Virus record (IMG/VR): IMGVR_UViG_3300046012_000091
Span: 1 to 35,834 of that record
Strand: one strand, 5' to 3'
DNA from: a virus
Length of the DNA stretch: 35,834 nt
Shown one piece after another: positions 1 to 35,834 of this stretch. The notes beneath the pieces were generated by a model. It did not search any database. It was not told where the DNA came from and saw only the letters and a program-made list of their open reading frames with translations. A program made the position numbers and the translations under genes. How positions within the stretch are numbered: position 1 is the stretch's first letter; every line of letters begins with the position of its first letter.

Positions 1-1
1 G

Positions 2-1060
2 AAAAAGGCGCTCACGTCTATCTGGCGTGAATTGATCGACGCTGGGTCGTTCGCAAATTTTCCGGCATTCCTGTACGCCAAGGGCGCTGGACGACAGCTG
101 ACAAACCAATTCCGCGCCGGTCCGGGGCAGGGTATCGGTCTTGACGTTGGACTGGCCAAGTTGTCCGACGCGGTTATGCCGTTCCCGTACAAGGACGTGA
201 GCCAGGCCTTTGCTGGCTTCGCCAGTCACGTCGAAGAACTGGGGATGAAACTAGGTGGCACTGCTCAAATCGCGGTGGGCGAGGGCAAGCAGGATGCGCC
301 GGTCGGTACGACGCTCGCTCTGATCGAACAGGCCACCAAGCCGACCGGAGCCGTGATGAAACGGCTTCATCAATCGCAGAGCAAGGAGTTCAAGCTTCTC
401 AAGGAGCGGTTCGAGGAGGACCCGGAAGCGTTCTGGCGGTTTAATAAACGTCCTTCAATGCCGTGGGTGAAAGATCAGCTCGTTCAGGCGTTGAGCGATT
501 ATGATCTTGTTCCGGTATCCGACCCGAACAACCCAACGCATTTGCATCGTGCGGCCAAATCGCAATGGCTGGTGCAGACGGCTACTCAGGCTCCGGGGTT
601 GCTCGATCCAAAGAAGGTTTACCTGCGCGCTGCTGAAGGCATGGAAATACCCGATCCGGAAGATTTGCTCGCGCCGCCGCAGCCACCACAACAGCCGCAG
701 ATCGATCCGTTGAAGGCCGCAGAGCTACAGATCAAGAATCAGAAGCTACACTCCGACGCGTCCTCGAAGGCACTGAGCGTTCAATCCGATATGGCCAAGG
801 CGCAGATGCAGCACACGACGAACCTGGCTGAGATCGACGCGCGTACAAAGCTTGCCATGATCGAACAGGAAACCGAACGTATGCGGCTTGCGAGCACTGT
901 AGCCATTCACAGTGACAAGGCGGACGAGGCGCGCTCGATTATGAGCATGAAGCTAGGTTCGCAACATGCATTGGCTGCCGCCGACAAACTGCATGACGTG
1001 ATGACAAATCCACCGCAGATTCCACAGGAGCCAACCGATGGCCAACAGCAGCAATCCTGA
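2..1060 (+). CDS. Portal protein, C-terminal part (5' truncated by window edge)
   Basis: The reading frame is open from base 2 and enters from outside the window, so the N-terminus is missing; the TTG at 32 is not a real start. The visible part holds a portal-like segment with conserved-looking 'PFPYKDVSQAF' and 'EQATKPTGAVMKRLH' stretches. It then passes into a Pro/Gln-rich linker (around 650-720) and a long Gln/Lys/Glu-rich coiled-coil tail ending in a Gln-rich stretch. In podoviruses the portal is the dodecameric ring through which DNA is packaged and ejected, and its C-terminal helical barrel projects into the head. Position directly upstream of the head genes fits. The assignment is by family resemblance from memory; a terminase gene should lie just left of the window. 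Confidence 0.75.
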   Translation, partial: KKALTSIWRELIDAGSFANFPAFLYAKGAGRQLTNQFRAGPGQGIGLDVGLAKLSDAVMPFPYKDVSQAFAGFASHVEELGMKLGGTAQIAVGEGKQDAPVGTTLALIEQATKPTGAVMKRLHQSQSKEFKLLKERFEEDPEAFWRFNKRPSMPWVKDQLVQALSDYDLVPVSDPNNPTHLHRAAKSQWLVQTATQAPGLLDPKKVYLRAAEGMEIPDPEDLLAPPQPPQQPQIDPLKAAELQIKNQKLHSDASSKALSVQSDMAKAQMQHTTNLAEIDARTKLAMIEQETERMRLASTVAIHSDKADEARSIMSMKLGSQHALAAADKLHDVMTNPPQIPQEPTDGQQQQS

Positions 1061-1205
1061 ATACGTCAGCCCGGCGTCCAAGTGCGTGAAGGTCGATCCT
1101 TCGGTTACTCCCGGACCGTTGACCGGACCTATTCCGGGCGAAGTCCCGATTGAAAGAATGATGAAAAAGCCGGAAGCCTACAAGCCGCAGCACAATCGGC
1201 CCTGA
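1038..1205 (+). CDS. Small Pro-rich protein, 55 aa
   Basis: A 55-residue ORF starting at ATG 1038, inside the last codons of the portal gene, with an AGGAG ribosome binding site about 8 nt upstream. The overlap suggests translational coupling to the portal. The product begins MANSSNPEYV and is rich in Pro and Lys, with a 'GPLTGPIPGE' turn segment and no membrane segment. It fills what would otherwise be a gap of about 180 nt between portal and the next gene. Function unknown; position suggests a minor head-assembly protein. Confidence 0.6.
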   Translation: MANSSNPEYVSPASKCVKVDPSVTPGPLTGPIPGEVPIERMMKKPEAYKPQHNRP

Positions 1206-1236
1206 CGGCAAACGATTTATCCAAAGGACCAAACCA

Positions 1237-2046
1237 ATGCATCCCCATGCCCGTGAAGCCAAGTCGTCGCGTAGTGACAAGATGAAACGTTACGGCGGTT
1301 CGCACTCACGTTCCAATACGATGCCTTCCGATATTCAGGCCAAGGCAGCGCATATCAAGGCGAGCGATCCTGACGTGCTCAAGTCAGGCGGTCGCGTGCA
1401 TGGCAAGAAAGCCAAGGCTCGCATGGACAAGAAACCGCGCGGCAAGAAGATGGCGATTGGCGGTATGCTCGCCGGTCAGCCCGTAATGGGCCGCATGGGT
1501 GGCGCTCCTATTTCACGCGCACCTATGCCGATGGGCGGCGGTGTCATGACCGGTTCGCCAGTGCATGGTATTGTTCCGACCCCGATGGGTGGCAGGCCGA
1601 TGGAAGGCCGTCCACGCCCGATGATGAAAAAGGGCGGCAAGGTCGATAAACGTGCGCGCGGCGGACGGATCAAGAAACCCGGCGCGGTCGTCAATGTGAT
1701 GATCGGGCGTCCCGGTAATGATCAGCCGCAGGGCGTGAATCCATTAGCCGCTATGGCGGCATTGCAAGCCGCCCAGCCGCAAGGCGGACCACCGATGCCT
1801 CCGCAGGGTGCGCCCATGCCGCAACAGGCCCCGCAAGGTATGCCGCCGATGAAACGTGGTGGCCGTGTTGGACATACCGGCGAGTCCAAGCATCGCACCG
1901 AGCATGTTCGCAAGCAGATGGCGAACAAGAAGAACTATCGTTCCGGCGGACGGGTTAAGACCTATCCGAAGATGGATGATGGTGCGCTCACTGGGAGCGG
2001 CAGACTCGAAAAGATTAAAGCTTACGGTAAGAACGCGAGGCCGTAA
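1237..2046 (+). CDS. Basic Gly-Gly-motif protein, 269 aa
   Basis: Start ATG 1237 has an AAGGA site about 9 nt upstream. The product is very basic and of low complexity. An N-terminal Lys/Arg/Ser part is followed by a Met/Pro/Gly-rich middle ('PMGGRPMEGRPRPMM') and a Gln/Pro segment. Interspersed throughout are short units of the form basic-GG-R/K-V/I: 'KSGGRVHGKK', 'MKKGGKVDKRARGGRIKK', 'MKRGGRVGH', 'RSGGRVKT'. The C-terminus reads 'GSGRLEKIKAYGKNARP'. The same Gly-Gly unit recurs in the proteins encoded at 7147, 14978 and 16159. I know of no assigned function. Basic composition and location between portal and capsid genes would fit a virion or DNA-associated protein, which is inference. Confidence 0.7.
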   Translation: MHPHAREAKSSRSDKMKRYGGSHSRSNTMPSDIQAKAAHIKASDPDVLKSGGRVHGKKAKARMDKKPRGKKMAIGGMLAGQPVMGRMGGAPISRAPMPMGGGVMTGSPVHGIVPTPMGGRPMEGRPRPMMKKGGKVDKRARGGRIKKPGAVVNVMIGRPGNDQPQGVNPLAAMAALQAAQPQGGPPMPPQGAPMPQQAPQGMPPMKRGGRVGHTGESKHRTEHVRKQMANKKNYRSGGRVKTYPKMDDGALTGSGRLEKIKAYGKNARP

Positions 2047-2234
2047 TGCGTCTTGAGGGATTGCATCGACCGCATTTCCAGATCGGATTGCGCTGTCAGT
2101 ATTGCGGTGGCGAAAAATTCACTGTCGATCAGAAACAGGTCACATGGTCCGGCTCTGACTGGATCGAGAGCAAAGCCAAGTGCGATTCTTGCGGTGAATA
2201 TACCAGTTACCGGCTTTACGAGGATGCCGCATGA
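2046..2234 (+). CDS. Zinc-ribbon small protein, 62 aa
   Basis: The ATG overlaps the TAA of the preceding gene (TAATG), indicating coupling. Two CxxC pairs are seen, 'CQYCGGEKF' near residue 17 and 'CDSCGEY' near residue 46. They are separated by about 25 residues, as in a treble-clef or zinc-ribbon fold. No catalytic motif. Function is unknown; such ribbons in phage head operons could mediate protein or nucleic-acid contacts. Confidence 0.65.
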   Translation: MRLEGLHRPHFQIGLRCQYCGGEKFTVDQKQVTWSGSDWIESKAKCDSCGEYTSYRLYEDAA

Positions 2235-2425
2235 GTTTCGATACGGACGTAACGCAAAAACTTAAAGACCAGATAGCCGAACTCAAAGGACGATCCGAAA
2301 AGACCGTCCTCGGCTTTCGATTGAATGATTTTTCCGAGTATCGTTTCAGTGCCGGCTATTGTCTGGCGTTGGATAACGTCTCGGCAATACTCGATGACAT
2401 AACCGCAGAGCTACAGCAAAAGTAG
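2231..2425 (+). CDS. Hypothetical helical protein, 64 aa
   Basis: Starts with ATGA overlapping the stop of the zinc-ribbon gene, so it is probably coupled. The sequence is mostly helical, with 'TQKLKDQIAELKGRSEK' at the N-terminus and 'AILDDITAELQQK' at the end, and no membrane segment or recognised motif. It is the last gene before a strong hairpin terminator. Function unknown. Confidence 0.55.
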   Translation: MSFDTDVTQKLKDQIAELKGRSEKTVLGFRLNDFSEYRFSAGYCLALDNVSAILDDITAELQQK

Positions 2426-2451
2426 CCGAATATAAACTGAGAACCACGCGC

Positions 2452-2472
2452 GCCGCCTTCGGGCGGCTTTTT
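2452..2472 (+). terminator. Intrinsic terminator with UUCG loop
   Basis: GCCGCC (2452-2457), loop TTCG, GGCGGC (2462-2467), then five T. The next ATG is only 16 nt beyond the T-run, so there is no room for a new promoter. It therefore probably acts as a partial terminator or RNA 3'-end stabiliser inside the operon. The bases after the hairpin (T-run, ATTTGGA, ATG) closely match those after the terminator at 10892. Confidence 0.8.
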
Positions 2473-2487
2473 CATTTGGAGAATTAA

Positions 2488-2898
2488 ATGCCAGCTGCTG
2501 CTTTGTACCAGATTTCCGAATCGTCGAACCCGAAAGTCGAAGCTCTCAAACTGTTGGGCGACATGGAAGACGTTGTTGTTGCCGGAGCGCGCGTTCTGCT
2601 CTGGACCTACATCAGGCCGGGAAAAACCAAATCAGGGATCATCCTGACCGATAAGGAAAAAAAAGAGGACGTATATCAGGGCGTCGTCGGGCTTGTCCTG
2701 AAGAAAGGCCCAGCCGCGTTCAAGGATGACGACTCGCATCAATTCCATGGATTGAACGTCGAGAATGGCGCGTGGGTGGTTTTCAAGCCTGGCAATACTC
2801 AACGCGTTCAGATCAACGGCGTCGATTGCCGGATCATCGAGGACACTATGATCGACATGGTGATTGAGAATCCCGAAGTAATTACGCACAGGCAGTGA
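2488..2898 (+). CDS. GroES-like (Cpn10-fold) phage co-chaperonin
   Basis: The core resembles Cpn10 proteins: a first strand 'GARVLLWTYIRP', a Gly/Lys-rich segment 'GKTKSGIILTDKEKKED' in the place of the GroES mobile loop, then 'YQGVVGLVLKKGP', 'NGAWVVFKPG' and 'CRIIEDTMIDMVIE' as the remaining beta strands. At 136 aa it is longer than bacterial GroES (about 95 aa) because of an extra N-terminal segment and a divergent loop. Phage homologues such as T4 gp31 cap host GroEL to enlarge the cage for the capsid protein. Location just ahead of the scaffold and capsid genes fits that role. The SD is GGAG about 8 nt before ATG. The fold call is by motif resemblance only; it could instead be a general beta-barrel structural protein. 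Confidence 0.6.
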   Translation: MPAAALYQISESSNPKVEALKLLGDMEDVVVAGARVLLWTYIRPGKTKSGIILTDKEKKEDVYQGVVGLVLKKGPAAFKDDDSHQFHGLNVENGAWVVFKPGNTQRVQINGVDCRIIEDTMIDMVIENPEVITHRQ

Positions 2899-2906
2899 GG
2901 AACAAC

Positions 2907-3914
2907 ATGCCCGCAGAAGCACGCAAGTTAAAACCGCTCAAAGACCCGGCCGAGATCGCCAAGGTTCCTGTCAGTCAGCCCGTTCTGGTCGAATTGCCGG
3001 AAGGCGTGACTGGATTTGACACGCCGACTAATGATGCTCCGGTCGAGGCGGTCAAGACCGTTGAGACGCCAACGCAGGATGACGGTACTGAAACTCTCCG
3101 CACGCAACTGGAAGCACTGAAAGCCAAAGACAAGGAACGCCAGACCGCGTTCGAGCGGACGCAACAGGACGTCGCAAAGGAACGCCAGGCCCGTATCAAG
3201 GCGGAACAGGAAACCAATCGGCTCAAGATTGAGAACCACGAATCGAACAAGGAATTTCTCGGCTCTGCTCTCGACGGCGCTACAGCGGCGGTCGAAGCGG
3301 CAAAGCTTGAAGTCCGCAGGGCCTATGAAGCCGGAGACGGGGCTGCTCTAGCGGACGCCAATGCCAAGCTGGGCGAGGCGACGGCGGACCTGTCTAGTCT
3401 GAAGCGGTCCAATGCCGAGTTCGAGCGCGTACCGAAACCGGAAGCACAGACCATCGTTGCGGATACTCAGCCCGACGTGATAACGCGGATTGACACCGAC
3501 CCTAATTTGCTTGGGCCGGAAAAGGAATGGCTCAAGGCGCATCCGGAGACAATCCTGGATGCCAACAAGAATCAGGATTTGGCGGTTGGTTATCGGCGTG
3601 CAATTTCCAAAGGCCTAGAACGCGGCACGCCAACGTATTTCAAATTCCTGAACGAGTTCATGGGGTATGCCGAGCCTGCCCAAATCGCACAAACAAACAA
3701 TAACGGTGACCAAGAGGAGGCAAACGTGGCTGCTCCAGTCTCACGCGATACGCCGGGAACGAACGGTTCAAAATCCCGTGTCATGCTCACGCCTGAACAG
3801 CGCGAACTTGCTTCCACAATGGGCCTGACGGACGTGGAATACGCGTCACAGGTTTTGAGGATGCAAGAGGAAAAACGTCAAAATCCGGAGCGGTTCTCCG
3901 CTGGCCGGTCATAA
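2907..3914 (+). CDS. Scaffold-like head assembly protein, 335 aa
   Basis: The start is taken at ATG 2907 (GAGGAA 5 nt upstream) rather than the in-frame GTG at 2895, which overlaps the previous gene. The product is acidic and strongly coiled-coil. Residues about 55-160 are Lys/Glu/Gln/Ala heptads ('LRTQLEALKAKDKERQTAF', 'AAKLEVRRAYEAGDGAAL'). A middle segment 'TDPNLLGPEKEWLKAHPE' follows, and the C-terminus carries 'VMLTPEQRELASTMGLTDVEYA', a motif commonly seen at the ends of phage scaffold-type proteins. Position before the capsid genes supports a scaffolding role, with the C-terminal helix likely contacting coat protein. Assigned by composition and synteny. Confidence 0.6.
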   Translation: MPAEARKLKPLKDPAEIAKVPVSQPVLVELPEGVTGFDTPTNDAPVEAVKTVETPTQDDGTETLRTQLEALKAKDKERQTAFERTQQDVAKERQARIKAEQETNRLKIENHESNKEFLGSALDGATAAVEAAKLEVRRAYEAGDGAALADANAKLGEATADLSSLKRSNAEFERVPKPEAQTIVADTQPDVITRIDTDPNLLGPEKEWLKAHPETILDANKNQDLAVGYRRAISKGLERGTPTYFKFLNEFMGYAEPAQIAQTNNNGDQEEANVAAPVSRDTPGTNGSKSRVMLTPEQRELASTMGLTDVEYASQVLRMQEEKRQNPERFSAGRS

Positions 3915-3926
3915 CGAGGAATAGTC

Positions 3927-4466
3927 ATGGAAACCGCAACACAGACCACGAAACGTAAATACACCAAGCGCCAGCAGCCCATGCGCGATAATGAAATCCG
4001 GGCAGAACCGGCGCGGGAAGAAATCCGCCCGAAGAAAACCCGTACACGTCGCAGTACGACCGACATGCTCTATGTCGATCCGGCCTTGATCCCCGATGGC
4101 ATGGATTATCAATGGGTGACCTCGGAAATCCTGAGCCAGCCAGCCCAGCAGGTTCGGGCGAGCTATGAAGCCAACGGCTGGGAGCCTGTCCCTGCCGAGC
4201 GCCATCCCGGTCTGTTCATGCAAAGAGGGGCCACGGGTGAAATCAATGTCGGCGGTCTTGTGCTGATGGAGCGCCCGCTTGAATTGACCATGGAAGCCCG
4301 CGAGGAAGAGCGCGTAGCAGCCCGAACGGCGGTACGTGTTCAGGAGCAGACTTTCAGGACCGGCAATGTGAGCGGCGTCACGCTGGATACAAGCCATCCC
4401 AGTGCGCGCAAGAACTCCGGCTTGACACGTGAAATGATACGGGGCATCCCCGTTCCCAAGGACTGA
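3927..4466 (+). CDS. Conserved phage head-region protein, 179 aa
   Basis: An ATG at 3927 follows AACGAGGAA. The N-terminal 50 residues are basic ('KRKYTKRQQP', 'PKKTRTRRSTTD'). The central part 'DGMDYQWVTSEILSQPAQ', 'ANGWEPVPAERHPGLFM' and 'GGLVLMERPLELTMEAREE' is a pattern I associate with a conserved family of unknown function found next to phage capsid genes. The end is Gly/Ser-rich. No enzyme motif. A role in head assembly or as an internal head protein is inferred from context only. Confidence 0.6.
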   Translation: METATQTTKRKYTKRQQPMRDNEIRAEPAREEIRPKKTRTRRSTTDMLYVDPALIPDGMDYQWVTSEILSQPAQQVRASYEANGWEPVPAERHPGLFMQRGATGEINVGGLVLMERPLELTMEAREEERVAARTAVRVQEQTFRTGNVSGVTLDTSHPSARKNSGLTREMIRGIPVPKD

Positions 4467-4484
4467 TTTTCAGTCCATTTCCAT

Positions 4485-4503
4485 CCGTTACGCGCCGTAA
4501 CGG
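4485..4503 (+). other. Perfect hairpin in capsid-gene leader
   Basis: CCGTTACG (4485-4492), loop CGC, CGTAACGG (4496-4503): an 8-bp perfect inverted repeat in the 95-nt gap before the capsid-associated gene. No T-run follows, so it is not an intrinsic terminator. It may be an RNA stability or processing element for the highly expressed capsid message. Confidence 0.55.
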
Positions 4504-4561
4504 TTCCAGCTGAAGTGCTCGCGAGGATCGCGGCTTTCAGCCAAGCAGGGACCGTTGCGGT

Positions 4562-5158
4562 ATGGCTACAAATACCAACGCACCATTTGGTTTCCGTCCA
4601 ATCGGACGACAGGACGGCGGTTCTCCGACCGCTGGCCTTACTCGCGTTCTCATCGCGTCTGACAACGTGCATTCGTTCTATGCGGGCGACCCGGTTATCC
4701 CGCTCAATACGGGGTATGTGGACATCGCCACTGCCAGCACCGTGCAGATCGCTGGAATTTTCTGGCAATGCGAATATCTCAATACATCGCAAGGCCGAGT
4801 GGTCTGGTCGCAATCCTACCCGACTGGTGCTGCTACCGGCGACGTGACGGCTTACCTCATCACAGACCCTGAGCAGCTCTTTGTCGCGCAGTCCGATGGC
4901 TTGCCCATCGTGTTTGGCGACATCAACGCGAACATTCAGCTTCAGGCCGCTGCCGGTAATGCACTGACGCAGCAGTCTGGTTTCTCCCTCCATCAGGGAA
5001 CGATAGCGACCGACGACACGCTTCCATTCCGGATCATCGACTTGTGGTCCAACTACGCTCCGCCCGGCTCCGCAGGGACCGACAATACATCAAATTACAA
5101 CTGGGCTGTTGTTGCTCCGAATAACTGGAGCCGCAAACAACTCACGTCGGTCGGTTAA
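4562..5158 (+). CDS. Capsid-associated / decoration-like protein, 198 aa
   Basis: The product begins MATNTNAPFGFRPIGRQDGG. This 'APFGFRP' opening is typical of a family of small structural proteins encoded beside the major capsid gene in short-tailed phages. The rest is beta-rich ('FYAGDPVIPLNTGYVDIA', 'IAGIFWQCEYLNT', 'DVTAYLITDPEQLFVAQ', 'LPFRIIDLW'), with no membrane segment. The gene lies 14 nt upstream of the capsid gene, so the two are probably co-expressed. A role as head decoration or minor capsid protein is likely but not proven by sequence. Confidence 0.6.
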   Translation: MATNTNAPFGFRPIGRQDGGSPTAGLTRVLIASDNVHSFYAGDPVIPLNTGYVDIATASTVQIAGIFWQCEYLNTSQGRVVWSQSYPTGAATGDVTAYLITDPEQLFVAQSDGLPIVFGDINANIQLQAAAGNALTQQSGFSLHQGTIATDDTLPFRIIDLWSNYAPPGSAGTDNTSNYNWAVVAPNNWSRKQLTSVG

Positions 5159-5172
5159 GGGGGAGATAGAAC

Positions 5173-6087
5173 ATGCCCGTCGCACTCGCACAGGTACGTG
5201 ACCTTCTCCTGCCCGGTCTTTGGGCCGTTACAGGTCAATATCCGCAACTCCAACGTCAGTGGCCGAAGGTCTTTAAGACCCGCAAGTCCAACATGGCGTT
5301 GGAGCGGTCGGTCTCGATGCGTTACCTCCCTGTTGCCGTTATCAAGCAGGAAGGCGCGCCGACCACATTCGATAATGCTTCCGGTGAACGCTACATCTAC
5401 AACCAGGAGCACAACGAGCTTGGTCTTGCGTTCGCTATCACGCGCAAGACCATCGACGACAACCTTTACAAGACCGAGTTCGGCCCGTCTGCCATGGGTC
5501 TTCGGGATGCATTCCTGAGGGCTGAGGAATCGTTCGGTGCGGACGTTCTAAATTCCGCAGCGACGTATAACACGTCTGTCGGCGGTGACGGTGTTGCACT
5601 CGGTAGTGCAAGCCATCCTGTCGATGGGGCGACCGTCTCGAACATCGCAAGTCCTGCCGCTTCATTGAACGAGACTTCGCTTCTCAACGCGCAAATCTCG
5701 ATCAACGCGAACTGGCGAGACAACGCCAACCAGCGCATGAATGCCAAGCCGAGACAGCTTGTCATTCCGCCGTCGCTGGAGCCTGTCGCAATCCGGTTGC
5801 TCAAGACCGAATTGCGCCCCGGCACGGCGATGAACGATGTCAACGCGATCCTATCCACGCAGGGCGGTATCCCGCAGGGCTACATGGTCTGGAATTACCT
5901 GACCAGTTCGTTCACGTGGTTTGTCACTACCGATCAGCCCGGCCTCGTGCATATGGATCGCATTCCATACGAGACGGATATGTCGGTGGAGTTCAGCTCC
6001 GACAACCTTCTGGTTAAAGGGTACCAGCGTTATTCGTTCAACTACAACGATTGGCGCGCAATTTATTGTTCGTTCGCCACTTCGTAA
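5173..6087 (+). CDS. Major capsid protein (Mu gpT-like)
   Basis: The 304-aa product resembles the gpT-type major head proteins. It has an N-terminal 'VRDLLLPGLWAVTGQYPQ', then 'YLPVAVIKQEGAPTTFDNA' and the helix 'GLAFAITRKTIDDNLYKTE'. It also has 'ADVLNSAATYNTS', 'GGDGVALGSASHPVDG', a 'NETSLLNAQISINANWRDN' segment, and 'KPRQLVIPPSLEPVAIRLL', all in the usual order for that family (HK97 fold). It lies between the capsid-associated protein and a terminator, the usual place for the most abundant virion protein. The start ATG 5173 is preceded by GGGGGAGA. No N-terminal protease domain is present, so cleavage is not predicted. Confidence 0.78.
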   Translation: MPVALAQVRDLLLPGLWAVTGQYPQLQRQWPKVFKTRKSNMALERSVSMRYLPVAVIKQEGAPTTFDNASGERYIYNQEHNELGLAFAITRKTIDDNLYKTEFGPSAMGLRDAFLRAEESFGADVLNSAATYNTSVGGDGVALGSASHPVDGATVSNIASPAASLNETSLLNAQISINANWRDNANQRMNAKPRQLVIPPSLEPVAIRLLKTELRPGTAMNDVNAILSTQGGIPQGYMVWNYLTSSFTWFVTTDQPGLVHMDRIPYETDMSVEFSSDNLLVKGYQRYSFNYNDWRAIYCSFATS

Positions 6088-6112
6088 TTTCTGCGCGTGC
6101 CTCCCAGCAACT

Positions 6113-6142
6113 GCGTGGCGATTAAAACCCGCCACGCTTTTT
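6113..6142 (+). terminator. Intrinsic terminator after capsid gene
   Basis: GCGTGGCG (6113-6120) pairs perfectly with CGCCACGC (6130-6137) around a 9-nt loop and is followed by five T. It sits 25 nt after the capsid stop codon. It would give the capsid gene a defined 3' end while allowing some read-through to the genes beyond. Confidence 0.85.
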
Positions 6143-6192
6143 CACCCGAAGATCGGTGACGGGTTAGTTCACCGGATTGAAAGGAACAGGAA

Positions 6193-7125
6193 ATGGGACA
6201 GGTGCCTTATCTTTCTACCCAGTTCGGTATGCCGCTCTATGGCATTGCTGGGTTGCCCGCATTTACGGGGAACACGTACTGGGTCAATGAATCGACCGGC
6301 TCTGACGGCAATACGGGCGGCCCGACCGATCCTTTCGCCACGCTGTCTCAGGCGCATAGCCAGTGTACTGCTGGCAACAACGACGTTGTTCTGCTCACCG
6401 GTACGGTCCATACGACCGCCACGACGACATGGAGCAAGAACAATACTCACTTGATCGGCCTGACGGCTCCTTCGCAGAACAATCGGGCGAGAATTTCACA
6501 GACCGGTTCGGCTGTGTTCAGCCCACTCGTTGACGTGACGGCGCAGGGCTGCATTTTCAAGAACACTGCGACCTTCCACGGCTTCAACGATGCCTCGACT
6601 CAGATTTGCTGGAAGGACGAGGGTGGCCGCAACAACTACGACAACGTCCAGTTCCTCGGCATGGGCAATGCGACTGCCGCCGCTCAGGCCGGAAGCCGCT
6701 CACTTCTGATTTCCGGCTCTACCGGCGAGAATCTTTTTACCGGCTGCACCATCGGCCTCGACACAGTTGTCCGCGCTACCAATGCCAATGCTTCGCTGGA
6801 ATTTACCGGCGGCTCTCCGCGAAACGTATTCCGCAATTGCGGGTTCCAGGCGGACGTTTCCGACGCAAGCGACACGCACGTAACCATCGGCGTTGGCGGC
6901 ATAGACCGCTACGTGCTGTTCGATAACTGTTCATACGTCAATGCCACAGATGCCGGTGCTACGGCAATGAATGCGGCCTTCTCGGTCAATGCGTCAGCCG
7001 GCGGCAGCGTGCTGGTGCAAGGCGGCATGAGCGTCGGCGCAACTGCCATCGCAACTGCTGGCCCGGTGTATGTGACCAATGCTCTTGGCGCTACCACGTC
7101 GATCATCGGTCTGCACGCAACCTGA
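6193..7125 (+). CDS. Beta-helix-like virion protein, 310 aa
   Basis: The SD GGAACAGGAA directly precedes ATG. The 'NTYWVNESTGSDGNTGGPTD' and 'PFATLSQAHSQCTAGN' opening is the classic start of right-handed parallel beta-helix (pectate-lyase-fold) proteins. Repeated short strands with Asn/Cys turns follow ('VLLTGTVHTT', 'THLIGLTAP', 'GCIFKNTATF', 'NVFRNCGFQ', 'YVLFDNCSYVN'). No acidic catalytic cluster of a lyase is obvious. Tailspikes often have this fold, but this gene directly follows the major capsid gene, so a head decoration or head fibre role is as likely. No signal peptide. Confidence 0.6.
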   Translation: MGQVPYLSTQFGMPLYGIAGLPAFTGNTYWVNESTGSDGNTGGPTDPFATLSQAHSQCTAGNNDVVLLTGTVHTTATTTWSKNNTHLIGLTAPSQNNRARISQTGSAVFSPLVDVTAQGCIFKNTATFHGFNDASTQICWKDEGGRNNYDNVQFLGMGNATAAAQAGSRSLLISGSTGENLFTGCTIGLDTVVRATNANASLEFTGGSPRNVFRNCGFQADVSDASDTHVTIGVGGIDRYVLFDNCSYVNATDAGATAMNAAFSVNASAGGSVLVQGGMSVGATAIATAGPVYVTNALGATTSIIGLHAT

Positions 7126-7146
7126 TAACTGAAAGGATTACGAATT

Positions 7147-7497
7147 ATGTCCCGCGCACGTCATCACGCCAAGAAACGCGCCTCCGGTGGTCGCGCCGAC
7201 TATTACGAGGGCGGTTCTTCCAACGTCGCCAAGGAAGCCGCAGAGAAAGAACAGAAGAAACATGGTGGCCGCGTCAAGCACGTGGGCAAGGCTCATGGCG
7301 GCAAGGTCAAGCATCGTCTGGACAAGCGCGCGAGGGGCGGGGCCATTTCTCCCAAGACTGCCGTTCACAAGCACGAATCCCACATGCACAAGGGCGAGAA
7401 GGAAACCAAGCTCAAGCGCGGTGGACGGGCAGGTTCGGACAAGGCTCCGTTTGCGCCGGGCAGCGCTACGCGCCCTTTCAGCAGCGCCGCGAACTAA
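7147..7497 (+). CDS. Lys/Gly-rich Gly-Gly-motif protein, 116 aa (0-frame product)
   Basis: Starts ATG 7147 after a GAAAGGA site. The product is highly basic with repeated 'GGR/GGK' units: 'RASGGRADYYEGGSS', 'KKHGGRVKHVGKAHGGKVKH', 'DKRARGGAISP', 'LKRGGRAGS'. These are like the units in the 1237-2046 protein. His/Lys-rich segments suggest metal or nucleic-acid contacts, which is inference. Near the 3' end lies a slippery heptamer and stem-loop (7473-7521). A -1 shift there would replace the last five residues (SSAAN) with 71 new ones, giving a 182-aa fusion. The 0-frame stop TAA is at 7495-7497, inside the loop of that stem. Confidence 0.75.
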   Translation: MSRARHHAKKRASGGRADYYEGGSSNVAKEAAEKEQKKHGGRVKHVGKAHGGKVKHRLDKRARGGAISPKTAVHKHESHMHKGEKETKLKRGGRAGSDKAPFAPGSATRPFSSAAN

Positions 7498-7521
7498 AAG
7501 ACGACGCCTACGCTCGCGGCG
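7473..7521 (+). promoter_or_regulatory. Candidate programmed -1 frameshift signal
   Basis: The heptamer C-CCT-TTC (7473-7479) fits X-XXY-YYZ in the frame of the 7147 gene: CCT and TTC would re-pair as CCC and TTT. Five nt later a perfect 8-bp GC-rich stem forms, CGCCGCGA (7485-7492) with TCGCGGCG (7514-7521), enclosing a 21-nt loop that contains the 0-frame stop. This is the standard spacing of slippery site plus downstream structure. The -1 frame stays open to 7694. Seen directly in sequence; use as a frameshift site is inferred. Confidence 0.65.
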
Positions 7522-7694
7522 GCTCTACGTGGATACAGGGCGCGATAAAGCATCCGGGCGCATTACATCGTTCGCTCGGTGTGCCTGAAGGCGAAAAGAT
7601 ACCTGCAAAGAAACTAGCCAAGGCGGCGCACTCGGACAATCCGACGCTGGCGCGCCGCGCTCGCTTGGCCGAAACATTAAAGAAGATGCACTGA
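7479..7694 (+). CDS. -1-frame extension domain, 71 aa (no own start codon)
   Basis: In the -1 frame relative to the 7147 gene there is an open stretch reading '...RRELKDDAYARGG' then 'STWIQGAIKHPGALHRSLG', 'VPEGEKIPAKKLAKAAHSD' and 'NPTLARRARLAETLKKMH'. I recognise the KHPGALHRxLGVPEGEKIPAKKL pattern as a widespread small domain of phage proteins, so this stretch is coding. There is no ATG, GTG or TTG in frame between the 0-frame stop and the start of the domain. Its stop forms TGATG with the start of the next gene, so ribosomes are expected to arrive in this frame. It is best read as the C-terminal domain of a frameshift product begun at 7147. Alternatives are a sequencing indel or a non-canonical start. 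Confidence 0.65.
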   Translation, partial: QQRRELKDDAYARGGSTWIQGAIKHPGALHRSLGVPEGEKIPAKKLAKAAHSDNPTLARRARLAETLKKMH

Positions 7695-8014
7695 TGGCTC
7701 TCGGCGCAACGGTTAGCTACACAACGACAGGGACGATGGAATCGTTGAATCTCGACCCATCGATTGCGCCGTTCAATGCGTCCGTCGTCGCCACGCTTGG
7801 TACGACCGGAACGTACAAGCTTCAATACAGTCTCGATGATCCGAACGTTGCAGACGCCGATGCGATCTGGACCGACAGCGTGAATATTCCATCCGGTACT
7901 ACATCTTCGGCGGTAACGAATTTCATGTTCCCCGTGTCTCGGATCAGGGTTGTCATTGACGCGCTCGATAGCACACTGACCTTGCAGTTCCTGCAAGGCT
8001 ATACGTCGAACTAG
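7694..8014 (+). CDS. Small beta-rich structural protein, 106 aa
   Basis: The ATG overlaps the stop of the -1-frame ORF (TGATG). The product is Ser/Thr-rich and beta-stranded: 'MALGATVSYTTTGTMESLN', 'KLQYSLDDPNVADADAIW', 'FPVSRIRVVIDALDSTLTL'. This gives an overall impression of an immunoglobulin-like or virion decoration domain. No catalytic residues or signal peptide. The family resembles small phage structural proteins of unknown function. Confidence 0.55.
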   Translation: MALGATVSYTTTGTMESLNLDPSIAPFNASVVATLGTTGTYKLQYSLDDPNVADADAIWTDSVNIPSGTTSSAVTNFMFPVSRIRVVIDALDSTLTLQFLQGYTSN

Positions 8015-8023
8015 GCTGACGGC

Positions 8024-8503
8024 ATGACAATCGGTGCTGAACTGGCTGCGGTTGGCGTGGAATTGATCCCAGGCATCACCGGGTCGGATAACGTCACTAT
8101 CGGCACCAGCACGATCACTGGCGGCACCAATGGCCGCGTGCTGTTCGATAATTCAGGTGTCATTGGCGAGAAGCCGGTAACGGGAAGCGGCTCGGTTGTT
8201 CTGGCAACCACGCCCACGCTGATAACCCCTGTGCTTGGGGCAGCGACCGGGACGAGCGTTATTGTTACGGGGGCATTGGAAGCCTACAGCGGCACGGCAA
8301 TCCCGGCGGGCGGCGCGGCGACAAAAGGCATTCTCGTTTCATCGACGGCCAATTTCGGAATTTTCTTTGGCTCAGGCGCGCCGACTTTGAGTGCCGCAAA
8401 AGGTTCTCTGTACCTGCGCAGCGACGGCTCAGGCATAAACGACCGCGCCTATATCAATACCGACAGCTCTACAACGTGGACCGCTATCGTGACGGTTGGC
8501 TAA
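8024..8503 (+). CDS. Short tail-fibre-like repeat protein, 159 aa
   Basis: The product consists of phage tail-fibre shaft repeats: 'GRVLFDNSGVIGEKPVTGS', 'GSVVLATTPTLITPVLGAA', then 'AKGSLYLRSDGSGINDRAY' and 'INTDSSTTWTAIVTVG'. The 'SPTL-TPxLG-A' pattern also occurs in the long fibre at 23080 ('TSPTITSPTLNGSPVLGA'), pointing to shared modules. It is too short to be a full fibre and may be a spike or a module used with other fibre subunits. Confidence 0.55.
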   Translation: MTIGAELAAVGVELIPGITGSDNVTIGTSTITGGTNGRVLFDNSGVIGEKPVTGSGSVVLATTPTLITPVLGAATGTSVIVTGALEAYSGTAIPAGGAATKGILVSSTANFGIFFGSGAPTLSAAKGSLYLRSDGSGINDRAYINTDSSTTWTAIVTVG

Positions 8504-8536
8504 GTCAGTCTTTCAAATCAATAGCTGGAAACGAAT

Positions 8537-9328
8537 ATGGCTGGACCTTCCGGCAATCGTATTTCTATTGACTCGGTTCCGTACCGACAGGACGGATACG
8601 ATCCAGTCAATTTCTATAATACGAAGCTGGACCCTTCACGTGATCTCTATTGGGGAACCATCCCAAGGCCGGATGATCCGACTCCGCGATGTATCGTCTA
8701 TCTCGTTACCAATATAAAGGTGATGGATGGTTGCTATATCGGTATGACAGAAAAGGGACTTCCTAAAAGAAAGCATCAGCATCTTTGGACGGCTAGAACT
8801 GGGCGCGGCGGCGTTTTCCATCGCGCGATTAGAAAGTACGGCGAGGATAGTTTCAGGTGGCGTGTTATTGAGGTATGGCCTGATTATTTTAGCGCGCTTG
8901 ATGCCGAACGGAAATGTATTCGCATTCTCAAGCCCGCTTACAACCTAACAGCAGGTGGAGGTGGCATTAAGGGATACAAGCACACGCCTGAAACAAAGAT
9001 AAAAATGTCTGCCGCTAAAAAGGGTAAGCCGGGTATTTGGGCTAGGCAATCGATGCCAGACCATTTGCGCAAGAGACTTGCTGATGCGCGCAGGTCGGAA
9101 CGAGGGAAAATTATCCCACCTGAAATTATCGATAAGTACCGGCACAATGCATCGCTGGCCAACAAGGCTAGACGGACAAGGGTTGTTCACCTTCAAAGCG
9201 GAGAGACTTTCGAAAGCGTCACAGCAGCAGCGAAAAAATTTGGATTTACGACTGGCGGAATTTGTTATCTCTGCTCCCACAAGTGTAAAGGTCGCCGCGG
9301 TCATTCATTCAGATACGTCGATAAATAA
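8537..9328 (+). CDS. GIY-YIG homing endonuclease with NUMOD3-like motifs
   Basis: The GIY-YIG catalytic core is at residues about 52-140: 'CIVYLVTN' (variant GIY), 'CYIGMT' with YIG at 67-69, 'KRKHQHLW', 'FHRAIRKYGEDSFRW', Glu124 in 'DAERKCI' and 'YNLTAGGGG'. It is followed by a NUMOD3-type DNA-binding motif 'GYKHTPETKIKMSAAKKGK' and a C-terminal helix-turn-helix-like segment 'ESVTAAAKKFGFTTG'. At 263 aa it is typical of freestanding phage homing enzymes. It makes a double-strand or nicking cut at a target site and spreads by repair. It sits between structural genes with little intergenic space, and its A/T-richer codons suggest recent insertion. The first 45 residues do not match the core and may be an inherited fragment. 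Confidence 0.85.
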   Translation: MAGPSGNRISIDSVPYRQDGYDPVNFYNTKLDPSRDLYWGTIPRPDDPTPRCIVYLVTNIKVMDGCYIGMTEKGLPKRKHQHLWTARTGRGGVFHRAIRKYGEDSFRWRVIEVWPDYFSALDAERKCIRILKPAYNLTAGGGGIKGYKHTPETKIKMSAAKKGKPGIWARQSMPDHLRKRLADARRSERGKIIPPEIIDKYRHNASLANKARRTRVVHLQSGETFESVTAAAKKFGFTTGGICYLCSHKCKGRRGHSFRYVDK

Positions 9329-9330
9329 CC

Positions 9331-10020
9331 ATGACCTCAAGCGGCACATACAATTACGCGCTAACGAACGCCAATGCTGTTCTGGCATCATTCGCCCGTT
9401 TGCAAATCAAGCGGACTATGATCGGCCAAGAGCATTTGGCGGACGCCGCCAATGAAGCAAATCTTCTGGCGATTGAGTTCGCAAACAAACAGCCAAACCT
9501 TTGGACTTCAGAACTGCAAACGTTTTCTCTAACGGAAGGAACGGCCACATACGATCTTCCGGCGCGCACCATTATGGTTCTGGTTTGTTATTTGCGAACT
9601 GGATCGGGCGCGAGTCAGAACGACAGACTTTTATTTCCCATAAGCACGTATGAGTACGCGAGTTATCCGAACAAGAATGAGGAAGGATTTCCGAGCGTAT
9701 TCTGGTTTGACCGACAGATTAGCCCGACAATTACATTCTGGCAGGTGCCGGATGCCAGCAGCACATACACCGCAGAACTGCAATGCGTGAGACAGATACA
9801 GGACATCAATCTTCCATCGGGGGAAACGCCCGACCTGCCGTATCGGTTTCTCGACGCCTTCGTTGCTGGCCTTGCTTATCGGTTATCTCGTTCGCACGCG
9901 CCGCAGTTAGAAGCGACAAGGAAAGCAGATTACGACGAAGCGTGGGCGATTGCCGCAACGCAAGATACCGAGAATGTGAATATGTCTTTGATACCCGGCC
10001 TCTCCAGTTATTCTGGCTGA
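9331..10020 (+). CDS. Head-tail adaptor-like protein, 229 aa
   Basis: ATG 9331 lies 2 nt after the endonuclease stop. The product is mixed alpha/beta, with an N-terminal helical 'VLASFARLQIKRTMIGQEHL' and 'AANEANLLAIEFANKQPNLW', then beta strands 'TFSLTEGTATYDLPARTIM' and 'FWFDRQISPTITFWQVP'. The C-terminal helix ends 'ADYDEAWAIAATQDTENVN'. This layout matches phage gatekeeper or adaptor proteins of the P22 gp4 / T7 gp11 type, which bind below the portal. A second protein of the same general type is at 11855. Assigned by overall pattern. Confidence 0.6.
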   Translation: MTSSGTYNYALTNANAVLASFARLQIKRTMIGQEHLADAANEANLLAIEFANKQPNLWTSELQTFSLTEGTATYDLPARTIMVLVCYLRTGSGASQNDRLLFPISTYEYASYPNKNEEGFPSVFWFDRQISPTITFWQVPDASSTYTAELQCVRQIQDINLPSGETPDLPYRFLDAFVAGLAYRLSRSHAPQLEATRKADYDEAWAIAATQDTENVNMSLIPGLSSYSG

Positions 10021-10023
10021 TAG

Positions 10024-10422
10024 ATGAGCGGAGTTTGGCACCCCACGGGCAGGGCGCGAGTCAATGCACGTGCCCCGCAAGCCCAAGGTGTTTGTGATCG
10101 TTGCGGTGCGCACGTGACGCACAGCGCGATGAAATTTCAGTTTCAGTGGCAAGGCTTTTCACTCGTTAACTTGCGCTTGCTTGTCTGTGACAGGTGTCTA
10201 GACGTTCCGCAGCCGCAACTGCGCACGATCATTATTCCGCCCGATCCGCTGCCGATCTACAATCCTCGACCTGAGCAATATTCCGAGGAAGTGCCGAGTT
10301 ACATGGGTACGCTTACTGGCCAGCGGATGACGACACTAAGCGGCGTGTACATGACGATGATGATTGAAGTCACGCCTACGCCCGATCCTAACCAGCCATA
10401 CCTGGCACCGCCGGATTTCTGA
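10024..10422 (+). CDS. Zinc-binding phage protein, 132 aa
   Basis: Two CxxC pairs are seen, 'CDRCGAHV' (about 24-27) and 'CDRCLDVPQPQLRTI' (about 56-59), separated by a 'FQFQWQGFSLVNLRLLV' strand pair. The stretch ends in 'IIPPDPLPIYNPRPEQY'. I recognise this zinc-ribbon-plus-'PPDP-P-NPRPE' pattern as a conserved protein of short-tailed phages, encoded near the adaptor and tail genes. Its exact role is unknown; a structural zinc site is likely. Confidence 0.6.
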   Translation: MSGVWHPTGRARVNARAPQAQGVCDRCGAHVTHSAMKFQFQWQGFSLVNLRLLVCDRCLDVPQPQLRTIIIPPDPLPIYNPRPEQYSEEVPSYMGTLTGQRMTTLSGVYMTMMIEVTPTPDPNQPYLAPPDF

Positions 10423-10424
10423 TA

Positions 10425-10865
10425 ATGACCTCTGCAACTTCGAACATTCTACAGCTTCCGGCCGCTACCGGAGTTACGCCGGCAGACGAATTGTGGGTAG
10501 TGCAGGGCGGCACAGACAAGCGCATGACGGCGGCCATACTGGCGTCGTTGTTCGCGTCGGAAGATTTTATAACGGTACTGCCGACAAATGTAGATTCGTC
10601 CGGCGATTACGATGTTCTTACGACCGATCAATACGTTTATCTGCAAGGTGCTTTCACGCGCAACGTGAATTTGCCGTCTCTGGTTGACATGCTCTATCGC
10701 ATGTTGTGGATCAAGGTCGATTCAAACGGCCTGACCAATCCGCAGACGATACTGCCGGACGGTTCCGAGACTATCGACGATATGTCGTCGGTGGTTCTTA
10801 ACGGGCCGCGCCAGTGGGTGCTGCTCTATGCCGAGTCGCTGACGAATTGGCAGCTTCTGAACTGA
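10425..10865 (+). CDS. Hypothetical structural protein, 146 aa
   Basis: The product starts MTSATSNILQLPAATGV, then 'PADELWVVQGGTDKRMTAA' and beta strands 'DYDVLTTDQYVYLQGAFT', 'MLWIKVDSNGL', 'RQWVLLYAESLTNWQLL'. The composition suggests a beta-sandwich attached to virions, such as a short fibre or fibre chaperone, but I recognise no family. It is followed immediately by a strong terminator. Confidence 0.5.
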   Translation: MTSATSNILQLPAATGVTPADELWVVQGGTDKRMTAAILASLFASEDFITVLPTNVDSSGDYDVLTTDQYVYLQGAFTRNVNLPSLVDMLYRMLWIKVDSNGLTNPQTILPDGSETIDDMSSVVLNGPRQWVLLYAESLTNWQLLN

Positions 10866-10891
10866 TCTGAACTCACATTTTGGCCTGACCG

Positions 10892-10915
10892 GCGGTGCGC
10901 GAGCGCCGCTTTTTT
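10892..10915 (+). terminator. Intrinsic terminator with GCGA loop
   Basis: GCGGTGC (10892-10898) pairs with GCGCCGC (10903-10909), including one G-T pair, around a GCGA tetraloop, followed by six T. The next ATG is 14 nt past the T-run. The sequence from T-run to SD (TTTTTATTTGGA) nearly repeats that at 2468-2480. Confidence 0.82.
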
Positions 10916-10929
10916 ATTTGGAACGATAG

Positions 10930-11850
10930 ATGCCCGATCCGACAACGACAAATCTACAGCTTGCGCAGCCGACACGCGGCTCGGATTCGGGAGTGTGGGA
11001 CGTTCCTATGAACGGGAACGCTGGCATTCTGGATTCTTGCGCGGGCAACGTAACTACAAAATCACTTACTAACGCAAACATCACGCTTACAGTCACGGAA
11101 GCGCAAGTCAGCACACTTGTATTTTCAGGCACTCTATCTGCGAGCGTAACGGTTACGTTTCCGGCGATTATTAAATCATGGGTGTGCCGAAATAATTGCA
11201 CTGGAAATTTTACGGTTACTCTCGATACCGGTAATAGTGGGCAAGTAATAGCGTTGCCGCCAAATGACGTGCTGGTTTACAGCGACGGTACGAGTTTCAG
11301 GTTTATGAATCTCGGACTTGTCGGAGAGATGAAGTTTTTTTACTGCTCTGCACTTCCGGCATGGATGAGCGCCTGTACGGTTCAGCCGTATTTTATCATG
11401 GACGGAAGTACATTTAATGCCACGACATATGCGGCATTAAATACGTTTCTCGGCAGCAATACGCTTCCTGATTTCAGGGGCTATGCACCATATCCTCTCG
11501 ATAATCAGGGCGGTAGCGCTGCTGGCCGTATCACGTCAACCACCATGTCTCCGAACGGAAACACGGTAGGGGCGACGGGCGGTACGCAAACCAAAACACT
11601 CATTACAGCGAATCTACCGGCACACAATCATCCAGTTACCGATCCAGGCCATTTGCATCTTCTGACGACGGCTCTAGGAAACCATTCTTTAGGTGGTGGT
11701 TCTGTGGACAGTTTTGATGCAAGCGGAGGAACTGGGCGTTCAACAAACAGTGCAACGACTGGAATAACTATTGGCAATACCGGCTCAGGTACGGCCTTTA
11801 ACGGAATGCCGCCAGCGAAGATCGCCGGCCTGTTCGTGATTAAGACCTGA
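10930..11850 (+). CDS. Tail-collar-type fibre protein, 306 aa
   Basis: The N-terminus 'TTNLQLAQPTRGSDSGVWD' resembles the attachment end of phage fibres. The middle is beta-rich. The C-terminal part has the collar-domain signature: 'ALPAWMSACTVQPYFIMDG', 'LPDFRGYAPYPLDNQGG', 'NLPAHNHPVTDPGHLHLL', and an end 'GTAFNGMPPAKIAGLFVIKT'. His/Asn-rich 'AHNHP...GHLHL' usually coordinates metal along the trimer axis. It is likely a receptor-binding or collar fibre subunit. SD GGAACGA precedes ATG. Confidence 0.7.
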   Translation: MPDPTTTNLQLAQPTRGSDSGVWDVPMNGNAGILDSCAGNVTTKSLTNANITLTVTEAQVSTLVFSGTLSASVTVTFPAIIKSWVCRNNCTGNFTVTLDTGNSGQVIALPPNDVLVYSDGTSFRFMNLGLVGEMKFFYCSALPAWMSACTVQPYFIMDGSTFNATTYAALNTFLGSNTLPDFRGYAPYPLDNQGGSAAGRITSTTMSPNGNTVGATGGTQTKTLITANLPAHNHPVTDPGHLHLLTTALGNHSLGGGSVDSFDASGGTGRSTNSATTGITIGNTGSGTAFNGMPPAKIAGLFVIKT

Positions 11851-11854
11851 CATC

Positions 11855-12568
11855 ATGTCTTACGACTACGATAGCTATACGACGGCTTTGGCTACCATGC
11901 TGGCTGTTTCTGAAACAGACCCGAATTTCGTCGAGATAGAGCCATCAACAATCGACTATGCGGAACAGAGGATATACCGCGAACTAGACCTGCTTAGCAC
12001 GATTGTTCGGGATTCCTCCGCCACGGTCACACAGAACAGCCGGGATTTTACGTTGCCACAGGCGAATGGCCGTTTTGTCACGACCCAAGGCATTAATATT
12101 TACACGCCGGTCAATACGACAACGGCGCGGAATCCATTGGTGGCCACGACGCGGGATTTCATCGATTTGGCGTGGCCGAGTGACACGGCGGCAAGCGCGA
12201 CAACAATCCCGCAATACTACGCCATGATAACGGACCAGACCGTCATCTTCGGTCCGCCGCCGGGGGATACTTTCACGGCTGAAGTTATTGGAACGATCAG
12301 GCCAGCGCCGTTATCGGAAACGAACACCACAACATTCCTGACGCTGTATCTGCCGGATTTATTTTTTGCGGCCTCGATGATCTTCATGTCTGGGTATCAG
12401 CGTAATTTCGGATCACAGTCCGACAACCCGCAAATGGCCCAATCGTGGGAGACGCAATATCAGTCGCTCAAGTCCAGCGCCGATGTGGAGGAGATGCGCA
12501 AGAAATACCAGTCTCAGGCGTGGACCTCGATGCAGCCAGCCCCGATAGCTACTCCGCCTAGAAGCTGA
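11855..12568 (+). CDS. P22 gp4-like tail adaptor protein, 237 aa
   Basis: The opening 'YDSYTTALATMLAVSETDP' and 'FVEIEPSTIDYAEQRIYREL' followed by 'RDFTLPQANGRFVTTQGIN' fits phage tail accessory (neck) proteins. The C-terminal half has 'ATTIPQYYAMITDQTVIF', 'GPPPGDTFTAEVIGTIRP' and 'TLYLPDLFFAASMIFMSGYQ'. A 12-mer of this type connects portal and hub. It sits directly before the hub gene, in the usual order. Confidence 0.6.
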   Translation: MSYDYDSYTTALATMLAVSETDPNFVEIEPSTIDYAEQRIYRELDLLSTIVRDSSATVTQNSRDFTLPQANGRFVTTQGINIYTPVNTTTARNPLVATTRDFIDLAWPSDTAASATTIPQYYAMITDQTVIFGPPPGDTFTAEVIGTIRPAPLSETNTTTFLTLYLPDLFFAASMIFMSGYQRNFGSQSDNPQMAQSWETQYQSLKSSADVEEMRKKYQSQAWTSMQPAPIATPPRS

Positions 12569-12570
12569 CA

Positions 12571-14601
12571 ATGCCATTCGGTTCCGTTCAACTCGTTCCA
12601 GGTATCAACGTGGAGCGAACGCCAACTCTATTGCAGGCCGGTTACTCGCAATCCAATCTTGGCCGGTTCAAGGATGGGCTGTTCCAGAAACTTGGGGGGT
12701 GGGTAAAGTTTTTCTCGTCTGCAATATCGGGAGTGCCTAGAGCGCTCCACGCATGGCAGGACTTGAACATTAATGATCGATTGGCTGTAGGGACCACAAA
12801 CCTGTTGGGTGTGATTACGGACGGTGCGTTGATCGATATAACGCCACAGACCTTGACTTCGGATTTTAGTCCAGACTTTTCAACGACGATCAATACCCCG
12901 ACAGTCGAGATAACCGATACGAACATTGCAAACGTCACGACATTGGATGCGATATATTTCAATACGCCGATCTCGGTAGATGGGATAATTCTCTCCGGCA
13001 CCTATCCGATCAATTCAATAACCGGAACGACATCGTACACGATCATTGCCGACACCAATGCTGTTGCAGGCGTGTCGAGTGAAGGTGCCGTTCCTCAATT
13101 CGATACCACGTCCGGATCGTCCTCGGTTCTGGTCACATTTCCGGCACATGGGCAATCGGTTGGAAGCATCGTTGTCTTTCCGATTGCCACGACAGGCGGC
13201 GGCGTAACGATCTCAGGAAGCTACACTGTCCTCACGGTCGGCTCGGTCGATGAGTTTACAATATCGGTCGATGTAGAGGCGTCCTCTACCGATACATTCG
13301 ATATGAATGGCGGCGATACCGAGCTGGTTTATTACATCAATCTCGGACCATCGGCGGCGGGCACTGGATTTGGCCTAGGCGATTTCGGAGCGGGTGGTTT
13401 CGGTACGGGTGTTGTGCCTAGCGCGCAAACAGGCACACCGATCACGACGACCGATTGGACGCACGACAACTGGGGAGAAATAATTCTTTCCTGCCCGAAG
13501 AACGGCGGGGTGTATTTCTGGCGACCATCGAGCGGATTTGCCAATGCATCGTTTGTGGCTACGGCACCGACTTTCAACGGTGGGCTGTTTATCGCAATGC
13601 CTGAGCAAATACTTGTCTGCTGGGGTGCATCGCTTGATCAGGGATTAGGGGAACAGCAAGACCCGCTTTTGGTTAGATGGTCCGATGGCGAGGACTTCAC
13701 GGACTTTACGCCGACCGTAATCAATCAGGCCGGTTCGCAACGTATCTCTACCGGATCGAAGATTGTCGGAGGATTGCAAGGTCCGCAAGCCGCATTGATC
13801 TGGACCGACATTGACCTGTGGGCGATGTCGTATCTTGGGCCGCCGCTTGTGTTCGGCTTCAACAAGGTTAGCGGTGGGTCGGGACTGGCTTCCGCACATT
13901 CTGCATGTCAGTTGAACGGCTCGGTCTATTGGATGGGCCGGAGCAATTTCTACATTTACGGCCCTTCCGGTGCTGCTCCAATTCCATGCACGGTTTGGGA
14001 TGCGGTGTTCCAGAATATCGACACTGACAATCTCGACAAGTGCTGGGCATGGGTGAATACGCCGTTCAACGAGATTTGGTTTTACTACCCGTCGCTCACG
14101 TCGAATGGCCAATGCGATTCATATGCCAAGGTCAATGTCGTTGACGGGACATGGGATAACGGCACGCTGTCCCGCAGTTGTGGAATTGCACAGAGCGTTC
14201 TCGGTCCTCCGATAGCGGCTAGTCCTACCTCGATTATCTACCAGCACGAAACCACTAACGATGCAGACGGCCAGCCGATCAATGCGTCAATGACGACCGG
14301 GTATTTCGTCATTGGCGACGGCGAGGATGTTTCGTTCGTTGACTGGCTTATCCCTGATTTTAAATGGGGTTTGTACAACGGGACTCAGGGCGCGAACATC
14401 ATGATCTCGCTCAATGTCGTGAACTATCCCGGCGATACGCCGGTCACTTACGGACCCTATACCGTAACGAGCACAAGCCAGTACATCACGCCGCGTATTC
14501 GTGGCCGTCAAATGTCAATTCAGGTGCAGAGCAATGACGTTGGAAGCTTCTGGCGGCTTGGCAATATCCGCTACCGCTACGCACCTGATGGAAGGCTGTG
14601 A
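12571..14601 (+). CDS. Tail hub protein (P22 gp10-like), 676 aa
   Basis: The product starts 'FGSVQLVPGINVERTPTLL' and 'SNLGRFKDGLFQKLGGW', the typical beginning of gp10-type packaged-DNA stabilization or hub proteins. The long beta-propeller-like middle includes 'GPPLVFGFNKVSGGSGL', 'VYWMGRSNFYIYGPSG', 'NTPFNEIWFYYPS' and 'NVVDGTWDNGTLSR'. An inserted Ser/Thr-rich segment with 'TFPAHGQSVGSIVVF' (residues about 150-250) looks like one or two extra beta domains. The gene is flanked by an adaptor and structural genes. It caps the portal channel and carries fibres in related phages. Confidence 0.65.
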   Translation: MPFGSVQLVPGINVERTPTLLQAGYSQSNLGRFKDGLFQKLGGWVKFFSSAISGVPRALHAWQDLNINDRLAVGTTNLLGVITDGALIDITPQTLTSDFSPDFSTTINTPTVEITDTNIANVTTLDAIYFNTPISVDGIILSGTYPINSITGTTSYTIIADTNAVAGVSSEGAVPQFDTTSGSSSVLVTFPAHGQSVGSIVVFPIATTGGGVTISGSYTVLTVGSVDEFTISVDVEASSTDTFDMNGGDTELVYYINLGPSAAGTGFGLGDFGAGGFGTGVVPSAQTGTPITTTDWTHDNWGEIILSCPKNGGVYFWRPSSGFANASFVATAPTFNGGLFIAMPEQILVCWGASLDQGLGEQQDPLLVRWSDGEDFTDFTPTVINQAGSQRISTGSKIVGGLQGPQAALIWTDIDLWAMSYLGPPLVFGFNKVSGGSGLASAHSACQLNGSVYWMGRSNFYIYGPSGAAPIPCTVWDAVFQNIDTDNLDKCWAWVNTPFNEIWFYYPSLTSNGQCDSYAKVNVVDGTWDNGTLSRSCGIAQSVLGPPIAASPTSIIYQHETTNDADGQPINASMTTGYFVIGDGEDVSFVDWLIPDFKWGLYNGTQGANIMISLNVVNYPGDTPVTYGPYTVTSTSQYITPRIRGRQMSIQVQSNDVGSFWRLGNIRYRYAPDGRL

Positions 14602-14975
14602 TGGCTGATACTGCTACCGCGATAAATCCACAGTCGCTTGCCGAGCTAATAAGCCAGTTAAAGGTCGGAAACCAGAATCTTTCAAAGGCGCTGGTCAATC
14701 TCAACGCCACACTGGCTGCTATTTTCCCACAACGGCTAGGCTCGTTCACGATGGCGGCTGCGGTGTCAACGACAGTCTCTAATGTGAACGTGACGGCGAG
14801 CAGCAAGATTGTCCTGTCACCGACGAACGCGGCGGCAGCAACACTACAGGGCAGCGCCAAGTGTCTTTACATCTCCGCCTTGGTTGCGGGCACAAGTTTC
14901 ACGGTCACGACCGGCAGCGGCGTTGCCGCTACGGGCGGAGGGACATTCGACTATGCACTCTTTAATCCGGTGTAG
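14601..14975 (+). CDS. Small virion-like protein, 124 aa
   Basis: The ATG at 14601 overlaps the hub stop (TGATG); an upstream GTG at 14598 is in frame but less likely. An N-terminal helix 'LAELISQLKVGNQNLSKAL' with heptad spacing is followed by a beta-rich Ala/Thr domain 'SKIVLSPTNAAAATLQGSA', 'LYISALVAGTSFTV' and 'GGTFDYALFNPV'. A short coiled-coil stalk plus beta head suggests a trimeric fibre-type subunit. Family unknown. Confidence 0.5.
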   Translation: MADTATAINPQSLAELISQLKVGNQNLSKALVNLNATLAAIFPQRLGSFTMAAAVSTTVSNVNVTASSKIVLSPTNAAAATLQGSAKCLYISALVAGTSFTVTTGSGVAATGGGTFDYALFNPV

Positions 14976-14977
14976 AG

Positions 14978-15595
14978 ATGCCACTTATTAAAAGCTCTAA
15001 AAAATCAGCCATTGGCGAGAACATAAACCGCGAGGAATCCGCAGGGAAACCTAGGCGTCAAGCCGTCGCAATCGCGTTGGACATTCAACGCCGGGCGAAA
15101 CGCGAGCATATGGCTGCTGGAGGAACACCTTTCTACATCCGCTCTGAAGCGCATGAGATGGCAAGACCTGGAATGATCCATAGCTTCGTACCGGGTAGGA
15201 CTGACAAGATTGCAATGGGTGTTCACGGCGGTAGCTACGTCTTGCCCGCCGATATAGTTAGTTCGATTGGAGAGGGTAATTCACTTGCTGGCGCGCACGC
15301 ATTGAACAGACTGTTCAGTAGCGGTCCATATGGCTCAGCCATGCCGCACATCGCAGCACCGCATGTAGCCGCGCCTAAACTGATGGCCGCGCCCAAGCCG
15401 CCACGCTTTGCCAAAGGCGGCACTACACCGATAATTGCCGCAGGTGGCGAGTATTTAGTCGATCCTGAAACGGTCCAGCGCATCGGTGGCGGAGATATGA
15501 AGCGCGGGCATGATACGCTTGACGCTTTCGTGAAGCACATTCGGTCCAAGACGATCAAGACCTTGAAAAAGCTTCCCGGCCCCAAGAAAAATTAG
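14978..15595 (+). CDS. Phage protein with 'GKPRRQAVAIAL' N-terminus, 205 aa
   Basis: The N-terminus 'KSAIGENINREESAGKPRRQ' then 'AVAIALDIQRRAK' is a motif often seen in small phage proteins. The middle is Ala/Pro/His-rich, and the C-terminal domain reads 'RFAKGGTTPIIAAGGEYLV', 'DPETVQRIGGGDMKRGHDT', 'LKKLPGPKKN'. It again contains the Gly-Gly unit (KGGTTP, AAGGEYLV) shared with the other virion proteins. Basic and without membrane segments. Location between hub and ejection proteins suggests a virion component. Confidence 0.55.
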   Translation: MPLIKSSKKSAIGENINREESAGKPRRQAVAIALDIQRRAKREHMAAGGTPFYIRSEAHEMARPGMIHSFVPGRTDKIAMGVHGGSYVLPADIVSSIGEGNSLAGAHALNRLFSSGPYGSAMPHIAAPHVAAPKLMAAPKPPRFAKGGTTPIIAAGGEYLVDPETVQRIGGGDMKRGHDTLDAFVKHIRSKTIKTLKKLPGPKKN

Positions 15596-16156
15596 ATGAC
15601 ATCACAATCTGTCGTTCGGCAAGCGGTCGCAGACGACCGTGAGGAGGTATGGCGACTCTTTCGTCTCTTGTGGGCAGAGAACGCCATGTTTCCGATCTCC
15701 GATGCAAAGGTCGATTACCACATTCATCGGTTTCTCAACCCTGACAAGATTGCGGCGGACGATCTAGGCACGCGCGGAATTATCGGAGTGATCGGCAAAG
15801 TCGGGTCGCTTGAAGGCGCGATCATGCTTTCGTTTGGGACGCCGTGGTACTCGGAAACAATAACGATAGATGAATACCTGAATTTCGTCGATCCAAAGCA
15901 TCGCGTATCAAATCACGCCAAGGCACTAATCGGTTACGCGAAAAATGTTGTCGATAATCTGCGATCCGATCATCCTGATTTGAGATTGGTTATCGGTGTT
16001 TTGTCCACGATAAGGACGGCGGCAAAAATCAGAATGTACGAGCGGTTACTGGTCCCATGTGGGGCCTTTTTCATGCACCCGCCGCCAGCAATCGTCGAGT
16101 CCAGAAACAATCAATATTCGAAAAGTCGCGGCGGTTCGCGGCACAAGGCATCCTGA
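15596..16156 (+). CDS. GNAT-like acetyltransferase, 186 aa
   Basis: The ATG abuts the previous stop. The product begins 'VVRQAVADDREEVWRLFRL', like the first strand and helix of GNAT N-acetyltransferases. 'GIIGVIGKVGSLEGAIMLSF' and 'IDEYLNFVDPKHRVSNHAKA' occupy the central strand and acetyl-CoA binding loop (HRVSNHAK in place of R/Q-x-x-G-x-G/A). 'KIRMYERLLVPCGAFFMHP' ends the fold. Similar GNAT-like proteins are common inside phage tail gene blocks. The substrate is unknown; the A-loop is divergent, so activity is uncertain. Confidence 0.6.
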   Translation: MTSQSVVRQAVADDREEVWRLFRLLWAENAMFPISDAKVDYHIHRFLNPDKIAADDLGTRGIIGVIGKVGSLEGAIMLSFGTPWYSETITIDEYLNFVDPKHRVSNHAKALIGYAKNVVDNLRSDHPDLRLVIGVLSTIRTAAKIRMYERLLVPCGAFFMHPPPAIVESRNNQYSKSRGGSRHKAS

Positions 16157-16158
16157 CT

Positions 16159-19100
16159 ATGGGCGGCAAAAGCCAAACTACAAATTCCACATCCTCGCAG
16201 ACCTACACGCCGCGCGGACTGGAACAGCTTCAGCAGATATTGCAGCAGGCGTTCAATGTCTCCAAGACGCCGTATCAACCTTACAAGGGACAACTTGTCG
16301 CCGGTTTCAACCCGGAGATGTTCAAGGGCATTCAAGGCATCAATCGGGCTGCTACTGCGGCTAATCCATATCTCCAGCAAGCTTCGCAGTATGCTCAGCA
16401 AGGCGCGGCTCCTATTTCATCGTCTCAGATCAGCAATTATGAAAATCCGTTCCAGTCCGATGTCATCAACTCGACGATGGCGAACATCAATCAGACCAAT
16501 GCGCAACAGCAGAATCAGGTTGTCGGCAATGCCGCTCTGCAAGGCGCTCTAGGTGGTGACCGGGTAAAAGTCGCTCAGGCCGCGCTGGCTGGACAACAGA
16601 ACATGTCCAACAACCAGACCTTGGCTGGATTGAACTCGCAGAATTACAGTCAGGCATTGGGGGCCGCGCAACAGGATCGGTCTGCCGCAGGACAGGCTGC
16701 GTACACGTTCGGTAATCTCGGTCAGGAAGCACAGAACACGGCACTACAAGGTGCTGGCGCTCAATTGCAGTCCGGTCAGCTTGAACAGCAAGAGCAACAG
16801 AACAAGCTCACGTCTGCCTATCAGCAGTTTCTGAAACAGCAGGCGTTCCCGTATCAGCAATTGCAATTCCTCGCCGGGATTGGCTTACCGACGATTGGCG
16901 CGATGGGCGGCACGACTGAGGGGACCAGCAGCACGACCACGCCCGGTCCTAGTCCGTGGGGACAGATTGCAGGACTAGGTCTAACGGCTGCTGGAATGTT
17001 TCTGAGGGATGGTGGCCGTGTTTCTCCGAAGAAATACGCCGATGGTGGCATAACAGGTGGCCCTGCGGATTACATCGACATTACGAGTTATGTTCCTAAA
17101 CCTATTCAACTCAGCGCAGGTCAGCAGCATATCCCCGGCGTCTCTTATCCCAAGGCTCCACAACAGCAATCTATGGGTATGCCGTCTGCTAGTCAGATTT
17201 CCGGCGGCATCGGCGGACTGAAAAGCATCTTTGGCAGCATGGGCAATGCATCAGCCGGCCCATCCTATGGTGGTCCTATAGATGCTTCGACGTGGGGAGG
17301 CAGCTCAGACAACGATATTGGTTTTTCTCACGGCGGATTTGTAAATTCGGTTCATGCGATCAGAAAGGCGCTCAGAGGACATAGATATGCTAGTGGTGGA
17401 GTTGCTGATGATGTTCGTCCCGGAATTTCAACCACTGGGACAGATGGCGATCCTAGATTTGATCAGGCCGTAGATGAGTATCGCCGTGGAAAAATTGCTC
17501 CGCTGTCTCAGCAAATCTATTCGTCTGGTGATCTAGGTCCACTCAACATAAATCCATTCTCGATAAAGATGGACAAAGATCGCCGCTATGACGATGGCGG
17601 CTCTGTTCCGGCGTTCGATGAGCGGTTTGTCGGCATCGTTCCGGACAAGTACGACATAGGCCCGTCTCAGGTACTAGCGACGGCTGATCCCACTATCGCG
17701 CCGATTGACAATTCCTATATTGCCAATGGCACGCCGATGGCTGGCACGCCTGTTTCAGGTGGCAACATTGCCGATGTAGCCGGACCGGCTGGCTACACTG
17801 TATTGCCCAAAGGGGACAGGCTTGAGACTGTTCTTCCGGAAAAGATACAAGACCGCGTTCCGCAAGCCACGATTGCCGATATTGCCGGGCCTGCTGGCGT
17901 AGGCCCGCTTCCTGTCTCAGCCGGATTTGATGGAACGGATAATGTACCGCTTCCTCCAGCCAGACCGATCACCGGCACGGAAGCAATTCCTGGTGCTGTC
18001 TCGACTGACTACACCGCGCCGACGGCAGGCTACTCCGACAACATTGATCGGTACGGCAAAGCTATCGGCTCGATTGAAAGCGGAAATTCCTACGGGGCAC
18101 TAGGTCCTGTCATTCCGAAAACCGGAGACAGGGCTTACGGCAAATATCAGGTCATGGGCGAGAATGTCCCGGCGTGGACAAAGGAAGTGCTTGGCAAGAG
18201 TTTGACGCCGGAGCAGTTCCTGAAAAGCCCGGAAGCTCAGGACGCCGTATTCCGCGCCAAGTTCGGTCAGTACGTCAACAAGTATGGTCCTGAAGGCGCG
18301 TCGAGGGCGTGGTTTGCTGGCGAAGGTGGAATGAACAACCTCGCGGCGCGCGATGTTCTGGGAACGACAGTCGGAGACTATGGAAAACAGTTTGCGTCCG
18401 CACTTGGCGGGGACTCGTCAACGCCATTCAATAGCGATGCGCTGATCCCAAGGTCCGCACAGACCGTCCAATACAGCCCACAACAGAATGGCTCGTCACC
18501 GAACGGCGCTCCGCAAGCCGACCGTGGTTTGATCGGAAAAATCACCGATGCGTTTGGCGGCAAGAGTTGGGATCAATTGTTGTTCGGTCATAGCCTCACA
18601 CCAGAACAACGCAATTCCCTGATGGCAGCTGGCGCTGGCATGATGGCATCGCCATCGCATTTCCCATTGCAGCAGATAGGCGAGGGTAGCCTTCAAGGCT
18701 TGAACTATTATCAGAAAGCCCAAGCCACCAATCAGGCTCAGCAGCGTATTAATCTTGAAGCGCAGAACATGGCGCGACAGGCGCAACAGTTTGCGCAGGA
18801 CTTCGGACTGAAACAACAAAACTTCGGCCTTGAGCAGCAGAAATTCGGTGTCCAGCAGACGCTGGCTCAGAAGCAATTGGACGCACAACAAATCCAGGCA
18901 CTAGCACCTGTCAAGATCGGTCAGAACGCGATGGGTCAGGACATTTTTGCGGTCCGTGATCCCAAGACCGGTCAGTACAAACCCATCAATCCGCAAACAG
19001 GATCGGCTGAAGCTGGTCAGCCAAGCGCGCTCGCGCCTGTTGGCGGTGCTGATAATGGCCTAGGTCATGGCGATGCGTATCTTGCCAAGATTGATCCGAC

Positions 19101-19851
19101 GATGGCTCAACAGGTAAAGGCTTTGTCTGAGGGCCGCATGGCGTTCCCGTCAGGGTTCGCGTTGAAATCTCCGTACTGGCAGAACATGCTCAGGATGGTT
19201 TCTCAGTATGACCCGTCATTCGATGCGATCAATTACAACGCGCGATCAAAGACGAGGAACGATTTCACCGCCGGTAAGTCGGCGCAGAATTTGACCGCGT
19301 TCAATACAGCTATCCAGCATCTCGATACGTTGGATAAGTCGATTGCCCCGCTTAATAATTCGTCATACCCGACATGGAATAAGTGGGCTAATGCTATCTC
19401 AAGTGAAACCGGTAACACCACATTCCAGGTCGCCAAAAAGAACTTCGACACAGCCAAGACCGCAGTTTCCGATGAATTGACCCGCGCTTTCCGTGGTGCC
19501 GGTGGCAACGTCCACGATATCATGGAATGGGAAAAGTCGATCAATTCGGCTGAATCTCCACAAGCCCTACATGCGGCTGTGAAACAAGCCATCGATCTAC
19601 TGCGCGGTCGTGTAGAAGCCGTTGGCGATCAGTACAACAGGGGCATGGGTACAACGAAAGACCCGCTCGAATTGCTGTCTCCCAAAGCGCAAACGGCAAT
19701 TAAACGAATGACAGGAGAGGAAACATCCTCAACGAATATTGATGCGCGCGACATTCAAGCTCTGAAAGCCAATGCGAGCAACCCTGCTGCCAAGGCCGCG
19801 ATTGATAAAAAATACGGCGCTGGCATGGCTGACAGACTGTTGGCGCAATAG
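16159..19851 (+). CDS. Large ejection/internal virion protein with lysozyme-like segment, 1230 aa
   Basis: I start at ATG 16159 (MGGKSQTTNS), after the previous stop; the longer in-frame start at 16057 would overlap the GNAT gene by 100 nt. The N-terminal third is Gln/Ala/Asn-rich helical. Gly-Gly units then follow from about residue 280 ('LRDGGRVSPKKYADGGITGG', 'FSHGGFVNSVHAIRK', 'RYASGGVADD', 'YDDGGSVPAF'). Residues about 630-740 form a transglycosylase-like module: 'YGKAIGSIESGNSYGALGP' with candidate catalytic Glu640, 'DRAYGKYQVMGENVPAWTK', 'GASRAWFAGEGGM'. The C-terminal 400 residues are Gln-rich coiled coil and a helical domain. In podoviruses such proteins are ejected into the host and open the cell wall for DNA entry. 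Confidence 0.7.
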   Translation: MGGKSQTTNSTSSQTYTPRGLEQLQQILQQAFNVSKTPYQPYKGQLVAGFNPEMFKGIQGINRAATAANPYLQQASQYAQQGAAPISSSQISNYENPFQSDVINSTMANINQTNAQQQNQVVGNAALQGALGGDRVKVAQAALAGQQNMSNNQTLAGLNSQNYSQALGAAQQDRSAAGQAAYTFGNLGQEAQNTALQGAGAQLQSGQLEQQEQQNKLTSAYQQFLKQQAFPYQQLQFLAGIGLPTIGAMGGTTEGTSSTTTPGPSPWGQIAGLGLTAAGMFLRDGGRVSPKKYADGGITGGPADYIDITSYVPKPIQLSAGQQHIPGVSYPKAPQQQSMGMPSASQISGGIGGLKSIFGSMGNASAGPSYGGPIDASTWGGSSDNDIGFSHGGFVNSVHAIRKALRGHRYASGGVADDVRPGISTTGTDGDPRFDQAVDEYRRGKIAPLSQQIYSSGDLGPLNINPFSIKMDKDRRYDDGGSVPAFDERFVGIVPDKYDIGPSQVLATADPTIAPIDNSYIANGTPMAGTPVSGGNIADVAGPAGYTVLPKGDRLETVLPEKIQDRVPQATIADIAGPAGVGPLPVSAGFDGTDNVPLPPARPITGTEAIPGAVSTDYTAPTAGYSDNIDRYGKAIGSIESGNSYGALGPVIPKTGDRAYGKYQVMGENVPAWTKEVLGKSLTPEQFLKSPEAQDAVFRAKFGQYVNKYGPEGASRAWFAGEGGMNNLAARDVLGTTVGDYGKQFASALGGDSSTPFNSDALIPRSAQTVQYSPQQNGSSPNGAPQADRGLIGKITDAFGGKSWDQLLFGHSLTPEQRNSLMAAGAGMMASPSHFPLQQIGEGSLQGLNYYQKAQATNQAQQRINLEAQNMARQAQQFAQDFGLKQQNFGLEQQKFGVQQTLAQKQLDAQQIQALAPVKIGQNAMGQDIFAVRDPKTGQYKPINPQTGSAEAGQPSALAPVGGADNGLGHGDAYLAKIDPTMAQQVKALSEGRMAFPSGFALKSPYWQNMLRMVSQYDPSFDAINYNARSKTRNDFTAGKSAQNLTAFNTAIQHLDTLDKSIAPLNNSSYPTWNKWANAISSETGNTTFQVAKKNFDTAKTAVSDELTRAFRGAGGNVHDIMEWEKSINSAESPQALHAAVKQAIDLLRGRVEAVGDQYNRGMGTTKDPLELLSPKAQTAIKRMTGEETSSTNIDARDIQALKANASNPAAKAAIDKKYGAGMADRLLAQ

Positions 19852-19853
19852 TC

Positions 19854-22800
19854 ATGGCTGACGATTTCATTCTTCCAAGTGATATGTCTCCGCCTCCTGA
19901 TGCGCAAGCGTCCGGGTTTTCTTTGCCTAGTGACAAAGCGCCGTCAGGAAATGCGTTCACTGACATTCCTTCGGAAATATATGGTGCGGCTAAGTCGGCT
20001 GTAGGAGCTATAGCGGATACGCTAAATCCATTTTCTGAAGCAAGACATGCGTCCTACGCCAGACAAGCAGCTGCGCCGTCTTTCATGGAAGGAATGCTAC
20101 AGAACATTCAGCAGACCGGTGATACAGGAAAGGGGGTTCTTTCAATTCCTGAACTCGCGATGTCTCCTATTACAGGGACCGCGCGTTCATTGCTGGGTCA
20201 TCCACTCGCCTCGACAGAACACGCTATTGGGACGCTGATTAATCCTAGTGTCGCTGCGAGAGACAATCCGCAAGAGATGTACGATACGGCCAAGGGCAAC
20301 GTTGATACGGCCATGTCCGCCATTGCTCCGGCGAGAGGCGGCCTTGGGGCATTTGTAAATGGTCCAACCCCCGTACCTCCGCCGCCTAGTGGGCCTCTTG
20401 GCGTTACTCTAAGTCGTGGTCAGGAAACGGGCGATCTTTCCTCCATCCAGTTTGAACAGTCAGCCCTGCGCGGACAACTCGGTCCAGAGGCTCAAAGACA
20501 AGCGCAGGCGTTCAAGGACCAGCAGGACGCACAAGTTGAACAGGCCGGGAGTAATGTAGCCAAATCACTTGATCCTAATTCGTCTCTTGTTGCACAAACT
20601 CCACAGGATGCGGCTGGTATTGTTTCTGACTCTGTAAAGAATATTTCTGATGCGGACAAAGCGCGAGATTTGAGTGCTCAGGCTGCTATTGCCCCACCAG
20701 ATAATCTTATCCATCCGCATGATGTGGCGGATACCGTTCAACGATTTTTACGTGGAACATTTGATGAAGGACAATCGGCGCAAGACGCGCGGTTGGCTGC
20801 ACTGGCGCGAGAGCATGACGCCATTCGTTCTGACTTGGGTGGGGGAACCATTCTTGCGAATAGTCCACAAGAGGCGGCGGATATAGTCTCAGGTGCCGTT
20901 GGTAGGGCAGCGGAAATTGCACAAGAGAGAACGTCTGATGCTTACGACCAATTCCGATCCATGCCTGGGACATTCGATCCTCAAGCGTTCAGAAACATCG
21001 GCAATGATATTAGAAAATCTCTAAATCTTAGCGATGATCCCGTTGTCTTAAATTCGAAAACAACACCTTTTGGAGTTACTGCAATAAGCGATCTCAATAA
21101 GACGCTTGGTTCTGCCGCGCGGTCTGCTTTATCCGGAGACACTAAATCTTTCCCGGCGTTCTCACCTGCGTATATTGATAATATTCGTAAAAGATTAGTG
21201 GCGTTCCAGCGCCAAGCGCAATCATCCGCTCGCGCAACAGGTGACCAATCCGATCTGCGTGCGATGCGACGGATCACTGATGCTTTTGATGACTCTATTC
21301 AATCCGCAATTGACCAAGGAATGTTTTCGGGAGACGGGAGTGCGGTTGCTGGCGCAATGTCAGAAGCAAGGGCGCTCCATACTGATTTTAGGCGACAATT
21401 CACAGCCCAAGGCGGCGGCGACAAGGTTGGTCCTATCATTCAACAGATTGTCGGTCGCAGAGCGGGGCAGGTGGCTCCGCCGAATCAAATAGCTCAATGG
21501 CTTTATGGAGAGGGGCAGATTCCAGTGATGATTTCCAACCGCCTTATGCAGGTGTTTGGTGCCAATTCTCCTGAAATCTCCGCTGTGAAACAGGGATTAT
21601 TTTCGTATCTGACTGAACGTCCGAATGGAGTTACTGCATGGGACCAAAGTAAGGTCGCTGATAGAATCAATAATTTTGTAAATGGAAAGGGTCGCGCTCT
21701 TTCTGAAACGTATCTCAATCCACAAGAGCGGAACAGGCTTCTACAATACGCTGATGATCTAAGGCGCTCGCAATCACTTTCTCCAGAAAGTGGAGACGTT
21801 GTAGGAAAAACTATCGAGCGTTTTGTTGGAGCAAACGGGCAACCATCAACATCTGCTGAGATTGCCGATACCTTACTTGGACGCAACGGCAACGTAGGAG
21901 GAAATCCAACAGGAGTAAAATTAGTCGATCATATCAGACAAACATATGGCGCTCAATCTGAACCATTTATAGCGATTAGAAATGGCGTTCTATCTCGTCT
22001 CATGAATGCAGAGATGGGACGCATTGGTTTTGACCATCTTGATGTCTCATCGCAGATTCAAAAATTCTTGGACGGCAACGGCAGACCAATGGCGAACGCG
22101 CTATTCAATAGCCATGAACAAGATGTTTTGCGACAATATTCCAACCAACTAAAAGCATATGCTGAAAAAACGTCAGCGCCCTTGAGTGATGTGGACAGGG
22201 CGATGGAGAGGATTGGAGGTAAAGACGGCCCTCCGGCAGACCAGCGTGAAATAGTAAATATGCTGTACGGCAGCAACGGCCTAGGTCGCTCTGGTCTTGC
22301 AACAAGGCTTGCATCTAAACTCAAGAGTGAGTTCGGAAATACATCTGCGCAATGGTCAGCTGTTAAACAAGGATTATTTTCACGATTAACTGAAACTCCT
22401 GATGGAATTAAAGATTGGGGGCCTGGAAAGATTGCCAATCGCATTGGTGAATTTCTGAACGGTGACGGAAAAGAGCTTTCAAATATTATGTTTTCTCCCC
22501 AAGAGAAAACTATGATTCAGAACTACGCGAACCTGATGCGCCAACTCGAAATTCCTCAAGCCGGGGCCAATTGGTCGAATACGTCATCGTTTGTAACCCG
22601 CACCATGAAGGGAGTAGGAAGCACTGTAGGGACAGTCATCGGTGCATCACTAGCTCGCATTGGTTTGCCGTTCCTTCCGCCGCTGGTGAGTGAAGGGCTT
22701 GGGGCAGGCGTGGCTCAAGGGGCAAAGAAGATTGGTGAGGTTATCGAGGCCCGCAAAATAGCATCTCAGATGCCTTTGGTTTCATCGACAATGAAACGAT

Positions 22801-22976
22801 GGCAGAAGGCCGTCGATCAGGCGAATAAATTAAATTCCCCACCGTCACGCGCTGCTTTGGGAATTGCCACGGGAAACCTAGCGCGCGCTCTTGAACCATT
22901 GGGGATCAATCTTGAAAGCATCTGGCACGCGCAGGGCACCATAAACTCGCCAGCCCAAGACAATCATCAACAGTGA
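19854..22976 (+). CDS. Large ejection-type virion protein with tandem repeats, 1040 aa
   Basis: ATG 19854 lies 2 nt after the previous stop. The N-terminus 'DFILPSDMSPPPDAQASGF' followed by 'AKSAVGAIADTLNPFSEA' is typical of phage internal proteins. Residues about 200-340 contain a duplicated helix ('TPQDAAGIVSDSVKN' and 'SPQEAADIVSGAVGR'). Residues about 525-905 hold three repeats of about 130 aa. A Gly/Ala-rich hydrophobic stretch 'GSTVGTVIGASLARIGLPF' near residue 925 could insert into a membrane, as expected for an ejected pore or conduit protein. No enzyme motif. Paired with the 1230-aa protein, it probably forms the ejection apparatus. Confidence 0.65.
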   Translation: MADDFILPSDMSPPPDAQASGFSLPSDKAPSGNAFTDIPSEIYGAAKSAVGAIADTLNPFSEARHASYARQAAAPSFMEGMLQNIQQTGDTGKGVLSIPELAMSPITGTARSLLGHPLASTEHAIGTLINPSVAARDNPQEMYDTAKGNVDTAMSAIAPARGGLGAFVNGPTPVPPPPSGPLGVTLSRGQETGDLSSIQFEQSALRGQLGPEAQRQAQAFKDQQDAQVEQAGSNVAKSLDPNSSLVAQTPQDAAGIVSDSVKNISDADKARDLSAQAAIAPPDNLIHPHDVADTVQRFLRGTFDEGQSAQDARLAALAREHDAIRSDLGGGTILANSPQEAADIVSGAVGRAAEIAQERTSDAYDQFRSMPGTFDPQAFRNIGNDIRKSLNLSDDPVVLNSKTTPFGVTAISDLNKTLGSAARSALSGDTKSFPAFSPAYIDNIRKRLVAFQRQAQSSARATGDQSDLRAMRRITDAFDDSIQSAIDQGMFSGDGSAVAGAMSEARALHTDFRRQFTAQGGGDKVGPIIQQIVGRRAGQVAPPNQIAQWLYGEGQIPVMISNRLMQVFGANSPEISAVKQGLFSYLTERPNGVTAWDQSKVADRINNFVNGKGRALSETYLNPQERNRLLQYADDLRRSQSLSPESGDVVGKTIERFVGANGQPSTSAEIADTLLGRNGNVGGNPTGVKLVDHIRQTYGAQSEPFIAIRNGVLSRLMNAEMGRIGFDHLDVSSQIQKFLDGNGRPMANALFNSHEQDVLRQYSNQLKAYAEKTSAPLSDVDRAMERIGGKDGPPADQREIVNMLYGSNGLGRSGLATRLASKLKSEFGNTSAQWSAVKQGLFSRLTETPDGIKDWGPGKIANRIGEFLNGDGKELSNIMFSPQEKTMIQNYANLMRQLEIPQAGANWSNTSSFVTRTMKGVGSTVGTVIGASLARIGLPFLPPLVSEGLGAGVAQGAKKIGEVIEARKIASQMPLVSSTMKRWQKAVDQANKLNSPPSRAALGIATGNLARALEPLGINLESIWHAQGTINSPAQDNHQQ
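21426..22560 (+). repeat. Three in-frame repeats of about 130 codons
   Basis: Each unit contains an opening helix with Gly-rich end (LYGEGQ, LLGRNGN, LYGSNGL), a 'W/F-x-A-x-x-x-G-x-x-S-x-L' core (QGLFSYLTE at residue 581, NGVLSRLMN at 711, QGLFSRLTE at 840), 'I-x-x-F-x-x-G-x-G-R/K-x-L/M' and 'PQER/SHEQ/PQEK...L/I-x-x-Y-A/S'. Anchor spacing is 130 and 129 residues. Units 1 and 3 are more alike, including at the DNA level around the anchor. Confidence 0.8.
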
Positions 22977-23036
22977 TTCCGGGCTGGGAATAACCAGCCA
23001 CACCCAGACGAAGAATATCAGAAATGCGATCCGCAC
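22878..23036 (-). CDS. Candidate small membrane ORF antisense to gene end, 52 aa
   Basis: On the - strand a GTG start (23036) with a GAGGG site 5 nt upstream opens a 52-aa frame. It runs 'IAFLIFFVWVWLVIPSPES', 'LLMIVLGWRVYGAL', then a soluble tail ending 'DPQWFKSAR'. Two hydrophobic helices are predicted by eye. It overlaps the last 99 nt of the 1040-aa gene on the opposite strand. Antisense frames of hydrophilic genes often look hydrophobic, so this may be chance. Confidence 0.25.
   Translation of the reverse strand: MRIAFLIFFVWVWLVIPSPESLLMIVLGWRVYGALRVPDAFKIDPQWFKSAR
22982..22999 (+). other. Short hairpin in fibre-gene leader
   Basis: GGCTGG (22982-22987), loop GAATAA, CCAGCC (22994-22999), in the 103-nt gap before the tail fibre gene. 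No T-run on either side, so not an intrinsic terminator. I see no convincing promoter in this gap. Confidence 0.4.
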
Positions 23037-23079
23037 GACACCCTCGTAGCGGAACGCGCACCTTTTGGAAAGACCGATA

Positions 23080-24996
23080 ATGGCTTACGGCAATCTACAT
23101 CCCAGTCTAGGCGCGTTCACGGGCGGAACCGTGCTCGGAAATCCGAGCGCCGTTAATGCCGTGCCGTCTTTGACCTCAAATCCCGTACTTGGGATACCTG
23201 GGTCTGTATTGGGAACGCTTGCCCTTGCCGGGTCTGGATCAGGGACAGCCCTTATTACGCCCCAAGCGGCGGCTGGGACTCCAACCCTTACCCTTCCAAC
23301 GCAGTCCGGCACGTTTGCCGTCTCGGTCTCGGCCCCGCTCGCTCTTAACGCCATTACGGGTGCTCTCTCTATTACAGGGGTGGCGGGGACGGTTCTGGCG
23401 GGGGCTACTCCGGCCTTTACAGCCACGCCTACTTTGGGTGCGCAAGGCGTAGCCACTGGCAAATTGAATCTGTCCGGTACGACCTCCGGCACGATTACGA
23501 TCCAGCCGCAGGACGCCGCAGGAACATACAACTGGAATCTGCCGACAACGGCTGGCGCTTCCGGGCAGGTGCTCCAGTCTGCCGGTGGCGGCTCGGCTCC
23601 CATGACGTGGAGCACGGCGACATTCCCGTCAGCGGCCACGAATGTCGGGACGATCCTAAGAGCTGATGGCACGAACTGGGTTGCTACTACCGCGACCTAT
23701 CCGGCCACGACGACGATCAATCAGATTCTCTATTCGTCGTCCGCGAGTGTTATTTCAGGCTTGGCTACTGCCAACGGTGGGTTGCTTAACACCAGCGCAA
23801 CCGGCGTCCCGTCGATAACGGCAACTCCTACGCTTGGCTTGGCTGGTACGACGGCGGGAACGATTGCTTTCTCAGGTGTCAGTAGCGGCACGACGATACT
23901 TGCTTCGGCTGCGGCAGCGAGCGGCACGCTCACGCTTCCCGCCGCGACTGATACGCTTGTCGGCAAAGCCACGACCGACATCCTCACCAACAAGACTTAT
24001 GACACGGCGGGAACTGGCAACGTATTCAAGGTCAACGGTCTTGCGGTTTCCGATCATAATGGCACAGGCAATTTCATTCTTTCAACGTCTCCCACGATCA
24101 CGTCGCCTACTTTGAACGGGAGTCCCGTTCTTGGCGCTGCGACCGCGACGAGCATTAACAAGGTTGCGCTTACCGCGCCAGCATCCAGTGCGACTCTAAC
24201 GCTTGCAGATGGCACGACGCTGACGACAGCGGCGAGCTTGAGCTTTCCAGCCATTGCGCAGGGCGGCCTGATCTATGGCTCGGCCACGGCGGTATTTTCC
24301 GCGCTCGCCAAAGACACTAACGCAACGCGCTATTTAGCCAACACCGGCACGTCAAATAATCCGGCGTGGGCGCAGGTCAATCTTGCTAACGGTGTTACCG
24401 GGAATCTCTCGGTCAACAACCTCAATAGTGGAACGTCTGCATCGGCAACGACATTCTGGCGCGGTGACGGAACATGGGTAACGCCTGCTGGCGGCGGCGA
24501 TGTTGTTGGTCCTGCTGGTGCTACAAGCGGCAATCTGGCGTCGTTTAATGGAGCGACAGGTAAATTAATTCAAGACGCCGGTATTGCGTACTCTACTAAC
24601 ACGTTTACGCCAACAGTTGCCTTTGCAACACCGGGAACGTCCAGTTTTTCTTACGCAACGCAAACTGGCTTTTATATCCGTGTCGGAAGTCTCGTTTGGG
24701 TTGAAGTCGTCCTGACATTCACGCCGACCATCGGCACAGGCTCAGGTGATCTTTTAATCGGTACGCTCCCGGTCGCTATTAATGGCTCCACGAGTCCAAC
24801 TGGAACTGTCGGCGGTCTTAACAACCGCTGGACATGGCCCGCCAGCACCACAGAACTTGTCGCTCGTCCATCAACTTCCACGACACTTGTTCTGGTCGGT
24901 CAGGGATCGGCTGTAACACCTGTAGATGTAGGCGCGTCTAATATGTCAACGGGTAACGCACATACGGTGCGTATCTCAATCGTCTATTCGGCTTAA
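23080..24996 (+). CDS. Long tail fibre protein, 638 aa
   Basis: I start at ATG 23080 (MAYGNLHPSLGAF) with GGAAAG 7 nt upstream; an in-frame TTG at 23065 overlaps that SD. The shaft is Ala/Thr/Gly/Ser-rich, with repeats of the type 'ATPTLGLAGTTAGTIAFSG', 'TPTLGAQGVATGKLNLSG' and 'TSPTITSPTLNGSPVLGA', the usual phage fibre pattern. 'FWRGDGTWVTPAGGG' marks the end of the shaft. The C-terminal 130 residues ('YATQTGFYIRVGSLVWVEV', 'GSGDLLIGTLPVAINGS', 'GNAHTVRISIVYSA') look like a jelly-roll receptor-binding head. The gene end overlaps the convergent esterase by 3 nt. Confidence 0.8.
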   Translation: MAYGNLHPSLGAFTGGTVLGNPSAVNAVPSLTSNPVLGIPGSVLGTLALAGSGSGTALITPQAAAGTPTLTLPTQSGTFAVSVSAPLALNAITGALSITGVAGTVLAGATPAFTATPTLGAQGVATGKLNLSGTTSGTITIQPQDAAGTYNWNLPTTAGASGQVLQSAGGGSAPMTWSTATFPSAATNVGTILRADGTNWVATTATYPATTTINQILYSSSASVISGLATANGGLLNTSATGVPSITATPTLGLAGTTAGTIAFSGVSSGTTILASAAAASGTLTLPAATDTLVGKATTDILTNKTYDTAGTGNVFKVNGLAVSDHNGTGNFILSTSPTITSPTLNGSPVLGAATATSINKVALTAPASSATLTLADGTTLTTAASLSFPAIAQGGLIYGSATAVFSALAKDTNATRYLANTGTSNNPAWAQVNLANGVTGNLSVNNLNSGTSASATTFWRGDGTWVTPAGGGDVVGPAGATSGNLASFNGATGKLIQDAGIAYSTNTFTPTVAFATPGTSSFSYATQTGFYIRVGSLVWVEVVLTFTPTIGTGSGDLLIGTLPVAINGSTSPTGTVGGLNNRWTWPASTTELVARPSTSTTLVLVGQGSAVTPVDVGASNMSTGNAHTVRISIVYSA

Positions 24997-26123
24997 TTCA
25001 TCATTGCCTTAAGCGCGAGCCACTTTCTTTTTCCAATCTCGATTTGCGATTGAGCGCAGTAGTGAACTGACGTTCCGGGTTGGCCCATCATGGCATCGCT
25101 CTTAAGTCCTGCGGGGGAGACGTAAGCAGCATTGGTTATTTGGGATGCCGCGTTTTGGATAGCTGCCGTGAAGGCGCTTTTGATTTGCAATGCAGGTCCG
25201 TCACCTGAAAGCCAATCCGGCACCATGCCGACCATGAGAATAGGCACTTGGCCTTGAGATATGTCGGTTCTGATCCTGTGCATGAACTGGATAAGTAGTG
25301 CCTGGTATTGATCTGCGGTTAAGCCTGTACCGTTGACAGCATCGTTTATGTCAAATTCGCCTTGGTCCCACGAAATAGCGATCACTCTGTTGTTCCCCGG
25401 CATGGAAAGAGCAAGTCTCGCGCGCTGGATAAAGTCCGTATAGAGTGGTCCAGAGTAATCAGACCATTCTTCCAGCGATGTTGATCCTTGAGCCGCAGGA
25501 ACTATCAGAACTCTCCGGTTCGGCTTTAGTGCGAAGCGCGTATAATTCCGGGCGAATGTAAGTACGCTGCCCATTGCAACATCGTTCTCGTTCATGTTGT
25601 GAGAGTGAAGGCCATCAAAGTTGTGTCCGTTCTGCCAATAGCCAACCGGTACGATCAACCCGTCAGATTTTCCATAGCGTCCTATCTGTAAAATCTTCTC
25701 ATCAAAAATCGCGCTTTGCAGAGGATCGCTAAACGGTCCAAAGCCCGTTCCCACTTCGTTGGATTGCCCGGCTGAAAGGATAATGTCGTAACCATCGCCG
25801 TGTGGCGGGTGATAATTGAACGTCACCTTAGCCGTGCAGACCACACCATTGGCTCCGGTTATCGTGTAGGTGTGCATCCCTAGGACATTGGTAGCCCACG
25901 CGCGAAACGATCCGCGCAGCTTAGTGGCTGTCGCGACAAGACTGTCAGGCGTGTTGATGTTCGAGCGCAGGATTTGTGCCGGAACTTGGCGTGGGCCGGT
26001 CAACCGCCATTGGCCGGTGAACCACTGACCGGCTGTAACGACCGTTGGCAGAGTCAGTTCGCAACTCTCTGCGGGAGATGAAAGCGCGGCTAGCGAAAGC
26101 ATGGCTGCGGCAACCAGTTTCAT
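24993..26123 (-). CDS. Secreted SASA-type carbohydrate esterase, 376 aa
   Basis: From ATG 26123 the product begins with a signal peptide (MKLVAAAMLSLAALSSPAES). An N-terminal beta-domain (about 22-105) precedes an SGNH/SASA esterase domain. It has 'IILSAGQSNEVG' with nucleophile Ser121, 'VLIVPAAQGSTSLEEW', 'SWDQGEFD' (WDQGE at 252-256) and a late His354 in 'SVHYCAQSQIEIG'. The catalytic Asp usually three residues before that His is replaced (Thr). Related enzymes remove O-acetyl groups from sialic acid or other sugars. It is a lone reverse gene between fibre and endolysin with its own -10 box, typical of a moron gene. It could modify host surface polysaccharide or be a virion-associated receptor-processing enzyme. 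Confidence 0.75.
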   Translation of the reverse strand: MKLVAAAMLSLAALSSPAESCELTLPTVVTAGQWFTGQWRLTGPRQVPAQILRSNINTPDSLVATATKLRGSFRAWATNVLGMHTYTITGANGVVCTAKVTFNYHPPHGDGYDIILSAGQSNEVGTGFGPFSDPLQSAIFDEKILQIGRYGKSDGLIVPVGYWQNGHNFDGLHSHNMNENDVAMGSVLTFARNYTRFALKPNRRVLIVPAAQGSTSLEEWSDYSGPLYTDFIQRARLALSMPGNNRVIAISWDQGEFDINDAVNGTGLTADQYQALLIQFMHRIRTDISQGQVPILMVGMVPDWLSGDGPALQIKSAFTAAIQNAASQITNAAYVSPAGLKSDAMMGQPGTSVHYCAQSQIEIGKRKWLALKAMMN

Positions 26124-26130
26124 TTTCGAG

Positions 26131-26136
26131 ATTATA
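26131..26136 (-). promoter_or_regulatory. Consensus -10 box for the esterase gene
   Basis: TATAAT on the - strand ends 7 nt before the esterase ATG, so initiation would fall at or next to the start codon and give a leaderless or nearly leaderless mRNA. No clear -35 hexamer 17 nt upstream. The SD before this ATG is weak, which fits leaderless use. Confidence 0.45.
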
Positions 26137-26172
26137 CACCACTCTGGCGTGTAGGCGCTAGGCAGGAAGCAC

Positions 26173-27003
26173 ATGATTTCCAAGGCTTCGATAGACCTCA
26201 TCATCGCATGTGAGGTCAGTTCGCAGACCTATTATGAAGCGCACTATCGGCGTCCAGAGTGGCCGGGCGGGGCGTCGGGTATCACAATCGGGATCGGCTA
26301 CGATATTGGCTATTCCGATCAGACTAAATTGCGAGCCGATTGGTCCGAACGCGTCAGCGAAACAATGCTGCGCGTCATGGAAAAGTGCCTAGGTGTCCGT
26401 GGCACGGATGCAAAAGACCTGCTCCCGTCCATCCGTTCATTGATCGATATTCCTTGGGAACAGGCGAACGCGGTTTTCATCAATCGGGACGTTCCCGACT
26501 GGACAGCTCAGGTATGCGCGGCAATCCCTGGGGCTGAGAAGCTACCGGCAGATTGTTTAGGGGCACTGGTAAGCCTCGCCTACAACAGAGGATGCTCTTT
26601 CAAGTCGCCGGGTGACCGCTACGCCGAGATGCGGGCTATTCGCGCGCATGTCATGGCGGGCCAACTCGATAAGGTCCCCGACGATTTCCGTTCCATGAAA
26701 CGCCTGTGGCCGACCGTGAAGGGTCTGCGGGACAGACGGGATGCCGAGGCCAAGCTGTTTGCTCAGGGCGCCTCTCTGAGTGCCACTTTGCCGCCGTTGC
26801 CATCGCCGCCTGATGTTGAGCCGGTCGATAAGCCTCCTAGTCAGACCGCAGGGACGAAACACGCTGTAGCGGCGACTGCCATAGCTGGCGGTACGGCGGC
26901 AGCCATCAACTCACATTCAATGACAATGATCGCCGTATTTGTCGTGGCAGGAATCGCCATTGCAGCAGCGGTCTATTTTCTCTGGCCGAAGAAAGGCAAT
27001 TAA
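26173..27003 (+). CDS. GH24-like endolysin with C-terminal membrane segment, 276 aa
   Basis: ATG 26173 follows AGGAAG. Residues 1-200 fit a phage lysozyme (GH24-like). 'IDLIIACEVSS' carries the catalytic Glu14 and 'GGASGITIGIGYDIGY' the following turn and strand, as in T4 lysozyme-type enzymes. 'LVSLAYNRGCSF' and 'LDKVPDDFRSMKRLWPTVK' plus 'GLRDRRDAEAKLF' complete the fold (the R-D/R-R-x-x-E end). A Pro-rich linker follows, then a single hydrophobic helix at about 252-271 ('AVFVVAGIAIAAAVYFLW') with a short Lys tail. There is no N-terminal SAR anchor. It cleaves peptidoglycan at lysis; the C-terminal anchor is unusual. Confidence 0.78.
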   Translation: MISKASIDLIIACEVSSQTYYEAHYRRPEWPGGASGITIGIGYDIGYSDQTKLRADWSERVSETMLRVMEKCLGVRGTDAKDLLPSIRSLIDIPWEQANAVFINRDVPDWTAQVCAAIPGAEKLPADCLGALVSLAYNRGCSFKSPGDRYAEMRAIRAHVMAGQLDKVPDDFRSMKRLWPTVKGLRDRRDAEAKLFAQGASLSATLPPLPSPPDVEPVDKPPSQTAGTKHAVAATAIAGGTAAAINSHSMTMIAVFVVAGIAIAAAVYFLWPKKGN

Positions 27004-27006
27004 GTC

Positions 27007-27264
27007 ATGTGGTCTAAATTCAAGGCGTGGTTCAAGCACAGCGAGGTCATCCTGTATGCCCGCTCGCAGGTTCTAGGCGGCATTGTTCTAGCCGTCCTTC
27101 CAACACTCAATCCGGTGTCATGGCTGGATGCAGCTCTCACGAAAGAACAGCAGCTCGCCACGGCGGCAACAGCCATCGTCAACGGCATCCTGACGGAAGT
27201 CCTGAGACGCAGGCGCACCACGACTACTTCTGACGGCTCTCTCAAGGGATCGGGCGACAAATGA
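27007..27264 (+). CDS. Lysis-cassette membrane-associated protein (holin candidate), 85 aa
   Basis: The gene starts 4 nt after the endolysin stop and ends in an ATGA overlap with the next. The N-terminus is basic/amphipathic ('WSKFKAWFKHSEVILYARS'). It is followed by a moderately hydrophobic helix 'VLGGIVLAVLPTLNPVSWL' and a second Ala-rich one 'LATAATAIVNGILTEVL', then a charged Arg-rich tail. This is a size and arrangement seen in small phage holins of one or two segments. The assignment rests on location and hydropathy only. Confidence 0.45.
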   Translation: MWSKFKAWFKHSEVILYARSQVLGGIVLAVLPTLNPVSWLDAALTKEQQLATAATAIVNGILTEVLRRRRTTTTSDGSLKGSGDK

Positions 27265-27560
27265 GCTGGCTTGATCCGCTCGTCGGCTGGCTAGGGCTGA
27301 CCGCCGTTATCGTCATTGGCTGTGTAGCCCTTGGATATTTCTTTCCGCCACTGAGACGCATTGCAATCGAGGTTGCCGGTGTCGCTCTGGCATCCGCTAC
27401 GATCTACACACAAGGAAACCGCGATGAGAAAAAGAAGTGGGACCAGGCCGAACAAAACACCATCAACAAGAGCAATAAGGCCCGCTCTGATGCTGAGCGC
27501 GATGTTGCTGCTGACCCTGACGGGGTGCGGAACGATCAGTTCAACCGGGACAATAAGTAA
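27261..27560 (+). CDS. i-spanin (Rz-like) inner-membrane protein, 99 aa
   Basis: The ATGA overlap with the previous gene implies coupling. There is one N-terminal hydrophobic helix (about 10-50, 'LTAVIVIGCVALGYFF' and 'VAGVALASATIY'), then a charged periplasmic helix 'NRDEKKKWDQAEQNTINKS' and 'KARSDAERDVAADPDG'. This matches i-spanins. The Rz1-like lipoprotein is encoded in another frame inside and beyond its 3' half, the classic embedded spanin pair. Together they fuse the inner and outer membranes at the last lysis step. Confidence 0.75.
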   Translation: MSWLDPLVGWLGLTAVIVIGCVALGYFFPPLRRIAIEVAGVALASATIYTQGNRDEKKKWDQAEQNTINKSNKARSDAERDVAADPDGVRNDQFNRDNK

Positions 27561-27669
27561 ATGCTCCGGCTTTAGCGCGATCACCTATTCGGCAAAGTCT
27601 GATACGGCTGAAACCGTCAAGCAAATTCGCGTTCACAACGCGACGGGTCACAAGTTGGGGTGCTGGTAA
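27424..27669 (+). CDS. o-spanin (Rz1-like) outer-membrane lipoprotein, 81 aa
   Basis: From ATG 27424 (GGAAA site upstream; a longer frame from 27361 is less likely) the product has a basic start, the hydrophobic 'PALMLSAMLLLTLTGC' with lipobox L32-T-G-C35, and a mature Ser/Thr-rich part. The ending 'DTAETVKQIRVHNATGHKL' is characteristic of Rz1-type spanins. It overlaps the i-spanin gene by 137 nt in a different frame. Lipid attachment at Cys35 and outer-membrane anchoring are expected. The presence of an o-spanin indicates a Gram-negative host. Confidence 0.8.
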   Translation: MRKRSGTRPNKTPSTRAIRPALMLSAMLLLTLTGCGTISSTGTISKCSGFSAITYSAKSDTAETVKQIRVHNATGHKLGCW

Positions 27670-27736
27670 AGGCGGGACGCTCGCGCGCTATCAACACGCG
27701 AACGCCCCTGACCACCGATGATACTGGAGATCACCA

Positions 27737-27847
27737 ATGGCTGAGCGACAAGAAACCACATTATCGGTTCAAGAATTGTTAAACGGATCACAGTCGAGGC
27801 CCAATGACCCCATTGCTGGCAGAGGTCCATTCGATGACCAGTCCTGA
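27737..27847 (+). CDS. 36-aa small ORF in lysis cassette
   Basis: ATG 27737 is preceded by GGAGA at a good distance. The product MAERQETTLSVQELLNGSQ... ends 'GRGPFDDQS' and overlaps the start of the next gene in another frame. It is soluble and acidic. The good SD and the filling of an otherwise empty gap suggest it is translated, perhaps to couple into the membrane protein that follows. No family known. Confidence 0.45.
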   Translation: MAERQETTLSVQELLNGSQSRPNDPIAGRGPFDDQS

Positions 27848-28214
27848 AATATGGATTGGTCTAGGGGGACTCGTTCTGCATTTGATGGCGATCACGTGCG
27901 GGGGAATTTGGGCAATCTCAAAGATCAAGTCCGATATGTTGTCTGCTCTTTCCGATCACCGCAGCGAAGTCCAGCGCATCGTCGATTCCGACAGGCGCAT
28001 TATTCAGGAAAGCCTCTCAGCCATCCGCCAGAAGATCAACGATGTCGAGAATGACGGGCTAAAGACCTACGTTCGCCGCGATAGTTTCCATGAAATAATG
28101 AACCGCGTGTCATCCGAGAACGCCGCCTTCCGGCAAGTCATTGAAGCGCGCTTTGACCGGCAGGACGTGAAGATAGACCGGATTATTGAGCGGCAAGGCG
28201 CAAGGCAGCCATAA
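27804..28214 (+). CDS. Membrane protein with coiled-coil tail (possible holin/antiholin), 136 or 126 aa
   Basis: There are two plausible starts: ATG 27804 (GAGG 4 nt upstream) and ATG 27834 (AGAGG 7 nt upstream; 'MTSPEIWIGLGG'). One hydrophobic helix, 'IWIGLGGLVLHLMAITCGGI', is followed by 'KIKSDMLSALSDHRSEVQ' and a long charged coiled coil to the end 'RIIERQGARQP'. A single-TM protein with two starts differing by a short hydrophilic segment recalls holin/antiholin pairs, but it has only one TM. It is the last gene of the + strand operon. Confidence 0.5.
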   Translation: MTPLLAEVHSMTSPEIWIGLGGLVLHLMAITCGGIWAISKIKSDMLSALSDHRSEVQRIVDSDRRIIQESLSAIRQKINDVENDGLKTYVRRDSFHEIMNRVSSENAAFRQVIEARFDRQDVKIDRIIERQGARQP

Positions 28215-28217
28215 TCC

Positions 28218-28442
28218 TCACGCGGTGCTTATAGCGATAAGTTCATCAGCCGTCAGGTTTGCTATTGCTCCGTCGTATTCCTTTTTGGCCGCTGTTAGAG
28301 CATCCATCGCGATCCGATAGTTGGCGTCAGCAATTATTTTATCCTTTAGCTTGATAGGCGTTTGCATCATGCCCATAGTGGTAACGCGCTGCTGAGCAGC
28401 CGATACTTTCTTGGCAAGAATCATCAGTTCGTCGCGGTTCAT
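28218..28442 (-). CDS. Small helical early protein, 74 aa
   Basis: I start at ATG 28442, which has a very strong purine-rich site (GGAAGGAAGGAAA). An upstream extension to 28535 is open but lacks an SD and overlaps a repeat motif. The product is an all-helical 'LMILAKKVSAAQQRV', 'DALTAAKKEYDGAIANLTA' with Lys/Ala heptads and no membrane segment. Function unknown; it is the last gene of the leftward operon, ending 3 nt from the convergent + strand gene. Confidence 0.6.
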   Translation of the reverse strand: MNRDELMILAKKVSAAQQRVTTMGMMQTPIKLKDKIIADANYRIAMDALTAAKKEYDGAIANLTADELIAISTA

Positions 28443-28531
28443 TTTCCTTCCTTCCTCTCTGACTCTATCTAGGCGGGCACCAGCGCCCCGCCATGCAAAT
28501 CTCAAAGCCATGTGCGACATGAACCTGTGTC

Positions 28532-28720
28532 TCAATCCGCCGAGAGCCAGAGTATAAACACGCAGCCCAACAAAACATTCATGCCAAGAGCGTAACTAAT
28601 TACATACCCCCAAAACTGTCCTCGCTCCCATTTTTCAATCGAACTTACAATGAGGCGCCAAGATACAAAGCAGCCCGCGCTGACCAGAATAAATATTACC
28701 AGCTGTTTACAGAGTGCCAT
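28532..28720 (-). CDS. Two-helix membrane protein, 62 aa
   Basis: From ATG 28720 (AGGAAG just upstream) the product has two hydrophobic helices, 'QLVIFILVSAGCFVSW' and 'VISYALGMNVLLGCVFILW', with a short charged loop between them. The frame is open to ATG 28804, but those 28 residues are hydrophilic and overlap a repeat in another frame, so I prefer the shorter start. Unknown role; possibly a membrane effector of the early operon. Confidence 0.5.
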   Translation of the reverse strand: MALCKQLVIFILVSAGCFVSWRLIVSSIEKWERGQFWGYVISYALGMNVLLGCVFILWLSAD

Positions 28721-28804
28721 CTTCCTGTCCGCCTCTATCGGGGCAACACGGTTAGCTGCGCATGGCTTTGATGATTGCGGGACTGTGAGTGTATGCACTC
28801 TCAT

Positions 28805-28897
28805 TTAATTCTCTATTGGCTCCAGCGGCCTCACCCCGCAAACCTCATTAGCGTGCGCAATAGGAACCTGTGGCTCGATATAGTCAGTTAGCCCCAA
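28805..28897 (-). CDS. Mini-ORF, 30 aa, TTG start
   Basis: A frame open from TTG 28897 reads 'GLTDYIEPQVPIAHANEVC' and 'GVRPLEPIEN', with its stop immediately before ATG 28804 (TAAATG). It overlaps the 3' end of the zinc-ribbon gene by 14 nt. The 'PIEN' ending recurs in a second short frame near 29190. No SD is seen at the TTG. It may be a coupled leader peptide. Confidence 0.35.
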   Translation of the reverse strand: MGLTDYIEPQVPIAHANEVCGVRPLEPIEN

Positions 28898-29138
28898 CGG
28901 CTTTGCGAATTGCGTTAGCCACCGAACTTGCGGATCGAATATTTTCTTCCCGCTGTTTCTTTTGGTGAGCGGCCCATATCGTCTCGGCCTTTTTCATACA
29001 TGACTTGCATAGGTCTTTTATATCATCGGCAGCGACCGATAGCGTTCCGAAATTGTGCTTCATGTAGTCGAACTCGCGACCAACGATTTGGTCAGACTTT
29101 GCCTCTGCACCGCAAGCGTCACAGCGCCAGATAAGCAT
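28884..29138 (-). CDS. Zinc-ribbon early protein, 84 aa
   Basis: ATG 29138 follows GGAG at a good distance. There are two CxxC pairs, 'MLIWRCDACGAEAKSDQIV' (6-9) and 'KDLCKSCMKKAETIW' (43-46), with a helical C-terminal half 'KKQREENIRSASSVANAIRK'. A treble-clef or ribbon fold is likely, possibly DNA- or protein-binding. Unknown function; one of several small zinc proteins in this phage. Confidence 0.6.
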   Translation of the reverse strand: MLIWRCDACGAEAKSDQIVGREFDYMKHNFGTLSVAADDIKDLCKSCMKKAETIWAAHQKKQREENIRSASSVANAIRKAVGAN

Positions 29139-29208
29139 TAGATTTTCTCCTTCATTTTTCCTTCTCCTGAGTTAGCCACTTTGGAAAATTCTCTATGGGT
29201 TTACAGGC

Positions 29209-29655
29209 TCAGTAACTAATGGACTGGTCTGGACGCCCTTTCTCATGGATGGGGAAAACAGCCCGCAGCCAGTAGGTGAGCCTCCGGTATTGCAGAACGG
29301 TCAGGTCGCCCGGCTGTAAGTAGCTGGCGAGCGCCAAATCAAATTCGGCCTTTTCCTTTCGCTTGCCGCCGAGAATATTCCCTGAATGCTCGCTGCACCT
29401 GAGCGCGGTAACTTTGCCGTCCTTGACCTTGGTTACCTGAAAGAGCGCGGTCGGCGGGGAGAACCAGCGGGTAACCTTCCACGCCCATTTGACCAAGCCG
29501 GATTCGTTCTGTTCGGGCTTGATGCCGCCGATGTAATGGACCACAAGCGCCCCAACTTCCTCGTCGCTCAGACCGGCCTCAAGGGCTGCCGTAATCGCGT
29601 CGCCAAGCGTATCTTCCAATTTAAGGCGAGCCTCGCTCCAAGGGTTGCTTTCCAT
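29209..29655 (-). CDS. Hypothetical early protein, 148 aa
   Basis: I start at ATG 29655 because it has GGAGG 5 nt upstream; ATG 29682, overlapping the previous stop, is the alternative (157 aa). The product has an acidic N-terminal helix region 'ARLKLEDTLGDAITAALEAG', then 'WAWKVTRWFSPPTALFQVTK' and 'VLQYRRLTYWLRAVFP'. No signal peptide or catalytic motif is recognised. It may be a soluble regulator or anti-host factor; function unknown. Confidence 0.5.
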   Translation of the reverse strand: MESNPWSEARLKLEDTLGDAITAALEAGLSDEEVGALVVHYIGGIKPEQNESGLVKWAWKVTRWFSPPTALFQVTKVKDGKVTALRCSEHSGNILGGKRKEKAEFDLALASYLQPGDLTVLQYRRLTYWLRAVFPIHEKGRPDQSISY

Positions 29656-29674
29656 CGTCGCCTCCGTGTGATCC

Positions 29675-29878
29675 TCATTCATCTAAATCAGGCGCATTGT
29701 ACCGGCTAGGCTCCTGCGTCCATTCCCCTTCGGCAAAGATCACCACGTCACCCTCCGCTATTTCGCGCCTAGCCCGCTTGTCCCACCAGCGGTGTATGAA
29801 GGCCGGTCCTCCCCAAATCGCACGTGCGTTCCAGTAGCGGTCATCACGGAAGCCAACGTAGTGGATGCAGCGCGTCAT
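29675..29878 (-). CDS. Small conserved protein with 'VGFRDDRYWNA' motif, 67 aa
   Basis: I start at ATG 29878 (MTRCIHYVGFRDDRYWNA); a GTG at 29893 is also in frame. The product 'FIHRWWDKRARREIAEGD' and 'VVIFAEGEWTQEPSRYNAP' has a pattern I recall from rhizobial genomes and phages, of unknown function. The stop overlaps the next start region (ATGAATGA). It lies between the candidate attP and the small gene array. Confidence 0.55.
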   Translation of the reverse strand: MTRCIHYVGFRDDRYWNARAIWGGPAFIHRWWDKRARREIAEGDVVIFAEGEWTQEPSRYNAPDLDE

Positions 29879-29900
29879 GGCACAACTTGGCACGGGAACA

Positions 29901-29939
29901 CGGCAAGTTTCCCCGTTCGTTCACGGAGAAACTGTGCCG
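29901..29939. other. Long imperfect palindrome next to integrase module
   Basis: CGGCA-AGTTTC-C-CCGT, loop TCGTTC, ACGG-A-GAAACT-G-TGCCG: 15 paired bases with one mismatch and one bulge over 39 nt, in non-coding DNA. No T-run on either strand, so not a terminator. It could be a recombinase-related site, a regulatory RNA hairpin or an operator. Confidence 0.6.
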
Positions 29940-30060
29940 GTCCATCTATATAAATCAATATCTTAGGGCAGGCCAGCCTTATCGCTTGGAAGGCCGCAGG
30001 GTATGCTACTATATTGAAATAGCTAGACATTATATTTCATCGGCACATCTTTGGCACATT
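29940..30060. other. A/T-rich non-coding segment, candidate attP arm region
   Basis: This segment between the HNH stop and the small gene at 29675 is A/T-rich and shows an inverted repeat TGAAATA (30015-30021) / TATTTCA (30033-30039). Two direct copies of GGCACAT (30042-30048, 30053-30059) follow. Location just beyond the integrase/HNH pair is where phage attachment sites are often found. No tRNA-like identity block is recognisable, so the core cannot be named. Confidence 0.35.
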
Positions 30061-30535
30061 ATAGGTCCGCCGCGTCGGCTTGATAGTCGGGATGATGCCG
30101 CTTTAGAGCGCCCCTTCTTGCCCCTTCTCTTTGGCGACGCTTGCCGTCCTCCGAGATGTTGCACCGCTGATCGTGATACGATGCCCATCGACAGTTCTCC
30201 AGCGAATAGGGGCCATTCGGGTCGATGCGGTCGAGTGTCATTCCTTCTGGGCGCTCGCCCATATCGGCAAGGAAGCAAGAAAAATTACTCCATCGGTCGC
30301 AAACCTTAATGCCGCGACCGCCGTAAAGAGAGTAATTGCTATTATTCTTATTTTTGCAGCGATTGTTCATCCCGGCCCATGCACCATAGAGCGGGTGCTT
30401 TCTCAGGCCGGTTTGTTTTTTTATAGGTAGTTCTGGCTCAATTCCACCAGCATAACGCATTCTGTAATAATGCGCGCAACACAGACCGCGCGCTTGCCGT
30501 TTCCGACCGCATCCTTCAACTGAGCATATTTTCAT
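30059..30535 (-). CDS. HNH-type endonuclease with integrase-like C-terminus, 158 aa
   Basis: The start overlaps the integrase stop (ATGA). The N-terminus has a zinc-knuckle 'CSVEGCGRKRQARGLCCAHYY'-type cluster (C4, C9, C19/20, H22). The rest, 'YGAWAGMNNRCKNKN', 'YGGRGIKVCDRWSNF' and 'MTLDRIDPNGPYSLENCRW', is typical of small phage HNH/AP2-associated homing enzymes. The last 12 residues 'HHPDYQADAADL' copy the integrase ending 'HHDPDYQSDAADL'. At DNA level, 27 of 32 positions match between 30066-30097 and 30539-30570. It probably cleaves at a phage target and is mobile. Confidence 0.7.
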   Translation of the reverse strand: MKICSVEGCGRKRQARGLCCAHYYRMRYAGGIEPELPIKKQTGLRKHPLYGAWAGMNNRCKNKNNSNYSLYGGRGIKVCDRWSNFSCFLADMGERPEGMTLDRIDPNGPYSLENCRWASYHDQRCNISEDGKRRQREGARRGALKRHHPDYQADAADL

Positions 30536-31536
30536 AAATCCGCCGCGTCTGATTGATAATCAGGATCATGATGTGCATACACCGTTTCGAGCGTCCGCGT
30601 TGTCATCCCCAAGAACCCCGCCGCCTGCCAAATATCGACGCCCCTTTGCATCAGCCACGTCGCCCGCGTGTGCCTGATCGTGTGCGGTGTCACGCCTTCC
30701 AGCCCTGCCGCTTTGACAGCCCGATTCCAGGCATTGTGCGAGTCCCTGATCGGCTTGCCGTCATAATGAACCACGTATCGGGTCAGTCCGGCGTCCAGTC
30801 TTTTCCAGCGCCGCAGGTGAGCTAGAATCTTCCGCCCGAGCTTGACCCGTGGCCGGCGCTTGTTGGCGCGCTCGGTATCATCCGGCGATTTCCTCAACAT
30901 GATCCCGTTGTCGAAGTCGATCCAGCTCCATTGGAGAGACTTGATAACCCCGCTGCGTGACCCGGTGTGAAGCGCCAGCAGGATAAACCGGCGTAGATGC
31001 TCTACCCGCCGTGCTGCCCTTAGCAATCTCGCCGCCTCTTGCTTGGAGAGCCACCTGTCCCTCGGATTAGGCTCTGGCGGCATGATAACGGTCGGGATAA
31101 GCGGCAGGGGGCCATGTTCCTTGTGGTAGTGCTTGATGGCGGCCTGTAGGCGCTTTAGCTCGACCCGCGCCATCGAGGCTTTGCGGCCTTCGGCGTATGA
31201 CCGGCAATTATGGGCCGTCACGTCCGAGAGCTTCCTGTCGCCCCACCATTTTTCAAGGTTGCCCACGAAATATTTCGTGTTCCGGTCTGGTCTTTTATGG
31301 GGAACGACTTCGAGCATGTAGGCTGCCAGAATCTCGACAATTAAGGGTTCCGCACCCGGCGTGGGCCTGTATTTGATACCGACGTATTCCGCGAGGCACT
31401 GTTCGGCTTTTGCAAGCTCATTCTTATTGAAGCCTGTGCGCGTGAATGTCTTTCCGTCACGGATGACCCACGTCCCGCGCTTTGCATCGAGATAGAGTCT
31501 TGCTCCTTTGGCTCTACGCGGCACTGGCGAACCCAT
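30532..31536 (-). CDS. int: Tyrosine site-specific integrase, 334 aa
   Basis: The N-terminal arm-binding part is 'GARLYLDAKRGTWVIRDGK'. The core-binding part is 'ILAAYMLEVVPHKRPDRNT'. The catalytic domain has Arg194 in 'HTGSRSGVIKSLQW', His285 and Arg288 in 'TPHTIRHTRATWLM', and the nucleophile Tyr320 in 'LETVYAHHDPDYQ'. The His/Trp before the Tyr is Met311 in 'FLGMTTRTL', a variation I associate with alphaproteobacterial phage integrases. The length is normal. Its first 196 nt overlap the Xis-like gene. It integrates and excises the phage genome, so the phage is probably temperate. Confidence 0.9.
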   Translation of the reverse strand: MGSPVPRRAKGARLYLDAKRGTWVIRDGKTFTRTGFNKNELAKAEQCLAEYVGIKYRPTPGAEPLIVEILAAYMLEVVPHKRPDRNTKYFVGNLEKWWGDRKLSDVTAHNCRSYAEGRKASMARVELKRLQAAIKHYHKEHGPLPLIPTVIMPPEPNPRDRWLSKQEAARLLRAARRVEHLRRFILLALHTGSRSGVIKSLQWSWIDFDNGIMLRKSPDDTERANKRRPRVKLGRKILAHLRRWKRLDAGLTRYVVHYDGKPIRDSHNAWNRAVKAAGLEGVTPHTIRHTRATWLMQRGVDIWQAAGFLGMTTRTLETVYAHHDPDYQSDAADL

Positions 31537-31706
31537 TCCCTGATAGCATTTGGGGTGGTGTAGTAGGTCTTGCCAAGCTTGAACATGATTAGCTTGCCGC
31601 GCAAACCCTCGGCTTTCAACACCCCTTTGGATAAGCCGAAATGACCAGCACCATCGGCTAAAGTCACCGGGTCATCGTCGCGGCTATGGTGGGCTGGCGC
31701 GGTCAT
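31341..31706 (-). CDS. Xis-like small HTH protein, 121 aa
   Basis: I start at ATG 31706; a GTG at 31718 is also in frame. The product reads 'VTLADGAGHFGLSKGVLKAE', 'GLRGKLIMFKLGKTYYTTP', 'NAIREWVRQCRVE', a winged-helix/MerR-like DNA-binding fold of the type found next to phage integrases as excisionase. The C-terminal half 'DSISMQSAGRGSSVTERHS' and 'RAQASIRMSLQKPNSASRN' matches the usual pattern of this family, so the frame is probably real. It overlaps the integrase by 196 nt. Confidence 0.6.
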   Translation of the reverse strand: MTAPAHHSRDDDPVTLADGAGHFGLSKGVLKAEGLRGKLIMFKLGKTYYTTPNAIREWVRQCRVEPKEQDSISMQSAGRGSSVTERHSRAQASIRMSLQKPNSASRNTSVSNTGPRRVRNP

Positions 31707-31708
31707 TT

Positions 31709-32149
31709 CTAAATCCACACGCCATATGTTTCTTCAAATTCTCTAAGTCTTAAGCCGCGCCGTGGACTTTCCCGCAGCTCGTTTCTCGCGCGTTCGATGT
31801 TTCTCTCGCGTTGAGTAAGTATCTTTACGGCAAGCGACCATGAACGCTTCGCCGCTATGTCATGGTCAATGTAACCAACAAAACGATTTCTATTTCTAAT
31901 TTCTTCTTCGACCCAATCTGGTAAGTTTTTACTAGCAAGGAATCTCAGTACTTTCATTTTCCATGTTGCGTTATTCGTTTCGATTGGGACCCCCCCGATA
32001 GTTCCCGTCGAGGGTTGTCCGTATTGAGTTTGAGTTAGGGAAATACCAGCAAGGTCAGCTACCGCTTTTTCGGTGGCCGACTTTACAGCAAGCGGCGCTG
32101 CTATCGGCGCCAAGCCCAATATTTGCAGGAATGATCGACGCGTAGTCAT
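31709..32149 (-). CDS. Tat-signal phage protein, 146 aa
   Basis: The product starts with a twin-arginine signal, 'MTTRRSFLQILGLAPIAAP' then 'LAVKSATEKAVADLAG' (RRSFLQ). Cleavage is likely near residues 20-25. The mature part is helical and charged ('KMKVLRFLASKNLPDWVEE', 'LRESPRRGLRLREFEETYG'). The start overlaps the preceding stop (ATGA). Tat signals are unusual in phage proteins; the cargo is unknown, and export of a folded product is inferred. Confidence 0.65.
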   Translation of the reverse strand: MTTRRSFLQILGLAPIAAPLAVKSATEKAVADLAGISLTQTQYGQPSTGTIGGVPIETNNATWKMKVLRFLASKNLPDWVEEEIRNRNRFVGYIDHDIAAKRSWSLAVKILTQRERNIERARNELRESPRRGLRLREFEETYGVWI

Positions 32150-32340
32150 TTTCCGAACCTGTAGCCAGAAATCTGGACGCCTGTTTTTTCTCGGTGATAC
32201 TCTGCAAGTTTGAATTCAGGAGTTTCGCGCACGAAGTCTTTATGGCCGTCGATAGTGTGCCGCTTCCGCTTCATGTGAGAGCGCAGAGAATAACGCTCAT
32301 CAAACGATTTAAGGCAGACGGGACAGCGAAACGATTTCAT
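32146..32340 (-). CDS. C2H2-type zinc-finger protein, 64 aa
   Basis: SD AGAGAGAAAG precedes ATG 32340. 'FRCPVCLKSFDERYSLRSH' and 'MKRKRH' give C-x2-C-x12-H-x5-H, a C2H2 finger like those of Ros/MucR-type and U1-like proteins. A Lys/Arg-rich tail follows. In alphaproteobacteria such fingers occur in the Ros family of regulators, although here the finger is isolated. Possible DNA- or RNA-binding regulator. Confidence 0.65.
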   Translation of the reverse strand: MKSFRCPVCLKSFDERYSLRSHMKRKRHTIDGHKDFVRETPEFKLAEYHREKTGVQISGYRFGK

Positions 32341-32361
32341 TTTCTTTCTCTCTGATTTGCT

Positions 32362-32424
32362 TTAGGCACACACGTATCTGCGCATGGCTTTGACTCTCGG
32401 TTGATTGAGAGACTGGATGCCCAT
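32362..32424 (-). CDS. Mini-ORF, 20 aa (QS-N-AMR family)
   Basis: ATG 32424 reads MGIQSLNQPRVKAMRRYVCA. A purine-rich AGGAAGA site lies upstream, inside the preceding mini-ORF's last codons. It aligns with the 15-aa peptide at 33038-33085 (shared M, Q-S, N, R, A-M-R). The surrounding DNA is a diverged copy of the 33041-33108 segment. Confidence 0.4.
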   Translation of the reverse strand: MGIQSLNQPRVKAMRRYVCA

Positions 32425-32428
32425 CTCT

Positions 32429-32491
32429 CTATTCTTCCTGTGGGGATAGTTTATTGGCATAGACTTTGTTGAGTGCTGTCCTCATTGCCAT
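32429..32491 (-). CDS. Mini-ORF, 20 aa
   Basis: ATG 32491 reads MAMRTALNKVYANKLSPQEE, ending 'SPQEE'. Its stop region carries the SD for the next mini-ORF, 4 nt away. The 'SPQE(D/E)' ending is shared with the end of the 363-aa gene at 33087, which also directly precedes an AMR mini-ORF. No SD of its own is evident. Confidence 0.35.
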   Translation of the reverse strand: MAMRTALNKVYANKLSPQEE

Positions 32492-32515
32492 GCGTCGCTT
32501 ACTTCTTGCCTCGAT

Positions 32516-33001
32516 CTAGGCCGCGCAGCTTTTTAGCCACGGCTTAGATTTTCTCTCGTCGGTCATCATTCTGATCCTGTCGGCCCGTTCGACGCCCTGT
32601 TTTCGCAGTTCCGTCACGCGCAAATGGTGCCAGACAACTTCCTCTGGCGCAGCCTGATATTGCTCCTTTGGTATGTCGAGCAACGCGGTCTCGGTGAAAT
32701 AAGTCTTGCCGCCGTCATCACTTGATCCGTGCGAATTACCAAAGGAACGTTTTGAAAGCTCTGTACCCTTTTTAATCGCAAACCATTGGAGTTGTCGGAA
32801 GCCATCGTGTGCGCCTTCCGACACATCAGGAAAGTTCTCGCGCGCGCAAGAATTGTCAGCGCCCATGAGCGCATAATCCAGGTCGTCAATCTTGGGGCTT
32901 GATAACGTATGGATGCCGTCTTGTCCGCTTCCGGCAGTTCTGTAGCGCAAAATCCGACGCGTAAGAGACGCTTCGGATTGACGAGTAAAAAATCCAAACA
33001 T
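32516..33001 (-). CDS. Hypothetical early protein, 161 aa
   Basis: ATG 33001 follows AAAGGAAAG. The product starts MFGFFTRQSEASLTRRILR, with 'DDLDYALMGADNSCAREN' and 'DGFRQLQWFAIKKGTELSK'. It then has 'GKTYFTETALLDIPKEQY' and a basic helical C-terminus 'LRKQGVERADRIRMMTDER'. No recognised family or catalytic motif, and no membrane segment. Codon pattern and SD support it as real. Confidence 0.55.
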   Translation of the reverse strand: MFGFFTRQSEASLTRRILRYRTAGSGQDGIHTLSSPKIDDLDYALMGADNSCARENFPDVSEGAHDGFRQLQWFAIKKGTELSKRSFGNSHGSSDDGGKTYFTETALLDIPKEQYQAAPEEVVWHHLRVTELRKQGVERADRIRMMTDERKSKPWLKSCAA

Positions 33002-33037
33002 TGTTTCTTTCCTTTCTACGTTGATCTTGGCAAATCG

Positions 33038-33085
33038 TCAGTCGCGCATGGCGTTGCGTCGTGCGTGGTTCTGACTCTGTGCCAT
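33038..33085 (-). CDS. Mini-ORF, 15 aa (QS-N-AMR family)
   Basis: ATG 33085 reads MAQSQNHARRNAMRD. Its SD AGGAAGA lies in the last codons of the 363-aa gene, whose stop is 1 nt upstream, so it is probably coupled. It aligns with the 32362-32424 peptide. See the repeat finding for the shared DNA. Confidence 0.4.
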   Translation of the reverse strand: MAQSQNHARRNAMRD

Positions 33086-33086
33086 T

Positions 33087-34178
33087 CTATTTATCTTCCT
33101 GTGGGGATGGTGAGGCGGATTCATTGACAACGACTTCCGAGATTGTTGGAAATTCAAGAATTGGCCGCCAGTGCGTAGGATTCCAATGCGTGCCAACGCC
33201 AACCCAATGAGGCAACCTTCTAAACGCTGACGGAGTGCCTGATTCATCTTCCCAATACGAAAGGACAGGTTTACGGCGCGGCCCACCTTTGTCTCTGCCG
33301 CCGTAAATATCCTGCACAAGAAGAAGAACGTAACTCCCATCCTTCGGCGCACTCTCAATCGGTCGCCATTCATCTTCAACAGAGCAGGGTGTGGGTGGAG
33401 CGGAGAGGGCTTCGCGAGCGCGGCGCAGATCGCCAATTGTAATTGGTACGATGGTATAATTCTTTGATATAAATGGCTCAAACTCATCGCCCATGTCGGC
33501 ACCAGCGAGATATTGCCAATCAATAAGCTTTGCGAACGGCACCAACGCCTCCCGCATCCTCCTTTCGCATCCCGTGGCTTGGGAGAGGGCGGCTTCGAGC
33601 TTGTCCTGCGTTTCGATATGCGCAGCGATCTCGGCGTCGAGTGCCTTTTCAGTTGCCGCCTCTTTCTCATTCTGCGGTAGCGCGTTCCAGTGATCGTTTT
33701 GTTTGGCGATGATCTTCCACGCTTCGTGGCTCGCCAGTAGATGCTTGTTCGTCTGTAACGACTTAACGATCAAATCTCTTTCGTCCTCGGTCACCCAACC
33801 AAGGTTGACCTCCTTATGAAGGGACACAGGGCCACAAACGCCTGGAACTATTCCGGCTTTCTTCTCTTTCAGGCGAGAGGCTAACTTTTGGACGCGCTCC
33901 ACCATCTCATCCGTCACAACGCTATTGGCTTGGGAGAGGGCGGCTTCGTCAGCGGCTTTGATTGTAGCGGCGATGCTCTCGATAAGAGGGTCGAACGCAC
34001 CGGCATCGATTATCCATTTCTGGATCGCGTCCGGGAGAACGATGCACGCCATTAACGCACGATCACGCGCGCTCGGCACTTCTCGCGGATCGCGGCTGCG
34101 CTCAAGCACGTATTTCTTAAGCTCGGCGGCCTGTTCTGCCATCTCATCCGTCACAACGCTATTGGGTGTTGAGGTCAT
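33087..34178 (-). CDS. Modular early protein with duplicated N-terminal motif, 363 aa
   Basis: ATG 34178 follows GGAG. 'NSVVTDEMAEQAAELKKYV' (residues 6-24) and 'NSVVTDEMVERVQKLASRL' (about 85-103) are a duplicated helix encoded by a 27-bp identical repeat (33902-33928 and 34139-34165). Another 23-bp repeat (33575-33597, 33926-33948) encodes the linker 'ALSQA'. The C-terminal domain 'DEWRPIESAPKDGSYVLLL' ... 'THWNPTHWRPILEFP' matches a DUF551-type domain. The gene looks assembled from modules by recombination. Function unknown. Confidence 0.6.
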   Translation of the reverse strand: MTSTPNSVVTDEMAEQAAELKKYVLERSRDPREVPSARDRALMACIVLPDAIQKWIIDAGAFDPLIESIAATIKAADEAALSQANSVVTDEMVERVQKLASRLKEKKAGIVPGVCGPVSLHKEVNLGWVTEDERDLIVKSLQTNKHLLASHEAWKIIAKQNDHWNALPQNEKEAATEKALDAEIAAHIETQDKLEAALSQATGCERRMREALVPFAKLIDWQYLAGADMGDEFEPFISKNYTIVPITIGDLRRAREALSAPPTPCSVEDEWRPIESAPKDGSYVLLLVQDIYGGRDKGGPRRKPVLSYWEDESGTPSAFRRLPHWVGVGTHWNPTHWRPILEFPTISEVVVNESASPSPQEDK

Positions 34179-34202
34179 TGGGGGGCTCCGGTGACGCAGA
34201 GA

Positions 34203-34484
34203 TTACTGCTTGCTCAGATCAATTTTCCCGTCGAGGATGTCGAACGCGCGCTTTTTGATGAATTCCAGGCCACTCATTTTCCAGCGCCCTAGAATGGCGG
34301 TATTGATGGTTAGCCAATCAGGTTTGTCCGCTCCTTGTGCGTCGCTCTTAATCGCCATCGCGTAGGTAAGCGCAATAGATTTGCGCGTGCATTGCTTCGC
34401 TGCAATGTCCTGCAAAATGACCTGCGTACAGTAGATCAAATTAATTTGTATGCTGTCGTCTACGAATGTTCTGGAGTCGCTCAT
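34203..34484 (-). CDS. Hypothetical early protein, 93 aa
   Basis: ATG 34484 has AAAGGG upstream. The product 'DDSIQINLIYCTQVILQDI', 'CTRKSIALTYAMAIKSD' and 'INTAILGRWKMSGLEFIKK' appears helical and soluble. No family recognised. It lies between the RNA ligase and the modular protein with little spacing, so it belongs to the same early transcript. Confidence 0.5.
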   Translation of the reverse strand: MSDSRTFVDDSIQINLIYCTQVILQDIAAKQCTRKSIALTYAMAIKSDAQGADKPDWLTINTAILGRWKMSGLEFIKKRAFDILDGKIDLSKQ

Positions 34485-34502
34485 CCTCTTATCCCTTTTG
34501 CC

Positions 34503-35219
34503 TTAGACGTGGTTGCCTTGCTCGGAGTCATTAGCTTGCGTCGCTGAAACCTGTGGCACGATCACGTCTGTAAAATCTCGATGTTTTATTTTCGTGATAA
34601 TGCGCGATCCGTCACGGTCAAATAGTTCGGTAGCCGGGCGCGCTACGATTCCTTCGGCTTGGAAATCGCCCCACGTGGATTTGAAACCAGCCTTCGTTCT
34701 CTCGACCATTTCTGCCAGCGTGCCGCGACCGATGATCGGCACCACGTCAAGAGCGAGCTTTTGCGCTACGTCCTCGACGGCTTCACGGCGCAACCACCAT
34801 TCGCCAACCTTCACGTCGAACAAAACAAAGTCAGCCTCCGGGCGATAGTTTCCTCCGCCTTTCTGAATTTTTGCGCCGTAGCCTTCGCCGTACAGGCAGC
34901 TGCCGTGTGGAAAAATCTCGGCCAACTTCGCGCGTTGCGCGTCCGTCTTGAACCGCGCTTCAAGGCGCGGAAGAAGGCTTGCAGGCAGCATGGCGGCGTC
35001 GGTCTTGCCGCCAAATGAAATGCCGTATTGCTTGCCGTCATCGGCGTACGGAGGCAGAATCACGCGGATATTAGTGCCGTCCACTTTTTCGGTGAACACC
35101 CATTCGTTGTTCGCCAGGTACGCGAAGGACTCGCGCGAATAGTCGCCAGCGATAAGCGTCTTGTGCTTCGTCTCCGGGTCGCGCTTAAAAACGGTGTCTA
35201 TCTTATGATATTCTTTCAT
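34503..35219 (-). CDS. RNA ligase, T4 Rnl2-like, 238 aa
   Basis: ATG 35219 follows GAGG. Nucleotidyl-transferase motifs are clear: motif I 'FTEKVDGTNIRV' with adenylated Lys45, motif III 'DFVLFDVKV' (130-138), motif IV 'AEGIVARP' (188-195) and motif V 'IITKIKHRDF' with Lys210 and Lys212. 'YGEGYGAKIQKGGGNYRP' resembles the substrate loop. The length (238) equals the core Rnl2 catalytic domain without the C-terminal domain. It seals nicked RNA, for example tRNA cut by host anticodon nucleases. A polynucleotide kinase partner is not seen in the window. Confidence 0.85.
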   Translation of the reverse strand: MKEYHKIDTVFKRDPETKHKTLIAGDYSRESFAYLANNEWVFTEKVDGTNIRVILPPYADDGKQYGISFGGKTDAAMLPASLLPRLEARFKTDAQRAKLAEIFPHGSCLYGEGYGAKIQKGGGNYRPEADFVLFDVKVGEWWLRREAVEDVAQKLALDVVPIIGRGTLAEMVERTKAGFKSTWGDFQAEGIVARPATELFDRDGSRIITKIKHRDFTDVIVPQVSATQANDSEQGNHV

Positions 35220-35265
35220 CTTCCATCCTCAATCGAGCCACAGGCTCTAGCGGGCTTGTAGATTC

Positions 35266-35319
35266 TCAGGGGCTTACACGCCGAGACATGCAAGCGTCAT
35301 TGCCATGCGCGACTTTCAT
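35266..35319 (-). CDS. Mini-ORF, 17 aa
   Basis: ATG 35319 reads MKVAHGNDACMSRRVSP, in the 128-nt gap upstream of the RNA ligase. It encloses a copy of the GCGCATGGC repeat found before other early genes. The SD is weak, so translation is uncertain; it may be only a repeat-bearing leader. Confidence 0.25.
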   Translation of the reverse strand: MKVAHGNDACMSRRVSP

Positions 35320-35347
35320 GCCACATCCAAAAGTTCGATTGCCCATG

Positions 35348-35527
35348 TCAGGGCTCACAAGGGTTTCCCTCGGCGTCGATCCAGCCAAGATCAAGACAAA
35401 TTGGACATTCGTTCTCGTCGTGTTCGAAGGTTAGTGGACAACGCTTGCATCCCATGAGACGCATACGTTCGCTCAATTCGGTCGCAACTTCTTCGGCATC
35501 GTAGGTATCGTCGGCAGCATCACCCAT
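35348..35527 (-). CDS. Acidic zinc-ribbon small protein, 59 aa
   Basis: ATG 35527 follows AAGGA at a normal distance. The product has an acidic start 'GDAADDTYDAEEVATELSE', then 'CKRCPLTF' (27-30) and 'CPICLDLGWIDAEGN' (41-44), and a last Cys near the end. Two CxxC pairs 11 residues apart form a compact zinc knuckle. Function unknown; possibly a host-interaction protein. Confidence 0.55.
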   Translation of the reverse strand: MGDAADDTYDAEEVATELSERMRLMGCKRCPLTFEHDENECPICLDLGWIDAEGNPCEP

Positions 35528-35530
35528 CGG

Positions 35531-35833
35531 CTATTTCCTTATCGGTGCGGTTGGTGCGGCGGGGAGAGGTCGCCATGCGACTGGTTTGAACATTCTTCCT
35601 GTCTTCGGATGGATAACTTGCAGGCGGTCAGGTTCATGACGAAACGCCTCATCATACCGCTGTAGAACTTCAAACCGACCGTCTCGCGGCATGTTCTCCA
35701 AATCGGTTCTCCATCCATCTGGAATCCATTGCCCGTGCTGCATGGCGGCGGCGAGGGCTTCGCGCATTCCAATTTCAGCCCAACAAGCCGCCGGCATTGT
35801 GAGTGAACGATATGGGTACTCCTTACACCACAC
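35531..35833 (-). CDS. DUF551-like small protein, up to 100 aa (start near window edge)
   Basis: The frame runs from a GTG at 35833 at the window edge or an ATG at 35797 to the stop at 35531. It may extend beyond the window. 'WRTDLENMPRDGRFEVLQR' and 'FKPVAWRPLPAAPTAPIRK' resemble the 'W-P-I-x-x-A-P-K-D-G ... W-R-P-L-P' architecture also seen in the 363-aa protein. 'EIGMREALAAAMQHGQW' is a helix before it. No known catalytic role. Confidence 0.45.
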   Translation of the reverse strand: MWCKEYPYRSLTMPAACWAEIGMREALAAAMQHGQWIPDGWRTDLENMPRDGRFEVLQRYDEAFRHEPDRLQVIHPKTGRMFKPVAWRPLPAAPTAPIRK

Positions 35834-35834
35834 A

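Follow-up and report, generated by a model that had tools for sequence, protein, structure and literature searches.

How does a phage make a conserved protein domain that lies in the -1 frame relative to the upstream gene and has no start codon of its own? The question is raised by a gene lying two places downstream of the major capsid gene in IMG/VR virus record IMGVR_UViG_3300046012_000091 (35,834 bases; hereafter, the window). Portal, GroES and other virion genes belong to the same module. The gene's -1 frame, open between 6927 and 7691 and closed by a stop at 7692-7694, contains no ATG, GTG or TTG before the domain's Trp at 7530. The domain carries the motif WIxGAIKHPGAL.

We propose, from sequence comparison and without data from ribosome profiling, a reporter or virion proteomics, that programmed -1 ribosomal frameshifting very probably yields both a 116 aa and a 182 aa form. 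The majority of ribosomes would translate the 0-frame ORF to its TAA, giving the basic protein. A fraction would re-pair in tandem on C_CCU_UUC and go on in the -1 frame, appending the conserved helical KPGAL domain to the shared residues, and these slipped ribosomes would terminate where the next gene starts. Slippage in vivo remains an inference, for which we have no efficiency figure.

Table 1 Elements of the putative frameshift gene and neighbouring genes in the window
Feature	Position	Strand	Remarks
Major capsid protein	5173..6087	+	Context gene
Short form, 0-frame ORF	7147..7497	+	116 aa basic protein, rich in Gly/Lys/His/Arg
Slippery heptamer C_CCT_TTC	7473..7479	+	Phase for tandem P/A-site slippage; CCU to CCC, UUC to UUU
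Spacer AGCAG	7480-7484	+	Between heptamer and stem
8-bp hairpin	7485..7521	+	7485-7492 pairs with 7514-7521; encloses 0-frame stop; possible stimulator
0-frame stop TAA	7495..7497	+	Sits in hairpin loop
-1 frame extension after slippage	7479..7694	+	71 aa plus stop TGA; open, without canonical start
Conserved WIQGAIKHPGAL domain	7530..7691	+	54 aa; weakly related to Fusellovirus VP2 (PF25632)
Next gene	7694..8014	+	Start overlaps -1 stop (TGATG)

The initial annotation had read CCCTTTC as an X-XXY-YYZ site in the 7147 frame, and the phase C_CCT_TTC is indeed the required one. Its coordinates all hold, as do the missing start before the domain and the TGATG at the end of the -1 frame, shared with the next ORF. 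Recomputing the products gave the same result: the predicted fusion is 182 aa long and its first 111 residues are common to the short form. The annotation also described an 8-bp GC stem placed 5 nt past the heptamer. Its pairing is exact, the 5' arm CGCCGCGA (7485-7492) being perfectly complementary to the 3' arm TCGCGGCG (7514-7521), and it encloses the stop, but its stability is unremarkable: the 65 nt 3' of the heptamer have an MFE z-score of +1.0 against dinucleotide shuffles, i.e. they are not more stable.

Among the main genes of the window, which offer 7,739 in-phase codon positions, CCCTTTC occurs only once and in-phase XXXYYYZ heptamers of all kinds number 16. Because a slippery heptamer of any kind is expected in the last 24 codons of ORF 7147-7497 with p about 0.21 under a synonymous-codon null, the window by itself is a weak, inconclusive case for frameshifting, and it is the relatives that decide.

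Relatives came from searches of viral contigs in which the domain and the upstream protein served as queries; about 100 distinct stretches were read out of at least 589 domain-bearing viral stretches. Clade A comprises the window and ten loci (L004, L028, L043, L056, L086, L087, L091, L096, L097 and L213). Whether homologous phages keep the heptamer, a comparison that the annotation had left to be made, has a clear answer here: CCCTTTC is identical and in phase at 11/11 loci, with the domain in -1 and the -1 frame open up to it. Pairwise nucleotide identity within the clade is 49-80% (median 61%) over the 120 nt before the site, and again 49-80% from heptamer to domain. All upstream proteins end in (H/R/N)-P-F-S-S-A plus a short tail. 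In the alignment, the Ser-Ser codons just 3' of the heptamer vary (AGC, AGT, TCC, TCG) while the heptamer does not; local codon usage predicts CCCTTTC with a mean chance of about 8% per locus. The slip site of clade A is thereby conserved beyond the demands of the encoded peptide. Most loci also keep the overlap of -1 stop and next start, as TGATG or TAATG. The z-scores of 3' structure in this clade range from +1.6 to -5.2 and are inconsistent.

A codon-neutral scan separates the heptamer from the peptide. Searching viral contigs for all encodings of V-G-[AS]-D-K-H-P-F-S-S-A returned 16 loci. Seven use CAC CCT TTC, and the -1 domain is present in 7/7. The other nine use different codons: five have the -1 domain behind a different site at the stop (GGGAAAA in L235, L248 and L250; AAAATAG in L239 and L240) and four have no domain (L236, L245, L246 and L249). 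CCCTTTC is thus found in 7/7 loci that need it and in 0/9 that do not (Fisher p = 9e-5), and the heptamer therefore follows the need for that particular site, not the peptide. The p-value is a guide only, since the contigs largely overlap the ones described above and the loci are mutually related.

The frameshift reading extends further than was first proposed, to a family-wide recoding module instead of an isolated case. We pooled 38 non-redundant -1 representatives, none more than 85% identical to another over 360 nt. A slippery site is in phase in 34 of them, where a synonymous null predicts 5.0. The corresponding tail probability is very small but only formal, as it ignores shared ancestry. 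In three of the four -1 loci without a heptamer, the stop is immediately preceded by a P-site codon that can re-pair (CCCTTAG, AAAATAG, GGGGTAG).

Clade E, whose domain motif is WMxxAVHKPGAL, has its slip site at the 0-frame stop or a few codons from it, in the form of GGGAAAA, AAAAAAA, GGGGGGA, AAAAAAG, AAAGGGG or GGGGGAA. A covarying hairpin begins a few nt past the stop; 91% of its cells are paired, and eight cells change on both sides, compared with 2.3 in shuffles (0/500 as high). The clade B hairpin, at the equivalent place, covaries too: it is 79% paired, with 11 such double-sided changes against 4.4 (again 0/500 as high). In clade B the upstream ORF ends in GGGGGAG TCN TRA, and the overlap shrinks to as little as 16 nt with no usable start. 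GGGGGAG resembles the GGGGGAA or 'fivetwo' motif, which according to PRFect marks about a thousand annotated SEA-PHAGES frameshifts and works through tRNA-Glu re-pairing on GGA via a G:U pair (PMC10885494). By inference from this analogy, GGGGGAG would permit the same re-pairing.

The same kind of P-site codon abuts the stop in L048, L139, L199, L203 and L208 (CCCTTAG, AAAATAG, GGGGTAG), which suggests, as far as codons can tell, single-tRNA -1 slippage at the stop. A full heptamer is absent from L048, L199, L203 and L208; L139 is the exception.

The phase, the open -1 frame, the absence of a start, the conservation of the site and the alternative sites in relatives are all read directly from the DNA. 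The domain could be a separate small protein, made without frameshifting by termination-reinitiation within the overlap at a non-AUG or otherwise unrecognised start. Coupled independent translation does occur in the family: in the sister set L002, L037, L054, L075 and L167 the domain lies in +1 with an ATG or GTG at the stop (ATGACTGA/GTGACTGA), an arrangement best read as coupled separate translation, and in L034 and L040 the domain stands alone behind its own ATG. However, ATG, GTG and TTG are all absent from the overlap in 36 of the 38 non-redundant -1 loci, near-cognate starts are missing from most -1 loci, including the window, and a separate protein leaves unexplained why the exact heptamer is kept only where the domain is in -1. 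We regard it as improbable.

Still less probable is transcriptional slippage, in which RNA polymerase realignment would make a fusion mRNA. The AAAAAAA or GGGGGGA runs of some lineages could permit it, but none of CCCTTTC, GGGAAAA and AAAGGGG is a homopolymer, all sites keep the XXXYYYZ phase with respect to the 0 frame, and the covarying 3' hairpins suit ribosomes. The least credible account, to which we give almost no weight, is that the gene is truly single-frame and its frames differ through an indel from sequencing or assembly, or through decay. Single-frame fusions of the upstream protein and the domain do exist, in L024 (149 aa) and L077 (176 aa), and the near-duplicate L021 does resemble an indel artefact. 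Against this, 38 non-redundant loci, drawn from many metagenomes, share the frame relation, and their slip sites are clade-specific; the repetition of that relation in independent contigs also excludes the indel at 7470-7500 that the annotation had named as a possible refutation. Single-frame homologues without the heptamer were to count against the proposal as well. Two single-frame lineages were found, but they leave slippage unrefuted where the frames differ; L024 and L077 show instead that the fusion of upstream protein and domain is a natural product.

We considered a +1 frameshift at GAC_UGA_C, similar to that of RF2, for clade C and rejected it: re-pairing of GAC on ACU is poor, and in several members an ATG or GTG lies exactly at the site, so that start-coupled translation is the simpler reading. 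In L020, L031, L041 and L071 the domain is in +1 with GAY TGA C at the stop and no ATG or GTG, and some of them have a purine-rich stretch upstream; from these features, +1 frameshifting or a non-AUG start could operate. In L036 (2989-3031) the domain is in the same frame as the upstream ORF, past a TAG and without a start codon; stop readthrough is possible, or another way of starting.

On the domain tree, which is poorly resolved, parsimony counts about 32 switches of access mode. At least seven slippery sequences are found in one syntenic gene across sister phages, together with in-frame and domain-less versions, and for this reason the family is a natural experiment in the origin, exchange and loss of recoding signals. 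We lean towards, without insisting on, a broader reading of programmed -1 frameshifting here: that an entire uncultured tailed-phage lineage holds a VP2-like domain out of frame, downstream of a basic head-module protein, and has replaced the signal many times while maintaining the two-form output, with selection acting on a set ratio and not on any one signal. The signals concerned are CCCUUUC, GGGGGAG, GGGAAAA, AAAAAAA, GGGGGGA, AAAGGGG and others, plus the +1 or start-coupled and in-frame versions.

Fusellovirus VP2 binds DNA. Its family, PF25632, is the only one that Pfam returns for the domain; the window's match scores 24.4 bits, below the gathering cut-off of 27, and 44/60 members match at E up to 0.01. 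The AlphaFold model of the domain is all helical (H4-11, H15-20, H30-37, H42-57), at moderate confidence (mean pLDDT 66.6). A search of solved structures with the domain gave only chance matches, mostly designed helical proteins, and the top matches in a viral fold library were uncharacterised Caudovirales proteins only. Where the flanking sequence is long enough, loci of clades A, B and E have a major capsid homologue upstream of the frameshift gene. VP2 belongs to the virion and has homologues in unrelated bacterial viruses; in one study its deletion left SSV1 assembly and infectivity unaffected (PMC9608457). The motif W-I-x-x-A-I-K-x-P-G-A-L is shared with SSV1 VP2; in contrast, the window's match is partial besides being sub-threshold, and we found no report of VP2 made by frameshifting. 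The likeliest role, at about even odds, is that of a virion-borne head-module protein in two forms, touching packaged DNA via a basic tail and a VP2-like domain. This role is inferred without binding data, from the sub-threshold PF25632 match, the gene position and the basic composition.

The nearest precedent is the Ig-like domain that coat and tail proteins of phages acquire in frame or through a -1 or +1 frameshift, with frameshifted examples in T3 gene 10, Lactobacillus phage A2 and Listeria phages A118, A500 and PSA (Atkins et al. 2016, PMC5009743). Both systems place a small C-terminal domain on a fraction of a virion-module protein, with -1, +1 or in-frame access. Unlike the Ig-like beta-sandwich, the domain modelled here is helical and KPGAL/VP2-like; its carrier is a small basic head-module protein and not a coat or tail tube protein, and the slip site turns over within one syntenic gene. 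In T7 gene 10A/10B (cited in PMC5009743), -1 slippage likewise produces a minor extended head-module protein; the T7 protein and its extension are unrelated to ours, and the site is non-canonical with a distant 3' element. Lambda G/GT also slips by -1 near the end of the upstream ORF and adds a C-terminal part in -1. That gene belongs to the tail module, where tail length depends on a fixed ratio of the two products, whereas the window gene is in the head module, one gene from the major capsid gene, with no link to a tape measure.

The frameshift, almost certainly real, is then a fresh case of an established mechanism, backed by unusually abundant comparative data. It brings one more protein family into the small group of phage genes with conserved programmed frameshifting beyond tail chaperones and Ig-like extensions, and it corrects the annotation of these phages, in which the domain would otherwise be lost or called a start-less fragment. 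The annotation's author knew of no frameshift in this type of phage protein; nor did we find one described in the open-access literature, most subscription papers being outside our scope. A nucleotide search of isolated phages gave no match, and among isolates with distant domain homologues none was found with the arrangement of basic protein and -1 domain. The distant homologue of HTVC027P is a stand-alone gene starting from ATG, in Tunturi_3 the only copy is divergent and likewise has an ATG of its own, and the Rhizobium phage matches lie inside annotated hypothetical genes.

In nine loci (L011, L033, L035, L039, L051, L068, L074, L078 and L081) the same KPGAL domain is in frame within another gene, in the vicinity of portal and GroES. 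The window gene at the equivalent place (1237-2046, +) lacks it, as if, from these sequences, the domain moved between genes. Elsewhere in the window, a free-standing homing-endonuclease-like gene (8537-9328, +) is inserted past the frameshift gene, within the structural module, with NUMOD3 above the Pfam cut-off and GIY-YIG just under it. A tyrosine integrase gene (30532-31536, -) suggests that the phage may be temperate, and a SASA-type carbohydrate esterase is encoded at 24993-26204 (-).
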